NCBI RefSeq assembly: GCF_000964225.1
Contig: NZ_BAMZ01000009.1
Location: 1-64,000 of the forward strand
DNA: 64,000 nt
DNA from: Acetobacter syzygii
GTDB taxonomy: Bacteria > Pseudomonadota > Alphaproteobacteria > Acetobacterales > Acetobacteraceae
Direction of reading: 5' to 3'
The notes below the pieces were generated by a model, which saw only the letters and a program-made list of their open reading frames with translations, searched no databases and had not been told where the DNA came from. Made by a program: the position numbers and the translations under genes. Each line of letters begins with the position of its first letter. Positions within the stretch are counted from its first letter, which is position 1. Positions 1-64,000 of this stretch are shown here, in pieces.

Positions 1-10
1 CGGAACAATT

Positions 11-42
11 AAAGGAGGTGCCTCACGGCACCTCCTTTTTTT
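11..42. terminator. Rho-independent terminator of the gene before the window
   Basis: A perfect 12-bp stem (11-22 with 27-38) closes a TCAC loop and runs into a T tract. A reading frame on the + strand entering from the left would end here. The A-rich 5' flank lets it work in both directions. Confidence 0.85.
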
Positions 43-80
43 GTCTTGCTCTCTTTCCAGTTTTCTGACCTTTGCTCGGT

Positions 81-578
81 ATGCCCGCAACACCCCCAGC
101 CACCCAACAGCGCTCTTTGCTAAGCTTTGTTAAGTTTGGCATCATTGGTAGTCTGGGCTTTGTCTGGGATACGGCAACAACCTATGGTCTGCGCCCGATC
201 ATCGGATTAACTGCCGCCACGCTGGTAAGCTATTTTGTGGCCGCAACCCTTAACTGGATTCTCAACCGCTTGTGGACCTTCCGAGGCATGGGCGCACATG
301 AGCATCCCATTTTGCAGTGGCTGCGATTCCTTTCTGCCAACAGTGTAGGATTTATGCTTAACCGCGGAACCGTTTATACATTGTTTTATGCGTTTCCGCT
401 TTGCATCCACCACCCTATACTGGCCTTGGCCGCTGGGAGTTTTGCTGGACTTCTGGCCAACTTTAACCTGACCCAAAAACTGGTTTTTCGTGCGCGGCCA
501 CCCAGTTCTCCTCTGGAACTTGTGGAGATGACTGTGGACTTCCCTCCCACAGACCATACGCACAATACCAAGCCTTAA
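81..578 (+). CDS. GtrA-like small membrane protein
   Basis: A 165-residue protein with about four hydrophobic segments. The pattern FVKFGIIGSLGF near the N-terminus and NWILNRLWTFR before the second half is typical of the GtrA family. These flippase-like proteins help move polyprenyl-linked sugars across the inner membrane for surface glycan modification. I chose ATG at 81; a TTG nine bases upstream is also open, and neither has a clear ribosome site. No glycosyltransferase gene lies beside it, so the substrate cannot be inferred. The last 25 residues are polar and look cytoplasmic. The family call is good; the role is general knowledge of the family only. Confidence 0.8.
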   Translation: MPATPPATQQRSLLSFVKFGIIGSLGFVWDTATTYGLRPIIGLTAATLVSYFVAATLNWILNRLWTFRGMGAHEHPILQWLRFLSANSVGFMLNRGTVYTLFYAFPLCIHHPILALAAGSFAGLLANFNLTQKLVFRARPPSSPLELVEMTVDFPPTDHTHNTKP

Positions 579-719
579 TCCTGCCCTCTTTCAGAGACGC
601 GCAGGGTGCGCTACATTTAAAAGAATACTGTGTGTTCCATCTGGCCGTGAGCATCGTTTTCCGTTCATCGGGAAGATATTACGCGCCCAACCAGTTTCAG
701 GACTTTGCTGCCTCACGCC

Positions 720-3365
720 ATGCTGACAACAAATGAAATCCGCACCGCTTTTCTGGACTATTTTGCCAGCAAGGGCCACCAGATCGTCCCCTCCTCGTCG
801 CTTGTTCCAAGCAACGACCCCACTCTGCTGTTTACTAACGCAGGGATGGTCCAGTTCAAAAACGTGTTTACCGGGCAGGAAACCCGCCCCTACTCACGCG
901 CCACAACCGCACAGAAGGTTGTCCGCGCAGGGGGCAAACACAACGATCTGGATAATGTTGGCTACACAGCCCGGCACCATACATTTTTTGAAATGATGGG
1001 GAATTTTTCCTTCGGCGATTATTTCAAGCCGCAGGCAATAGAACTGGCGTGGAACCTGATTACCAAAGGCTTTGGCCTTCCCAAGGATAAGCTGCTCGTT
1101 ACCGTTTATGCGGATGATGAAGACGCCGCAGGATTGTGGCGCTCCATTGCCGGGCTGGACGATAGCCGCATTATCCGCATTCCCACATCGGACAACTTCT
1201 GGCGTATGGGCGACACCGGGCCATGCGGCCCATGCTCCGAAATCTTTTTTGACCACGGCCCCGATGTTCCCGGTGGCCCCCCCGGTTCCCCCGATGAAGA
1301 CGGTGATCGGTTTGTTGAAATCTGGAACCTCGTGTTCATGCAGTATTTCGAAGACCCGCCAGGCACCCGTTCGCCCCTACCGCGCCCCTCCATTGATACA
1401 GGCATGGGGCTGGAACGCTTTGCCGCCATTATGCAGGGCAAGCGCGACAACTATGACACAGACACCTTTGTTGCCCTCACCAATGCTTCTGCCGACCTGA
1501 CCCATCAGGCTGTGGATGGCCCCTTCAAGGCCAGCCATCGCGTGGTTGCGGACCACCTGCGCTCCACAGCATTCCTGATTGCCGATGGTGTTTTGCCTGC
1601 CAAGGATGGCCGAGGGTACGTACTGCGCCGGATTATGCGCCGCGCCATGCGCCACCTGCATATGATGGGCACAACAGACCCGGTTTTTTACAAGCTGCTC
1701 CCCGCTCTTATCCAGCAGATGGGCACCGCCTACCCCGAACTGGTGCACGGTGAAGCCCTGATCCGTGAAACCATGCGCGGAGAGGAAGAGCGCTTTAAAG
1801 CCATGCTCGACCGTGGCCTGCACCTGCTGGACGACGAAAAAAGCAAACTGGCAACGGGGGCCCCGCTCCCCGGTGATGTTGCTTTCCGCCTGTACGACAC
1901 ATTTGGTTTTCCGCTCGACCTCACACAGGACGCGCTGCGCGGCAGTGGCCACGATGTGGATGTGCAGGGCTTTGAAGATGCCATGACCATCCAGCGCCAG
2001 CGTGCCCGCGCAGCATGGACTGGTTCGGGCGATACTGCTGTAGAAACCATCTGGTTTGAAGCACGCGACAAATTTGGCGCTTCCGAATTCCTTGGTTATT
2101 CCACGGAACAGGCCGATGGCGAGGTTCTGGCTGTTATTGCTGGCAATGCGTTTTTGCCAGAAGCCACAATCGGGCAGGAAGTCGCCATTCTGCTCAACCA
2201 GACCCCCTTTTATGGTGAGAGTGGCGGACAGGCGGGCGATACCGGTTTTCTGAGCGCAAAGGGCCTTAAAGTCGCAATCAGTGATACCCAGAAAAAAGCG
2301 GGGGATCTGATTGTGCATTATGGCACCGTGACCGAAGGGGTGCTCAAGCCCGGCATGGCGGTTACTGCAACCGTTGACCATGACCGTCGCTCGGCCATAC
2401 GGGCGCACCATTCCGCAACGCATCTGCTACACGAGGCCATGCGCCGTCGGCTGGGGGCACATGTTGCGCAGAAAGGCAGCCTGAATACGCCAGATCGCTT
2501 ACGGTTTGACGTCAGCCAGCCCCGCCCGATTACGCCAGAAGAACTGGCTGATATTGAAGCGGAGGTGAACCATCGCATCCGCCAGAATGCGGCCGTTACA
2601 ACCCGCTCCATGACGCCTGATGAAGCCATTGCCGAAGGGGCAACAGCCCTGTTTGGCGAAAAATATGGCGATGAGGTCCGCGTGGTCTCCATGGGGCCGG
2701 CAGAAGATGGCAAAGCAGCCTGGTCCATAGAACTATGCGGCGGCACCCATGTTAGCCGCACGGGGGACATTGGTCAGTTCCGTATTGTCGCTGAAAATGG
2801 CGTGTCCGCTGGTGTACGCCGTATTGAAGCCGTAGCTGGCAAAGCTGCCGAATCCCTGACGGCAACCAACGAGCAGAGACTTGCCCAGCTTGCTGGCATG
2901 TTGAAGGTGAGTGTGGCGGAAGCACCCGAACGGCTGGCAAGCCTGCTGGAAGAACGCCGCACCATGGAACGTCAGATTGCCAACCTGCAACGCCAACTGG
3001 CAACAGGGAGCGTTGCCGCGGCTGGTGTGGAGCAAGTAGGCTCTGCCCGTCTGGCAACCCGCAACGTGGGGGAAACCCCTGCGCGTGAACTTAAAGGGCT
3101 GGCGGAAACCATACTCAAGCAGGGGGAAGCCAATGTGGTCGTCCTGATCTCCTGCGCTGATGGCAAGGGCAGTGTGGTTGCGGCTGTGGCACCAGACCTG
3201 ACGGAAAAAGTCGATGCCGTGGCACTTGTTAAAGCTGCAAGCGTTGCCATGGGTGGCAAAGGCGGTGGTGGACGCAGGGACATGGCGCAGGCTGGTGGAC
3301 CAGACGGACAGGCCGCCGATGCAGCATTTGCAGCTGTGCGCGATATACTGAAAGAGACGGTCTGA
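720..3365 (+). CDS. alaS: Alanyl-tRNA synthetase
   Basis: An 881-residue cytoplasmic enzyme that charges tRNA-Ala. The class II catalytic domain occupies roughly residues 1-250 and starts with the characteristic LDYFASKGH and TNAGMVQFK stretches. The editing domain shows the zinc-binding HSATH motif near residue 565 and CGGTH near 673. A C-terminal oligomerisation (C-Ala) domain ends in the glycine-rich [16 protein letters not shown] segment. Length is normal for the family. ATG at 720 matches the usual N-terminus MLTTNEIR; an upstream in-frame TTG at 705 is less likely. The 141 bases between the GtrA-like gene and alaS hold no other gene. Confidence 0.98.
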
Positions 3366-3382
3366 CACAGACGCTCAAAAAA

Positions 3383-3424
3383 AGCGGAACGTAGAATAGC
3401 GCGGCAACGCGCTGTTCTGCCGCT
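3383..3424. other. GCAA-tetraloop hairpin between alaS and psd
   Basis: Bases 3398-3403 (AGCGCG) pair with 3408-3413 (CGCGCT) around a GCAA loop, and an outer AGCGG/CCGCT arm (3383-3387 with 3420-3424) can extend it. There is no T tract, so it is not a standard terminator. It may stabilise or attenuate the transcript; this is inference. Confidence 0.4.
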
Positions 3425-3459
3425 TCCCCTTGGTCTGCCTTTGGCGTAAGGATTGCGTT

Positions 3460-4149
3460 ATGTCTTTACTTGAATCTCTTAAATTTGTTGTGTCCCGCCC
3501 CCATCCGGAGGCGCGTCCTTTTTTGCTGGCATCTGGTGCGGCGTCTGCCGTGTCTTACCTGTTGGGCCGCAAATTCCGCTGCCCCAAGCTGCGCCTGCTT
3601 GGCCATGCAAGCTCAGCCTTTTTTGGCTTCTGCCTTTACTTCTTCCGCGATCCCGAACGTATAACCCCGGCCCGCGCAGATGTGGCCGTGGCTCCGGCAG
3701 ATGGCCATATTGTTTCCATTGAAAAAATTGCTCCGCCCAAAGAACTGGAAATGGGGGAAACCCCTGTGTGGCGCATTGCCACCTTCCTGTCTGTTCTGGA
3801 TGTGCATGTAAACCGTATGCCTGCTGCGGGTACGGTAACACGGATCGCCTACCACCCTGGGCTGTTCCTGAACGCCAGTCTGGACAAGGCATCCGAGCAG
3901 AATGAACGTAATGCGCTCAGCCTGACACTCCCTGATGGCCGGATGCTGGCTGTGGTGCAGATTGCAGGGCTGGTTGCCCGCAGGATTGTCTGCTCCGTGC
4001 AGGAAGGCACAAAAATGGAAGCCGGTGAACGCTTTGGGCTGATCCGCTTTGGTTCACGGACCGACCTGTACCTGCCACCCGGCGTGGAACCTCTGGTTGC
4101 TGTGGGTCAGACCATGGTCGGTGGTGAAACCGTTATGGCGCGTCTCTGA
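3460..4149 (+). CDS. psd: Phosphatidylserine decarboxylase (short, bacterial type)
   Basis: A 229-residue inner-membrane enzyme that decarboxylates phosphatidylserine to phosphatidylethanolamine. It is the short alphaproteobacterial form: an N-terminal hydrophobic anchor, FFRDPER, then APADGHIV, the DVHVNRMP block and a C-terminal FGSR at about residues 197-200. The G198-S199 bond is the expected self-cleavage site, which yields the pyruvoyl group. ATG at 3460 has AAGGA about nine bases upstream; the in-frame TTG at 3430 adds an unconserved stretch. It lies seven bases before the probable start of pssA, so the two steps of phosphatidylethanolamine synthesis are made from one transcript. Confidence 0.96.
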   Translation: MSLLESLKFVVSRPHPEARPFLLASGAASAVSYLLGRKFRCPKLRLLGHASSAFFGFCLYFFRDPERITPARADVAVAPADGHIVSIEKIAPPKELEMGETPVWRIATFLSVLDVHVNRMPAAGTVTRIAYHPGLFLNASLDKASEQNERNALSLTLPDGRMLAVVQIAGLVARRIVCSVQEGTKMEAGERFGLIRFGSRTDLYLPPGVEPLVAVGQTMVGGETVMARL

Positions 4150-4156
4150 CAAGACC

Positions 4157-5056
4157 GTGACACTCCCCGACCCCACACCCCCAGCAGTAACCTTGCCCGT
4201 TCCCAAGGAAGAAGCCCCTCGGCAGCGCGCACGCAAACGGCGTGTGCGCAACAAAAGCCGTGGGCCATCCTTCAACCGCCTGATTCCCAACATTTTAACA
4301 ATGCTGGGGCTGTGCGCTGGCCTGACCGGTATGCGCTTTGCCATTGAAGGGCGCTTTCAGGCTGCTGCGGCAGCGTTGCTGATTTCTGCTTTTATTGATG
4401 GGCTGGATGGCCGTATTGCGCGAATGCTGCGTGGCGCTACGCGGTTTGGAGCAGAATTTGACAGTCTTTCAGACTTTTTCTGCTTTGGGGTTGCCCCCTC
4501 CTTCCTGCTGTATTTCTGGGCGATAAAAGATAGCAATCGCTACGCTTTTCTGCCCTGCCTGCTGTTTACCGTCTGTATGGCACTCAGGCTCGCACGCTTT
4601 AACGCCAATCTGGATGGTGAAGAGCTTAAACCCAAATATGCCAGCAACTTTTTTACGGGGGTTCCTGCTCCTGCTGGCGCTGGTCTGGCTCTTTTCCCGC
4701 TTTTTTTGGGACTGGAAGCGCAGAAGCTGGGCATAGACTGGCTTTATAACCTGACCCGGCTGCCATGGTTGCCAGATTTTACATTAACCAGCACGGCACT
4801 CCTGCTGGTATCGACCCTGCCGGTCTGGTCCTTTAAAAACTTTAAGGTGCCAGCACAATATGTTCTGCCCCTTATGCTGGGGACCGGAATTTACGCGGTT
4901 GTTCTGGTCGCAGATCCATGGGCGGCACTAGCTGCAGCGGGAATTATTTACATGATTCTGCTGCCACTCAGCCGCCGCAGTTTTCTCAAGCTCAAAAAAG
5001 CAGCGGAAGACCTGCACAAAGACGATGATGCAGACGAAACGCCCTCAGTTCCCTGA
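4157..5056 (+). CDS. pssA: CDP-diacylglycerol-serine O-phosphatidyltransferase
   Basis: A membrane enzyme that makes phosphatidylserine from CDP-diacylglycerol and L-serine, the substrate for the preceding psd product. The CDP-alcohol phosphatidyltransferase signature is complete: DGLDGRIAR, then G, D and D at the right spacing (about residues 81-106 from the GTG start). Several hydrophobic segments follow. The N-terminus is a basic, proline-rich cytoplasmic stretch. I chose GTG at 4157, seven bases after the psd stop; the frame is open further upstream inside psd, so the exact start is uncertain. The stop codon lies inside the downstream terminator stem. Confidence 0.95.
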   Translation: MTLPDPTPPAVTLPVPKEEAPRQRARKRRVRNKSRGPSFNRLIPNILTMLGLCAGLTGMRFAIEGRFQAAAAALLISAFIDGLDGRIARMLRGATRFGAEFDSLSDFFCFGVAPSFLLYFWAIKDSNRYAFLPCLLFTVCMALRLARFNANLDGEELKPKYASNFFTGVPAPAGAGLALFPLFLGLEAQKLGIDWLYNLTRLPWLPDFTLTSTALLLVSTLPVWSFKNFKVPAQYVLPLMLGTGIYAVVLVADPWAALAAAGIIYMILLPLSRRSFLKLKKAAEDLHKDDDADETPSVP

Positions 5057-5069
5057 GGGCGTTTTTTTA
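5038..5069. terminator. Terminator after pssA, shared with the convergent Hyf-like genes
   Basis: GCCCTCA (5041-5047) pairs with TGAGGGC (5054-5060), flanked by AAAC on the left and a T tract on the right. The dyad contains the pssA stop and touches the end of the convergent small-subunit gene at 5067, so it can serve both strands. Confidence 0.85.
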
Positions 5070-5540
5070 TCGGCTCTGTGCGGCACTTCCAAGCATGGCA
5101 CATAACCCGTTCAGAACATCCTGTGGGCTGGGCGGGCAGCCTGCAATGGCCAGATCAACCGTAACACGGCGTTCCAGCCCCCCCATTACGGCATAATTTT
5201 CGCTGAACAGACCGCCATCCAGCGCACAGTTGCCAACGCTGATCAGCCCTTTGGGGTTTGGCATGGCATCCCATGCGGCCTGTAACACCGGCGCCATGCT
5301 ACGAGTAAGCGGGCCTGTTACCAGCAGCACATCTGCCGCACGGGGAGAGGTGACAAACCCGAACCCTGCTCCCTGCATGTCGTATGGAAGGCTGGCCATA
5401 GCCTGCAGTTCCATACCACAGCCCCCGCACCCCCCTGTATCCACATGGAAAAGCAGTAGAGGCCAGCGTGGCCCAAGTGGCTTGCGCTTCTGCCTGTCCT
5501 TCCAGAACGCAGTTTGCATGACCGCACGGATCAGCCCCAT
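5067..5540 (-). CDS. HyfI/HycG/NuoB-like iron-sulfur subunit of a hydrogenase-4-related complex
   Basis: A 157-residue protein of the NuoB/HycG small-subunit family. It keeps four cysteines in the expected places: GGCGGC (C38, C41), GNCA (C105) and GCPPSP (C135). These would hold one [4Fe-4S] cluster equivalent to cluster N2 of complex I. It is the last gene of a six-gene minus-strand run, 36 bases after the large subunit. Retaining all four ligands argues that electron transfer still occurs even though the large subunit has lost its metal site. Partner, electron donor and acceptor are unknown. Confidence 0.85.
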   Translation of the reverse strand: MGLIRAVMQTAFWKDRQKRKPLGPRWPLLLFHVDTGGCGGCGMELQAMASLPYDMQGAGFGFVTSPRAADVLLVTGPLTRSMAPVLQAAWDAMPNPKGLISVGNCALDGGLFSENYAVMGGLERRVTVDLAIAGCPPSPQDVLNGLCAMLGSAAQSR

Positions 5541-5576
5541 AAAAACACTGCCTTGTGCCTGTTCATTCCTGCACTC

Positions 5577-7073
5577 CTAGCCATCCAGTGCTGCTGCATT
5601 CATACCCAAAGAGCAGGCCAGTAACGCTGTATCTGCCGCCGCATGGTTGGGAAGCATCTGCTCAAACGCAAGGAGGGCTGATGTTTCGGGCTTGCGGCAG
5701 AAAGCCTCTGCCACACGCCCATGCGCCAGACGGACCCAATATAACACGCCACCCCACGGCCCTTCGACCAGCCCTATACCCTCTCCATCTTCCATGGAGA
5801 GGGGGGTGCTGCCGCCTGCATTTAGCCCAATACGGGCTGCGGCAAGGTCCAGCATTCGCAGGCTTTCCTCCACTTCATCCAATAGCAGAAGTGCGCGGTC
5901 CTCCGCGGTCCCGTCCTGCCGACCGGATGTGTAGCGCCACAACCCCTCGTATGCAGGGATCATCCGCCGTCCATCACAATCCCAACCGGAGGCGCGGGCA
6001 ACAGGGCCATCCAGCCCTATGCGTTCCAGTTCATCCGCCTGAACACGCCCCACATTCCCCAGCAGCACGGCCAGACCGGGGTATTCCCGCCACAACAGAG
6101 CCAGTTGTGGGTATGCCTGACGCCCCAGCTCATAAAGACTGGCACACAAATCCCCCATCTGCGAGGCTTCCCGCAGCGATACCCCTCCGGGCGTGCAGAC
6201 ATCCATTAACAGCCGCGACCCGGTAACAGGAGCTGCCTGTGCGACCAGTTTTTCGCGCAGGGCCATACAATGCGACGCCACCAGATGCACTCCAGCCAGC
6301 CGGGCCAGAGCCGCCAGTTTGTAAAGGTGGTGGAATAGCCGCTCCATTTCCAGCAAGGCGACCCGCAGCAAAGCGACTTCGGTGCCCACGCGCGCGCCAC
6401 ATGCGTTTTCCACGGCCTTACAAAATGCAACCTGATGCGCAACCGAACTCCCTGCGGCCACCCGACCAGCAAGGCGGCAGGCATCCTCCACCCGTGCGTG
6501 GCGGGAGCGAGCGGCAATACCCCGGTGCGCATAACCTGTCTGGGTTTCCGCATTAGCAACAACACCGCCGGAAAGGACAAGGCGCGTATAAAATGGTGGA
6601 ACCGCGCTACCCGTTGCCGGTCCCACATCTTCTACCCGACCTTTGGCAGCCAGCAGGGCATCGGACGGCTGGAATGCCAGAATCCCCTTATGCTGCCCGC
6701 CCCGCCCCGGCGCAGCAGAGAGCGGAGCAGAGGCGGACCAGACATCGTGGTCAAGCAAGGGGCGCACGTCCAGCGCCCACATGGCCTCGGCCCCATACAG
6801 GTCATAAATAACCCGCTCGTACAGGCTGGAGACCACCCGTGCGGGAGAGAGAGCAGGATAACGCCCATTTTCCAGCCGCAGGGTTGCCGCAAGCGGCTGC
6901 CCATCTGGCAAAAACAGGGCATGGACATCCTCTCCATCGCACCAGAGACCAACAAAAGGCAGATCATCCTGGCGGAGCAGGTCCACCATATCGCGCCAGG
7001 CCAGTTCATCCAGCCTGAAGCGCCAGTGCGTCTGGGTGTGCTCTCCAGCACAGATCAGGGAGACAACATCCAT
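5577..7073 (-). CDS. HyfG/HycE-like large subunit (fused NuoC-NuoD type) lacking NiFe cysteines
   Basis: A 498-residue protein built like HycE/HyfG: an N-terminal NuoC-like domain (residues about 1-120, with ERVIYDLYG) followed by a NuoD/hydrogenase large-subunit domain. In NiFe hydrogenases the first metal-binding motif is RxCGxCxxxH. Here the aligned stretch is RVAAGSSVAH (204-213), with alanine and serine in place of both cysteines. The C-terminal DPCxxC is replaced by DTALLAC. So all four Ni/Fe ligands appear lost, as in NuoD and in energy-converting hydrogenase-related (Ehr) complexes. The ATG at 7073 shares one base with the stop of the preceding gene. A hydrogenase activity is not supported. 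Confidence 0.85.
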   Translation of the reverse strand: MDVVSLICAGEHTQTHWRFRLDELAWRDMVDLLRQDDLPFVGLWCDGEDVHALFLPDGQPLAATLRLENGRYPALSPARVVSSLYERVIYDLYGAEAMWALDVRPLLDHDVWSASAPLSAAPGRGGQHKGILAFQPSDALLAAKGRVEDVGPATGSAVPPFYTRLVLSGGVVANAETQTGYAHRGIAARSRHARVEDACRLAGRVAAGSSVAHQVAFCKAVENACGARVGTEVALLRVALLEMERLFHHLYKLAALARLAGVHLVASHCMALREKLVAQAAPVTGSRLLMDVCTPGGVSLREASQMGDLCASLYELGRQAYPQLALLWREYPGLAVLLGNVGRVQADELERIGLDGPVARASGWDCDGRRMIPAYEGLWRYTSGRQDGTAEDRALLLLDEVEESLRMLDLAAARIGLNAGGSTPLSMEDGEGIGLVEGPWGGVLYWVRLAHGRVAEAFCRKPETSALLAFEQMLPNHAAADTALLACSLGMNAAALDG

Positions 7074-8206
7074 CAGAAGGCCCCCAGCATCATGGCCAAT
7101 GGCACCAAAAACCCCATAACCGTCAGAACCGAACAGGCTACCCGCCCAGCCATATCCTCCGGCCAGAACAGGCGGGCTGCCTCCCTGTCTGGCACGGCGC
7201 GTAACACTGCTGCCAGAATACCGCACACCGTCAGCACCGCGACGGACCATGACCAATCGGTCATGACAGAAAGCAGAAGCAGACAGCCCACAAAAGGCGC
7301 ACCGGGGGGGAAGCACGCCAGCACATTAACCGCCCAGCCCCGCGTACTACGGTTGCCACCAGCCAGGCACCAGCCGCACAGGAACAGCAATGCGGCAACA
7401 TCTGCCTCTACCCCCACAGCCATAAGGGCCAGCGCGGACGGAAAGGTCCGAAACAGCCTCTGCCGGTCACGCGAGCGACCCGCACAGGCCGTAAGCCAGA
7501 CCGACACCAGCCCGGCTGCCACCAAAGCCATTTCAAACGCCATGCCACCATGACCACGCAGGCGCATGGCAAGCAGAATGGAAGCACCTGCAAAAGGGAG
7601 GAACAGAAAGCTATCGTTCTCATCCCGCCAGAACTGCCCGAAAGGAGCAAGACCGGTTAAAATAACAAGTCCACAAGCCATCATAAGCCCACAGACCGTA
7701 CTCCCTTGCGGAAGCAGCAAGCCAGACAGGACCAGCATTGTTCCCACGGAGCCGGTACGCATTAGCCCCCATCCGGTTTTGGCCTGCCCGGCCGGACGCG
7801 TAAAAACAAATACCCCCCACGCCAGTGCGACTTCCAGAATACCCAGGCCTACTGCCGGTTCGGGGGCAACGCAGGCCAAGCCAGCCAAAGCCGTGCAGAC
7901 ATGCGGCAGGCTGCGTAACAGCCGGTCGGGCATAACGCCATTTTCCAGCACCAGCAGGAGCAGGCCAAATGCCAGCATAACGCGGCCTGCTCTTTGCACG
8001 GGGTCATCATCCCAGCCGCTGGCATTGCCACCCATCGCAGGGAACATAAACACAACAACAGACAGCAGGCAGCCAAGGCCCGCCATCCACAAAGCGACCT
8101 CCCGGCTGCGTGGGGCAGGCACGGCCGCCACTCCAATAGCCCCAACAAATGGCCACACAAATGCAAGAGCTGCCAGAAAGACGGTCGCCTGCGTAGCTAC
8201 ACTCAT
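7073..8206 (-). CDS. HyfF-like membrane subunit, shortened
   Basis: A strongly hydrophobic protein of 377 residues with about ten membrane segments, in the position of hyfF. E. coli HyfF is about 526 residues, so this copy is much shorter. The segment VILTGLAPFGQFW (181-193) resembles the antiporter-subunit motif KxGLxPxHxWLP, but the key lysine and the histidine are missing. A glutamate in LEVALAW (E125) may correspond to the conserved membrane glutamate. It overlaps the preceding gene by four bases and the next by one. The family call rests mostly on gene order and this weak motif. Confidence 0.7.
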   Translation of the reverse strand: MSVATQATVFLAALAFVWPFVGAIGVAAVPAPRSREVALWMAGLGCLLSVVVFMFPAMGGNASGWDDDPVQRAGRVMLAFGLLLLVLENGVMPDRLLRSLPHVCTALAGLACVAPEPAVGLGILEVALAWGVFVFTRPAGQAKTGWGLMRTGSVGTMLVLSGLLLPQGSTVCGLMMACGLVILTGLAPFGQFWRDENDSFLFLPFAGASILLAMRLRGHGGMAFEMALVAAGLVSVWLTACAGRSRDRQRLFRTFPSALALMAVGVEADVAALLFLCGWCLAGGNRSTRGWAVNVLACFPPGAPFVGCLLLLSVMTDWSWSVAVLTVCGILAAVLRAVPDREAARLFWPEDMAGRVACSVLTVMGFLVPLAMMLGAF

Positions 8207-8787
8207 GTGTCCTTCCCTCCGGTCGCAGGCTTTGTGCGGCGGGATTGTCTGGCGGGGCTATGGGCAGCCACCACACGCGGCATAATCCGGTGGATACACA
8301 TACCGCCCAGCAGCACCACAACCACACCAGCCAAGGCTGCAACGCCCAGCACCACGGGTTGCCGCCCCAGCACGGCGGAAAGCAGTACACCTTCAATACA
8401 TGTCAGTAATCCGGCCCATTGCCACACCATGCTCTGGCGGCACACAACCGTTACCAGCCCGGCAACCATAGCGCACAACCCTGCGGGGAAGAGCGTACTC
8501 CCTGCACGCCCACACCCAAGCAGCAGCAGAACCATTAACCCCAGAGCAAAAAAGGGCACGGCTGTGCCACTGCGCTCATGCGTGGCATCATGCTGGTATC
8601 GGGTTAAAAACACGGGAGGCGCGACAGCAAACAGCAATGCCAAACTGGCGCCAGCCTCCTGCAGGGGGGTCAGTCCATCCAGCAGCATGGCCAAAGCCGT
8701 GACCACTCCGGTCAGCAGCAAAAACCCTACACCCCGCGCAACAACACACAGCGCCACCAAGGGCACCAGAATGGCAACAAGGGTCAT
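8203..8787 (-). CDS. HyfE-like (NuoK-type) membrane subunit
   Basis: A 194-residue membrane protein with about six hydrophobic segments and a basic, polar C-terminal tail. Size, hydropathy and position (third of six) match HyfE, the NuoK-like subunit of hydrogenase-4. I see no sharp sequence motif, so the call depends on context. It overlaps both neighbours by four bases (ATGA type), indicating translational coupling. Confidence 0.7.
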   Translation of the reverse strand: MTLVAILVPLVALCVVARGVGFLLLTGVVTALAMLLDGLTPLQEAGASLALLFAVAPPVFLTRYQHDATHERSGTAVPFFALGLMVLLLLGCGRAGSTLFPAGLCAMVAGLVTVVCRQSMVWQWAGLLTCIEGVLLSAVLGRQPVVLGVAALAGVVVVLLGGMCIHRIMPRVVAAHSPARQSRRTKPATGGKDT

Positions 8788-9800
8788 TGCACGTCCTCCC
8801 CCCCTGTTATGGCGGCCTGTGACTCCAACTGTTGCGGGCCTGCCAGCACGCCCCCCTCATCCCGTTCGGCTAAAAGCGGATGAACAGACCACGTAACCTG
8901 CAAGGCCAGCACACCCAGCAAAAAAATACTCACCAGCCGAATGCGTGCCAACCTTAATGGCGGCAACACAACCAGCCTGACCAGCGCCAGCATAGTGGCA
9001 GCCAGCAGCAGCTTGCCGCCCCACAGGGCAAAATCAACCATGCACTGGATCAACCATGCTTCCATGCCAGACGCATCGGGCAAAGCCAGACCACCGGGCC
9101 AGGCCATATCCAAGGCCAGCACCACCCATGCGATCTGCACGCAATCCGCTGCCCACAACCACATGGCCCGCTCCGGCCCTGCCAGAGAGGCAAGCTGACC
9201 CTGCTGGTCGGGCCAGGCCAATGCTGGCACCAAAAACAGGGCAACACCCGCCAGCACAAACGGTGCGCCATCCGTTACGGGTGAAAGTCCATGCACGGTT
9301 GCCAGAAAGTCCGAAAAGTCACGCACACCGGCAAGCAGCACAACCGGAACCAGAGCAGGCAGCAGCAGCAACGCTCCCAGCAGGCTGCGTGCCCCCTGCA
9401 CCGCCCCCAGTCCACCACGCAACACGCGCGGCACATCCAGCAGCACCAGCGCTACAACCAGCACACTACAGATCAGCAGCAGCCCCGGGGCGGGAAAACC
9501 CGGAACAGCCAGCGTAAAAGCGGGAACAAGAGCGCACCCCAGAACGGCCAGTACCAATGCGCCCGTGCAGGCAGCGCCACTCAGCCAGTCCGCCCCCTGC
9601 TGCAAACGAGGCCGCCTGAACTGATGCCCGATATCCTGCCACCGCCCCATAACCGGAAAGGAAGATACCCCGGACACACGACCAGAGAGCCGCCCGACCA
9701 GACCATTCAGCCAAGGTGCCACAAACACCATAAGCAGTGTTTGCAGCGCAATGAGCAGCAGATAAACAAGGCATCCGCCCCATGTGAGAGAATGTATCAT
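8784..9800 (-). CDS. HyfC-like (NuoH-type) membrane subunit
   Basis: A 338-residue protein with about eight membrane segments in the position of HyfC/NuoH, the subunit that links the soluble arm to the membrane arm. The segment before LAGPERAMWLWAAD resembles the cytoplasmic loop that follows the NuoH ELPEGExE motif, but the glutamates of that motif are largely replaced (DQQGQLAS). The N-terminal WLNGLVGRLSGR and GRWQDIGHQFRRP stretches are HyfC-like. It overlaps the genes on both sides by four bases. The residue changes fit a complex that no longer uses the normal quinone-to-channel coupling path. Confidence 0.75.
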   Translation of the reverse strand: MIHSLTWGGCLVYLLLIALQTLLMVFVAPWLNGLVGRLSGRVSGVSSFPVMGRWQDIGHQFRRPRLQQGADWLSGAACTGALVLAVLGCALVPAFTLAVPGFPAPGLLLICSVLVVALVLLDVPRVLRGGLGAVQGARSLLGALLLLPALVPVVLLAGVRDFSDFLATVHGLSPVTDGAPFVLAGVALFLVPALAWPDQQGQLASLAGPERAMWLWAADCVQIAWVVLALDMAWPGGLALPDASGMEAWLIQCMVDFALWGGKLLLAATMLALVRLVVLPPLRLARIRLVSIFLLGVLALQVTWSVHPLLAERDEGGVLAGPQQLESQAAITGGEDVQ

Positions 9801-11539
9801 TTACCCACAAACAGCCCTGCCAGCAGACCCACGCCCATAAGGAGCAGAATAAGGACCATGCCCTGCGCTTCGCACCATCCTACGGCAACAAACAGGCTCC
9901 TGCGGGCATAACGCCAGAAAAATACGGCACGGCGGAAAAGGGCACCGCCGGTGCCGGGGCCACGCAGGGCCGTAACAACAGCAGGCGCAAAGAAAAACCC
10001 GTGCCATGCCGACCATAAAGGCAAGACATCCTCCTCCGCACCACCTTCTGCCGCGGCAACATCACAGACTGGCGCACCTTGGCGCCATGCCTCAACCTGC
10101 CGGGCAGAACGGTCAAAGGGCATAAACCCCAGCAGCCGCACCAGAAGGCCGACTGCCAGCACGACCAGCGCCACGCCCAGCAGCACCAGCACGGGGGTCA
10201 GCCGGGCGCTATGGCCTATAAAATGCACCGTTGTCACATCCTGCCATGTCACAGGGGGCAAGGGTGGCCCCACCACCAGATGGTCCGCCACAAACAGCCA
10301 GAGTCCAGGAAAAAAAGCCATGATGCTCCCAAGCACGGCGCATAGCCACAAAGGAAGCACCATGGCCCGCACCTGCCCGGCTCCTCCACCACGGTGGGGC
10401 AAAAACACCAGTGCTGCACGCAACAAGCCCGCACTGAATACAACGCCAAGAGCAACAAAAAACACCACCAGCCCAACAACAAGCAATGCCATGGCTGGTT
10501 GACTGGCCTCCACCGAATAACCTGCCCCTGCCAGGGCTGACCACAACACCAAAAATCCACCACAGGGCGGCAGAACAGAGCACTGGGCCAGTACGACGCC
10601 CATCAGGCATCTGGCCAGAGGCGTGTGCAGCCCGGCACCACTCTCCAGTTCCCACCTGCGCGCCAGCCAAAGCACGCCCAGCAAGGCCACAACAGGCGCA
10701 CCCATACCCAGAATAACGGTGGTCCGAAAAGTATCCGCCCCCCCCAGAGGGGAGGAAAGCGCCAGCACAAGTGCAAATACCAGCATTCCATACCAACCGG
10801 CAGCCAAGCCAGCGACAAGGCTTAAAGCCTGCTGCTGGCGCATGGCCTGCGCAAGTCCCGCACAGGCCACTGCACCACCACACAGAAGCAGCACAACCTG
10901 TGGCAGCAGTGGTAATTCCCCCACCTCCGCCAGCAGGCGGCCAAGCAGGAACAGGCCAATACAGGCAGGCAGAACCGCAAGCGGTCCCCGCTGGACGGAC
11001 ACCGCCCACCCGACAAGAACCACCATGACCCCCAGCAGGGGAACAGACAAAATACTATCGGCTGGAATACACGCAGGCAGCACGGCAAAGGGCAGGCACA
11101 ACCCGCGCTTGCCTCGCCCTGCCAGCAGCACAAGCGCCGTACCGGTAAAAAGACCAAAAACCAGAGGCGAAAGTGCGAGCACACCCATACAGGCCAGCAC
11201 ACAGGCCACGCAGGCCCGCCCCCTGCCAGCCAGTGCCCCTACACAGGCCAAAATCGCCAGCATGGGTAAAGAGGGGCCATCCGCCCCAAAAACGGGGAAC
11301 CACCCCAACTCCCCTTCGACCCGGAAGGATGCTCCAAGCAGGGCCAACACCCCCAGCAGCCCCCACAGACCTGCCAGAATTTCGGCTCGCCAGACTGCCA
11401 CTCCGCGCAGCAGACGATCTGGCGCAACAGCAAAAAAGCCCAGCGCAACCAGCGCCAGCAGCAACCCACAAAGAACGGAAGACAGTAGAATGGAACCCGG
11501 CCCCAAACCTATGAACATAAAACCGGCGGATAACACCAT
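9797..11539 (-). CDS. HyfB-like antiporter-type membrane subunit
   Basis: First gene of the complex, 580 residues with about 14-16 membrane segments. The C-terminal part (ARQVEAWRQGAPVCD, a loop, then WSAWHGFFFAP) is like the end of HyfB. The central region lacks the KxPLHxWLPxAHxxAP motif and the paired glutamate that carry protons in NuoL/M/N and true HyfB. ATG at 11539 has only a weak ribosome site, and it starts 44 bases after the methyltransferase stop, so it may be co-transcribed with that gene. The reading frame is intact throughout. Confidence 0.75.
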   Translation of the reverse strand: MVLSAGFMFIGLGPGSILLSSVLCGLLLALVALGFFAVAPDRLLRGVAVWRAEILAGLWGLLGVLALLGASFRVEGELGWFPVFGADGPSLPMLAILACVGALAGRGRACVACVLACMGVLALSPLVFGLFTGTALVLLAGRGKRGLCLPFAVLPACIPADSILSVPLLGVMVVLVGWAVSVQRGPLAVLPACIGLFLLGRLLAEVGELPLLPQVVLLLCGGAVACAGLAQAMRQQQALSLVAGLAAGWYGMLVFALVLALSSPLGGADTFRTTVILGMGAPVVALLGVLWLARRWELESGAGLHTPLARCLMGVVLAQCSVLPPCGGFLVLWSALAGAGYSVEASQPAMALLVVGLVVFFVALGVVFSAGLLRAALVFLPHRGGGAGQVRAMVLPLWLCAVLGSIMAFFPGLWLFVADHLVVGPPLPPVTWQDVTTVHFIGHSARLTPVLVLLGVALVVLAVGLLVRLLGFMPFDRSARQVEAWRQGAPVCDVAAAEGGAEEDVLPLWSAWHGFFFAPAVVTALRGPGTGGALFRRAVFFWRYARRSLFVAVGWCEAQGMVLILLLMGVGLLAGLFVGK

Positions 11540-11583
11540 GAGTGCAGGCTGAATACAATCTGTTCAGCAACACTGGAACCGGA

Positions 11584-12333
11584 TCAAAGCGTTTTTCCTG
11601 CTCCGGGTATGCGCGCCATCCCGGTGGCAGACACACGCATACGCGTAAACCACCCTTTTTTATGGCAGACAGACAAAGGCAGGGCAGAATACATCTCTGG
11701 CACGGCTTCGACCAAAATCAGACTTCCACCACCGGGGCAAAGAACCTTGCCAGCGATATCCATCCGCCTGCCCCGTCTGAGCGTGCGACAGGCATGGCTT
11801 GCAGGAAGGAAGACCGCCTCATCCCACCTTTCCGCCCGCAACATGGCAGCGGCCAGAGTCTGGCGCAGTGTATGGCGGGTAAAGGGCATATCCCGCGCAA
11901 AAGGAGTGCGCCGCAACCGCGCGCGCCCGCCCAATCTGCTGGGAACAACCATAAGCAACCGCCCGTCATCACGCAGAACGCGGGCTGCTGCCCGCAGGAT
12001 CTGGACTGGATTGGTGCGCGTCTGCAAGCCGTGTGCCAGCACAATGCGGTCAAACTGCTGCCCTTCAAACGGCAGGTTATCCGGGTCCACCACACAGCAT
12101 TGACCAGACAGACCTAAAGCTTCCGCAGGATTGCCCGCAAAACAGGCCCCTATACGCACCGTTGTATGGTCTCCAATACGGGTCAGGTACGGTGCGGCTC
12201 CACCCAGCCCCAGAACAGACTGGTTTTTCAAATCCGGCCAGAACCACCGCATCCGCTCGCCCAGCAGGTCCACACAAACCTTGCCTGCTGGAGTTCTGTA
12301 AAAACTTTCTTCACGCACCATGGCTTCCTGCAT
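11584..12333 (-). CDS. Class I SAM-dependent methyltransferase
   Basis: A 249-residue protein with the methyltransferase fold: motif I is SVLGLGGAAPYL (about residues 39-50), the acidic VVDPDNLPFEGQQFDRIVLAH block follows, then the VLRDDGRLLMVVPS strand. Such proteins are often encoded opposite gloB in Alphaproteobacteria, as here. The substrate is unknown. A second ATG four codons downstream (12321) is possible. It is the first gene of the minus-strand run that continues into the Hyf-like genes. Confidence 0.85.
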   Translation of the reverse strand: MQEAMVREESFYRTPAGKVCVDLLGERMRWFWPDLKNQSVLGLGGAAPYLTRIGDHTTVRIGACFAGNPAEALGLSGQCCVVDPDNLPFEGQQFDRIVLAHGLQTRTNPVQILRAAARVLRDDGRLLMVVPSRLGGRARLRRTPFARDMPFTRHTLRQTLAAAMLRAERWDEAVFLPASHACRTLRRGRRMDIAGKVLCPGGGSLILVEAVPEMYSALPLSVCHKKGWFTRMRVSATGMARIPGAGKTL

Positions 12334-12405
12334 GGGTCATGCCTATCATAAGTCTGCATCGCAAAGCCATGACCTGTCCCTCTTCCCTTCAGCCGGAGCC
12401 ATGCC

Positions 12406-13131
12406 ATGCCCCTGACCATACACGCCATTCATGTCCTGAACGATAATTACGCGTGGTTCTTGCGGGATGAAGCAACCCGGACAACCGCCATTGTCGACCC
12501 CGGAGAAGCCGCCCCCGTAGAACGCTGGCTGGAGCAGCATGGCGGCAGGCTGGACTTTATTTTACTCACCCACCACCACAATGACCATATTGGTGGCACC
12601 ACCCCCTTGCAGCAGCGCTACCGCGCAAAAGTGGCCGGACCAGCGGCAGAGCAGCACCGTATGCCGCATATGGACCTCCCCCTGAACGATGGGGACACCA
12701 TTGCTATTGGGCAAAGCCTTGGCCGTGTGCTGGCTATGCCGGGGCATACACTGGGCCATATCAGCTATTATTTTGACCATCCACCAGCCCTGTTCTGCGG
12801 GGATACCCTGTTCAGCCTTGGGTGTGGCCGTCTGTTTGAAGGCACGGCCCAGCAGATGTTTGAGAGCCTTGCCAAGCTACGCAACCTGCCTGCACAGACC
12901 CTGGTGTGCTGTGGGCACGAATATACGTTATCCAACAGCCAGTTTGCCCTGCACATCGACCCCGATAATGCCGCACTTCAGGACCGCACACGCACCGTAC
13001 AGGCCCTGCGTGCACGTGGAGAGGCAACCGTACCCTCCACACTCGGGCTTGAGCGCGCAACAAACCCGTTCCTGCGGGCAACAACAGTGCAGGAACTGGC
13101 AGACCTACGGCAGCAGAAAGACGTGTTTTAA
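12406..13131 (+). CDS. gloB: Hydroxyacylglutathione hydrolase (glyoxalase II)
   Basis: A 241-residue metallo-beta-lactamase-fold enzyme that hydrolyses S-lactoylglutathione to lactate and glutathione, the second step of methylglyoxal detoxification. The binuclear metal motif THHHNDH lies at residues 55-61, with further ligands in PGHTLGH, FCGDTLF and CCGHEYT. The C-terminal NPFLRA is typical of glyoxalase II. Length is normal. It is divergent from the methyltransferase gene across a 72-bp gap and convergent with the DUF2125 gene. Confidence 0.95.
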   Translation: MPLTIHAIHVLNDNYAWFLRDEATRTTAIVDPGEAAPVERWLEQHGGRLDFILLTHHHNDHIGGTTPLQQRYRAKVAGPAAEQHRMPHMDLPLNDGDTIAIGQSLGRVLAMPGHTLGHISYYFDHPPALFCGDTLFSLGCGRLFEGTAQQMFESLAKLRNLPAQTLVCCGHEYTLSNSQFALHIDPDNAALQDRTRTVQALRARGEATVPSTLGLERATNPFLRATTVQELADLRQQKDVF

Positions 13132-13153
13132 ACCCAACTGGCGATAGAAAACT

Positions 13154-14215
13154 TTATTGCTGGACAAGCGTGCGTGCTGCGGGTTGGACGAGTTGAAAAA
13201 CTGGTAAAATTTTTTCCAGCGGCACGGCTCCCATATAAACATATCCATCCCTGACAGAGAGGGAGAGAACAAGCTTACCCCCGGCCCTATCCCCGCGGGA
13301 GAGCATATCTTCCAACGTGTTTTTAAATGCTGCTGCCTGTAGGGGGGGCAGAATTCTTTCAGGCTGCAACTGCTCTACAAATGGCTTCCAGTCCCGCACG
13401 GTCAGCCAGAAGTCCCCCGTTATGCTGGTCGCATGGCCACCGCGCACATGCCCGGTTACCCCCAGCTTGAGACCATTCCAATCCGCCGAGGCTTTTTGCA
13501 CCAGCAGTTCGGGCCAGATGGCCAGCCCGCTCTCCTCCTCCTGCTCCAGTACGCGCAGGCGCTCATAAGGGCCGGGCATGGAAAAAGCAGCTTTGACGTT
13601 TTCCAGATGCTGGGGCCATGAGGGAACAGTCATCTGCTCAACAGAAAAGGACAGACCCAGCACACTGGCCTGAAAATTGGCCTGCGTATTCCACAACACT
13701 TCACCCTGCACGTTTTTCATGCTCACGCCCGATGCACGCAAATGTGCAAATGGCGCGCTAAAGGCCGCACGCCCGGCTGGTAGGGAACGCACAGGCCAGA
13801 ACACCTCGACCGGATGCCCTTCCAGCACAAACAGACGCCTGCTCTCCTCGCCATTATGCGCATAGGGTATGGTTAGGGATTGCGGTCCATTCAGGCGCAT
13901 ATGCACCTGCAACGGGTGCCAAGGCACCACCTCCAGCAGAATATTATTGGCACCGTACTCTATGGTATGGGCTGGGGTACCATCATGCATGGCCGGGGTG
14001 CAGGCTACACGCACCCCCTGCAACACCAGTGCCGCGCGCCACATACTGCCTGCTGACTGCCTGCTCTGGTAGGAAATCTGGCATAAGTCGGAGGGATGGG
14101 CGACAAGCCGGTTTAAATACTGCTGGCTTTGCCAACGGAACGCAACAGCTCCCCCAAGAACCAGCAGCACAACACCGGCCGCCAATACGAAAGGCTGCTT
14201 GAAAAAACGCGTCAT
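13154..14215 (-). CDS. DUF2125 family protein
   Basis: A 353-residue protein with one N-terminal membrane anchor (FVLAAGVVLLVLGGAVAF) and a long periplasmic-looking remainder. It matches the DUF2125 family of Alphaproteobacteria, whose function is unknown. I chose ATG at 14215; a GTG two codons upstream is also open. Its 5' side faces the 350-bp AT-rich gap. The stop is 22 bases from the end of convergent gloB. Confidence 0.8.
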   Translation of the reverse strand: MTRFFKQPFVLAAGVVLLVLGGAVAFRWQSQQYLNRLVAHPSDLCQISYQSRQSAGSMWRAALVLQGVRVACTPAMHDGTPAHTIEYGANNILLEVVPWHPLQVHMRLNGPQSLTIPYAHNGEESRRLFVLEGHPVEVFWPVRSLPAGRAAFSAPFAHLRASGVSMKNVQGEVLWNTQANFQASVLGLSFSVEQMTVPSWPQHLENVKAAFSMPGPYERLRVLEQEEESGLAIWPELLVQKASADWNGLKLGVTGHVRGGHATSITGDFWLTVRDWKPFVEQLQPERILPPLQAAAFKNTLEDMLSRGDRAGGKLVLSLSVRDGYVYMGAVPLEKILPVFQLVQPAARTLVQQ

Positions 14216-14565
14216 CCCCACCTCAAATGGCTGTATTCCGCCTTCCGTGCAAAGTTATCCACAACCCGACTTCCTTACTGGCCCTACCTGTTCCTGTAGC
14301 AGCTTATGGCATGGTGCGCTCAAATTCTCCAGTAAAACAGACAGGAATGGAAAATAAAAAAACCTCTGAATTTTATTGTATATTTTCCAAATTTTATAAA
14401 AAATTACGGCATATCTCACACGCGTGATGTACCGGATTTACTCCAGACCATGCAGTAAATCCCCGCTCATTACTAACATGACCCTTTTATGACACGCACC
14501 ATACTCCACAAAGTTATCCACAGAGCAAGTTCTTTATCCCCTCCTTGCACTGCTCCTCTACGGAT
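14216..14565. other. Candidate chromosomal replication origin (DnaA boxes flanking an AT-rich stretch)
   Basis: This 350-bp gap has no credible gene. It holds two perfect DnaA boxes TTATCCACA at 14255-14263 and 14514-14522, same orientation, each inside a 14-bp direct repeat CAAAGTTATCCACA. Between them lies an AT-rich run (about 14338-14406) that could unwind, and a perfect 9-bp inverted repeat GGATTTACT/AGTAAATCC (14434-14442 with 14454-14462). A weaker box-like TTATCCCCT is at 14534-14542. The pattern fits oriC, but only two strong boxes are visible and no dnaA, hemE or parAB is nearby. It could instead be a DnaA-regulated promoter. Confidence 0.45.
14434..14462. repeat. Perfect 9-bp inverted repeat in the candidate origin
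   Basis: GGATTTACT and AGTAAATCC are exact reverse complements separated by 11 bases. The repeat sits between the AT-rich stretch and the second DnaA box. No T tract follows, so it is more likely a protein site than a terminator. Confidence 0.6.
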
Positions 14566-15270
14566 TTACAAATCCTCACCCTGTTCGAGCACACGCCAGC
14601 TTTTTTCAATTTCGTCCAGCAGCGCGGTACGTTTGGCAGGGCCTACGGCCGGGCCGATCCATATGTGCAACACACCACCCCGTTTAACAAAGGCATTACG
14701 CCCCCAGAACAGGCCCGAATTGGTTGCGACGGGAATAACCGGCAGGTCTATATGGCTGGACATGGCGGCAATACCGGGTTTGAGGGGCGGATGTTCACCC
14801 GGCATGGTGCGCGTTCCTTCGGGGAAAATAATAATCTGCCGGTTATCCGCCACAGCCCTGTCCGTACCTTGCAGCAGCAAACGCAGGGCGCGCGCACCTG
14901 CCGCACGTTCTACCGGCATCATGCCCGTCAGCACCAGCATTGGTCCAAGCAGGGGAATGCGGGTTAATTCACCCTTCATCACATAACAGGGGCGTGGCAG
15001 CAAAAGCATCCAGACCAGCGTATCAAACGCAGACTGATGCTGGGAGGCAATAAGGGCCGGACCGGATTTTGGCAGGTGCTCCAGCCCACTTACACACACC
15101 CGCACACCACATATGGAACGGAACAGCCACAGCACGGCTCTGGACCACAGTTTGGCATAAGCCAGCGCGCGCCCGGGCATAAACCAGCGGATAGGCAGCG
15201 CACCAACCCCCATGATCCCGGTCAGCACAAAAGCCACACAATTAAACAGGACGGAACGCACCACAACCAT
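14566..15270 (-). CDS. plsC: 1-acyl-sn-glycerol-3-phosphate acyltransferase
   Basis: A 234-residue membrane enzyme that converts lysophosphatidic acid to phosphatidic acid. The catalytic HX4D motif is present (HQSAFD), the second block is PEGTR (IIIFPEGTRTMPG), and an N-terminal hydrophobic segment anchors it. It supplies the same pathway as plsY, pssA and psd in this window. Its 3' end borders the candidate origin gap. The divergent ahcY gene starts about 180 bases away. Confidence 0.92.
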   Translation of the reverse strand: MVVVRSVLFNCVAFVLTGIMGVGALPIRWFMPGRALAYAKLWSRAVLWLFRSICGVRVCVSGLEHLPKSGPALIASQHQSAFDTLVWMLLLPRPCYVMKGELTRIPLLGPMLVLTGMMPVERAAGARALRLLLQGTDRAVADNRQIIIFPEGTRTMPGEHPPLKPGIAAMSSHIDLPVIPVATNSGLFWGRNAFVKRGGVLHIWIGPAVGPAKRTALLDEIEKSWRVLEQGEDL

Positions 15271-15452
15271 AAGACAAAACCCGTTATAACCAGCTTACCA
15301 GTTCTTTAGATCTGCCATGCTGGACACCAGAAAACAGCCAGCCTTGCAAGGAAAACCATACAAAGCCAGACCTGCCAGACCTGTTCTGACTGGCCTCGAA
15401 GCCTCTATGGCGGTATAGCAAGGCGGCACTCTGCATAGAAAGACAGGATAAT

Positions 15453-16742
15453 ATGAGCGACTATAAGGTAAAGGACCTCTCGCTGGCCGAATGGGGTCGC
15501 AAGGAAATTTCCATTGCTGAAGGCGAAATGCCGGGCCTGATGGCGCTGCGCGAAGAATATGGCGCAAGCCAGCCCCTTAAGGGCGCACGTATTGCTGGCT
15601 GCCTGCACATGACCATTCAGACCGCAGTGCTGATCGAAACACTGGTCGCTCTTGGCGCAACCGTGCGCTGGTCTTCTTGCAACATTTTCTCCACGCAGGA
15701 CCATGCTGCAGCTGCCATTGCTGATGCCGGCATTCCGGTGTTTGCATGGAAAGGTCTGACGGAAGACGAATTTAACTGGTGTATTGAACAGACCATTCAG
15801 GGCCCCGATGGCTGGACCCCGAATATGATTCTGGATGACGGCGGCGATCTGACCGTTATGATGCACGACAAGTATCCGGAACTGCTGGCCAACGTAAAAG
15901 GCCTGTCCGAAGAAACCACAACAGGTGTGCACCGCCTGTGGGAAATGCAGAAAAAAGGCACACTGAAGGTTCCGGCCATCAATGTGAACGACAGCGTTAC
16001 CAAATCCAAATTTGATAACCTGTATGGCTGCCGCGAAAGTCTGGTGGATGCCATCCGCCGTGGTACCGACGTTATGATGGCAGGCAAGGTTGCCGTGGTT
16101 GCCGGTTATGGGGATGTGGGCAAAGGCTCCGCTGCCTCCCTGCGCAATGCAGGCTGCCGCGTGCTGGTAACCGAAGTGGACCCGATCTGCGCCCTGCAGG
16201 CTGCCATGGAAGGCTACGAAGTGGTCACCATGGAAGAAGGCGCTACCCGTGGGGACATTTTTGTAACCGCAACCGGCAATGTGGACGTGATTACCGTTGA
16301 CCACATGCGCGCTATGAAGAACCGCGCCATTGTGTGCAACATCGGCCACTTTGACTCCGAAATCCAGATTGGCGGCCTGCGTAACTTTACGTGGGAAAAC
16401 ATTAAGCCGCAGGTGGACGAAGTTGTGTTCCCCGATGGCAAGCGCCTGATTGTTCTGTCCGAAGGCCGTCTGGTCAACCTGGGCAATGCAACTGGCCACC
16501 CGTCCTTTGTTATGTCTGCTTCCTTTACCAACCAGACGCTGGCCCAGATCGAACTGTGGACCGCACCGGAAGGCAAATACGAAGCCAAGGTGTACACCCT
16601 GCCCAAAAAGCTGGACGAAAAAGTTGCAGCCCTGCACCTTGCCAAGGTTGGCGCTCACCTGAGCAAGCTCAGCGAAAAGCAGGCCCAGTACATTGACGTG
16701 CCCGTAAACGGCCCCTTCAAGCACGAAGAATACCGTTACTAA
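15453..16742 (+). CDS. ahcY: Adenosylhomocysteinase
   Basis: A 429-residue cytoplasmic enzyme that splits S-adenosylhomocysteine into homocysteine and adenosine, clearing the product inhibitor of methyltransferases. The NAD-binding motif GYGDVGKG is at residues 218-225. [14 protein letters not shown] near the N-terminus and the C-terminal HEEYRY are diagnostic. AGGA lies just before ATG 15453. I looked for a SAH or SAM riboswitch in the 180-bp leader and did not recognise one. Codon use and complete length suggest a well-expressed core gene. Confidence 0.98.
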
Positions 16743-16754
16743 GCACCGCTAACT

Positions 16755-16791
16755 GGCTACCCGAAGCCGCCAAAGGGGCTTTCGGGTAGCC
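16755..16791 (+). terminator. Hairpin after ahcY
   Basis: GGCTACCCGAA (16755-16765) pairs perfectly with TTCGGGTAGCC (16781-16791) twelve bases after the ahcY stop. Only two T residues follow, so it is a weak terminator or an mRNA 3' stabiliser. Confidence 0.6.
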
Positions 16792-17078
16792 TTAGGGCAG
16801 AAAATGTGTAGTGGATAAGCCTCCACCACCCGGCATTCCCTTCTGCCACGTCCCCCGAAAATTCCATTGGTTCAAACCATGAACCATACCCCACCCCAAA
16901 CCGTTACTGCTTGCGCAGCAACGTTCATCCGGGGGCCCCGCACCCCTATGGTAACAAACCACATGGGTGGTCTGCGCAGGTGCCAGAAGCTTTGCACAAA
17001 ACTGTCTCTTTCCTGACAGATTTGTCAGGTTATCCTGCGTAACAGGACCGGACAAATACACGATAAAGGATTGCCCAC
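16792..17078. promoter_or_regulatory. Leader of the DUF3597 gene with a palindrome
   Basis: No gene is visible in this gap. A perfect inverted repeat CCTGACA-GATT-TGTCAGG lies at 17012-17029, about 50 bases before the start codon. TTGCAC at 16992-16997 could be a -35 element placing the palindrome over the -10 region, so an operator for a stress regulator is plausible. This is inference from position and symmetry only. Confidence 0.4.
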
Positions 17079-17474
17079 ATGAGCATTTTTGGTTCCATTT
17101 TATCTGCCATTTTCCATCACGCCAAAGCCGCAACGCCGGACACAACCTCCCCCGCCAACGCCAGTGCTCAGCCCAGTGCCGCAGCCGTTGCTGCACCGGG
17201 CACGGTTCCCCCAGCGGGTTCGCCTGTTAATGTTGATGCGGTTCTGGCCAGCCTTGCCGCGCAGAACGGGCAGAACCTGAACTGGAAGGAATCCATTGTG
17301 GACCTGCTTAAACTGCTGGGTCTGGACAGTTCCCTTGATGCCCGCAAAAAACTGGCAGCAGAACTGGGCTACACCGGCAGCACGGAAGACAGCGCAAGCA
17401 TGAACATCTGGCTGATTAAGGAAGTCCGGCAGAAGCTGGAACAGAACGGCGGCAAAGTTCCTGCGGGTCTGTAA
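17079..17474 (+). CDS. DUF3597 family protein
   Basis: A 131-residue soluble protein. It begins MSIFGSILSAIFHHAKA, the usual start of DUF3597 proteins, followed by an Ala/Pro-rich linker (residues about 18-50) and a helical domain with DLLKLLGLDSSLDARKKLA. Function is unknown; the domain resembles small peptidoglycan or stress-associated modules, but I would not assign a role. It is a single-gene unit with its own palindromic leader and a strong terminator. Confidence 0.85.
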   Translation: MSIFGSILSAIFHHAKAATPDTTSPANASAQPSAAAVAAPGTVPPAGSPVNVDAVLASLAAQNGQNLNWKESIVDLLKLLGLDSSLDARKKLAAELGYTGSTEDSASMNIWLIKEVRQKLEQNGGKVPAGL

Positions 17475-17507
17475 CAGACTGCACCATCAGGTCTGAGCAG
17501 AATAACA

Positions 17508-17541
17508 AAAGCGCAAGCTCAACAGCTTGCGCTTTATTTTT
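17508..17541. terminator. Bidirectional terminator between DUF3597 and L,D-transpeptidase genes
   Basis: AAAGCGCAAGCT (17508-17519) pairs perfectly with AGCTTGCGCTTT (17524-17535) around a CAAC loop, followed by ATTTTTAT. The symmetric A and T flanks suit both convergent genes. Confidence 0.9.
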
Positions 17542-17600
17542 ATCGGCCTCTAACGCCCTATCTGGTCCAAACTACTCTGGGCTACCACAGTTTTGGCCCC

Positions 17601-18635
17601 CTAACCTCGGGTTGCGTGCCTGTGCTGGGCATCCGCATTTTTTAATGCACCGGCAGCGGGCAAGGGCATGGCATAATCTGCCGTATCCACGACCACCACA
17701 GCAAGTCCGGCTATGGGAGAGGCAACCCTGTCCTTACGCAAAAGAGCTGCAAAGCGGCGGTCTACAGCCGCCCATTGCTCATATTCCACATCCAGCAGTC
17801 CATGCCGGTCAATAAAGACATTCAACGATGATGGGATACGGATGCAGCCTTCAGAAGCAGTATGGCCCAGACGCTGTTCCAGATAGACCGGGTCAGTTGC
17901 GTGCATTTCCAAGCGGATCTGTGCTTTTTCCCGGCTGGCTAACCACCCTTTTTCGGTCCATTGCCACCCAAAATCCCACACACGCATACCCGTAGTGCCA
18001 TTGCCCATAATGCCATTTTCATTCTTGGTTCCCAACGCACGGTAGCCAAGACGTTCTGCTGAATTGGGGAAAACACCCGTAGGAGTAATGTAATAGTATT
18101 TCCGTCCTGTTGTGCCGGTAGAGACCTTTGTACTGCCGATGACCTGCCAGTCCTCATCGGATGGCAGGGCCAGAATCAAACATAGGCGCTGTACTTTGGG
18201 GTTGCGGTCCACCACCACAAGCACCTGCGGCCGGTCCAGCACATAACCGGCCTGTGCCAGTTGTTGACGAGCCAGTGCAACCCACGCAGCCTTATAGGCA
18301 GCAGACACAGGAAGTGCCACGGGCACCTCATGCCGGAAAGCCAGCGTCAGTGCCCAGGCTTCCTGCCTGGCAGCATCTTCCGAAACAACGGGAACCGGGG
18401 GTAAAACCCGTTCCTGAGCAGAGGGATTCTGAACCCTGTCAGCCCCGTTCACCCCAGAAAACGCCGGGTCCAATGCGCTGTCATCCACATTGGTGGGGTG
18501 GTTGCCTGCTTGGGTTGCCGGGCGGGTATAAGCTGGACCGGGCCGCGCTTCACCCTGTGCCCAAAGGGCATCTGGCATAGCCAGAAAACTGCCAGCCATA
18601 GCTGAACAGACGGCCAGTTTCCTTACCATGCGCAT
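17601..18635 (-). CDS. Secreted L,D-transpeptidase (YkuD domain)
   Basis: A 344-residue exported protein. A signal peptide (about residues 1-26, ending ALWA) is followed by a disordered Pro/Asn-rich stretch. The YkuD catalytic domain carries the conserved His in MHATDP and the SEGCIRIP motif with catalytic cysteine C264. Such enzymes make 3-3 cross-links in peptidoglycan or attach lipoproteins to it. A second ATG two codons downstream (18629) is possible. It lies alone between two terminated units. Confidence 0.88.
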   Translation of the reverse strand: MRMVRKLAVCSAMAGSFLAMPDALWAQGEARPGPAYTRPATQAGNHPTNVDDSALDPAFSGVNGADRVQNPSAQERVLPPVPVVSEDAARQEAWALTLAFRHEVPVALPVSAAYKAAWVALARQQLAQAGYVLDRPQVLVVVDRNPKVQRLCLILALPSDEDWQVIGSTKVSTGTTGRKYYYITPTGVFPNSAERLGYRALGTKNENGIMGNGTTGMRVWDFGWQWTEKGWLASREKAQIRLEMHATDPVYLEQRLGHTASEGCIRIPSSLNVFIDRHGLLDVEYEQWAAVDRRFAALLRKDRVASPIAGLAVVVVDTADYAMPLPAAGALKNADAQHRHATRG

Positions 18636-18698
18636 AACGCTCTCCCGTATAAAACTACGGGAGAGAGTATGGCATTAGTCCTAACAATAAGAAAATTT

Positions 18699-20420
18699 TC
18701 AAATATTGATCGCGCGGTTGTCAGCACCCAATGCAGCTTCCTTAACAGCTTCGCTCAAGGTTGGGTGGGCATGGCAGACGCGGCCAATATCTTCTGCCGA
18801 TGCGCCAAATTCGATCGCCATGGTCGCTTCGGCTATCAGCTCCCCTGCTGCTGGACCAATAATATGGACACCCAGCACACGGTCTGTCTGCTTGTCTGCC
18901 AGCACCTTTACAAACCCGTCTGTCATGCCCAGCGCGCGTGCACGGCCGTTGGCAAGGAAGGGGAATTTGCCAGTTTTGTAGCCGACGCCCTTTTCCTTAA
19001 GCTGCTCTTCGGTAAAGCCGACAGACGCAACTTCAGGCCATGTGTAAATAACACCGGGAATGGCATCGTAATTAACATGCCCCGCCTGCCCTGCCAGCAG
19101 TTCGGCCAGTGCCACGCCTTCTTCTTCTGCCTTGTGGGCCAGCATGGGACCAGCAATCACGTCCCCAATGGCGTAAATTCCGGGAACATTGGTGGCATAA
19201 TGTGCATCCACTTCCACGCGGCCACGCTTGTCCAGCGCAATGCCGGCTTCTTCCAGCCCCATGTTTTTGCTGGCCGCCGTGCGGCCCACCGCAACCAGAA
19301 CCACATCGGCTTCCAGCGTTTCCACCGTACCACCTGCAGACGGTTCAATGCTCAGCACAACGCCTTTTTTGGTTTTTTCAGCTTTGGTGACCTTATGGCC
19401 CAGTTTCATTTTAAAGCCCTGCTTGGTCAGCAGTTTCTGGAACTGGGTTGCTACCTCGTTATCCGTACCGGGTACCAGACGATCAAGGAATTCAACAACC
19501 GTTACTTCCGCACCCAAACGGTGCCAGACGCTGCCCAGTTCCAGACCGATTACGCCGCCGCCAATCACAACCAGCCGCTTAGGTACTTCGGACAGTTCCA
19601 AGGCACCTGTTGAAGTCACAATAACTTTTTCGTCCACCTCAATGCCCGGCAGGTTTGCGCTATCGCTCCCGCTGGCAATAATAATGTGCTTGGCAGTAAC
19701 CGGCTTGCCATCCACGCTCAGGCGGCCTGTACCTTCAACCTTGCCGTGGCCTTTAAGCCAGGTAATGCCGTTTTTCTTGAAAAGGAATTCAACCCCCTTC
19801 ACGTTGGCACCAACAATATCGGCCTTACGCGCCTGCATCTTGGCCAGATCAAGCTTTACGCTCTCGATCAGCACGCCATGTGCGGCAAAGTCATGCCCGG
19901 CTGCATGGTAATTTTCCGATGACTGAAGCAGAGCCTTGGAGGGAATGCACCCGACATTCAGGCAGGTACCACCAAGTGTTGCGCGTTTTTCCACGCAGGC
20001 AACCTTAAAGCCAAGCTGCGCTGCGCGAATGGCGCACACATAGCCACCCGGCCCAGCACCAATAACCACAACATCATAATCCGTCTCGGCCGGAGGGGCG
20101 AGCTGCGAAGCTGCTTTTGCAGCAGGTTCAACCTGAGCAGGCGCCTGTTCCGCAGCAGGAGCAGTTGCGGTTTTACCTGCGGCTCCGGCTTCAAGCAGAG
20201 CCAGCACGGCACCAACTTCTACTTCGTCCCCTTCCTTGACTGCGTGGTTTTCCAGCCGACCAGTCGCAGGGGCGGGAACTTCCACGCTCACCTTATCTGT
20301 TTCCAGTTCTACAACCGGTTCATCTTCCTTAACCGCTTCGCCAGGCTGTTTCAGCCACTTCCCTACCGTGGCGGTTGTTACACTTTCTCCAAGGGTGGGA
20401 ACTTTAATTTCGGTCGGCAT
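18699..20420 (-). CDS. lpdA: Dihydrolipoyl dehydrogenase (E3) with N-terminal lipoyl domain
   Basis: A 573-residue flavoprotein that reoxidises dihydrolipoamide with NAD+. Residues 1-80 form a lipoyl domain with the lipoylated lysine K43 in ETDKVSVEV. An Ala/Pro linker follows, then the FAD-binding GAGPGGYV and the redox pair C153/C158 in [13 protein letters not shown]. The C-terminal HAHPTLSEA holds the active-site histidine. I chose ATG at 20420; a GTG at 20438 is also open. It is third after sucA and sucB, so it serves the 2-oxoglutarate complex, perhaps others too. The lipoyl domain is nearly the same as that of the adjacent sucB product. Confidence 0.96.
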
Positions 20421-20447
20421 GGGTCTTGTCTCGCTCACGTTAGGGTC

Positions 20448-20493
20448 TGCAAAAAGGTAAAGGCCGGGGCCCCTTCCGGGTTACCTCCGGCCT
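20448..20493 (-). terminator. Hairpin between sucB and lpdA
   Basis: AGGCCGG (20461-20467) pairs with CCGGCCT (20487-20493), and on the minus strand the stem is followed by a T-rich run (TTTACCTTTTTG). It could partly terminate sucAB transcripts before lpdA and set E3 at a lower level. Activity is inferred. Confidence 0.4.
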
Positions 20494-20507
20494 GTGCCAG
20501 TGTCAGA

Positions 20508-21716
20508 TCAGACGTCAATCAACAGGCGGCGGGGGTCTTCCACATTCTGCTTGAGCCTGACAAGGAAGCTGACTGCCTCCTTGCCGTCCACAATCCGATG
20601 ATCATAGGACAGGGCCACATACATCATGGGGCGAATAACCACCTGACCATTGACGGCAACAGGACGTTCCTGAATGGAGTGCATCCCCAGAATACCGGAC
20701 TGCGGAGAGTTCAGGATCGGGGTGGACAGCAGGGAACCATAAATGCCGCCATTGGTAATGGAGAAGGTACCGCCGGAGAGCTCATCAAGCTTGAGCGTAC
20801 CTTCGCGTGCCGCCTTACCAAACCCTGCAATGGTTTTTTCAATCTGGGCAAAACCCATTTTGTCAGCATCGCGAATGACCGGCACAACCAGACCGTTGGG
20901 ACCACCCACAGCAATGCCAAGATTGACGAAGTCGCGGTAGATCACGTCTTCCCCATCAATTTCAGCGTTAATGGCGGGGAATTCCTTAAGTGCTGCAATA
21001 ACCGCGCGGGAGAAGATGGACATGTAACCCAGCTTCACACCATGCTTTTTTACAAAGTTATCCTGAAATTCGGCACGCAGCGCCATTGCGCCAGACATGT
21101 CAATTTCATTAAACGTGGTCAGCATGGCCGCGGTATTCTGCGCTTCCTTCAAGCGGCGGGCAATGGTACGGCGCAGGCGCGTCATTTTGACACGCTCTTC
21201 ACGCGGGTCATCCTTGCGGGCGGCCTTGGGGGCTGCGGCAGGCGTTGCTGCCTGTGGCTGGGATAAAAAGCCCAGCACATCGCCTTTGGTAATCCGTCCG
21301 CCAAGGCCCGTGCCCTGACCAACCTGCCCTGCGTTCAGCCCGTTTTCCGCCATCAGCTTCCGTGCGGCTGGCAGTGCTGCTGCGGCATCGGCCGCTGGCT
21401 TGGCTGCCGGTGTTGCAGGGACTTCCACCTTTTTTTCTGGGGCAGCAGTTTTGGGGGCAGCAGGAGCGGCACCAGCCTTGCCGGGTTCCACGGTTGCCAG
21501 CAGGGCACCCACTTCCACCTCATCCCCTTCCTTTACGGCCTGTGGGCCAAGCACACCAGCCTGCGGAGCTGCCACTTCCACACTGACCTTATCAGTTTCA
21601 AGTTCAACAACCGGTTCGTCTTCCTTGACCGCATCACCGGGCTGCTTCAGCCATTTGGCAATGGTTGCCGTGGTCACGCTCTCGCCCAGTGTTGGCACCT
21701 TGATCTCGACTGACAT
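20508..21716 (-). CDS. sucB: Dihydrolipoyllysine-residue succinyltransferase (E2 of 2-oxoglutarate dehydrogenase)
   Basis: A 402-residue E2 core protein of the 2-oxoglutarate dehydrogenase complex. One lipoyl domain (K43 in ETDKVSVEV) is followed by a linker, a peripheral subunit-binding domain with [19 protein letters not shown], and the catalytic domain ending in [14 protein letters not shown] with the active-site His and Asp. ATG at 21716 (MSVEIKVPT) has an AGG just upstream; a longer frame upstream is not conserved. It lies between sucA and lpdA in the order of a standard operon. Confidence 0.96.
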
Positions 21717-21744
21717 CCTATTCCCCATTTTTTTCAAGAAATCC

Positions 21745-21776
21745 CCTGTGTGGCGTAATGGTTTTTTCCACACAGG
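21745..21776. repeat. Perfect 9-bp stem between sucA and sucB
   Basis: CCTGTGTGG (21745-21753) and CCACACAGG (21768-21776) are exact reverse complements around a 14-base loop in the 108-bp sucA-sucB gap. On the minus strand no strong T run follows. It may protect or process the transcript between E1 and E2; the role is not shown. Confidence 0.5.
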
Positions 21777-21824
21777 TTTTTCTTCCGCGTAAGGCGGACA
21801 ATTTTCTAAAATCCCAGACCCTGC

Positions 21825-24689
21825 TCAGCGAGCCGCCTTAAGCCCCAGTGCACGGTCCACAAGGTCCGCCTGCTCGGCGGCGTGAATGCGGGCCAGCCCC
21901 GTAGCCGGGCTAGCCGCTGCGGCACGCCCGACATACTGCGGACGCCCAGTCTTATGGCCTGCCCGCAGCAGAGCTTTTTCAATCCGCCGGTCCACAAAGT
22001 GCCACGCACCACCATTTTCCGTTTCTTCCTGACACCAGACAATGTCCGCATTAGGATAACGTTTGAGTTCGGCTGCGAGTGCTGCTTCGGGGAAGGGGTA
22101 GAGTTGCTCCACACGCACGATGGCAACGTCGTTCACGTCTTTTTCGCGCCGGGTGGCCAGCAGGTCATAATAAACCTTGCCAGAGCAAAGCACGACACGG
22201 CGCACCTTGGCATCCGGCCCCAGAGCATCCACCTCGGACAGAACCGGACTAAAGTGGGTGCCCGGCCCAAAGTCCGCCAGAGCGGAAACCGCAAGCTTGT
22301 GGCGCAGGAGGGACTTGGGTTCCATCAGCACCAGCGGTTTGCGGTAGTCGAGTTTGAGCTGCCTGCGGAGCGCATGGAAGTAGTTGGCAGGCGTTGTAAT
22401 ATTGCAGACAAACATGTTGTCTTCCGCACAAAGCTGGAGATAACGCTCCAGACGGGCAGAAGAATGTTCTGGTCCCTGCCCTTCATACCCATGAGGCAGA
22501 AGCAGAACCAGACCGGACATACGCAGCCACTTGGTCTCGCCCGAAGCAATGAACTGATCAATAATGACCTGTGCACAGTTCGCGAAGTCACCAAACTGGG
22601 CCTCCCACAGCACAAGTGTCTGTGGGTTGCGCACGGAATATCCGTATTCAAAACCCAGAACCCCGTATTCGGATAACAGCGAGTTCCAGATTTCAATTTT
22701 TGCCTGCTCGGTCTGAATATGGTTCAGCGGTGTGCAGGGGCTCTGGTTAACCTGATCGGTCCATGTTGCATGGCGCTGGCTGAAAGTCCCACGCTGGCAG
22801 TCCTCCCCGGACAAACGCACACGGTGACCTTCCAGCAGCAGGGAGCCAAAACCCAATGCCTCGCCTGTTGCCCAGTCAAACCCTTCGCCAGAGCTGAACA
22901 TGCCAGCCTTGGCCTTGAGCTGACGCGCAATTTTGGAGTTCAGGTTAAACCCTTCTGGCACTTTAGTAATTGCTGCACCAATTTTTTGCAGTGCATCAAG
23001 CGCCACGCCGGTTTCTGGCCATGCCTGTTCGGGCTTCTGCCCCGGTGCCGTAAGCCCTTTCCAGCCGCCTTCCAGCCAGTCGGCCTTGTTAACCTTGTAG
23101 GATTCAGCCGCCTTGTAATCAGTTTCCAGCCGATCCTGGAAGGCATCCCACTGGGCCTGTGCTTCCGCCTCGCTCATAACACCAGCTTCCACCACCCGGC
23201 GTGCGTACAGGGTGTGGGGTGTTTCGTGGCTGGCAATCGCCTTGTACATTACGGGCTGGGTAAAGACCGGCTCATCCGTTTCGTTATGGCCATGGCGACG
23301 GTAGCAGACAATGTCGAGCACAATATCGCTCGCAAACTTCTGCCGGTAATCAGCCGCAAGGCGGGAAACATAGATCACCGCTTCCGCATCATCCCCGTTG
23401 ACATGCAGGACCGGGGCCTCAATGGATTTGGCCAGATCCGTGCCATAAACGCCAGAATGGCCACATTCAGGGTTGGTGGTAAAACCGATCTGGTTGTTGA
23501 CTACCATATGAATGGTGCCACCCGTGCGGTAACCGGGCAGCTGGGACATGGCAAATGTTTCGTACACTATCCCCTGACCCGCAAAGGCAGCATCACCATG
23601 AATGATAATGCCCATGCTGCCACTACGGTTTTGCGTATCGCCCGCATCATCCTGTGTTGCACGGACCTTGCCCAGCACAACGGAATCAACCGCTTCCAGA
23701 TGGGACGGATTGGGCAGGAGGGAAATGTGAACGGAACGCCCGCCAACCTCCACATCCGCCGAAGATCCCAGATGGTATTTAACGTCCCCCGAACCTTCCA
23801 CGTTGTCAGGTTTGAAAGAACCACCGGCAAATTCGTTAAAAATGGCAACGTAGGGTTTGCGCACCACGTTGACCAGCGTGTTCAGGCGGCCACGGTGTGC
23901 CATGCCAATGGTTACTGACCCAACGCCCTGCACAGCAGACTGGTCCACAATGGCATGAAGGGCTGGAATGGAGATTTCTCCCCCTTCCAGACCAAAGCGC
24001 TTGGCCCCTACGTAACGCTTCTGGCAGAATGCTTCAAACCCTTCGGCTTCGGCCAGATTTTTAAGAATGCTTTTGCGCTCGGCAACGCTTACGTTCTGCT
24101 GCCAGTTATCGCCTTCCAGCCGCTGGCGGAACCATTCGCGCTGTTCAGCATTACGGGCATACAGGTATTCCGCACCAATATTCCCGCAATAGACTGACCG
24201 CAGTGCTGCAATAACCTCCTTGACCTTTGCAGTACTCCGCCCCTTAAGCAGCGGGTCCAGTAAAGAGCCAATAAAAACCTCCCGGTCCAGATCCTTGGGG
24301 CCAAAGCCGTAGGTCTGCGGGTTCAGTTCCTCACGCTGGGCAGGAACTTTAAGCCCCAGCGGGTCCAGCGTTGCTTCCAGATGACCAAATTCGCGGTAAG
24401 CGCGCACCAGTCTGGCAATTGCCAGACTGTCCTGTGCTGCAAGGCCGCCAGCCGGGCTACCCTTTACAGGCGGCGGCTCTTCCCCCGTGATAATGGATGG
24501 ACGCGGCGCCCACGATGCACCCAGTGCATCGTGCAGCACGGCTGCCTCATCATCTCCCAGCGAACTGAAGAGAATATCGAAGGAGGGATCTACACTTTTT
24601 GGATCCTTCGCCCACTGGGCATACAAATCCGCAAGGTACGCGATATTGGCACCGTTCAGAGCGGTTGCCAGCATATCCGATACCGCCAT
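21825..24689 (-). CDS. sucA: 2-oxoglutarate dehydrogenase E1 component
   Basis: A 954-residue thiamine-diphosphate enzyme that decarboxylates 2-oxoglutarate and transfers the succinyl group to the E2 lipoyl arm in the TCA cycle. Recognisable blocks are GMAHRGRLNTLVNV, the FAGQGIVYETFAMSQL stretch, the diphosphate-binding CYRRHGHNETDEP, and LPHGYEGQGPEHSSAR. The N-terminal segment (LNGANIAYLADLYAQW) is the usual E2-binding region. Length is normal. It heads the sucA-sucB-lpdA unit. The 205 bases upstream (24690-24894) hold no gene and should contain its promoter. Confidence 0.97.
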   Translation of the reverse strand: MAVSDMLATALNGANIAYLADLYAQWAKDPKSVDPSFDILFSSLGDDEAAVLHDALGASWAPRPSIITGEEPPPVKGSPAGGLAAQDSLAIARLVRAYREFGHLEATLDPLGLKVPAQREELNPQTYGFGPKDLDREVFIGSLLDPLLKGRSTAKVKEVIAALRSVYCGNIGAEYLYARNAEQREWFRQRLEGDNWQQNVSVAERKSILKNLAEAEGFEAFCQKRYVGAKRFGLEGGEISIPALHAIVDQSAVQGVGSVTIGMAHRGRLNTLVNVVRKPYVAIFNEFAGGSFKPDNVEGSGDVKYHLGSSADVEVGGRSVHISLLPNPSHLEAVDSVVLGKVRATQDDAGDTQNRSGSMGIIIHGDAAFAGQGIVYETFAMSQLPGYRTGGTIHMVVNNQIGFTTNPECGHSGVYGTDLAKSIEAPVLHVNGDDAEAVIYVSRLAADYRQKFASDIVLDIVCYRRHGHNETDEPVFTQPVMYKAIASHETPHTLYARRVVEAGVMSEAEAQAQWDAFQDRLETDYKAAESYKVNKADWLEGGWKGLTAPGQKPEQAWPETGVALDALQKIGAAITKVPEGFNLNSKIARQLKAKAGMFSSGEGFDWATGEALGFGSLLLEGHRVRLSGEDCQRGTFSQRHATWTDQVNQSPCTPLNHIQTEQAKIEIWNSLLSEYGVLGFEYGYSVRNPQTLVLWEAQFGDFANCAQVIIDQFIASGETKWLRMSGLVLLLPHGYEGQGPEHSSARLERYLQLCAEDNMFVCNITTPANYFHALRRQLKLDYRKPLVLMEPKSLLRHKLAVSALADFGPGTHFSPVLSEVDALGPDAKVRRVVLCSGKVYYDLLATRREKDVNDVAIVRVEQLYPFPEAALAAELKRYPNADIVWCQEETENGGAWHFVDRRIEKALLRAGHKTGRPQYVGRAAAASPATGLARIHAAEQADLVDRALGLKAAR

Positions 24690-24894
24690 CTCACATTCCT
24701 CCCTGTCGCGGGGTGATCACGCGCCGCAGACCAGATGTTGTGTCACACTCCAACGTAAGCCGGACCATCTTTTCCTTCACCCCACCCATACGGTGAAGTG
24801 CCCTTGATATCCCTTGCCAGAAGCAGACAGCCCCCGGCCTCTTTCTGTCTCAAGAGCTAGACCGGCCATGGGGCTGGAACAAGGGCACCGCCTG

Positions 24895-26118
24895 TCACGC
24901 TCTAGCGAGGCTGTGGGCTGCCTGTGCTGCCTGTGCACCATGCTCAAGCCAGCTTTCACTGCCCATTTCCGCCAGACGGGAGGCTGTGCGGGCAAATGCG
25001 TCCGAGCCTTCTCCCTCGGTAAACAGTTTGTCAGGTGCTGCTGCAGCCGAGGCAAACAGCAGATTCCCGTTGTCATACAAGGCATCTATGAGGGTGATGA
25101 AGCGCCGGGCGAGGTTGGCCTCGTCCTGCCCCATGCAGGGAATGTTATCGATCACAACAACGGGAAAGCGCTTGGCCAGCGCCAGATAATCGTTCGGCCC
25201 CAACGGCTTTCCACACAAAGAGTTGAAATCGAACCGGCACACCCGCCCCGCAGCCTGCTCCACAACAAAGCTGCGACCAACAAACTCCAAAGTCACCGAC
25301 TCATTTTTTGCAGTTCCGGCCTGATGGGCAAAAATACGGTCTAGCGTTGCATGGGCCTGTGCATCGGCCGGAACAAGCCATGTCTGGCGGTCCTGCTCGC
25401 GCCCACGGCGGTAATCCCTTGGCGAATCCAGCTCAATCGTATCCAGCTCACGCCGGATAATGGCTATGAACGGTTTAAAGGCATCTGCCCCCGGTCTGTT
25501 CTGGAACAGTTGCGAGGGTTCAGTATTGGATGTGGCGACAATAACCACACCATCCGCAAACAGCGCCTCAAACAGACGCCCCAGAATCATGGCATCTGCA
25601 ATGTCGTTCACCTGAAACTCGTCAAAGCACAAAAGCTGCACGCGGGCGGCTATGGCTTTGGCCAGTGGTGGAATAGGGTCCGCCATACCGGGGTTGGCAG
25701 CCTTGAGGTCATGCAGCTTCTGATGCACGTCCTGCATGAAGCGCAGAAAATGAATGCGCTCCTTGTGCCGGACAGGCGCGCAGCCAAAAAACAGATCCAT
25801 GACCATGGTTTTGCCACGCCCCACACGCCCTACAATATAAAGGCCCCGTGGACGGTCCTGCGTAGTCTGGTCAGGCTGGTTCATCAGCTTTTTGGCAAGA
25901 CCCGCCAAAAAACCGCGCCCCTTGCTGGCGGGGGTGGCCGCCTGCACCCTGCGTTCGGGCATGGCGGCCAGTTCGCGCCACAACTGGTCCAGACGTTCGA
26001 CCACACGGGCCTGATCCGGATCGCTCTTGATGTCCCCGGTAGCAATGCGCTGCCGGTAAACTGCCAGAGGCCCCTGTCTGGTCGCAGCTGAGGCCCCGCT
26101 CATGTTCATATCTGTCAT
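24895..26118 (-). CDS. zapE: Cell division protein ZapE / AFG1-like ATPase
   Basis: A 407-residue P-loop ATPase. Walker A is GRVGRGKT and Walker B is LLCFDEFQV, with the family block MILGRLFEALFADGVVIVATSN after it. ZapE acts at constricting Z-rings in E. coli; mitochondrial AFG1/LACE1 relatives are linked to protein quality control. In Alphaproteobacteria this gene often sits near TCA-cycle genes, as here. I chose ATG at 26118 (MTDMNMSG); an earlier ATG at 26166 and two further ones just downstream are possible. Its end is 205 bases before the sucA start. Confidence 0.92.
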   Translation of the reverse strand: MTDMNMSGASAATRQGPLAVYRQRIATGDIKSDPDQARVVERLDQLWRELAAMPERRVQAATPASKGRGFLAGLAKKLMNQPDQTTQDRPRGLYIVGRVGRGKTMVMDLFFGCAPVRHKERIHFLRFMQDVHQKLHDLKAANPGMADPIPPLAKAIAARVQLLCFDEFQVNDIADAMILGRLFEALFADGVVIVATSNTEPSQLFQNRPGADAFKPFIAIIRRELDTIELDSPRDYRRGREQDRQTWLVPADAQAHATLDRIFAHQAGTAKNESVTLEFVGRSFVVEQAAGRVCRFDFNSLCGKPLGPNDYLALAKRFPVVVIDNIPCMGQDEANLARRFITLIDALYDNGNLLFASAAAAPDKLFTEGEGSDAFARTASRLAEMGSESWLEHGAQAAQAAHSLARA

Positions 26119-26247
26119 AATTCTGCCCGATAACGGCTTGAAGGCTCTTTCTGCAAGCACCATCACCTCTCCTAACCGTGTCGTGACAAGGCTGGAGCAC
26201 TCTGGTGCTGTTCATGGGTCCATCATACCCATATCGGAGTCCACGTC

Positions 26248-26586
26248 ATGACCGACTGGAACGCTTATCGCGCCAATATGCAAAAAAATGTCAAAACACT
26301 GGTGCAGTTGACCCCCAATACACTCAAGGGGTTGCAAACACTGGAAACTCCACTACCCGAGATGCGGCATCTGGATGCCAAAACGCGCGAACTGATTGCT
26401 CTGGCAGTGGCGGTAACCACACGGTGTGATGGCTGCATTGCCGTGCATTCCGCAGAGGCCCGCAAGGTTGGCGCAACCAAAGACGAAATTGCCGAAGCAC
26501 TGGGCGTAGCCGTAGCCCTGAATGCCGGAGCTGCCTTTGTTTACTCCAGCCGGGTTATGGAAGCGTTTGAAAGCACGGAAAACTAA
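26248..26586 (+). CDS. Carboxymuconolactone decarboxylase / AhpD-like protein
   Basis: A 112-residue protein with the AhpD-like fold. The redox motif CDGCIAVH puts cysteines at residues 60 and 63 and the proton-relay histidine at 67, as in AhpD-type peroxidase partners. No ahpC or peroxiredoxin lies beside it, so the partner is unknown. A divergent promoter is shared with zapE. It converges on comEC with a five-base gap. Confidence 0.88.
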   Translation: MTDWNAYRANMQKNVKTLVQLTPNTLKGLQTLETPLPEMRHLDAKTRELIALAVAVTTRCDGCIAVHSAEARKVGATKDEIAEALGVAVALNAGAAFVYSSRVMEAFESTEN

Positions 26587-26591
26587 GCGCC

Positions 26592-28790
26592 TTATTCCGC
26601 CTGCGCCAAAGGCAGGGTGGGGGTGCCATGCCCACCGGGTTTGAGCACCCACAAACGCTCCCCCCGCGTCTGCCTGTCCGTTACAACCTGCACGCCTGAA
26701 GCCAGAAAAACCATTTGCGCACCCCCGCGCCAGGCAGAAAAACGATCAAGCCGAACAGACACATCCGGGCAGGACTGCCTGATGGGTGCCACACTGACCA
26801 CCAGAGACGCCTGTGCACACAGCGCCTGCGGCAAAAGCGCCAGACCATCCGAGGGGTCGTGTACACGCAGGACCACCTCCTGTGCGCCACGAAGCATGGT
26901 GCAGGTTCCGGCAACTTCATCTTCCCCACAGATCAGGCTGCCATCGGCCGTTTCCACCCCTTGGGGGCCACCAGACCAGAATGTGGTCACGGGTAACGCC
27001 AGAGCCTGCGCCCATGCGGCTTTTACGGTATATTCATCCCGTGCATGGCCCATAACCAGCAGGCTGCCCCGATCACGCACACCAATTAACTGACCATCCG
27101 GGCTGATCAGAATATCCGGCTGCCGCACCAGCCAAGGCGTTGCCATACCAACAAACACCAACACAGCGCCCCACCAACGCCAGCTATGTTGCCACAAACA
27201 CAGCCAGCACAGCCCCAGCAGAACTGCAAAAAGCCCCCATCCGGGCATGGCAGGCACGGCAATACGGGCTGCGGGCCACCCCGCCACACCATGCGCCAGC
27301 CACAGCACAAACCGCACCCCCACATCCATCAAATGTAAAAAGGGGGCGTCGGCGTGGACGGGCATGGCCAGTAGCGCAAGCAACCCAAAAGGCATGATCC
27401 ACACAGCCATAAGCGGGACTGCCAGCAGATTGGCCAAAACAAAAAACGGCTGCACAACACCAAAATGCGCCATAACCACAGGCAGGGTCGCTGTGCCTGC
27501 CAGAATACTGGTCAAAACCAGCATGGCGGCATGTCGTGCACATGTTTGCCCAAACCCTGCCAGCCTCCCCACCCAGCCAAGCAACCGTGGATGTATGACC
27601 TCATACCCCGCAACAAGCGCCATAACTGCGGCCATGGACATTTGAAAAGCAACGTCCAGCACAACCTGCGGCGCCACCAGCAGCATAATGGTCGCAGCCA
27701 GCGCAACACCCCGCATGGATACGGCCCGACGCCCGACCACAAGCCCCAGAACCACCACGCTGGACATAAGCCAACTGCGCTCGGCAGGCAGGTGCACTCC
27801 GGTCAGCAGCACATAAGCGCCACCAATCCCCCATGCGACCAAAGCCGCAATGGCTTTGCATGGCCACCTCAGAGCAGCCCATTCCCATGCAGCCAGCCCC
27901 ATGCGGCAGACCAGCATGGCCGCCCCCATAACAATGCCCAGATGTAGCCCCGCTACCGCCAGCAGGTGCGCAAGCCCGGACGCGGCAAAATCCTCCCGTA
28001 CCGTCCGCGGCACCTCCTCCGCCTTACCATCCAGCAAAGTCGCCACGACCGTACCGGATGCACCGGGCAGAACCTGCCGGATACGCGCGCCCACGTGCTG
28101 GCGTAATCTGGCAATAATGTGCGTGGCAAACCCTTGGGGCGGGTATGGAATCGCAGGTTCCACCTGCACTGGCCCCAGCGCATTGCCACGGCCTGCACGC
28201 CCGGCAAACCATGCCTCAAACTGCATGTCCCGTCCGCCGGGGAATGCGGGGAAAGAAGGAGACTGCAAAAGAACGCGTACGCGCAGGTGCGCACCTATAC
28301 CCAGTTCTGCCGAGTCCTGTGGGACCAGTCTTATGTTCAGACTGCGCCGAAGCGGCGGCATTCCCTCATTCACAAAATCATGCAGGACTCCCTGCCCCAG
28401 CGTTACATACCGCACTGGTGGGCCGCCCCGGTCGGAAGCCGCAAAATATGCAATATCCTGTATAATACCCGTCAGTTCCGTGCCGCGCCGGGGCAGTTCC
28501 GGCATAGGGGGCTGCCGGTGCGCGGCACTCCATGCCGCACCAAACCCCACCGCCAGCGCCATAGCAGCCCCACCCAGCACCCGCACACCAAGGCTGTGCG
28601 GCCTGTACAGGCAGACACCCAGCCCTGTGCAAGCCACAATGGCGGGCAGTAGCAACCCCAGTTCCCAACCCGGCTCAGACGGCCATAAAAAATAACTGAG
28701 TGCGCCCAATGCCAGCAGCACGGGGCACCACAGCACAAGCCGCCGGTATTCCCCTGCGAACAACACCATGACAGACATCGGGTTCAGCAT
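26592..28790 (-). CDS. comEC: ComEC/Rec2 DNA-uptake channel
   Basis: A 732-residue inner-membrane protein expected to carry single-stranded DNA into the cell during natural transformation. The N-terminal region has a short soluble (OB-like) part between hydrophobic helices. The central competence domain carries SGLAHLLAVAGLHLGIV and TGVHLPAERSWLMSSVV. The C-terminal part is short compared with ComEC proteins that carry a full beta-lactamase-like domain. ATG at 28790 has AGGGAG seven bases upstream, which decides the start over the longer frame running into gltX. dprA lies 4 kb away on the other strand. Confidence 0.92.
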   Translation of the reverse strand: MLNPMSVMVLFAGEYRRLVLWCPVLLALGALSYFLWPSEPGWELGLLLPAIVACTGLGVCLYRPHSLGVRVLGGAAMALAVGFGAAWSAAHRQPPMPELPRRGTELTGIIQDIAYFAASDRGGPPVRYVTLGQGVLHDFVNEGMPPLRRSLNIRLVPQDSAELGIGAHLRVRVLLQSPSFPAFPGGRDMQFEAWFAGRAGRGNALGPVQVEPAIPYPPQGFATHIIARLRQHVGARIRQVLPGASGTVVATLLDGKAEEVPRTVREDFAASGLAHLLAVAGLHLGIVMGAAMLVCRMGLAAWEWAALRWPCKAIAALVAWGIGGAYVLLTGVHLPAERSWLMSSVVVLGLVVGRRAVSMRGVALAATIMLLVAPQVVLDVAFQMSMAAVMALVAGYEVIHPRLLGWVGRLAGFGQTCARHAAMLVLTSILAGTATLPVVMAHFGVVQPFFVLANLLAVPLMAVWIMPFGLLALLAMPVHADAPFLHLMDVGVRFVLWLAHGVAGWPAARIAVPAMPGWGLFAVLLGLCWLCLWQHSWRWWGAVLVFVGMATPWLVRQPDILISPDGQLIGVRDRGSLLVMGHARDEYTVKAAWAQALALPVTTFWSGGPQGVETADGSLICGEDEVAGTCTMLRGAQEVVLRVHDPSDGLALLPQALCAQASLVVSVAPIRQSCPDVSVRLDRFSAWRGGAQMVFLASGVQVVTDRQTRGERLWVLKPGGHGTPTLPLAQAE

Positions 28791-28828
28791 ATGGCTCCCT
28801 GCGCCCGCGCGTGATAAAGACTGGCCCC

Positions 28829-30235
28829 ATGACGACCATCCGCACACGCTTCGCTCCGAGTCCGACAGGCCTGCTGCATATTGGCAACGCCCGCGCAGCC
28901 CTGTTCAACTTCCTCTTTGCCCGTCACCATGGCGGTCAATTCCTCCTGCGTATTGAAGATACCGACCGCGAACGCTCCACCCAACAGGCCGTAGATGTTA
29001 TTTTTGCGGGTCTGGACTGGATGGGCATTACGCCGGATGAGGAACCTGTATTCCAGTCCACGCGGGAGGCACGCCACCGCGAAGTCGCACTGGAACTGCT
29101 TGAAAAAGGTCTGGCCTACAAGTGCTACTGCACGCCAGAAGAACTCAAGCAGATGCGTGAGGAGGCCATGAAAAGTGGCAAACCCCCGCGCTATAACGGC
29201 CTGTGGCGCGACCGCGACCCGGCTGATGCTCCAAAGGATGCCCCTTTTGCCATCCGCATTAAAGCCCCGCGGGAAGGCGATGCGGTTATTAATGATCTTG
29301 TGCAGGGCGAAGTGCGCGTTGCCAATGTTGAGCTGGATGACATGATCATCCTGCGTTCCGATGGCACCCCCACCTACCAACATGCCGTGGTGGTGGACGA
29401 CCACGACATGGCCATTACCCACGTTATCCGTGGTGATGACCACCTGACCAACACCTTCCGCCAGGCCATGATCTACCGCGCCATGGGCTGGGACCTGCCG
29501 CGCTTTGGCCACCTGCCACTCATCCATGGCCCCGATGGCGCCAAACTTTCCAAACGCCATGGTGCGCAGTCCGTCGTGGAATTCCGCGACATGGGCTACC
29601 TGCCCGAAGCCCTGTGCAACTACCTGCTCCGTCTGGGCTGGGGGCATGGAGATGCGGAAATCCTCTCCCGCGAAGAACAGATCAAACTGTTCGACATTGA
29701 CGGCGTGGGCCGCGCTCCCTCACGCATGGATTACGCCAAGCTCGACCACATTAACGCCGTATGGCTGCGACAGGCAGATGATGTCCGCCTGACGGACGAT
29801 GTGATGGAACGCCTGAAAAAGGTTGAAGGCGTAACGGTGGATGAAACCACCCGTGCCCGCGTGCTGGCCCTTATGCCGGGCCTTAAGGAACGTGCGCGTA
29901 CTCTGGTTGAACTGACCGAGAATGCGGCATTCCTTGGCCGCCATGTGCCCCTGCCCATGAACGCCAAAGCCGAGAAACTGCTAACCCCCGAAGGCCGCGC
30001 CCTGCTGGGTGAACTTGCACGGGACCTGGCTGTGGTTGAACCCTTCAGCCCGGAAAAGATAGACGCAGCCCTGCGTGCCTTTGCCGAGCGTGGTGGCCAC
30101 AAGCTGGGGCAGGTTGCCCAGCCACTCCGTGCGGCGGTAACCGGCTCCAACTCCTCCCCCGGCATTGATGCCACCCTTCAGGCACTGGGCCGGGACGAAA
30201 CACTGGCCCGCATAGGAGCTGTCCTGCATGGCTAG
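28829..30235 (+). CDS. gltX: Glutamyl-tRNA synthetase
   Basis: A 468-residue class I synthetase. The HIGH-like motif is in [11 protein letters not shown] (residues 10-20) and the KMSKS-like motif is KLSKR at 239-243. The C-terminal helical domain ends with the usual PxAxxxGxxxxPGI-like segment ([15 protein letters not shown]). ATG at 28829 is the conserved start; a GTG 18 bases upstream is not. The last codons overlap the pyrB start by eight bases, so translation is coupled. Acetic acid bacteria and other Alphaproteobacteria often encode two GltX-type enzymes; whether this one charges Glu-tRNA only or also Gln-tRNA cannot be told here. Confidence 0.96.
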
Positions 30236-31169
30236 CTTTCCCGGCCGCCACACCCGGCATCTGCTCGGGCTGGAGGGCATGACGCCAGACCAGATCGAGC
30301 CGTTGCTGGATCTGGCCGAGAGCTATGCCCTGCTCAACCGCTCCCGCAAGGTCCCGCGCGACGTGCTGCGGGGGCGGACCCTGATCAACCTGTTTTTTGA
30401 AGATAGTACGCGCACGCGCACATCCTTCGAACTGGCAGGCAAGCGGCTGGGGGCGGATGTGATCAACATGTCCGTCGCCCAGTCCTCGGTGAACAAGGGG
30501 GAAACCCTGCTGGACACCGCAGCCACCCTGAATGCCATGCGCACGGACCTGCTGGTAGTACGCCACTCCCAGTCTGGCGCACCCGCCCTGCTGGCCCGCA
30601 AGGTGGAAGCATCCGTGGTGAATGCAGGGGATGGAATGCACGAACATCCCACACAGGCCCTGCTTGATGCCCTGACCATCCGCCGCCACCACGGCACGCT
30701 GGGTGGTTTAAAAGTTGCCATTTGTGGCGATGTGGCCCACTCCCGCGTGGCACGCTCCAACATCCATCTGCTCACCACAATGGGCAGTTCTATCCGTCTT
30801 GTTGGCCCACCCACGCTGGTGCCGGGCAACCTTGGCCAGCTTGGGGTGGATATTCACCACAGCATGGAGGACGGGCTGCGCGATGTGGACGTGGTGATGA
30901 TGCTCCGCCTGCAACGCGAGCGCATGTCCTCCGGATTGATCCCCAGCGCACGGGAATACTTCCGCTTTTTTGGTCTGGACCGCAGACGGCTGGACCTTGC
31001 GCACAAAAACGCGCTGGTCATGCACCCCGGCCCCATGAACCGGGGGGTGGAAATTGACAGCTCCGTTGCCGATTCTGACCAGAGTGTCATTCAGGAACAG
31101 GTGGAAATGGGTGTTGCCGTGCGCATGGCCGTTCTGGACCGCCTTACACGCAGCAGGCAAACTCTATGA
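30228..31169 (+). CDS. pyrB: Aspartate carbamoyltransferase catalytic chain
   Basis: A 313-residue enzyme that joins carbamoyl phosphate and aspartate in pyrimidine synthesis. The carbamoyl-phosphate-binding motif STRTR is at residues 60-64, with [16 protein letters not shown] and the HPGPMNRG block further on. It starts inside the end of gltX and overlaps the following pyrC-like gene by four bases. That pair arrangement matches the class of ATCase that needs an inactive dihydroorotase for assembly. Confidence 0.96.
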
Positions 31170-32458
31170 CCACTGTCGTTTTTGAAAATGTCCGCCTGAT
31201 TGACCCCGCATCCGGTATGGACCAGCCCGGTCGGCTGCTGGTGCAGGATGGCCGCATTGCAGGCACGGACAAACCCGGAGCCGAAGGCAGGCCCGAAGGG
31301 GCAACCCTTATAGACGGGCAAGGAGCAGTACTGTGCCCCGGCCTTGTTGATATGCGTGTGGAAATAGGGGAGCCGGGCTATGAGTACCGCGAGACCATAG
31401 CCTCTGCCACCCGTGCCGCGTCCGCCGGTGGCATTACCACCATTGCCGTGCTGCCCACCTGCAAACCCGCCATTGATAACCCAGCCCTTGTGAGAATGCT
31501 CCGCACCCGTGGGGAGGAAACCGGCGCAGTAACCATTCTGCCCTATGGTGCCTTAACCAAAGGCTGTGAAGGCAAGGAACTGGCAGAAATCGGGCTCCTG
31601 CACGAAGCGGGGGCCGTAGCCTTTACCGATGGCAACCGGGCCATTGACCCTTCGCGGCTTATGCGGCTTGCACTGGCATATGCCAGCGGGTTCAAGGCCA
31701 TGGTCGTCCAGCACCCAGAGGATCCCTCCCTTGCTGGTTCGGGTTGCGCCACATCCGGCGCACTGGCCACACGCCTTGGGCTGGCGGGCATTCCCACCGC
31801 GGCCGAATCGATCATGATTGCGCGGGACATCCGTCTGGCGGAACTGACCGGTGGGCGTTTGCACTTTGCACACGTCTCCACGGGTGAAGGACTGGAGCTG
31901 ATCCGGCAGGCCAAGGCACGAGGGTTGAATGTCACATGCGATACCGCCCCGCCTTACTTTGACCTGAATGAAAACGCGATTGGTGATTTCAGAACCTACG
32001 CCAAATTCTCTCCCCCCCTGCGGAGCGAGGAAGACCGGCTGGCAGTCTGTGCTGGTCTGGCTGATGGCACGATTGATGCCATTGCCTCCGACCACCACCC
32101 GCGCGATGCGGATGATAAACGCCTGCCATTTGCACAGGCCGCTACAGGTGGCACCGGCATGGTCACGCTTCTGGGTGTTACGCTCGCCCGTGTGCATGAT
32201 GGCACATTAAGCCTGCCGCAGGCCCTTGGCCTGCTGACATACCGCCCAGCCGCACTACTGGGGGTAGAGGCCGGCACGCTGGACGTGGGGAGCATGGCGG
32301 ACCTGTGCCTGTTTGCCCCCGAACAGAGCTGGCTTGTTACGGCAGGCAAACTGCCCGGACGTGCGCAGAATACTCCGTTTGACCATCGCCCACTGGAAGG
32401 CCGGGTACTGGGCACATGGAAAGCAGGCCACCGCGTATATGAGGCTGACGCAGCATGA
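31166..32458 (+). CDS. pyrC: Dihydroorotase-like protein, probably inactive PyrC' partner of PyrB
   Basis: A 430-residue type I dihydroorotase homologue. Active members have a metal-binding HxH in DxHVHLREPG; here the stretch is [10 protein letters not shown], with R64 and E66 in place of the histidines. The later DHAPH motif reads DHHPR (309-313). With these ligands gone the protein is unlikely to cyclise carbamoyl aspartate. In Pseudomonas an inactive PyrC' overlaps pyrB by four bases and is needed to build the ATCase dodecamer; the same overlap is seen here. A true dihydroorotase should be encoded elsewhere. It overlaps plsY by four bases at its end. Confidence 0.88.
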
Positions 32459-33099
32459 GCGGGCAGCTTCCCTCCTACGTCCTGTGGCTTATGGCCGCCA
32501 TGGCGTTCATGGGCTACGCGCTGGGGAGTGTGCCTTTTGGGCTGATCCTGACCAACCTTGGTGGCGCAGGTGACCTGCGCAGTATTGGCTCTGGCAATAT
32601 TGGTGCCACCAACGTACTGCGCACAGGCCGCAAGGATCTGGCTGCCGCAACATTGGGGCTGGACGCAGCCAAGGGTTTTCTGGCGGTTCTGATCGCATGG
32701 GTCATGACCTCACCCGATTATTCCGACCACACGGCATCCCTTGCTGCTCTGGCGGCTGTGGTTGGGCACTGTTTCCCCATTTTTCTGGGTTTTCGCGGGG
32801 GGAAGGGGGTTGCCACCGGCTTGGGCGCGTTGCTTGCCCTTTCTCCCATTACCGGGTTGCTGGGGTGTGCGGTATGGCTGGCTGTTGCCAAGGCCACGCG
32901 CATTTCCTCCGCCGGGGCATTGGCGGCATTTGTGGCCATGCCTGTGGTTATTCTGGCGCTGTATGGTTTTTCTTTCCAGAACAGTCCCAAGCCCATGGCA
33001 ACGCTGTTGATCAGCATTTTAGTCATTGCCCGCCACCACGAGAACATTAGCCGTATCCTCCGTGGTACCGAGTCCCGTATTGGCCAGAAGAAGGACTGA
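32455..33099 (+). CDS. plsY: Glycerol-3-phosphate acyltransferase PlsY
   Basis: A 214-residue membrane enzyme that acylates glycerol-3-phosphate from acyl phosphate, the first step of phosphatidic acid synthesis. Motifs are clear: GSVPFGLIL, IGSGNIGATNVLR, the KGFLAVL helix and FRGGKGVATGLG. About five membrane segments fit the family. ATG at 32455 overlaps the pyrC-like stop by four bases. The next gene starts 33 bases downstream. Confidence 0.95.
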   Translation: MSGQLPSYVLWLMAAMAFMGYALGSVPFGLILTNLGGAGDLRSIGSGNIGATNVLRTGRKDLAAATLGLDAAKGFLAVLIAWVMTSPDYSDHTASLAALAAVVGHCFPIFLGFRGGKGVATGLGALLALSPITGLLGCAVWLAVAKATRISSAGALAAFVAMPVVILALYGFSFQNSPKPMATLLISILVIARHHENISRILRGTESRIGQKKD

Positions 33100-33132
33100 T
33101 TGCCCCATGTGTTGGCCTAGGCCGCTCCAGAC

Positions 33133-34347
33133 GTGAGTGACCTGCTGGCGGCTCTCCGGCTGGCCCGCACCGAACAGGTGGGGCCCCGCACATGGCAGCG
33201 TCTGGTCGCACAATATGGTACACCCGCAGCCGCACTGGATGCCCTGCCAGACCTGCCCATACGCGGGCGCACACGCCCCTCGATTCCCTCCTGCGCGACT
33301 ATTGAGCGCGAGATTGAGGCGACCAGTGCACTTGGCGGGCAGTTCCTGACCCTGCTGGACCCGGACTATCCTCCCCTTTTGCGCCACATATCAGACGCAC
33401 CACCGGTATTGAGCATTCTGGGCAACCCGGCATACCTCCACCAGCCGGGGATTGGCATTGTTGGTGCGCGCAATGCCTCTGCCCAAGGTTTGCGACTGGC
33501 CGAAAATCTGGCAACCGAATTGGCCGACTCCGGATTAACCGTTATTTCCGGCCTTGCCCGGGGCATAGACAGCGCCGCCCACAAAGGTGCGCTTTACAAG
33601 CGTGGACTAACCATTGCCGCCATTGCTGGCGGGCTGGACTGCCCCTACCCCACACAGAATGCCCCCCTACAGGCCCAGATTGCACAAATGGGTGTGGTCA
33701 TAACCGAAGCGCCTTTGGGAACAGCCCCGCAAGGCCGCCATTTTCCGCGCCGGAACAGGCTTATTGCCGGGCTGGCCCTTGGCTGCGTGGTCGTAGAAGC
33801 AGCGCCCCATTCTGGCACATTAATTACCGCACGCATGGCAGCAGATTATGGGCGCGAGGTGTTTGCCGTACCCGGTTCCCCGCTGGACCCACGGTGCCGG
33901 GGCAGCAACGACCTGCTCCGTAAGGGGGCTATTCTAACCGAACGCGCGGCGGACATTCTGCCCCACATTGCATTTTCCACCCCCCAAACTCTTTTTACGG
34001 ATCTGAAGCAGACAAAATCCACGCGTGACCTGTTTGCATCTCTCCCCCCTTCCGGCACAGCAGATAACACTCCGCGAAAAGGTGATAATGTTCAACAAAA
34101 ACAGAGTGTTAACAAAAATCCGATTAGACCCGCTACACAGCCCGCCACTCCGGTAGACCCCGTCAAACAGGTCCTTGACCTTCTGTCCTTTACACCCATA
34201 GCTGTTGACGATCTTATAAGGCGCTGCCAGTTCTCGGCTTCTGTCGTTCTGGCCGCGCTCACCCAGCTTGAGCTCTCAGGTCAGGTGACCACCTATCAGG
34301 ATGGTCGCGTTGGGCTAACTAACGGGCAGGCAGAAACGAGTAGGTAA
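33133..34347 (+). CDS. dprA: DNA-processing protein DprA
   Basis: A 404-residue cytoplasmic protein that loads RecA on incoming single-stranded DNA during transformation. The Rossmann-like core shows IVGARNASAQGLRLAENLA, the LARGIDSAAHKGAL block, and GCVVVEAAPHSGTLITARMA. An N-terminal helical region (1-90) precedes it, and the C-terminal 70 residues look like a winged-helix domain after a polar linker. GTG at 33133 is the start that keeps the family's N-terminus. It lies directly ahead of topA, a common arrangement. Confidence 0.93.
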   Translation: MSDLLAALRLARTEQVGPRTWQRLVAQYGTPAAALDALPDLPIRGRTRPSIPSCATIEREIEATSALGGQFLTLLDPDYPPLLRHISDAPPVLSILGNPAYLHQPGIGIVGARNASAQGLRLAENLATELADSGLTVISGLARGIDSAAHKGALYKRGLTIAAIAGGLDCPYPTQNAPLQAQIAQMGVVITEAPLGTAPQGRHFPRRNRLIAGLALGCVVVEAAPHSGTLITARMAADYGREVFAVPGSPLDPRCRGSNDLLRKGAILTERAADILPHIAFSTPQTLFTDLKQTKSTRDLFASLPPSGTADNTPRKGDNVQQKQSVNKNPIRPATQPATPVDPVKQVLDLLSFTPIAVDDLIRRCQFSASVVLAALTQLELSGQVTTYQDGRVGLTNGQAETSR

Positions 34348-34376
34348 GTGCTGCTTCCGGGCAGGTCGGAGAGAGT

Positions 34377-37115
34377 ATGACTGACGTTGTTGTGGTCGAG
34401 AGCCCAGCCAAGGCTAAAACGATCAACAAATATCTGGGTGATGGCTACACGGTGCTGGCATCGTTTGGGCATGTGCGTGACCTTCCACCCAAAGACGGGT
34501 CTGTCCTGCCGGATGAAGGCTTTGCCATGAAGTGGCAGGCCGATGAACGCGGTACAAAGCAGGTTGCCGCCATTATTAAGGCGCTCAAAGGGGCAAAGCA
34601 CCTGTACCTCGCCACTGACCCGGATCGGGAGGGGGAGGCTATTTCGTGGCATGTGCGGGCCATGCTGGAGGAGCGCAACGCGCTTAAAGGCGTGGACGTG
34701 CAGCGTGTTACGTTTAACGAAATTACCAAAACCGCCATCAAGCACGCCATGGCGCACCCGCGTGAGCTGGATTTTCCATTAATTGAGGCATATCTGGCCC
34801 GCCGCGCACTGGATTATCTGGTTGGCTTTACCCTCTCCCCCGTTCTGTGGCGCAAACTGCCCGGTTCACGCAGTGCCGGACGTGTGCAGTCTGTTGCCCT
34901 GCGCCTGATCTGTGAGCGTGAGGCGGAGATTGAGGTTTTTAAACCGCGGGAATACTGGAGTGTAACGGCATCGCTGCTTACACCGGGCAACGCACCCTTT
35001 ACCGCTCGCCTTACGCACCTGGGCGGCAAAAAGCTTGACCAGTTTGATCTGGGTAACGCCGAACAGGCCGAAGCAGCCAAACGCGCGGTAGAAGCTGAAG
35101 AACTGAGTGTACGCTCCATTGAGCGGCGCAAGGTCCGGCGCAACCCACAGCCCCCTTTTACCACCTCCACCTTGCAGCAGGAGGCATCGCGCAAGCTGGG
35201 CATGAGCGCGCAGACCACCATGCGCACCGCCCAGCAACTCTATGAAGGCATGGAACTGGGTGGGGAAACAGTCGGGCTGATCACCTATATGCGAACTGAT
35301 GGCGTGACCATGGCACAGGAGGCCATACACGCCATTCGCAACCATATTGGCAGCAAAATTGGTGCAGACTATGTGCCTGCCCAGCCACGCCACTACACAT
35401 CCAAGGCCAAAAACGCACAGGAAGCGCACGAGGCCATTCGACCCACGGATATTTCCCGCACACCCGAATCCATGGCCCGCTACCTGAACAACGACCAGCG
35501 CCGCCTGTACGAACTGGTGTGGAAGCGTGCTGTGGCCAGCCAGATGGAATCCGCAACGCTGGATCAGGTTGCGGTGGATATTGCCGGACCATCCAACCAG
35601 ACCGTGCTGCGTGCCAACGGGTCGATCATTACTTTTGACGGGTTTTTGAAACTCTACCGTGAAGGGCGGGATGACACCGAAAAAGCAGCGGATGATGATT
35701 CCCGTATGCTCCCCCCCATGCAGGAGAAAGACCCTCTCAAGCGTGAAGGGGTGGAAGCAGAGCAGCATTTTACACAACCGCCGCCCCGCTACTCCGAGGC
35801 ATCGCTGGTCAAAAAAATGGAAGAGCTGGGCATTGGCCGCCCTTCCACCTATGCGTCCATCCTGACCGTTCTGCAGGACCGCAACTATGTGCAGCTTGAA
35901 AACAGACGCTTTGTGCCAGAAGCCCGTGGCCGGCTTGTAACGGCCTTCCTTGTTTCGTTTTTTGAACGATATGTGGACACGGGCTTTACTGCCAGTCTGG
36001 AAGAACTGCTGGACGATATTTCGGACGGACAGGCCCAGTGGAAGGAAGTACTGGCCTCCTTCTGGAATGATTTTTCCAAGGCAGTCGGTGACACCAAAGA
36101 ACTCACCATTACCGATGTGCTTAATGCACTGGACAAGGATCTGGGGCCGTTCTTCTTCCCTCCCCGTACGGATGGGTCCGATCCACGGCATTGCACGGCA
36201 TGTGGCACGGGTCGCCTTGGCCTTAAGCTTGGCCGTTATGGGGCGTTTATTGGCTGCTCCAATTACCCCGAATGCCAGTTTACCCGCAGGCTGACCGCAG
36301 AAAGCGCGGAAGATGGCGATGGTAGCGCCGCACTTAAGGACGGTATGCGCCTGCTTGGCCAACACCCACAGACGGGTGAGGATATTACCGTCCGCCAAGG
36401 GCCGTGGGGGCTGTATGTACAGCAGGGGGAACCTGACCCTGCGGATAAAAAAGCCAAGCCGCGCCGCGCATCCCTGCCCAAAGGCATGGATGGAGCGAAC
36501 ATTACGCTGGATCAGGCCGTTGGTCTGCTCTCCCTCCCCCGCCTTGTAGGACTCCACCCCGAAACGGGTGAACCAATAGAGGCCGGTCTGGGCCGGTTTG
36601 GGCCGTACGTTAAAATGGGTGCGGTCTATGGCTCGCTCGATAAGGATGACGATGTTCTGACCGTAGGGCTGAACCGCGCAGTCGATGCACTGGCCAAAAA
36701 GCTGGCTTCCATCCGCAATCTTGGGAACCACCCCAAGGATGGCGAACCTGTTATGGTGCGCAAAGGCCGCTTTGGCCCCTACGCCCAGCATGGACAGCTT
36801 GTAGCCACCCTGCCGCGCGGTACGGATATGGATGAGGTCACGCTGGACGAGGCTGTGGCCCTGCTGGCGGACAAGGGCAAACCGCTCAAAGCCAAGGCTG
36901 GCGCCAAAAAAACCGCGACCAAGAAAAAAGCCGCCACACCAAAAGCCGCGACCAGCAAAACGGGCGCCAAAACCACAGCCAAGACGGCAACAAAGAGCGC
37001 GACCAAAACAACAAAAACAAAAGCTGCGGCCAAAGCGGAAGATGAGGCGGAAGCACCCAAGCCAAAAACCCGCAAAGCCAGCACAACAACAACGCGTAAA
37101 AAAAAGGCTGAATAA
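34377..37115 (+). CDS. topA: DNA topoisomerase I
   Basis: A 912-residue type IA topoisomerase that relaxes negative supercoils. The toprim domain has VVESPAKAKTINKYLG at the N-terminus and TDPDREGEAISWH; the catalytic tyrosine is Y304 in GLITYMRTDG. One C-terminal zinc-ribbon-like unit (CTACGTGRLGL..GCSNYPEC) is followed by repeated glycine-type modules (GQHPQTGEDI, GLHPETGEPI, GNHPKDGEPV). The last 75 residues are a lysine/alanine/threonine-rich tail likely to bind DNA. A GGAGAG site precedes ATG 34377. The gene ends three bases before rnr. Confidence 0.97.
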   Translation: MTDVVVVESPAKAKTINKYLGDGYTVLASFGHVRDLPPKDGSVLPDEGFAMKWQADERGTKQVAAIIKALKGAKHLYLATDPDREGEAISWHVRAMLEERNALKGVDVQRVTFNEITKTAIKHAMAHPRELDFPLIEAYLARRALDYLVGFTLSPVLWRKLPGSRSAGRVQSVALRLICEREAEIEVFKPREYWSVTASLLTPGNAPFTARLTHLGGKKLDQFDLGNAEQAEAAKRAVEAEELSVRSIERRKVRRNPQPPFTTSTLQQEASRKLGMSAQTTMRTAQQLYEGMELGGETVGLITYMRTDGVTMAQEAIHAIRNHIGSKIGADYVPAQPRHYTSKAKNAQEAHEAIRPTDISRTPESMARYLNNDQRRLYELVWKRAVASQMESATLDQVAVDIAGPSNQTVLRANGSIITFDGFLKLYREGRDDTEKAADDDSRMLPPMQEKDPLKREGVEAEQHFTQPPPRYSEASLVKKMEELGIGRPSTYASILTVLQDRNYVQLENRRFVPEARGRLVTAFLVSFFERYVDTGFTASLEELLDDISDGQAQWKEVLASFWNDFSKAVGDTKELTITDVLNALDKDLGPFFFPPRTDGSDPRHCTACGTGRLGLKLGRYGAFIGCSNYPECQFTRRLTAESAEDGDGSAALKDGMRLLGQHPQTGEDITVRQGPWGLYVQQGEPDPADKKAKPRRASLPKGMDGANITLDQAVGLLSLPRLVGLHPETGEPIEAGLGRFGPYVKMGAVYGSLDKDDDVLTVGLNRAVDALAKKLASIRNLGNHPKDGEPVMVRKGRFGPYAQHGQLVATLPRGTDMDEVTLDEAVALLADKGKPLKAKAGAKKTATKKKAATPKAATSKTGAKTTAKTATKSATKTTKTKAAAKAEDEAEAPKPKTRKASTTTTRKKKAE

Positions 37116-37118
37116 TCC

Positions 37119-39152
37119 ATGCCCGGCAGGTCTGAAGCTGCTGCCCTACCATCCAGCGCAGCACTTCGGGCCTACCTGCTGGGAGGGGATACCCCTGTTG
37201 GGTTGACGGATATGCTACGGGCATTTGAACGCCCGATACGGGACAAAGCCCGCCTTAAAACCCTTTTACACGCCATGGCTCTGGATGGTTCTTTGCTGGA
37301 CCTGCCCGCAGGCCGCCTGAAAACCTCCATTGGCCTGCCCGAAACTGCACGGGCACGCATAACCCATATTCGCACGGATGGAACACCCTGCGGTGTTCTG
37401 GCGGACAATCCGGCTGCGACTCCCGTTACAATCCAGACATTAGCGCCCGACCTGCCGTACCCTTTACCCGGCGACGTATTTCTGGTGCGCTTGCGCCCTG
37501 CCAATGGTCACTACCGCAGGGAAGCCCGTGCAGAGTGCCTTCTGGCACGCACCAACATCCCCCTTGCCTTTGCACGAGCACTAGGGGCAGACGGTGCGCC
37601 ACTGGAGCGGTTATGGACCTGCAACCCACACATTACCGGCACATTTGCACTTGCAGAGCCTGAACTCTTCCCCCTGCCAGCACCGGGAGACGTGGTTTTA
37701 GGCAGCTTGCAGCCCATGCCCGATGGCACACTGGCTGTAACCAAACCAGTCCCTTATGGTCACGCAAAGCAGGCTGGCATGGCCTGTAGACTAAGCCTGC
37801 TGACGTATGGTGTTTCAACCCGTTTTTCCAGCACGGCTGAGCAGGAAGGAGAGTATGCGGCGGCACTGGTTGCAAAACTGCATAACCAGCCTGCACCCGC
37901 AAACCGGCGCGACCTGCGCTCCCTCCCCCTGATCACACTGGATGATGAAACCGCACAGGATTTTGACGATGCCATATGGGCAGAAACCACGGAGGACGGC
38001 TTTCACCTTCTGATCGCCATTGCGGATGTAGGGCATTACGTACCCCATGGATCGGCACTGGATATGGAGGCCCGGCAACGTGGCACCTCCGTTTACTTAC
38101 CAGACCAGTCGGTGCCCATGCTCCCACCCAGCCTGTCCGCCAATGCCTGTTCGCTCCTGCCCGGGCTGGACCGGCTATGCCTATTTGCCGATATGCACAT
38201 TACGCACGGTGGCATCGTACGGCACGGTACAATTGGGCAGGGCATCATGCGCAGTGCAGCCCGCCTGACCTACCGCGATGTGCAGGATGCGCTGGATGGC
38301 AAAGCCATGCCGCCCGAACACCCCATTCATACTTTACCGTCTGCATTGCTTGGTACGCTCAAGGCGGCAGGCGACGCTTTAGATCTGGCTGCAACCCAAC
38401 GCGGTGCCCTGCGTTTGGATGAAGATGCCTTGGTTATTACCTTCCACCCAGATGGGCAGCCTGCTGCTTTTCAGCCACGCGAACGCCTTGCGACCCACGA
38501 TCTGGTGGCCAGCTTCATGATCGCGGCAAACACGCTTGCAGCCGAAATAGCCCATAAAAACCAGCTTCCGGTTCTCTTCAGGGTGCATCCCGCGCCCACG
38601 GTCAAACGGCCACGCCCGGCAGCGCGTTACAGCACCCTTGCCGAACGCCATAACGGTCTTGGTCTGCCTTTATATACCCATTTTACCAGCCCCATCCGGC
38701 GCTATGCCGATCTGGTTGCCCACAGAGCCCTGACCATGTGGTGCCAAGGCACCACAACTGTGGCTTACGCGCCACCTGCCATGCAGGATAATGCATTGGT
38801 ATCGCACCTTAATTTTACCGAAAAACGAGCCGCACAATGCGTGCAGGATAGCCAAAATCGGCTGGCGGCAGCCTTTCTGGCCCCTTGCGTAGGGCAAAAC
38901 GTGAACATCCATGCCACCACAACAACACGGCAAGGCCTTTGCGTGCGATTGACGAAAACGGGAACTCCGTCTTTGCTGCCATGGTCTGCTGTTCCGGATT
39001 ACGCAAGGATGAATGACGACTCGCTGTACGGCAAATCTGCCGCCCGCCACACGCCCCCTAGCCAGAGTGGGGCGCTGCTTAAGGCAGTTCTGCTGGCAAC
39101 CTGCCCGGCGCGTGGTGTGTCCGTACTGGCGTCCCCTCACTATGCGTGCTGA
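37119..39152 (+). CDS. rnr: Ribonuclease R family exoribonuclease
   Basis: A 677-residue 3'-5' exoribonuclease of the RNB family. The catalytic aspartates lie in LDDETAQDFDDA. An N-terminal winged-helix-like part and cold-shock domains precede the RNB domain, which includes HFTSPIRRYADLVAHR. A shortened S1-like segment (QGLCVRLTKTG..SLLPWSAVPDY) follows. RNase R usually runs to 750 residues or more with a basic tail; that tail is absent. It is next to topA as in many Alphaproteobacteria and overlaps the following protease gene by 11 bases. Confidence 0.92.
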   Translation: MPGRSEAAALPSSAALRAYLLGGDTPVGLTDMLRAFERPIRDKARLKTLLHAMALDGSLLDLPAGRLKTSIGLPETARARITHIRTDGTPCGVLADNPAATPVTIQTLAPDLPYPLPGDVFLVRLRPANGHYRREARAECLLARTNIPLAFARALGADGAPLERLWTCNPHITGTFALAEPELFPLPAPGDVVLGSLQPMPDGTLAVTKPVPYGHAKQAGMACRLSLLTYGVSTRFSSTAEQEGEYAAALVAKLHNQPAPANRRDLRSLPLITLDDETAQDFDDAIWAETTEDGFHLLIAIADVGHYVPHGSALDMEARQRGTSVYLPDQSVPMLPPSLSANACSLLPGLDRLCLFADMHITHGGIVRHGTIGQGIMRSAARLTYRDVQDALDGKAMPPEHPIHTLPSALLGTLKAAGDALDLAATQRGALRLDEDALVITFHPDGQPAAFQPRERLATHDLVASFMIAANTLAAEIAHKNQLPVLFRVHPAPTVKRPRPAARYSTLAERHNGLGLPLYTHFTSPIRRYADLVAHRALTMWCQGTTTVAYAPPAMQDNALVSHLNFTEKRAAQCVQDSQNRLAAAFLAPCVGQNVNIHATTTTRQGLCVRLTKTGTPSLLPWSAVPDYARMNDDSLYGKSAARHTPPSQSGALLKAVLLATCPARGVSVLASPHYAC

Positions 39153-40923
39153 TCTTCCATTCCGTTATTATGTGCGTGCCATTGTGCAACACCAGTTGCA
39201 CCTGCCCGGTGTTGTGCTGGCCATTTTATTGCTGTGCCAGCCAGCCACCCTTCATGCCCAGAACACGGGAGGAGCGGGGGGACCCACGCCTCCTCCGGCC
39301 ACACCGCAACCCGCAGCCCCCAGTACCCCGGCAGCAGTGGAGGCAGTACACCCCGCCACGCCCCCAACACCTGCCACAGCAGAGGCCCCAGCACCTCCGG
39401 CAGTTGTGCCACAGCAGGAAACGCCACCATCTCCCCCGCTTCCAACGGTGGATATGCCACTGGTTCATTCGGTCATTGCAACCGCACTGGAATTTTTGGG
39501 ACCACGCACGCTGGAGGCACACAGCAGCCGGGACTTTACCCTCTGGGGGTTAGGATGCCTGACGGCTCTGGACCCCACGCTTACGTTCGATTCCCGTGGC
39601 ACCAATATTCAACTGCTGGCCGGGCCTATGCCCCTGCTCTCTCGCGTGGCCCCACCTGCGGACAATGTTGATGACTGGGCCAAACTGGCCACCGATTTTC
39701 TAGAAGCCGCCCGCGCCCACTCCACCGCCGTACGTTCGGCAGAGCGGGATGATCTGTTGCAGGCTTTTTTTGATGAACTGTTCAATCATCTTGACCCATA
39801 TTCACGCTATATCGGCCCGTCTTCTGCCAGCACCGACCGCGAAGCAAGAACAGGGGGCGAGGCCGATGCAGGCATTACGCTGGCCCAGAGCGGACGGCAT
39901 ATTGTGGTTTCCGCCATTAACGCCAACGGACCAGCGTGGACCTCAGAAATTGATACGGGCGACCGCATCATTGCCGTGAACAACCAGTTAACAGCGGGGC
40001 AGTCCGTTCCAGCCGTTACGGAATGGCTGCGTGGGCCGGAGGATAGTCCTCTTGTGCTGCGCCTGCTCTCCCCCGGGCGGCGGCGTGCGCACACAGTTAC
40101 ACTCCGACGCGCCAAAGTGCCGCCAGAAACCGTGTTTGCTTTTGCCAGTGGCCCCATTGTGGTGCTGCGCGTAACCGCTTTTTCCTCCGATACTGCCGAG
40201 GAAATGAGCCAGTATCTGGATCAGGCCACGCAGGACAGAAACCTGCGGGGGCTGATTATAGACCTGCGTGGCAACCGTGGCGGCGTGCTGCAACAGGCGG
40301 TAACTGCCGCTGCCCTGCTGCTGGACCATGGTGTCGCAGCCGTAACCAGTGGGCGGGACCCTCAGTCCAACCATATATGGGCAGTACAGGGGGGAGACAT
40401 GACCAACCATCTGCCCATTACTGTTCTGGTGGATGGCCGTACTGCCAGCGCGGCCGAAATTCTGGCCGCAGCTCTGGCAGACCACCGGCGCGCCGTTGTG
40501 ATTGGCAGCGCAACACTGGGCAAGGGGCTGGTCCAGACTGTGGCCCAACTCCCTGATGAGGGAGAGCTTTTTGTTACATGGAGCCGCGTTATTGCCCCGC
40601 TCCACTGGCCCCTGCAGGGACTGGGCGTTATGCCCCAGATCTGCACCAGTCTGGGCGAGGCGGATACAAACCGTGCCCTGCACACGCTGGCCAGCGGCAA
40701 GCTCGCCAATCAGGCGGCCATAACCGCCTCCCGCGCGGCGCGTTACCCGCTGAGTGTTTCCAACATTCTGGCTATTCGCAAGGCGTGTCCGGCTGCGCTT
40801 GGCAATGACCGGGACATTAGCGTAGCCCGGGACCTGATCAATCATCCCGCATGGTACAAAACTGCCATAGCAGCCATTCCTGATGATACTGCTCCATCCC
40901 CACAGGTTGTTGCCGCCCCATGA
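39142..40923 (+). CDS. S41 family carboxyl-terminal processing protease
   Basis: A 593-residue exported protease. A signal peptide (cleaved after about LHA) is followed by a long Pro/Ala-rich linker (about residues 33-95), a tail-specific protease N-terminal region, a PDZ domain (about 240-320) and the S41 catalytic domain. The Ser-Lys dyad is S436 in GRTASAAE and K461 in LGKG; the 25-residue spacing matches CtpA. ATG at 39142 lies inside the end of rnr and gives the signal peptide directly. It overlaps the next gene by four bases. Substrates are not predictable, though such proteases act in the periplasm on lipoproteins or wall enzymes. Confidence 0.9.
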   Translation: MRADLPFRYYVRAIVQHQLHLPGVVLAILLLCQPATLHAQNTGGAGGPTPPPATPQPAAPSTPAAVEAVHPATPPTPATAEAPAPPAVVPQQETPPSPPLPTVDMPLVHSVIATALEFLGPRTLEAHSSRDFTLWGLGCLTALDPTLTFDSRGTNIQLLAGPMPLLSRVAPPADNVDDWAKLATDFLEAARAHSTAVRSAERDDLLQAFFDELFNHLDPYSRYIGPSSASTDREARTGGEADAGITLAQSGRHIVVSAINANGPAWTSEIDTGDRIIAVNNQLTAGQSVPAVTEWLRGPEDSPLVLRLLSPGRRRAHTVTLRRAKVPPETVFAFASGPIVVLRVTAFSSDTAEEMSQYLDQATQDRNLRGLIIDLRGNRGGVLQQAVTAAALLLDHGVAAVTSGRDPQSNHIWAVQGGDMTNHLPITVLVDGRTASAAEILAAALADHRRAVVIGSATLGKGLVQTVAQLPDEGELFVTWSRVIAPLHWPLQGLGVMPQICTSLGEADTNRALHTLASGKLANQAAITASRAARYPLSVSNILAIRKACPAALGNDRDISVARDLINHPAWYKTAIAAIPDDTAPSPQVVAAP

Positions 40924-41273
40924 ATCCTGACATGACCTCCCCCCCACGCCTGCGGACAGATCTGGTAGCGCGCGCCATTTTGCGCCAGTCCGGGCTGGAT
41001 GGACGTTCAGCCATGCTGCTCCGCAAAGGTGACCCCGATGCAGGCGGTATTCTGGTCGTACTGGCTGGCCGTCATGGGGAGGGAACCGTACTCTCCCAGA
41101 CCCGCACAGCTCAGGGCGAAGCAGCGTGGATGCGTGGAACTGGCCCCGAACCTGTCCCGGCAGAACAGATTCAGGCCTATATTGACCGGCAGCTCAAATA
41201 CGATCCTGATTTATGGGTACTGGAAATTGAAACCCAGGACTTCAGCCCTCCGTTTGAAGCAATACTGATCTGA
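40920..41273 (+). CDS. DUF1491 family protein
   Basis: A 117-residue soluble protein matching the alphaproteobacterial DUF1491 family, of unknown function. Conserved-looking blocks are RLRTDLVARAILRQ near the start and DRQLKYDPDLWVLEIE near the end. Its start overlaps the protease stop by four bases, so it is translated from the same message. A second ATG (MTSPP) four codons downstream may be the true start. Confidence 0.82.
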   Translation: MNPDMTSPPRLRTDLVARAILRQSGLDGRSAMLLRKGDPDAGGILVVLAGRHGEGTVLSQTRTAQGEAAWMRGTGPEPVPAEQIQAYIDRQLKYDPDLWVLEIETQDFSPPFEAILI

Positions 41274-41474
41274 CAAGAAAGGTAGGTATTGTGGCTTAAC
41301 CCACACGCCTGCGGTATTTATGACGCATAAAACCACAAGTTTGGGAAAACTCTGGCTTCTAACTGTTGCGTCATACACAACTTTACAGCAAAGAAGGCAG
41401 GCATGTGTGCCCTCGTACCATCAAACGCCATACGTGATGTATCGCACAACCTTTGCCACAGCAGGGAGAAGACC

Positions 41475-42632
41475 ATGAAGCCGCGCCGTATACTGCTTGC
41501 GCAAACGCTGCTTTCTGCGCCGCTTGCGGCTGGGCTCCTGCTGTCTGCCGTCTCCGTACATGCGCAGCCTGTGCAGGGGCTGTATATTGCCGGGGAAGGC
41601 GGTGGAACGCTTAACCAGGATCAGCGGGTCAAAAGCACCGCCAACTTCCCAGATGGTCGCGACCGCTGGAAAGCCGGTGCCGTTGGAATCGGCTCGATCG
41701 GCTGGGGGCTGGGCAATGGTTTTCGTGTGGAAGTCGAAGGCGACTACCGTAATATGGGGTATCAACGCCTTGTGACCAATACCATGTCCACCAAAGGGGA
41801 TGGCCGCCGCCAGACCTATGGTGTGATGGTTAATGCCCTGTTTGATCTGGATATCGGCAAGCCGTGGCTGTTCCCGTATTTTGGTGCAGGCGTTGGCTAT
41901 GGGTGGACGGCAACCCATGCCTCCCTCGTAGGGCATAATGCGGCAGGTGGCAGCACTACACAGCAGATTGGCGGCACCTACGGGAATGCCACCTATCAGG
42001 GCATTTTTGGTCTGTCCTTCCCCGTCCCATGGGTTGTGGGGCTGTCTGCCACGGCAGAATACCGGTTCTGGACCATGTTTGGCCCACAGTCACATGGTGT
42101 GACTTCCATCGGCAATATTGGTGGTACGCAAGTTGCTCAGGGTGTCAGCACCGTAAGTGGCACGCATAAAACCGTAACCGACTTTAATCACTCCATGATG
42201 CTGGGTCTGCGTTACGAATTTAATCCAGCCCCTCCCCCTCCCCCTCCTGCGGCTGCCATTGCAGCTCCCGCCCCGCAGGCGGCCCGCAGCTATCTGGTTT
42301 TCTTTGACTGGGACAAGGCTGACCTGACCGACAGGGCGCGTTCCATTGTTAACGAGGCCGCACAGGCCGCAGCTCATGTTGCTGTCACCCGCATTACCGT
42401 CTCCGGCTATACGGACAACTCCTCTGCCCATCCGGGCGAAAAAGCGGGGGAAGAATACAACATGAAGCTCTCGCTTCGCCGTGCAACAGCGGTTAAGGCC
42501 GAATTGATGCGGGATGGAATTGCAGGTTCCACCATTGATATTCACGGATATGGTGACACACACCCGCTTGTGCAGACTGGCCCAAACACCAAGGAAGCAC
42601 AGAATCGTCGGGTAGAAATTATTTTGCGCTAA
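41475..42632 (+). CDS. OmpA family outer-membrane protein
   Basis: A 385-residue outer-membrane protein. The signal peptide ends at SVHA; a beta-barrel domain (about residues 25-250) follows with GLYIAGEGGG and alternating aromatic strands. A proline hinge (PAPPPPPPAA) leads to the C-terminal OmpA/MotB domain that grips peptidoglycan: SYLVFFDWDKADLT, SGYTDNS and NRRVEIILR. GGGAG precedes ATG 41475; the longer frame upstream lacks a signal peptide. It probably ties the outer membrane to the wall. A strong terminator follows. Confidence 0.93.
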   Translation: MKPRRILLAQTLLSAPLAAGLLLSAVSVHAQPVQGLYIAGEGGGTLNQDQRVKSTANFPDGRDRWKAGAVGIGSIGWGLGNGFRVEVEGDYRNMGYQRLVTNTMSTKGDGRRQTYGVMVNALFDLDIGKPWLFPYFGAGVGYGWTATHASLVGHNAAGGSTTQQIGGTYGNATYQGIFGLSFPVPWVVGLSATAEYRFWTMFGPQSHGVTSIGNIGGTQVAQGVSTVSGTHKTVTDFNHSMMLGLRYEFNPAPPPPPPAAAIAAPAPQAARSYLVFFDWDKADLTDRARSIVNEAAQAAAHVAVTRITVSGYTDNSSAHPGEKAGEEYNMKLSLRRATAVKAELMRDGIAGSTIDIHGYGDTHPLVQTGPNTKEAQNRRVEIILR

Positions 42633-42655
42633 GAGACAGCACGACGATCTGCCCC

Positions 42656-42688
42656 AAAAAAGCCCGCCATATACGGCGGGCTTTTTTT
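42656..42688. terminator. Terminator shared by the OmpA gene and cysK
   Basis: GCCCGCC (42662-42668) pairs with GGCGGGC (42675-42681), extended by A and T runs on either side. It lies between two convergent genes and can stop both. Confidence 0.92.
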
Positions 42689-42710
42689 ATAAGCAGTCCT
42701 GTTACGCTTT

Positions 42711-43697
42711 TTACAAACCAGAAAACAGGGACGTAGAAAGGTAACGCTCGGCAAAAGAAGGCGCTATGGCCACAATGGTTTTACCTGCGTTCTCTTTTTT
42801 CTGAGCCAGTTGCAATGCTGCGTGCAGCGCCGCACCAGAAGAAATTCCAACAGGAATGCCATCTATACGAGCGCAACGTCTGGCAGCAGCAATAGCCTCC
42901 CGTTCGGAAACAGTGAGTACACCGTCCAGAGCTTTAAGATGCAGCGTTGCAGGGCAAAAACCTGGTCCAATGCCCTGAATACCGTGGGGGCCTGGCTCAT
43001 CTCCATTTAAAATAGCGCTTTCCGCAGGTTCCACGCCAAAAACCTGAATACCCTTGCGCCGGGGCTTGAGCGATTCTGCAATGCCTGTTGCCGTACCGCC
43101 AGTCCCTACACCGGCAACCACAATATCGACTTTACCTTCTGTGTCGGTCCAGATTTCTTCTGCCGTGGTAGCCGCATGAACAGCCGGATTTGCCGGATTA
43201 TCAAACTGGTCGGGCATCCAAGCATCCGGTGTTTCGGCCAGTATCTCGTTCGCACGGGCAATAGCACCTGCCATACCAAGGCGTGCGGGCGTAAGCTCCA
43301 CCTGCGCATCCATCAGCCGCAACATGCGGCGTCGTTCAATGGAGGCTCCCTCGGGCATGGTCACGATCAGCCTGTAACCCCGAGCGGCAGCAACAAATGC
43401 CAGAGAAATACCTGTATTGCCCGATGTTGGCTCCACCAGCAAAGTGCGCCCGGGTACAATTTTACCCTTCTGTTCGGCATCCAGCACCATGGCCGTGCCG
43501 ATTCTGTCTTTGACTGAACCCAGCGGGTTAAAAAATTCCAGCTTAAGCAGCACGCGGCTTTTCAGCTTATCTTCGTGCATAATGCGCGGCAGTGCGACCA
43601 GAGGTGTTCCACCCACCACATTCAAAACCGAGTCGTAAACTCTCCCACGAGGCGCTGCAAAGCCGTATCCCTCGTTATCGTGCGTTGTTGATGGCAT
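42711..43697 (-). CDS. cysK: Cysteine synthase (O-acetylserine sulfhydrylase)
   Basis: A 328-residue PLP enzyme that makes cysteine from O-acetylserine and sulfide. The PLP lysine is K63 in LGSVKDRIG, the substrate loop is PTSGNTGIS and the phosphate-binding loop is GVGTGGTATG. ATG at 43697 has AGGGA upstream; a longer frame to 43787 is not conserved. It is divergent from an Rrf2-type regulator gene, with a palindrome just before its start. Confidence 0.95.
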   Translation of the reverse strand: MPSTTHDNEGYGFAAPRGRVYDSVLNVVGGTPLVALPRIMHEDKLKSRVLLKLEFFNPLGSVKDRIGTAMVLDAEQKGKIVPGRTLLVEPTSGNTGISLAFVAAARGYRLIVTMPEGASIERRRMLRLMDAQVELTPARLGMAGAIARANEILAETPDAWMPDQFDNPANPAVHAATTAEEIWTDTEGKVDIVVAGVGTGGTATGIAESLKPRRKGIQVFGVEPAESAILNGDEPGPHGIQGIGPGFCPATLHLKALDGVLTVSEREAIAAARRCARIDGIPVGISSGAALHAALQLAQKKENAGKTIVAIAPSFAERYLSTSLFSGL

Positions 43698-43709
43698 TTG
43701 GTCCCTACC

Positions 43710-43741
43710 TGAACTGTTTATATGTTCAACTGTCTTATAAT
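43710..43741. promoter_or_regulatory. Candidate operator and promoter between cysK and the Rrf2 gene
   Basis: TGAAC-N9-GTTCA (43710-43714 with 43724-43728) is an AT-centred inverted repeat of the size used by Rrf2-family dimers. A TATAAT box at 43736-43741 on the + strand could drive the regulator. The binding protein is inferred from position. Confidence 0.4.
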
Positions 43742-43851
43742 ACGAATTTCCAACGTAGATAAACAGCCATTCCCCTGCTATAAGCACTCAACACAGCAAG
43801 GCTGACACAACATTAAGTCAGCCCCCAAGCCAAGCAGGAAGGACCACGCGC

Positions 43852-44301
43852 ATGATTCTCCGTCGTGACAGAGCAATGACCGCTGTTCTCATCATGCTGG
43901 ACGTTGCTTTCCACGCGGGACGCTCCAATGCCGTGAGCGCGGCAGATATTGCCGAGCGCTCCGGTCTGGCCCGCCGAGGGATAGAACCGCTCCTTCAGGC
44001 ACTATCGCGCTCAGGGCTACTGGAAAGTATTCGTGGCCCCCGTGGTGGGTACCGTCTCGGTCGCCCCCGGCGCGATGTTTCCCTGGTCAATATTATTGAA
44101 GCCGTCCTGAATGATGACCCAGAGGGCAGCGATGGCCCACAGGGGCCACTCTTCCACAAGGTTATTGAACCATGCTGGAGTGAGTTTGATTCAAAACTGA
44201 CCCAGCAGATGGGCAAAACCACTCTGGACGAACTGGTCCGTCAGGCAGAAGAGGCCGGGCTTAAACGCCCCCAGAGTGAGCCGATCACTTTTTCGATCTA
44301 A
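43852..44301 (+). CDS. Rrf2 family transcriptional regulator
   Basis: A 149-residue DNA-binding protein. The winged helix-turn-helix spans about residues 25-75, with VSAADIAERSGLARRGIEPLLQAL and the wing GPRGGYRLGRP. IscR and NsrR carry three cysteines for an Fe-S cluster; here only one cysteine is present, so it resembles CymR-type members that respond to O-acetylserine through cysteine synthase. The divergent cysK supports a cysteine-metabolism role. AAGGA precedes ATG 43852. Regulator of cysK is inference. Confidence 0.85.
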   Translation: MILRRDRAMTAVLIMLDVAFHAGRSNAVSAADIAERSGLARRGIEPLLQALSRSGLLESIRGPRGGYRLGRPRRDVSLVNIIEAVLNDDPEGSDGPQGPLFHKVIEPCWSEFDSKLTQQMGKTTLDELVRQAEEAGLKRPQSEPITFSI

Positions 44302-44320
44302 AGGTAGAATTTTTACCCCA

Positions 44321-44361
44321 AAAAAAAAGCGGTGCTCGCATTCAGCGGCACCGCTTTTTTT
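44321..44361. terminator. Terminator after the Rrf2 gene
   Basis: AAGCGGTGC (44327-44335) pairs with GCACCGCTT (44348-44356), with a long A run before and T run after. It separates two convergent genes and works on both strands. Confidence 0.88.
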
Positions 44362-44380
44362 ATATGCCTGTAAAGGCTGC

Positions 44381-44938
44381 TTAGTTTTTGCTGTTCTTGG
44401 CCGCGCGTGTTGCCCGCTTGGTAACAGCTTTTTTGGCTGGAGCAGCAGGTGTGGGGGCCGTAACCGCAGGGTGCGGAATAAACACACCCGTTGCATCAAC
44501 CTGCGCTGTAACCGTCAGACGGGTACGCTGCTGGCCGGGGCCGGGAATAAGGATGACCGTAAACTTGTCCTGCCCTGCATAGCCCTGTGTGGGCGTGTAG
44601 GTTACATGCGTGTCGTTATCCAACGAGTACAGGAACGCCTTGCCGTGCTCCGGCGCCGGAGCGGCCCCAAAGGACAGATAAGGTTTACCATTGGGTTGAG
44701 AGACGAGCACTTCGCACAGCCCATCATCCGAACGGACCGTCATGGTCGTGGAAAGCTGGCCGTCAGCCTCTTTCTTGATAGGGGTTGTGCTGCACACGGC
44801 AGACTTTTTGAGATACCCAAACGGATTGGGAGATCCGACATGGACAGGGCCCACGGTTGTCGCGCAGCCGGCAAGCATTCCGGCCGTTAGCGTCAGCCCG
44901 GCAATTCCTCGTAAGCGCACTCCACAGCTCCGCTTCAT
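44381..44938 (-). CDS. Lipoprotein with Ig-like repeat and basic tail
   Basis: A 185-residue lipoprotein: the signal peptide ends in a lipobox LAGC near residue 25. The middle holds HVTYTPTQGYAGQDKFTV, the sequence pattern of bacterial Ig/cadherin-like repeats. The C-terminus is rich in Ala, Pro, Lys and Arg and could bind peptidoglycan or be exposed. Two further cysteines (AVC and GLC) could form a disulfide. AGGA lies before ATG 44938. I do not recognise a named family; it looks like an envelope protein of acetic acid bacteria. Confidence 0.75.
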   Translation of the reverse strand: MKRSCGVRLRGIAGLTLTAGMLAGCATTVGPVHVGSPNPFGYLKKSAVCSTTPIKKEADGQLSTTMTVRSDDGLCEVLVSQPNGKPYLSFGAAPAPEHGKAFLYSLDNDTHVTYTPTQGYAGQDKFTVILIPGPGQQRTRLTVTAQVDATGVFIPHPAVTAPTPAAPAKKAVTKRATRAAKNSKN

Positions 44939-45309
44939 TCCTGTTAATACAACCATAAACCCAGCGCGTTCCATATTTGGTTAAAGGGTTGGACCTGCCC
45001 ACTGGCAACACCAGCGCAACACGCCTTACGCAGCATGAGTCGTCATTGCCTTTAAAACATCCTGCATCAGGAAGAAAGAGGCACTGACCGCACCTTTTGG
45101 CACGCCTGCCTTTCCATGTGCTTTACAGCAGGTAAAAACATTGTTTTGCCACAGCGCCATGTCAACGCAGTGCGGGGATAAACTGCCATGTATGCATTAT
45201 GTGGCCATGTGCCCCCCTGCGGGGAAATGACGGTATGACAAATTAGGCCGTTCCTTTCCTGCCTGAATAGGCTATTGCGTTGTGCTGCATCTGTCGGAGG
45301 TCCTACCGT
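44939..45309. other. 371-bp divergent gap without a recognised gene
   Basis: This gap separates two divergent exported-protein genes and should contain both promoters. No tRNA, hairpin terminator, repeat array or convincing small reading frame is visible. The only clear signal is the GGAGG ribosome site before 45310. Confidence 0.6.
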
Positions 45310-45828
45310 ATGTTCCTTTCCCGTTTTATTGCCGCGGGTGTTCTTGCCGCGGGCGTTCTGCATAGTTCCGTTACCTTTGCCGCCAGTCCGTGCGGCCACT
45401 CCCCCGCGCATGAGGCATTCAACGTGCAGGGGCTTAAAAGCGAACTGATGGTTACGGCTCTCTCCTGTAGCGCACAGGATCGCTACAATGCGTTTGTTGC
45501 CAAGTTCCGCACTGTTCTGCTGAACGAGGAAGACAAGCTTAACGGCTACTTCCGGTCCACTTACGGCCGCAGCGCACAGCGCGAACATGATGATTACATT
45601 ACACAGCTTGCCAATGTGCAGTCCGAACGGGGCTTGCAGTCCGGCACCATCTTCTGCCAGCAGCGCATGGCCATGTTTGATGAAGTCAATGCTCTGGATA
45701 ACGGGGAAGACCTCTCCAATTATTCCGATGCCAAAGACGTGACCCAACCGGCATCGTTCGAAACCTGCGCAGCACCAACCACCACGCGTGCTCCTGTACG
45801 CCGCCGGGCCTCCCACAAGGCCGCATAA
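45310..45828 (+). CDS. Secreted protein of unknown function with conserved-looking cysteines
   Basis: A 172-residue protein. A signal peptide ends near TFAA; the mature part has four cysteines (SPCGH, SCSAQ, IFCQQ, ETCAA), an even number that suits two disulfides in the periplasm. The middle is helical with charged residues, and the C-terminus is a basic stretch (RAPVRRRASHKAA). GGAGG precedes ATG 45310; a longer frame from 45280 would spoil the signal peptide. I do not recognise the family. It is followed by parE after 93 bases. Confidence 0.7.
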   Translation: MFLSRFIAAGVLAAGVLHSSVTFAASPCGHSPAHEAFNVQGLKSELMVTALSCSAQDRYNAFVAKFRTVLLNEEDKLNGYFRSTYGRSAQREHDDYITQLANVQSERGLQSGTIFCQQRMAMFDEVNALDNGEDLSNYSDAKDVTQPASFETCAAPTTTRAPVRRRASHKAA

Positions 45829-45921
45829 TGCTGTGCAACCATGGGCGGCAACCGGGCTTTTAATGCTCTGGCCGCCTCTGGTGCTTGACGAATCAACGCC
45901 AAAGCGGGACAGACTTCCCGC

Positions 45922-47946
45922 ATGAGCGATCTGTTTTCCGCCCCCACACCGTCCCGCAAATCCGCCAGTACGCCCGCCCGCCCCAAAGGGCCGGAAAACG
46001 AGGCGTATGATGCCAGTGCCATTGAGGTGCTGGAAGGGCTGGAACCTGTCCGGCGCAGGCCCGGCATGTATATTGGCGGAACGGATGAAAGTGCGCTGCA
46101 CCATCTGGCAGCCGAAATTCTTGATAACTCAATGGACGAGGCCGTAGCAGGCCACGCCAATACCATTGACGTGCATCTGGCTCCGGGCAACAGGCTGTCG
46201 GTCAGGGATAATGGGCGGGGTATTCCTGTTGACCCGCACCCCCGTTTTCCAGACCGTTCCGCGCTGGAAGTCATTCTGACCACCTTGCACGCAGGCGGTA
46301 AATTCTCAGGCAAGGCTTATGCCACGTCTGGTGGGTTGCATGGCGTTGGGTCGTCTGTTGTAAACGCCCTTTCTGCCCATATGGATGTGGAAATCGCCCG
46401 GGACCGCACCTTGTGGCAACAGTCCTACGAACGCGGCAAACCTGTAACCCCCCTCCAGAAAGCCGGGGCAGCCCCCAACCGGCGGGGGACGCAAATTACA
46501 TTCCAACCCGACCCGGAGATTTTTGGCACGCATGTGTTTGTGCCTGCCCGCCTGTACAAGCTCTGCCGTTCCAAGGCTTTTCTGTTCCGTGGTGTAACCA
46601 TCCGTTGGTCGTGTGACCCCTCCTTGATCAAAACCGGGGATGACACGCCAGCCGAGGCTGTTCTGCACTTCCCCGGTGGTCTGGCAGACAGTCTGGCGGA
46701 CGAACTCGGCCCCAATGCCCCCCTGCTGGCTCCGTTCTGGTCGGGCGAGGCACCTCTTCCCCCACAGGCGGATGGGGCCGATAATGGCAAGGTCGAATGG
46801 GCCGTCGCTTTTTTGGAAAACGGTCCTGCCTCCCTTATCTCGTACTGCAACACCATTCCGACTCCATTGGGTGGTACGCACGAAACGGGCTTTCGTAATG
46901 CCCTGCTCAAGGGGCTGCGGGCATGGGGCGATCAGCGCTCCATAAAAAAAGCGGCAAGCATTACCGCAGAAGATATTCTGGGCATGATCGCGGCCTGCCT
47001 GTCTGCCTTTATCCGCGACCCACAGTTTCAGGGCCAGACGAAGGAAAAACTGACCACGGCTGAAGCCAGCAAACTGCTGGAAACCGCTCTACGTGACCGC
47101 TTTGACCACTGGTTGGCCCAGAATCCGCCACAGGCGGATGCTCTTCTCAGCTTTGCTATTGAACGCGCGGAGGAGCGCCTGCGCCGCCGCGAGCTCAAGG
47201 ACACGCCGCGCAAAAGCGCGACTCGCCGCCTGCGGCTGCCGGGCAAGCTGACCGACTGCACCAGAGAACACGCTCCCGATACCGAAATTTTTCTGGTGGA
47301 AGGGGACTCCGCAGGAGGGTCAGCCAAACAGGCCCGAAACCGAGAAACACAGGCCGTTCTGCCTCTTCGCGGAAAAATTTTGAACGTGGCCAGTGCAACC
47401 ACGGAAAAACTACGGGCAAATCAGGAGTTGCGCGACCTGATCGAAGCGTTGGGTTGCGGGTCGGGCGAACGATTCGACCTGACCAAGCTACGCTACGGCC
47501 GCGTTATCATCATGACTGACGCCGATGTGGACGGAGCGCACATTGCCTCCCTGCTCATGACGTTCTTCTACCGTGAACTGCCCGAACTGATTCGCAACGG
47601 GCACCTGTACCTTGCACAGCCACCGCTATACCGGCTCACACAAGGGGCTTACAGCGTGTACGCCATGGATGATGCGGACCGAGAACGCAAAATGGCAACT
47701 CTGGCCAAAAAACGCGGCAAAATTGATGTCTCGCGTTTTAAAGGGCTGGGAGAAATGCCACCAGCGGATCTGAAGGAAACAACAATGGCCCCCCGTAGCC
47801 GCACCCTGCTACGCGTAGTGGCCCCGCCAGAAGACCGCCTAAGCACGCGCGAACGTGTGGAAAGCCTGATGGGCCGCAAGCCCGAACTCCGCTTTGCTTT
47901 TATTCAGGAACATGCCCGCTCGGTTGATGAACTGCTGGATATCTGA
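45922..47946 (+). CDS. parE: DNA topoisomerase IV subunit B
   Basis: A 674-residue ATPase subunit that, with ParC, separates linked daughter chromosomes. The GHKL ATP site shows RRPGMYIGGTDESALHHLAAEILDN, DNGRGIP and GGLHGVGSSVVNALS. The toprim motif is VEGDSAGGSAKQARNR, then MTDADVDGAHI. The QGA-type C-terminal end (RKPELRFAFIQEHA) is as in ParE, and length is short of the GyrB form. An upstream hydrophilic N-terminal stretch of 30 residues is typical of alphaproteobacterial ParE. Confidence 0.94.
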   Translation: MSDLFSAPTPSRKSASTPARPKGPENEAYDASAIEVLEGLEPVRRRPGMYIGGTDESALHHLAAEILDNSMDEAVAGHANTIDVHLAPGNRLSVRDNGRGIPVDPHPRFPDRSALEVILTTLHAGGKFSGKAYATSGGLHGVGSSVVNALSAHMDVEIARDRTLWQQSYERGKPVTPLQKAGAAPNRRGTQITFQPDPEIFGTHVFVPARLYKLCRSKAFLFRGVTIRWSCDPSLIKTGDDTPAEAVLHFPGGLADSLADELGPNAPLLAPFWSGEAPLPPQADGADNGKVEWAVAFLENGPASLISYCNTIPTPLGGTHETGFRNALLKGLRAWGDQRSIKKAASITAEDILGMIAACLSAFIRDPQFQGQTKEKLTTAEASKLLETALRDRFDHWLAQNPPQADALLSFAIERAEERLRRRELKDTPRKSATRRLRLPGKLTDCTREHAPDTEIFLVEGDSAGGSAKQARNRETQAVLPLRGKILNVASATTEKLRANQELRDLIEALGCGSGERFDLTKLRYGRVIIMTDADVDGAHIASLLMTFFYRELPELIRNGHLYLAQPPLYRLTQGAYSVYAMDDADRERKMATLAKKRGKIDVSRFKGLGEMPPADLKETTMAPRSRTLLRVVAPPEDRLSTRERVESLMGRKPELRFAFIQEHARSVDELLDI

Positions 47947-48001
47947 CCCCCTGCTCCCCCGGCGTGGGTTACCCCACGGCCTGCCGTAAAGTGACCAATC
48001 C

Positions 48002-48901
48002 ATGAGTATGCCTACTTCTTCGGTGCGAGGTCGCTTTGCGGCTCTAGCGCAGGTTATTGGAGGAATGCTCTGCCTGCAGTTTGGGTCTTCCTACGCCAAA
48101 ATGCTGTTCCCCACTTTTGGGGCAACCGGAATGCTGGGGCTACGCACCTTTTTTGCCGCCATTATGCTCATGGTCTTTTTCCGGAGCTGGCATGCCATCT
48201 CGCGCAGGGTGCTGCTTCTGGTATTGCCTTATGGGCTGTCGCTCGCAGGTATGAACTATTTTTTCTACCTTGCTCTGGGCCGCCTGCCGCTAGGCACAAC
48301 CGTAGCTCTGGAATTTACCGGCCCTCTTGTCCTGTCTTTTATTCAGACACGGCGCTGGAGCGACGTTGTCTGGACCAGCCTGACCCTTATGGGACTTGTG
48401 CTGCTCCTGCGGCCCGAATCAGCCATAAGCCCGGACCTTCTGGGTATTCTGTTTGCGCTGCTCGCTGCCGCATTTTGGGCGCTGTACATTCTTTTTGCCC
48501 ATAACCTTGCTGGCAAGCTGCCATCTGGTCAGGCGTGTTCCCTTGGAATGCTCTGTGGTGCGGTTGCGGTTTTTGTACCCTGCACGGCACCAGCCCTGTG
48601 GACGGGCCTGCACACCCCTACCCTGCTTGGGCTGAGTGTTCTGGTCGCGCTGTGTTCTTCTGCCCTGCCTTACGCCTTGGAAATGCAGGCCATGCAAAAA
48701 CTCTCAGCCCGGGAGTTTGGGGTTCTGTGCAGCCTGGAGCCTGTTTCGGCAGCACTGGCGGGCGCCATGCTGCTGCACGAAATTCCGTCCTTCCTCCATG
48801 TATGTGGTATTTTATGTGTGGCATCGGCCTCTGTTGGTACCGTGCTTACACCCCAGCGTACACGCCCCACACCGCAGGAAGGGCCGGTTCTTCCAGACTA
48901 A
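48002..48901 (+). CDS. EamA/RhtA-type inner-membrane exporter
   Basis: A 299-residue membrane protein with about ten helices in two EamA repeats. The start resembles RhtA (GGMLCLQFGSSYAKMLFP) and the middle has LPLGTTVALEFTGPL. RhtA exports threonine and homoserine; the substrate here is inferred from similarity. It starts 55 bases after parE and converges with nuoM. A GGCCGGTT/AACCGGCC dyad (48882-48889 with 48907-48914) overlaps its end, without a T tract. Confidence 0.85.
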   Translation: MSMPTSSVRGRFAALAQVIGGMLCLQFGSSYAKMLFPTFGATGMLGLRTFFAAIMLMVFFRSWHAISRRVLLLVLPYGLSLAGMNYFFYLALGRLPLGTTVALEFTGPLVLSFIQTRRWSDVVWTSLTLMGLVLLLRPESAISPDLLGILFALLAAAFWALYILFAHNLAGKLPSGQACSLGMLCGAVAVFVPCTAPALWTGLHTPTLLGLSVLVALCSSALPYALEMQAMQKLSAREFGVLCSLEPVSAALAGAMLLHEIPSFLHVCGILCVASASVGTVLTPQRTRPTPQEGPVLPD

Positions 48902-48960
48902 AGACTAACCGGCCGTAACCTCCCCAGCAAAGGCGGGTGCGCCCTTAAACCCGGTTTATC

Positions 48961-50481
48961 TTACTGGCTAGCCAGATGAAGAACCGGGTTCTGCACGGAA
49001 TACGAGGCAACATCGCCCATATTGGCGTGCACAGCCTGCATGACCATAGGGTCAAACAGCCGGGTAAAGGTGCTTGGGTGCACCCCCATCCACAGCGTAA
49101 GCACGGCCAGCGGAGCCAGCACCGCAATTTCCCCGACCGTCAGGTCACGGAGCAGCCCAACCGTACCACGTACGCTGCCAAACAGTACCCGACGATAAAG
49201 CGAGAGCATGTAAACAGCCCCCATGATCATGGTGCCACCAGCCAGTAGCGCAACCCAGATGGACACATGCACGGCCCCCATCAGCACCAGCAGTTCTCCC
49301 ACAAAGGCACCTGTGCCGGGCAAGCCCACATTGGCCATGGTAAACAGCATGGCCAGCAGGGCAAGCACAGGCATCTGGCGCGCAACACCCCCCAGATCAG
49401 CAATCTCGCGCGTTTCTGCCCGCCAAGCCACGGCTGCTACACAAAAGAACAGTGCGGCAATAACCACCCCGTGGGAAAGCATCTGAAAGATTGCCCCATC
49501 AATCCCTTCCGCCGTGAGGGTAAACAGCCCGACTGCGATCATGCCCATGTGGGAAAAGGACGAATAGGCGATAAGCCGCTTCATATCGGTCTGGGCAAAG
49601 GCCACAAATGCCGCATACAGAATGGCCACGACGCCCAGCGCCAGCACATAAGGTGCAAACTCACGCACGGCATTGGGGAACATGAGCACGCCAAAGCGCA
49701 GCAAGCCATATGCCCCTGTTTTGGACAAAACGCCCGACAACATGGCCGAAGCAGGCGTGGGAGCCTCCGTATAAGCATCGGGCAACCATGCGTGGAGCGG
49801 AAACAAAGGCAGCTTTACGCCAAAAGCCAGCAAAAAGGCCAGAAGGAGCCAGCCCTGCAAGGAATGGGAAAAACCAGCGTGCATAAGAGCTGGAATATCG
49901 GTCGTGCCCGCGTGCAGCCACATGGTGATCAGCCCGACCAGCATGAACAGCGAGCCACCAAAGGTAAACAGGAAGAACTGGAGCGATGCCCACACCCGTT
50001 TGGCACCACCCCATATGCCAATCATCAGGCAGCCCGGAATAAGTGTTGCTTCGTAAAAAACGTAAAACAGCACCAGATCCTGAGCAGAGAACAGGCCAAA
50101 CAGGGCTGTTTCCAACAACAGCATGGCGGCCACAAAGTCCCGCCCCTGTGTTTGCACGCTACGCCAGCCAGCCCCCAATGCCAAAGGCGTTAGAAAAGCC
50201 GTGAGAAGGATAAAGACCAGACTGATCCCATCCACCCCCGTATGGTAGGAAATACCATAATCGCTCAGCCACTTCAGGCGGGTTTCAAATTGCAGGCCGG
50301 GTTGCTGGGGATCAAAACCAATCCACAGCAGCACGCTCAGCCCAAAGGTTAGCAATGTAGTCCACAACCCCAACCAGCGCGCCGTGCGGTCCCGCTCCGG
50401 TCCATGACCAGGGCAAAGAAAGGCCGCAACAGCGCCTGCGAGAGGAAGATAGGTTATCAGCGAAAGCAGGATAGGCTGCAC
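48961..50481 (-). CDS. nuoM: NADH-quinone oxidoreductase subunit M, encoded alone
   Basis: A 506-residue membrane protein with about 14 helices, full length for NuoM. Both key proton-path residues are kept: E144 in FYEATLIP and K223 in AFGVKLPLFPLHAWLPDAY. The conserved SSFSHMG and GLPGTGAFVGE segments are present. No other nuo gene lies nearby; mutL is upstream and an rhtA-like gene converges from the other side. It may be a second copy, a displaced complex I gene, or part of another transporter. Location cannot decide this. Confidence 0.9.
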   Translation of the reverse strand: MQPILLSLITYLPLAGAVAAFLCPGHGPERDRTARWLGLWTTLLTFGLSVLLWIGFDPQQPGLQFETRLKWLSDYGISYHTGVDGISLVFILLTAFLTPLALGAGWRSVQTQGRDFVAAMLLLETALFGLFSAQDLVLFYVFYEATLIPGCLMIGIWGGAKRVWASLQFFLFTFGGSLFMLVGLITMWLHAGTTDIPALMHAGFSHSLQGWLLLAFLLAFGVKLPLFPLHAWLPDAYTEAPTPASAMLSGVLSKTGAYGLLRFGVLMFPNAVREFAPYVLALGVVAILYAAFVAFAQTDMKRLIAYSSFSHMGMIAVGLFTLTAEGIDGAIFQMLSHGVVIAALFFCVAAVAWRAETREIADLGGVARQMPVLALLAMLFTMANVGLPGTGAFVGELLVLMGAVHVSIWVALLAGGTMIMGAVYMLSLYRRVLFGSVRGTVGLLRDLTVGEIAVLAPLAVLTLWMGVHPSTFTRLFDPMVMQAVHANMGDVASYSVQNPVLHLASQ

Positions 50482-50598
50482 GGCTTCACACCATCCGGGT
50501 TTAATGACAGTTTTTTAAGACTGCTCCATTTTACCGTTCTAAGCCAGCATCGGGCTGTTCACGTTCCGCCGATCACCCCTATGGGCAAGGCCGGGTGC

Positions 50599-52542
50599 CT
50601 AACGGCGGCCAAACAACTTTTCGAGATCATTGCGGCTGAGTTTGAGCCATGTCGGCCGACCATGCGAGCAGGTTCCCGCACGGGGGGTCGCCTCCATCTG
50701 GCGGAGCAGAGCGTTCATTTCCTCTGGTGCTAACCGTCGCCCAGCCCTAATGCTGCCATGGCAGGCCATGCGGGCAATAACCGCATCCAGTTTGCCATCG
50801 AGGGACGCCATTTCGTCCGGTGCGCCGTTTTCATCCGCTTCCAGCTCGTCCGCCAGATCGCGCAGGAGGCTGACCGCATCGCTCTTGCCAAGCATGGCTG
50901 GCAAGGCGCGCACCAGAATGGAGCCTCCTCCGAACTCTTCTATCTCCACCCCGAGTCTTTCCAGCATAGGCTGGCGGGCCAGTAGCAGGTCCTGCTGCAC
51001 ACGTGGCAGATCTATAACATCTGGCACCAGCAAACGCTGGGCTTGTACGCGCCCGCTCAAATACTGCTCGCGCAGGCGTTCGTGCGTTAACCGCTCGTGA
51101 GCGGCATGTTGGTCCACAAGAACCAGACTCCCGTCCGCCGCAACGGCCAGAATATACATATCCAGCACCTGCGCCACAGCAGCACCTAGCGGGTGTTCTG
51201 GCCCAACCTGAGCCATGCCCCTTTCCGCCATGGCCGCAGCGGCAGCATCTGCCCGGCCCTCGCCCACGGCCTGTGCGTTTTCAACACCCGTCGCGGCAAA
51301 AGACACTGTGCCTGAAGCAAGGGGCAGCGTGCGGGCAGATGGTGTATCCCCAAACATCAGGCGCGGTTCCGCCACGCCTGATACCGGATGTGTGGTGGCC
51401 GCATGGATTGGCGCGGGTGCCGGAGCAGCCTGCCCCTGCTCCGGCGGGTACCAGATGCGGGTCGCCCTGGGTGCGGACGATAAAACCGGTCGTACACCCG
51501 CAATACCGGCTCCATGTTCCAGAGCACGCTGGAGTGTACCAATGACCAAAGACCGCACAGACGCTTCATCTGCAAAACGGAGTTCTGTTTTGGCAGGATG
51601 GACGTTTACATCCACCTGTTCAGGCGGAACGCTCAGCATAAGTGCAACCACAGGATGACGCCCCGGCTCAATAACCCGCCGGTAGGCCACACGCACAGCG
51701 GTTTTGAGCACGGGGTCCACCACCGGACGCCCATTAACCAGCATAAACTGCCCGTTAGCCGTGGAGCGATGCACAGAGGGCGGGCAGATAAAGCCGGTCA
51801 AGGTCATGCCATCACGCACGCCATCTATGCTCAGGAACCCATCTGCCTCGCTGGCATCCAGCAATGCTGCGGCGCGGGCGGCCATATCCTGCGATGGCAG
51901 ATCAAGCACCTCGCGCCCATCCAGCACAAACCTGAACGCAGTCTGCGGCACGGCCAGCGCCAGACGGCGCACCACACTCTCTACATGTCGCCCTTCCACA
52001 CGGGCGCTTTTTAAAAACTTGCGGCGCGCGGGCGTGGCAAAAAACAGGTCTTCGACCACAACGCTGGTGCCAAATGCCCCTGCTACCGGTTCGGGCGCAT
52101 ATGTTCTGCCCCCTTCAACCCGAATACGCCATGCCCCCTGCGCCCCCTTTGGGCGGGAGGTAATGCTCAACCGCGCGGCCGCTCCAATGGAAGGCAGCGC
52201 CTCCCCCCGAAAACCGAGGGTGTTGATATGCACCAGCGTTTCGTCCCCCAGTTTGGAGGTACAATGCCGCTCAACCGCCAGCGCCAGATCTGCGGGAGAC
52301 ATGCCAATGCCGTCATCCGTAACAATCATGCGCTCCACACCGCCCCCGTCGAGCGCGATGCTCAAACGGCGGGCACCGGCATCTATGGCGTTTTCTATCA
52401 ATTCTTTTACGGCAGCAGCGGGGCGCTCAATAACCTCGCCTGCCGCAATGCGGTTGACAATAACTTCTGGCAACCGCCGCACATGCGGATGATCGGGCAG
52501 TGTATCTGGCATAGCAGACTGTTGTGCGGGCAGGTCTGACAT
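50599..52542 (-). CDS. mutL: DNA mismatch repair protein MutL
   Basis: A 647-residue protein that couples mismatch recognition by MutS to strand removal. The GHKL ATPase domain shows IAAGEVIERPAAAVKELIENAID, DDGIGM and TLGFRGEALPSI. A variable linker rich in Ala and Pro follows, then the C-terminal dimerisation domain with VLVDQHAAHERL and ACHGSIRAGRRL. The last block PFNCPHGRPT is CSHGRPTWLKLSR here. Start at 52542 is conserved. It begins 15 bases after the DUF3035 lipoprotein gene. Confidence 0.96.
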   Translation of the reverse strand: MSDLPAQQSAMPDTLPDHPHVRRLPEVIVNRIAAGEVIERPAAAVKELIENAIDAGARRLSIALDGGGVERMIVTDDGIGMSPADLALAVERHCTSKLGDETLVHINTLGFRGEALPSIGAAARLSITSRPKGAQGAWRIRVEGGRTYAPEPVAGAFGTSVVVEDLFFATPARRKFLKSARVEGRHVESVVRRLALAVPQTAFRFVLDGREVLDLPSQDMAARAAALLDASEADGFLSIDGVRDGMTLTGFICPPSVHRSTANGQFMLVNGRPVVDPVLKTAVRVAYRRVIEPGRHPVVALMLSVPPEQVDVNVHPAKTELRFADEASVRSLVIGTLQRALEHGAGIAGVRPVLSSAPRATRIWYPPEQGQAAPAPAPIHAATTHPVSGVAEPRLMFGDTPSARTLPLASGTVSFAATGVENAQAVGEGRADAAAAAMAERGMAQVGPEHPLGAAVAQVLDMYILAVAADGSLVLVDQHAAHERLTHERLREQYLSGRVQAQRLLVPDVIDLPRVQQDLLLARQPMLERLGVEIEEFGGGSILVRALPAMLGKSDAVSLLRDLADELEADENGAPDEMASLDGKLDAVIARMACHGSIRAGRRLAPEEMNALLRQMEATPRAGTCSHGRPTWLKLSRNDLEKLFGRR

Positions 52543-52557
52543 GGTCAGACCCTTACC

Positions 52558-53082
52558 CTAGCTTTTTTTGGGGTGCTGGGTGGGCGTAACGCCCTTGGTT
52601 GGAGGAGCCCCAAGTGCTGCGTTGGTTTTGAGACGGCGATTTTCTTCATCCGCATTCACAACGCCACCGGCTTTTCCCCCTTTCCAGAACATCAGCTGCT
52701 GCACAAAGCCTGTACCAGCCGCACCCAGTTCGCCCTGATCGGGTTCATCCGCTGCTGCCGTTGCCTCGTTCACCAGAATGGTCTGGCCTTCGCTGGTGTC
52801 CCCATTGGTGCCACGCAGCGCCACATCGGGGGAGATGGTTTCCAGCGCCTGCAGGCGTTCGCTTTCATCCTGCCTGCGTTCATCCCCTTTGGTGGGTTTA
52901 ACCAGCTCGTCCGAAGGGGGCATGGACAGGGGGGAGCGGGTTGTTACCGTATATTCGTCTGGCAGGCTGCGTTCCAGACCGAACGCACGGGCTGCCTCGT
53001 GCCCGGAGCAGCCGCTCAGCATCATGCAGCCGCCTACCAGCAGCACCGGAGAAATCAGGGTCGAAACACGGCGCACTATCAT
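52558..53082 (-). CDS. DUF3035 family lipoprotein
   Basis: A 174-residue lipoprotein of the DUF3035 family of Alphaproteobacteria. The signal peptide ends in LSGCSG, and the mature part has the family pattern PDEYTVTTRSPLSMPP. Function is unknown. I chose ATG at 53082, which has a GGAAGG site upstream; an ATG at 53097 is also possible. It lies between lspA and mutL. LspA cleaves lipoprotein signal peptides, so the neighbour may process this one. Confidence 0.85.
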   Translation of the reverse strand: MIVRRVSTLISPVLLVGGCMMLSGCSGHEAARAFGLERSLPDEYTVTTRSPLSMPPSDELVKPTKGDERRQDESERLQALETISPDVALRGTNGDTSEGQTILVNEATAAADEPDQGELGAAGTGFVQQLMFWKGGKAGGVVNADEENRRLKTNAALGAPPTKGVTPTQHPKKS

Positions 53083-53134
53083 CTGCCTTCCACTCATCCT
53101 GAAAACCGCGCACTCTGGCGCGGGCTGCCTATGC

Positions 53135-53631
53135 CTAAGATGTCTGCTGCTGCCCATCTGACAGAAAATTCTGCAACAGCAATACGCATACCGCGCATAC
53201 TATAGCGGAGTCAGCCACATTGAACACATACCAAGACCATCCGAATGCATGTGCATGTAAAAAATCCACCACAGCGCCATAACGTACACGATCAATAACG
53301 TTACCTATGGCGCCACCGGTGACCGCCCCCACACATGCTGCGGTCAACTTGCTGGGCGTTCTGGCCATCCATACAAGCAGACAACAAGCTACTACCATTG
53401 CGATAACGGAAAACACAATCCGCCCCGCACCACCAAGCCCGCCAAACATGCCAAATGTTACGGCATGGTTCCAGACCATGGTAAAGTTAAGAAAGGGCAG
53501 CACAGCTACGGAGCCACGGGCTGGCAGGTCCAGCCCGTAGAGAATCCAGAACTTGCTAAGCTGATCCGCCGAGAGAACCAGCATCAGAACAAGCAGCCCT
53601 GTTCCTATGGGCCGGAGCATGAACGGCCTGT

Positions 53632-53635
<4 letters not shown>
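53135..53635 (-). CDS. lspA: Lipoprotein signal peptidase (signal peptidase II)
   Basis: A 166-residue membrane protease that cuts lipoprotein signal peptides. The catalytic aspartates are D115 in GNVIDR and D142 in FNVADS; the NHAVTFGMF block is the family's NxGxxF region. Four membrane segments are visible. GTG at 53635 overlaps the ileS stop by four bases (GTGA), which decides the start. It follows ribF and ileS in the classic order. Confidence 0.95.
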
Positions 53636-56550
<2,915 letters not shown>

Positions 56551-56703
56551 GGGAGGCTGAGGTCACTCTGGTTCGGGTTCATGGCATGGGCTTTGGGCAC
56601 CATGCCACCTTGGTCGTTACTGTCTTATCAAAAAGGAAAAGCTCAGGGTCAAGCACCAAACCGGGCAGCACTGTTCAACCCGGCCCTGCCCATGCCCTTC
56701 TGC

Positions 56704-57648
56704 TCAGCTCCGGGGGGCACCTGCGTCCAGAACCTTCCGGGCCTGCGCTGCATCCTGCTCAATCTGGTTTTTTAGCGCATCCAGTCCGGCAAAACGCTTT
56801 TCCTCGCGCAGCAGACTATGCAATGCGACCGAGAGTTCCTGCCCATACAGGTCCCCCTCAAAGTCAAACAGATGCGCTTCCAGCCGGCTTTCCTGCCCAT
56901 CATTAATGGTTGGACGGCGGCCTATGTTGGCAACCCCCCGGTGTGTCTGCCCATCTGGCAATCTGACCGTAACCGCATACACACCCCGTGCAGGCTCCAG
57001 ATGTCGCCCAAGCGGAATATTGGCGGTGGGAAAGCCCAACAACCTGCCGCGCTTGTCGCCATGCTGCACTGTCCCGCGGATGCACCATTTGCGGCCCAGT
57101 TCCTCCGCAGCCTCCTCGGGGTAACCATCCTGCAGCAAGCGCCGAATGCGTGAGGAGGAAAAAGGCCCTCCGGCATCTGCCAGAGCCTGCACGGCAGTAA
57201 AGCCCATACCCAGCTCGTGCGTACGTTCCGCCAGAAATGCCACATTGCCGCCCCGTCTGTGCCCAAAGGCAAAATCCGGGCCACATCCCACATGGCGCAG
57301 ATGGAGCGCACCATGCAGAACATCCTCCACAAACTGTTCGGCGGTCAGTTCGGAAAAAGCCTTGTCAAACCCGATCTGAAAAACATGGCGGACCCCTACG
57401 GCCCGCAATGCCTCCAGCCGTTCGGCGGAAAGCGTAAGCCGGAATGGCGGGTCCTGCGGCCGGAACAGCTCGCGCGGATGTGGCTCAAACGTAACCACTG
57501 CGGGCGGCAGGTCAGGCCGGGCCGCAAAAACCGAGCGCAGCAAATGAGCATGACCGAGGTGCACACCATCAAAATTACCCAGTGCGGCGGCACAGCCATG
57601 TGCCTCTGCGGGGATGTCCCGCCAGTTGGTGTGCAGGCAGATTGTCAC
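56704..57648 (-). CDS. ribF: Bifunctional riboflavin kinase / FAD synthetase
   Basis: A 314-residue enzyme that phosphorylates riboflavin to FMN and adenylates it to FAD. The N-terminal nucleotidyltransferase domain shows GNFDGVHLGH and SSSRIR. The C-terminal kinase domain has GRLLGFPTANI and RGVYAVTVRL. Length is normal. It starts six bases after the mtnC stop and belongs to the run ending in mutL. Confidence 0.96.
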   Translation of the reverse strand: MTICLHTNWRDIPAEAHGCAAALGNFDGVHLGHAHLLRSVFAARPDLPPAVVTFEPHPRELFRPQDPPFRLTLSAERLEALRAVGVRHVFQIGFDKAFSELTAEQFVEDVLHGALHLRHVGCGPDFAFGHRRGGNVAFLAERTHELGMGFTAVQALADAGGPFSSSRIRRLLQDGYPEEAAEELGRKWCIRGTVQHGDKRGRLLGFPTANIPLGRHLEPARGVYAVTVRLPDGQTHRGVANIGRRPTINDGQESRLEAHLFDFEGDLYGQELSVALHSLLREEKRFAGLDALKNQIEQDAAQARKVLDAGAPRS

Positions 57649-57654
57649 GACCCT

Positions 57655-58368
57655 TTATGCTCCTTCGGGCAGACCGAACAGATGGGCTGCCTCGGGCAGG
57701 CTGGCCGCAACACGGTAATCCGCATCCGCTACGGTTCCATCCTGCGGGCGGGCAATCTGGCAAACCTGCAACCCGGCCTGCGCGGCCGCAGCCAGTTCCG
57801 CCACAACATCGGACAAAAACAGCACGTCCGCCGGGTTCCAGCCTGCCTTACCCACAATGGCGCTATAACTTGCGGCCTCGCGCTTACCACCCATTTTAAG
57901 GTCAAAAAACGCACTGAACAAAGGCGTGACATCCCCTTGCTCCGTGTAGCCATAAATCAGTTTTTGCGCAGCTTCCGAACCAGAGGAATAGACTGCCAGC
58001 GTTATGCCCGCAGCCTTCCATGCCCGTAGCACAGGCACAACATCGGCATACAGGTCTGCCACCAGCTCGCCCTGACGGTACCCCTGCTCCCAGCATAGCC
58101 CCTGAAGGCTTTTAAGCGGGGCAACCTTGGCATCCGCATCCATCCAGCGTTCAAGCTGTTCGGCTACCGGCACACCGGGCGCAAGCTGCGCGGTTTCCGC
58201 CAGAGCCTGCCTGACAACCGGATTATCAGACTGCTGGACCAGCAAGGCTGGCAGATGGGTGCGTGCGTAAGGGAAAAGGACTTTGTGTACAAAAGCCACA
58301 GGCAGGGTGGTGCCCTCAATATCCAGCAGCACCACGCGTGGCGTGTTTGAGCCCGTATTCTGCATCAT
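57655..58368 (-). CDS. mtnC: Enolase-phosphatase E1 (methionine salvage)
   Basis: A 237-residue HAD-family enzyme that enolises and dephosphorylates diketo-methylthiopentyl phosphate. The HAD motif I is LLDIEGTTLPV, motif II is VYSSGSEAAQKL, and motif III holds the lysine and LFLSDVVAEL. The salvage pathway recycles the methylthio group left by polyamine and autoinducer synthesis. It follows mtnD by 12 bases. A second ATG one codon later is equally possible. Confidence 0.94.
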   Translation of the reverse strand: MMQNTGSNTPRVVLLDIEGTTLPVAFVHKVLFPYARTHLPALLVQQSDNPVVRQALAETAQLAPGVPVAEQLERWMDADAKVAPLKSLQGLCWEQGYRQGELVADLYADVVPVLRAWKAAGITLAVYSSGSEAAQKLIYGYTEQGDVTPLFSAFFDLKMGGKREAASYSAIVGKAGWNPADVLFLSDVVAELAAAAQAGLQVCQIARPQDGTVADADYRVAASLPEAAHLFGLPEGA

Positions 58369-58380
58369 GGTCCAATCTGT

Positions 58381-58926
58381 TCAGCTGGAAAAGGAAGGGA
58401 ACTGGCGGGCAATATCCGTACCCGTATAACGGGCAACCCAGCCTTCCTTGTGGGTAAAAATGCGCAGGGTCACCATATCGGGCTGCGGGCCCGCATCAAA
58501 CCAGTGTTTATACCCTTCTGGCACAGAGATCAGATCGCCCTGTGTGCATTCCACATCGTACACCCGGTCATCGATGTGCATGATAAAATGGCCCCCACCA
58601 TGCACAAAAAACCGCACCTCATCCTCGCTGTGCGTATGCTCGGACAAAAATTTGCTCCGCAGGGCCTCCTTGTTGGGAGTCTGGGCATTAACGCGCAGTA
58701 CATCCGCCGAGCCTGCCCCTGTTTCCCCCATCAGCTTATCCAGCCAAGGGCGGTAAGTCGCCAGAACCGTAGCCTCGTCCGCATCTTTGGGGGGAGGTGC
58801 CACTGCATCCCACCGTTCAAACCGAATGCCAAACGGGGCAAGGGCTGCGGCAATTTTTTCCCCGTCCTGCGTCTGCAACAACGGCACGCCGGGGCGGTTG
58901 TCCTCAAACACACTCAGGCTACTCAT
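58381..58926 (-). CDS. mtnD: Acireductone dioxygenase
   Basis: A 181-residue cupin that opens the acireductone ring; with Fe it yields the methionine precursor, with Ni an off-pathway product. The metal ligands are in EHTHSEDEVRFF and the later FDAGPQPDMVT region. ATG at 58926 overlaps the mtnB stop by four bases; a longer frame upstream runs inside mtnB. Which metal it uses cannot be read from sequence. Confidence 0.94.
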   Translation of the reverse strand: MSSLSVFEDNRPGVPLLQTQDGEKIAAALAPFGIRFERWDAVAPPPKDADEATVLATYRPWLDKLMGETGAGSADVLRVNAQTPNKEALRSKFLSEHTHSEDEVRFFVHGGGHFIMHIDDRVYDVECTQGDLISVPEGYKHWFDAGPQPDMVTLRIFTHKEGWVARYTGTDIARQFPSFSS

Positions 58927-59546
58927 TGGCCCAGATTCCTTCTTTCCAGCACACAGGCCAGCAGGAACTCCAACCCTTCCAGACGGGCGAGTGCTGCACG
59001 CATGTCCCTGCCCCACACATACACCCCATGACCGCGGATAATGTAGCCTGCTGGCATGTTGGCAAAAAACGGCTCAACCTCACGCGCCAGACGGGCAATA
59101 TCCTGATCATTGGCAAACAGCGGCACCTGCACGCAGGCCTCATGCGTGGACTGACCCTCAAACACCTTCTGGACCTCATAGCCCTCCAGCGTCAGGGCGT
59201 TGGCAGGCTCGGTCATGGAAAGAACGGTAGAAGCAACAGAATGCCCATGCAGCACGGCCCCCACATTGGGCAGCAGACGGTAAACCTGACAATGCAGCAG
59301 GGTTTCCGCACTTGGCTTGTTCTGTGGTTGGTGGGGCTGCCCCGCCAGATCAACGGTTATAACGTCCTCCACACTCAGGAAGCCCTTGTGGCAACCTGAA
59401 CGTGTAATGGCGATGCGCCCGTCCGGCAGCCTGCAACTGATATTGCCCGCCGTGGCCGGAACCCAGCCACGCGCATCCATCCGCTGGCCAGCGGACACAA
59501 TATCCTGCGCGCCGCGGACAAAATCCGTGGTGGCGTTATCTGTCAT
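58923..59546 (-). CDS. mtnB: Methylthioribulose-1-phosphate dehydratase
   Basis: A 207-residue class II aldolase-like zinc enzyme of methionine salvage. The family pattern is GWVPATAGNISCRL near the N-terminus, with zinc histidines in LHGHSVASTVL and GHGVYVWG. It is first in mtnB-mtnD-mtnC. The remaining steps (mtnA, mtnK or equivalents) are not in this window. A 28-bp gap separates it from tatA. Confidence 0.93.
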   Translation of the reverse strand: MTDNATTDFVRGAQDIVSAGQRMDARGWVPATAGNISCRLPDGRIAITRSGCHKGFLSVEDVITVDLAGQPHQPQNKPSAETLLHCQVYRLLPNVGAVLHGHSVASTVLSMTEPANALTLEGYEVQKVFEGQSTHEACVQVPLFANDQDIARLAREVEPFFANMPAGYIIRGHGVYVWGRDMRAALARLEGLEFLLACVLERRNLGQ

Positions 59547-59573
59547 GGCGCTTATGGCCTTCCTGGGCGTGGG

Positions 59574-59825
59574 TTAGTGCTGGACCGTCTTGTCCGCAGG
59601 AGCGGCCGTACGGTCGGCTGCTGGTGCGGGGGGCGGTGCAATGTGACCAGCGCCCGTCCGGGGGGCGTTATCGTCCATCGGCTCATCGTCGGCCATGTGC
59701 TTTTTGAAGGATTTAATGCCTTTGGCCATATCCCCCATGATGGTGCTGATTTTGCCGCCACCGCCAAACAACACCAGCACGACCACCAGAACAATAAGCC
59801 AGTGCCAGATGCTCAAGCTGCCCAT
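59574..59825 (-). CDS. tatA: Twin-arginine translocase subunit TatA
   Basis: An 83-residue protein that forms the pore-like part of the Tat export system for folded proteins. It has the short N-terminal membrane helix ([16 protein letters not shown]), the FG hinge, the amphipathic helix [17 protein letters not shown] and an acidic-to-proline-rich tail. No tatB or tatC is adjacent. It heads the minus-strand run that includes the mtn genes. Confidence 0.93.
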
Positions 59826-59952
59826 TACACTCTTTCCTTCAAACCTTAACGGCGCGCATGTGCGGCCAGTCTGCTTGCCTTATTCGCTTTTTACATGAGG
59901 GCGAACAGGCCGCGATGCAAGTTTTTCCTTTTTAACCTGACAAACGCGCTGT

Positions 59953-60417
59953 TCAGCTATTTCCCGGCGTATAGGGTTCTATAAAGCCGTAGGTCGGATA
60001 AACGGTCTTGCCAAACGCATGGACCGGGGACCACCACACCCGCACCCGCGTCCAGTCATTTCTTGGAGAGACATCCTGCACGGGGGCATGGCGGGTTACT
60101 TCCCCCGGCTCCCAGTTTGCATGATCGACCAGAACCAGACGGCTACTGCGCACCTCCCGCACAACCGAAACATGGCCCGATGGCAACCGGCGTGTGGCAC
60201 GGAATACCAGCACATCGCCCTCTCTGGGGCGGGGGCTGCGCGCATATTGCCCTTTTGCCTGCCACCACCATGATGCTGCATCCCCACGCAGGTTGATGTC
60301 GGAATGGTCCCGGGCATAGGGCGCGCACTGCACGGCCCCACGCCAGCTACCATGGCCACCCCCCGCACAGGCTGCCAGAAGCAAAGGCAAGGCAAGGCAG
60401 ACCCACCGCCCGATCAC
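59953..60417 (-). CDS. CHAP-domain lipoprotein
   Basis: A 154-residue putative cell-wall amidase. The signal peptide ends in a LAAC lipobox, so it is anchored in a membrane. The CHAP domain has the catalytic cysteine in VQCAPYAR, then REGDVLVFR and the histidine in SGHVSVV. Such proteins cut peptidoglycan peptides. Its start overlaps the recX stop by four bases. Its target and control are unknown. Confidence 0.82.
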   Translation of the reverse strand: MIGRWVCLALPLLLAACAGGGHGSWRGAVQCAPYARDHSDINLRGDAASWWWQAKGQYARSPRPREGDVLVFRATRRLPSGHVSVVREVRSSRLVLVDHANWEPGEVTRHAPVQDVSPRNDWTRVRVWWSPVHAFGKTVYPTYGFIEPYTPGNS

Positions 60418-61058
60418 GACTCGGCCCTTAAACGATCCATCCAGTCCTCTGCCTCATCGGCTTCCATCTCCAGCGCCCGCTGGGCAACATCACGCGCAAA
60501 GCCTGCGCGGGCCAACACACCAAGGGCACGGTTCTGCCGGGCCAGTGCAGCGGCATCCTCCTCCTCACACTCCGGGGCGGAGGAAAGGGCAAATGGCCCA
60601 AGCCTGCGCTTGCGGGCCAGCACCAGAGCTGCGCACAGTTCCCGCTCCGTGGAGCCAAGCGTTCCCACGGCGGTTTCCAGTGCCTCATCGCGCAATTCCG
60701 GGGCCACGCCTTTGGCCGCCAGATGCGCCTGCACCGCACGCCCGGAGCGCCCGGAGCGAACAAGCCGCCGCACGCGGGAACGGGCAAAAACAGCATCATC
60801 CACCGCACCAAGGCGCACCATATCGTCCACAACCTCAGCCACTACAGACTGCAAGGCCGCCACCTGTTCGGCCACAAGGTCCGGGCAGTCCCCCGCACGT
60901 ATGGCTTTTTGTGCCCAGCGGGCCAGCCGGCGCTGCAGAACCTGCTCCAGCCCCTGCCGGGTGGTGCCAAACCGTGCCAGATGCGCCAGTGCGGCCTCCC
61001 GCAGGGCCGCGCGCTGCGGAGGAGGAGTGGACTGGGGTAAGGACGCTGTATTTTCCAT
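60414..61058 (-). CDS. recX: RecX-like regulator of RecA
   Basis: A 214-residue protein that matches the RecX family: three-helix repeats with LAHLARFGTTRQGLEQVL and the RRLVRSGRSGRAVQAHL block. RecX caps and trims RecA filaments. I chose ATG at 61058; a TTG at 61079 is the alternative. No recA is beside it. It is upstream of and coupled to the CHAP gene, an uncommon pairing. Confidence 0.85.
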   Translation of the reverse strand: MENTASLPQSTPPPQRAALREAALAHLARFGTTRQGLEQVLQRRLARWAQKAIRAGDCPDLVAEQVAALQSVVAEVVDDMVRLGAVDDAVFARSRVRRLVRSGRSGRAVQAHLAAKGVAPELRDEALETAVGTLGSTERELCAALVLARKRRLGPFALSSAPECEEEDAAALARQNRALGVLARAGFARDVAQRALEMEADEAEDWMDRLRAES

Positions 61059-61162
61059 CGGTGCCAGTATTATGCGCAATGTTGCGCTGGCGTGCCACCT
61101 CTTCCCTCACCCCCGGCGCAACTATGCGCATAATTGGTATGCAAAATTGTCAATCCAGAAGT

Positions 61163-61192
61163 TTGACACCCGCAACATGAACACGGCATTAT
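61163..61192 (+). promoter_or_regulatory. Candidate promoter ahead of argD
   Basis: A perfect -35 box TTGACA (61163-61168) and a CATTAT -10 box (61187-61192) with an 18-bp spacer predict a start near 61199. The next hairpin begins only about twelve bases later. Confidence 0.5.
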
Positions 61193-61210
61193 ACAAAAAG
61201 CGCAACGGGC

Positions 61211-61247
61211 CGCCCGCTCCACCCATTTACGGTAGCGGGCGTTTTTT
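61211..61247 (+). terminator. Terminator-like hairpin in the argD leader
   Basis: CGCCCGCT (61211-61218) pairs with AGCGGGCG (61234-61241), followed by TTTTTT, and an inner ACC/GGT pair can extend it. It lies about 65 bases before argD and just after the predicted transcription start, so it could attenuate argDF or end a very short RNA. A 35-codon frame (61177-61284) runs through it but has no good ribosome site. Confidence 0.6.
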
Positions 61248-61311
61248 GTTTTGCGCTGTTCCAGACTCCCTCATTCAGGTTTGATAACCACCAACATAAA
61301 GACCGGATTCC

Positions 61312-62520
61312 ATGATTCCTCCCCTGATGCCGACCTATAAGCGTGCCGACCTCGCCTTTGAGCGGGGCGAAGGCTCTTGGCTGTACGCATCGGATGGACG
61401 ACGATTTCTGGATTTTGCGGCAGGCATTGCCACCTGCTCCATTGGTCACGCGCACCCGCATCTGGTCGAAACCATAAGCCAGCAGGCTGCACGGGTTATG
61501 CATGTCTCCAACCTGTTCCGCATTCCGCAGGCGGAACAGTTGGCTGAACGGCTTGTGGCCAACAGTTTTGCGGAGAGCGTTTTTTTCTGCAACTCTGGTG
61601 CGGAAGCCAACGAAGGCATGGTCAAGATGGCCCGTCGTGCCCAGATGATGGCAGGCCACCCCGAACGGACCGAAATCATCTGCATGGATGGTGCGTTCCA
61701 CGGGCGCACGCTGGCCATGCTCTCCGCCACAGGCAACCCCAAGTATCTGGAAGGGTTTGGCACGCCGGTTACGGACTTTGTGCATGTTCCCTTTAACGAT
61801 ATTGAAGCCGTCAAGGCAGCCATAACCCCCCGCACGGCGGCTGTTATGCTCGAACCCATTCAGGGCGAAAGCGGCATTAAGTGCGCAAGCGTTGAATACC
61901 TGCGTGCCTTGCGCGCTCTTTGTGACCAGACCGGCGTGCTGCTGGCACTGGACGAAGTGCAGAGCGGTGTTGGCCGCACAGGTCGCCTATTTGCCCACCA
62001 GTGGGCTGGCATTACACCTGATGTGATGAGCACCGCCAAAGGGCTTGGAGGGGGCTTCCCCATCGGGGCCATTCTGGCAACCGAGACTGTAGCCAGAGCC
62101 ATGACGGCAGGTACTCACGGCACTACCTTTGGTGGCAACCCACTGGCCTGTGCTGCGGCCAATGCCGTGCTGGACGTCCTCCTTGCTCCCGGTTTTCTGG
62201 ATCAGGTTTGTGCCCGTGCCGCCCTGCTGGACGAACTGCTTGACAGTCTGGTGGCAGATGCCCCCGATATTTTTGAACAGCGCCGCGGCCTTGGCCTGCT
62301 GATCGGCCTGCGCTGCGTACCTGCTGTTGCAGAGGTACAGGCCGCCGCGCAGGAAGCCGGGCTGCTCTGCGTAACTGCGGGCGATAACGTACTGCGCCTT
62401 GTGCCGCCCCTGACCGTAACGGAAGAAGACTGCCGCAAGGCCGTAGCCATGCTGGTACAAGCCGTAACCAGCCTTAAAACCACGAACAAAAATAAATCAG
62501 TGCTGGAGGCAACCCCATGA
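61312..62520 (+). CDS. argD: Acetylornithine aminotransferase
   Basis: A 402-residue class III PLP aminotransferase that makes N-acetylornithine in arginine synthesis. The PLP lysine is in STAKGLGGGFP; the DEVQSGVGRTG loop and the NSGAEANEGMVK block are typical. It overlaps argF by four bases. Many members also accept succinyl-diaminopimelate precursors, so it may serve lysine synthesis too. A terminator-like hairpin precedes it. Confidence 0.95.
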   Translation: MIPPLMPTYKRADLAFERGEGSWLYASDGRRFLDFAAGIATCSIGHAHPHLVETISQQAARVMHVSNLFRIPQAEQLAERLVANSFAESVFFCNSGAEANEGMVKMARRAQMMAGHPERTEIICMDGAFHGRTLAMLSATGNPKYLEGFGTPVTDFVHVPFNDIEAVKAAITPRTAAVMLEPIQGESGIKCASVEYLRALRALCDQTGVLLALDEVQSGVGRTGRLFAHQWAGITPDVMSTAKGLGGGFPIGAILATETVARAMTAGTHGTTFGGNPLACAAANAVLDVLLAPGFLDQVCARAALLDELLDSLVADAPDIFEQRRGLGLLIGLRCVPAVAEVQAAAQEAGLLCVTAGDNVLRLVPPLTVTEEDCRKAVAMLVQAVTSLKTTNKNKSVLEATP

Positions 62521-63515
62521 GCGCCGCTCTTTCCACCTCTTCCATAACGCCGGTGCAAACGGGGCTACGCCATTTTCTGGACATCAAGGATCTGGATGCG
62601 GCAACCCTGCGCCAGATCCTTGATGTTGCCAGCAGCATGAAGCGGATGCAGCAGAACCGCCGTTTTCCGTTGCACCCACGCCAGCCACTGGCCGGGCGAC
62701 AGCTTGGGCTTATCCTGTCCAAACCCTCCACGCGCACGCGGGTTTCCTTTGAGGTGGGGATGCGCCAGCTTGGGGGGGATGCCGTTGTGCTCAGCCCACA
62801 GGACATGCAGATCGGCCGGGGGGAAACACTGGCCGATACAGCGCGCGTGCTCTCCCGCTTTGTAGATGCAATTGTACTGCGGACGGGGAACACCACAAAC
62901 CTGCATGAACTGGCACGCTGGAGCACCAGCCCGGTTATTAACGGACTGACCCCCAGCTCTCACCCCGTACAGATTTTGGCCGATATCATGACGTTCGAAG
63001 AACATCGTGGTCCCGTCCGTGGCCGCACGTTTGCATGGACGGGGGACGGCAACAATGTACTGGTCTCCCTGATTGAAGGGGCCGTACGCTTTGGCTTCAG
63101 GCTCCGTGCGGCAACCCCTCTCCAGATGCAGCCCCCGCAGGACGTTCTGGACTGGGCAAAGCGTGAAGGCGGTGATGTGGAGTGGATGGAAGACCCCCGC
63201 GCCGCTGTGAACAATGCGGACTGCATTGTAACAGATACATGGGTCAGCATGTCCGACTCGCACGAAGAGGCTGCCTCGCGCATGACGCGGCTGGAACCCT
63301 ACCGCGTGGATACAAAATTGATGGCCCTTGCAGCCCCGGATGCCCTGTTCATGCACTGCCTGCCTGCCCATATTGGTGAGGAAGTGACACAGGACGTGTT
63401 TGAAGGCCCACACTCCGTTGTGTTTGACGAGGCCGAAAACCGCCTGCACGCCCAAAAGGGCATTCTGGCATGGACAATGGGAGGCTCCAACTGGACCTCC
63501 TTTGGCAAGGAATGA
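62517..63515 (+). CDS. argF: Ornithine carbamoyltransferase
   Basis: A 332-residue enzyme that converts ornithine and carbamoyl phosphate to citrulline. The carbamoyl-phosphate motif STRTR lies at residues 71-75, and the ornithine-binding FMHCLPAH is present with the TDTWVSM loop ahead of it. ATG at 62517 overlaps the argD stop by four bases. A small conserved gene follows four bases later. Confidence 0.96.
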   Translation: MSAALSTSSITPVQTGLRHFLDIKDLDAATLRQILDVASSMKRMQQNRRFPLHPRQPLAGRQLGLILSKPSTRTRVSFEVGMRQLGGDAVVLSPQDMQIGRGETLADTARVLSRFVDAIVLRTGNTTNLHELARWSTSPVINGLTPSSHPVQILADIMTFEEHRGPVRGRTFAWTGDGNNVLVSLIEGAVRFGFRLRAATPLQMQPPQDVLDWAKREGGDVEWMEDPRAAVNNADCIVTDTWVSMSDSHEEAASRMTRLEPYRVDTKLMALAAPDALFMHCLPAHIGEEVTQDVFEGPHSVVFDEAENRLHAQKGILAWTMGGSNWTSFGKE

Positions 63516-63519
63516 ACCA

Positions 63520-63837
63520 ATGAGTGATGCGGAAAGACCCGTTATGCCTACCTCCACGGAAGATACGCCCTCTGTTCCCGGCTGGGTTGAACCTGCACTG
63601 GACAAAATTCTGGCGACCCTTCCTTTCGGGGCGGACAAGCTGGCTCCTTTCCGCGCCTCTTATCTGGACTGCCTGGCAGGGTGTGGCCGTGCAGGCGATC
63701 TGGATATGGAGCATGATGCCTGCCGCAAGGGGATGTTGCGTGCCCTGACCGACTCACTAGGTCTCTCCCAGACTGCTGCCCGCACGCTGGAGCAGCAGCT
63801 TGAAAAACTTGAACTGGATATTTCCGCTCAGGTCTGA
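63520..63837 (+). CDS. Small conserved protein of unknown function after argF
   Basis: A 105-residue soluble protein, acidic and helical in its C-terminal half (RALTDSLGLSQTAARTLEQQLEKLE). Three cysteines (DCLAGC and ACRKG) are present but no known motif. ATG at 63520 is four bases after the argF stop, so it is likely co-transcribed. I do not recognise a family. The 116 bases after it hold no other gene. Confidence 0.65.
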   Translation: MSDAERPVMPTSTEDTPSVPGWVEPALDKILATLPFGADKLAPFRASYLDCLAGCGRAGDLDMEHDACRKGMLRALTDSLGLSQTAARTLEQQLEKLELDISAQV

Positions 63838-63953
63838 CCGTACCCCATAGCCCAGTGCTGAAACACCACAGGCTTTGGCGTACCATCACTCCCCCCGTCC
63901 ACATGGCTCAGGGGGTGACCTTTATTTTGTTATTGGCAGGATAGAACGTTTTT

Positions 63954-64000
63954 ATGGAAAAACCGGCTTTTCTCGACCGTGATCGCCCCGATGTTCCCGG
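63954..64000 (+). CDS. hslO: Start of a gene cut by the window edge, probably Hsp33 (hslO)
   Basis: Only the first 15 codons are present (MEKPAFLDRDRPDVP). The position after argF matches the usual argF-hslO neighbourhood of Alphaproteobacteria, and the start looks like alphaproteobacterial Hsp33, a redox-activated chaperone. The zinc-binding C-terminus is outside the window, so the call is tentative. Confidence 0.4.
   Translation, partial: MEKPAFLDRDRPDVP

Follow-up and report, generated by a model that had tools for sequence, protein, structure and literature searches.

An Ehr-derived complex of Acetobacteraceae that appears to have lost its proton channels as well as its nickel-iron ligands

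Relatives of respiratory complex I are regarded as machines that couple redox chemistry to the pumping of ions. Among them are the energy-converting hydrogenase-related (Ehr) complexes, the founding paper of which is reportedly that of Marreiros in 2013. Even for Ehr, coupling of its redox reaction to charge translocation is so far suspected (PMC6349859). In Acetobacteraceae, a deranged bc1 complex and COX1 are kept without cofactor ligands and have been suggested to play a structural role, according to PMC10715153, the main text of which does not mention Hyf, Ehr, Mrp or 'energy-converting'. Searches of a literature collection that lacks most subscription journals brought up neither the complex described here in Acetobacteraceae nor an Ehr complex without its pump.

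The window, which is the whole 64-kb stretch of Acetobacter syzygii DNA analysed, carries at 5067-11539 on the minus strand six genes in the Hyf order B-C-E-F-G-I, each without an internal stop. They encode a HyfB-like antiporter-like subunit of the NuoL/M/N type (9797-11539, 580 residues), a HyfC-like membrane subunit of the NuoH type (8784-9800, 338 residues), a HyfE-like membrane subunit of the NuoK type (8203-8787, 194 residues), a HyfF-like antiporter-like subunit (7073-8206, 377 residues), a HyfG-like large subunit of the NuoC+NuoD type (5577-7073, 498 residues) and a HyfI-like small subunit of the NuoB type (5067-5540, 157 residues). The start of G is the ATG at 7073, and the GTG at 7316 given by the ORF caller falls within F. 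Successive junctions overlap by 4, 4, 4 and 1 bases and 36 bases precede I, in agreement with an earlier sequence-only reading that described six open genes coupled by short overlaps. In Pfam and NCBIfam, G and I alone can be assigned, as complex-I-like proteins whose NCBIfam matches lie below the cut-offs; B, C, E and F obtain no informative match, the sole match of F being an adenovirus family (E 0.13). The identities of these four are supported by profile and fold comparisons, including hhalign probabilities of 97 for E and, together with the fold, of 94 for F against the F subunit of Ehr. The predicted models of B and F (mean pLDDT 70.0 and 65.8, respectively) have an antiporter-like fold matching NuoL/M/N. 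With homologous membrane and peripheral core subunits present, the complex is a member of the complex I superfamily. A canonical nuoM with the usual signature lies elsewhere in the same window.

The large subunit lacks all four cysteine ligands of the nickel-iron site, as the sequence-only reading had proposed. In the alignment to E. coli HycE, RVCGICGFAH stands opposite RVAAGSSVAH (residues 204-213; 6435-6464, minus strand), so that the ligand cysteines of the former RxCGxCxxxH motif are replaced by Ala206 and Ser209. The C-terminal SLDPCYSCTD of HycE pairs with SLGMNAAALD (residues 488-497; 5583-5612, minus strand), in which the ligand cysteines have become Asn492 and Ala495 and the canopy aspartate Gly490; the DTALLAC sequence at residue 481, earlier taken as the equivalent of DPCxxC, was thus misassigned. 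Across 95 rows, no row has more than one cysteine in the four ligand columns and 10 rows have one, so none restores the set that would have spoken against the loss, while the true hydrogenase L163 shows all four (CCCC) in the same alignment. These ligand-column alignments rule out a hydrogenase with misaligned ligands. The absence of hypD from the window's own genome (G000) also bears out the view that the complex is not a hydrogenase; four of the ten tested genomes, that of L163 (G364) included, do carry hypD. The sequence-only reading expected standard annotation to call the complex a hydrogenase, which the Pfam and NCBIfam matches do not show; the label 'nickel-dependent hydrogenase large subunit' is carried by 2 of the 20 listed plasmid relatives, which are Ehr-like and less than 32% identical.

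By sequence comparison, the membrane subunits have no conserved charged proton path, a loss that the sequence-only reading had overlooked. The HyfB-like subunit of the window lacks the TM5 glutamate, the TM7 and TM8 lysines, the TM11 histidine and lysine and the TM12 glutamate. Among the 22 readable Ehr-type loci, 21 retain the complete set of ten HyfB channel residues and one retains nine, whereas each of 50 loci of the window's lineage keeps at most one and the window none; another 22 loci, with a HyfB row of uncertain state, were left out of the loss counts, and the HyfB row of L107, at a contig end, is actually its F gene, so that this locus stands outside the 22 Ehr-type loci but inside the pump group of the tree and of the residue counts. 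Alignment also places at 10985-10993 (minus strand, about residues 183-185 of the HyfB-like protein) the site at which some 19 residues, bearing in Ehr relatives the PLHVWLPLAHPAAPSHV signature, are missing. In the HyfC-like subunit, 11 of 12 acidic positions conserved in Ehr are non-acidic, and the HyfE-like subunit has lost the second channel glutamate. Glu213 of the NuoH-like subunit is acidic in 23 of 40 relatives, and some other acidic positions are likewise retained in many. B, C, E and F together contain 6 lysines in 1489 residues, of which B has two, F one in total and the C-terminal tail of E two, and the residues that replace the lost channel positions vary between lineages. Since the proton-translocating residues are gone, the complex of the window departs from the view of Ehr complexes as ion translocators.

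The small subunit retains all four Fe-S cysteines, as was first read from the sequence: Cys38 and Cys41, which together with the conserved Glu44 form a CxxCxxE motif (5409-5429), Cys105 (5226-5228) and Cys135 (5136-5138), all on the minus strand. When loci of every kind are counted, 85 of 87 keep the four cysteines and the glutamate, as do 48 of 50 pump-lost loci, the exceptions among the latter being L128, with three cysteines lost, and L053, with no copy in the locus. Further small-subunit copies have the four cysteines in 10 of 13 cases, also where the gene has been relocated away from the operon. In the genus g311, three of the four are gone in all three genomes, and the six genes are still open, E and F being assigned there from place and size. 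Within g311, G has a dN/dS of 0.09-0.14 and B one of 0.21-0.24, and the small subunit appears relaxed (0.37-0.51). In the large subunit, the buried His249, Glu400 and Arg360 are equivalents of HycE His284, Glu437 and Arg395, which form a putative proton path (PMC9474812). Pump-lost loci keep His249 in 46 of 50 cases, Glu400 in 43 (Asp in 5 more) and Arg360 in 47. The canopy Arg478 of HycE and the gate glutamate are replaced in the window and kept in only 7 and 4 of the 50, respectively, whereas the pump group keeps both the canopy arginine and the gate (EPGHF) glutamate in 23 of 23 loci.

In a tree built by a short search, which carries no bootstrap values, contains long branches and relies on a very remote outgroup, the window-type loci form one clade nested within the pump-retaining Ehr complexes of Acetobacteraceae, lending support to the relationship to Ehr suggested earlier. 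Nine near-identical Acetobacter-type loci (L021, L022, L023, L026, L048, L050, L099, L100, L101) and seven loci that were broken, short or duplicates (L024, L033, L035, L036, L095, L096, L097) had been dropped beforehand. By descent the complex belongs with Ehr, of which it is a new form without the pump. Upstream of G, 13 of 21 loci have a full series of four hydrophobic ORFs that lie on the same strand and match in length, most of these ORFs being no longer recognised by profile. The series is partial in seven (L130, L133 and L138 at contig ends; L144, L145, L148 and L164 with part of it above the hydropathy limit), and L146 has no hydrophobic ORF before G.

Purifying selection acts on each of the six genes: 90 of 90 dN/dS values over 15 pairs lie within 0.01-0.31 when estimated by simple counting, in which some dS exceed 1, compared with 0.01-0.23 for the neighbouring alaS, psd, pss, methyltransferase, gloB and one more ORF. 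This backs the earlier suggestion that the genes are in use. The small subunit has the lowest mean (0.05, range 0.01-0.09), and among Acetobacter-type pairs F is the most constrained (mean 0.04 versus 0.06 for I). Several candidates for a partner or an additional site were rejected, and no operon partner emerged. The upstream methyltransferase ORF adjoins the cluster in Acetobacter loci and is about 5 kb away or unmatched in other lineages; psd and pss show conserved synteny only; the CGWC (CxxC) motif of F, invariant in 14 Acetobacter sequences, is absent from other lineages and hence no cofactor site of general use; and a conserved cysteine of B is lineage-specific.

We tentatively favour, at not far short of an even chance, the reading that the complex, derived from an Ehr with an intact pump, is an Fe-S module for electron transfer or redox sensing that is energetically uncoupled. 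The six products would still assemble, and the HyfI-like subunit would use its [4Fe-4S] cluster to carry electrons one at a time from a soluble partner to a small acceptor in a remodelled pocket where the I and G subunits meet; alternatively, the cluster may sense redox state or iron. The membrane arm would only anchor the module in the membrane, so that no ions would be moved, and the loss of the channels would, in our view, fit acid-living cells with fast, weakly coupled respiratory chains. In favour of this reading stand the near-universal cysteines and glutamate of the small subunit with its lowest mean dN/dS, the kept buried residues of G, and the lost HyfB channel residues and NuoH-like acids in a fold that is still antiporter-like. 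Against it count the lack of any electron donor, acceptor or ferredoxin-type subunit in the cluster, the stronger constraint on F than on I in Acetobacter-type pairs and the replacement, in most loci, of the canopy arginine and gate glutamate. The tyrosine and histidine that position quinone in complex I are absent as well, which counts in the same direction.

Since three Fe-S cysteines are gone in g311, electron transfer through the cluster is impossible as the role there, and that genus, with its open genes and low dN/dS for G and B, favours a close rival, which is more doubtful on balance: a pseudo-enzyme scaffold that has lost all catalysis and to which other proteins or lipids would attach at the membrane as to a platform or anchor, with the Fe-S cluster left over as a structural or sensory element. 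The hydrophobic series that persists before G mostly beyond profile recognition, and the family precedent of ligand-less bc1 and COX1 (PMC10715153), are consistent with such a scaffold, but the near-invariance of the cysteines and Glu44 outside g311 and the lowest mean dN/dS of the small subunit speak against it. A stepwise stripping first of the NiFe site, next of the proton channels and finally, in one genus, of most Fe-S ligands, leaving a pseudo-enzyme in the form of a large, lysine-poor membrane scaffold with a selected non-energy-converting function, has somewhat less than an even chance of being right.

That the complex structurally stabilises respiratory complex I or a supercomplex containing it, a role suggested in print for the deranged bc1 of these bacteria, is very unlikely. 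The window's genome does have complex I, and PMC10715153 describes other deranged respiratory complexes in the same family, but of 17 tested genomes, chosen since most seemed to lack NuoD, 13 belonging to five genera retain the large subunit with no NuoD above the cut-off and zero Proton_antipo_M matches; in seven of these 13, examined at the locus, four hydrophobic ORFs precede the large subunit, and for the five genera without complex I this role is excluded. Even less credible is an ordinary Ehr complex still pumping ions with other residues: the position inside Ehr, the antiporter-like folds and the NuoH-like acids kept in relatives would allow it, but the paucity of lysines, the loss of the HyfB transmembrane charges and the lineage-specific replacements argue against it. 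Least probable of all is a decaying relic heading for loss, as the fast divergence of the membrane subunits between genera, the relaxed small subunit of g311, the internal TAG in the small-subunit match of genome G443, the 25 of 200 family genomes without a match at E 1e-60 and the bare L146 might suggest, but against which stand the low dN/dS throughout, the presence of G in 47 of 48 same-genus genomes (uninterrupted in 43) and of all six genes even where the genome measures 1.5 or 1.7 Mb (L040, L039), together with the values given above for the neighbours. As to the condition set by the sequence-only reading, frameshifted or randomly missing genes in related strains, a broken G occurs in three of the 47 matching genomes of the genus; each of the three is a draft in 130-240 contigs, and for one of them another assembly of the species has the gene open.

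Across the family, hydrogenase, pump-retaining Ehr, the pump-less form and one genus with most Fe-S ligands gone and the gene set kept make up a natural series, and thereby a natural test of what a complex I-type architecture does besides energy conversion, accessible in easily grown vinegar bacteria and in complex-I-free relatives. These genes should not be annotated as hydrogenase or NADH dehydrogenase.

Compared with known systems, the complex differs from Nuo in having no NADH or ferredoxin module and no channel residues, the cluster containing no genes for an NADH- or F420H2-oxidising input module, although the folds of F and B match NuoL/M/N and G and I match the NuoD and NuoB families. 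E. coli HycE is the best solved-structure match of the G profile (E 4.5e-71) and HycC that of the B model, but unlike Hyc/Hyf the window has no NiFe cysteines, no ferredoxin-like HyfH among the six ORFs, no C-terminal extension past the ligand motif and no hypD in the genome. The deranged proteins described in PMC10715153 are likewise respiratory, occur in the same bacteria and are retained after ligand loss, but belong to different complexes. With Ehr it shares six subunits and their order, a NuoCD-like large subunit without NiFe ligands and a four-cysteine NuoB-like subunit. The homologous Mrp-type antiporter-like subunits are also present, but without the channel Lys, His and Glu; Ehr-type loci retain these HyfB-like residues, the NuoH-like acidic set, the canopy arginine and the EPGHF glutamate, of which the window has lost all but one acidic position.

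The six-gene cluster B-C-E-F-G-I, encoding HyfB-, HyfC-, HyfE-, HyfF-, HyfG- (large) and HyfI-like (small) subunits, lies on the minus strand at 5067-11539. All six genes are open and tightly packed, with overlaps of 4, 4, 4 and 1 bases followed by a 36-base gap ahead of I, in agreement with the order and spacing described in the sequence-only reading. The start codon of G is an ATG at 7073. The genome belongs to an Acetobacter, the closest named matches of G coming from A. lambici (85%), A. fabarum (84%) and A. lovaniensis (84% identity). Pfam assigns G to Complex1_49kDa (3.3e-16) and I to Oxidored_q6 (2.3e-26), the NCBIfam matches of both being under the cut-offs, and B, C, E and F have no informative match in Pfam or NCBIfam. 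A methyltransferase-like ORF (11584-12333, minus strand) directly upstream adjoins the operon in Acetobacter loci and is displaced in other lineages.

The best solved-structure match of a profile built from 18 G homologues is HycE, the large subunit of E. coli formate hydrogenlyase (4.5e-71). Since the alignment pairs RVCGICGFAH of HycE with RVAAGSSVAH and SLDPCYSCTD with SLGMNAAALD, all four ligand cysteines are replaced in the window G, by Ala206, Ser209, Asn492 and Ala495. The earlier claim that the large subunit lacks NiFe ligands thus stands, but DTALLAC, which had been taken as the counterpart of DPCxxC, is not the aligned stretch. When the ligand columns were inspected in 95 rows, as that reading had proposed, exactly one Cys was present in 10 rows and more than one in none. 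Another Acetobacteraceae genome (G364, 1.9 Mb) encodes a large subunit of the true group 4 [NiFe] hydrogenase type (L163), which has Cys in all four columns and hypD close by; hypD was not found in the window's own genome.

The membrane arm has lost most of its conserved proton-channel residues. In Ehr-type relatives, which come from other genera and families, the antiporter subunits are ordinary (L057, Proton_antipo_M 2.9e-50 and 2.2e-53). Ten HyfB residues were scored: TM5 Glu, TM7 Lys, two His, TM8 Lys, LKR Lys, TM11 His/His/Lys and TM12 Glu. All ten are present in the 16 Ehr-type loci of the first comparison (L107, whose HyfB lies off the contig, being left out) and in five of six further pump-type loci, the sixth (L126) having nine. 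Each of the 50 window-type, or pump-lost, loci keeps at most one, and the window B keeps none and lacks a segment, about 19 residues long, that bears the PLHVWLPLAHPAAPSHV signature. Residues of this kind are described as important (PMC11496545). By hhalign, the window F can be aligned with Ehr F (probability 94, E 2.4e-8), and it contains only one Lys; for E and Ehr E the probability is 97, and the second Glu of E is lost. The NuoH-like C has 12 positions that are acidic in 16 or more of 17 Ehr rows (at one of them either Glu or Asp), of which the window keeps only Asp56. Most of the 12 are lost across 40 window-type rows, but D49 (22/40) and E213 (23/40) are each still acidic in roughly half, and one Lys and two Arg close to the C-terminus are mostly kept. 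Mean Lys content of B, C and F per 100 residues falls from 1.30 (23 loci) to 0.73 in the lost group (40 loci, widely spread from 0.00 to 4.65; p 2.8e-7), compared with 1.05 versus 0.92 in G. The models of F and B, with mean pLDDT of 65.8 and 70.0, still have complex I antiporter-like subunits and HycC as their first matches. The window F (7073-8206, minus strand) is unusually conserved within Acetobacter, with 75% mean column identity among 14 sequences, in which the stretches GW(D/E)DDPVQRAGR and CGWC are conserved; these are absent from other lineages. A canonical nuoM-like gene of 506 aa, about 38 kb from the cluster (48961-50481, minus strand), has the usual Lys/His/Glu signature intact; nuoD-, nuoB- and other antiporter-type matches of this genome lie on another contig (G000:C92).

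In the large subunit, the position of HycE canopy Arg478 is Arg in 23/23 loci of the pump group (Ehr-type loci, L107 included) versus 7/50 pump-lost loci, and the EPGHF Glu is kept in 23/23 versus 4/50; both are gone from the window G. Equivalents of the buried His, Glu and Arg proposed as the HycE proton path (PMC9474812) are retained in 46, 43 (Asp in 5 others) and 47 of the 50 pump-lost loci. The small subunit retains all four Fe-S cysteines in 85 of 87 loci; of 13 further copies, 10 have them, including copies moved off the operon. One Cys is missing in L108 (Ehr-type) and in L167; the other exceptions (L128, L165 and L166) are the three genomes examined from genus g311, all of which have lost three of the four, with dN/dS of 0.09-0.14 in G and a rise to 0.37-0.51 in I. 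L177 and L178 have lost a conserved Glu. The L178 match has an internal TAG, and its genome (G443) has no large-subunit match better than 9.1e-39; loss is possibly in progress there.

Elsewhere the genes are under purifying constraint, dN/dS being 0.01-0.31 across the six genes in 15 pairs, with gene means from 0.05 (I) to 0.16 (C), compared with 0.01-0.23 for neighbouring genes; in the first 11 pairs (Acetobacter-type), F has the lowest mean, 0.04. The sequence-only reading took the intact frames as a sign of use. Among 48 genomes of the same genus, 47 contain G, and in 43 of these it is uninterrupted. It is split in G005, G010 and G029, one of these cases being open in another assembly of the same species, cut by a contig end in G025, and absent from G041 (68% complete). 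Of 200 genomes across the family, 175 match the large subunit at E 1e-60 or better, at least one through the true hydrogenase L163; 23 have weaker, NuoD-like matches only and two have none. In a short-search tree that covers 87 large subunits and has L163 as its root, pump-retaining Ehr proteins are basal, and 60 rows form one clade (SH-aLRT 95) made up of 41 pump-lost, 19 HyfB-unclassified and no pump-retaining rows. Therefore, the evolutionary direction was most likely a loss of pump residues. In 13 of 21 listed loci, G still follows a series of four hydrophobic ORFs that lie on its strand and match in size; most are no longer found by profile, and those of L160 contain no Lys. L146 (G425) has large and small subunit genes and no such ORF upstream of G, its membrane genes possibly being elsewhere or lost. 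In L040, a 1.5 kb insert with opposite-strand frames (10290-11786) separates C and E, and this 1.5 Mb genome keeps all six genes.

Beyond these observed losses, retained features and selection, a role in uncoupled electron transfer or redox sensing is our tentative preference. The six products would assemble, the small subunit would carry an Fe-S cluster, and electron transfer or sensing would run through that cluster. Alternatively, the complex may be a scaffold, which we rate only slightly less likely: the g311 small subunits and retention of the bulk of the membrane arm favour it, whereas for most lineages a redox or sensing role is favoured by the almost universal conservation of the Fe-S ligands and by the constraint on I. 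A mere stabiliser of complex I is rejected for five genera, since 13 of 17 genomes tested (genera g254, g272, g279, g286 and g312), chosen after the family search suggested that most lack NuoD, keep the large subunit without NuoD over the cut-off or any Proton_antipo_M match, and the four-ORF series is present in all seven loci fetched from them (L151-L156, L162).

Published accounts of Ehr complexes note that they have no NiFe ligands and that their function is unknown, charge translocation being suspected from the antiporter-like subunits (PMC6349859, PMC10284858, PMC7304191). In a paper on an A. pasteurianus genome, complex I is described and is reported to be absent from G. oxydans, and the word hydrogenase does not occur (PMC3751514). 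Our literature search found no Acetobacteraceae complex of the window type. The words Hyf, Ehr, Mrp and energy-converting are absent from the main text of a report that the bc1 complex and COX1 are kept in Acetobacteraceae after ligand loss, with a structural role suggested (PMC10715153). Like the window complex, these deranged bc1 and COX1 proteins are retained in the family despite their lost ligands.
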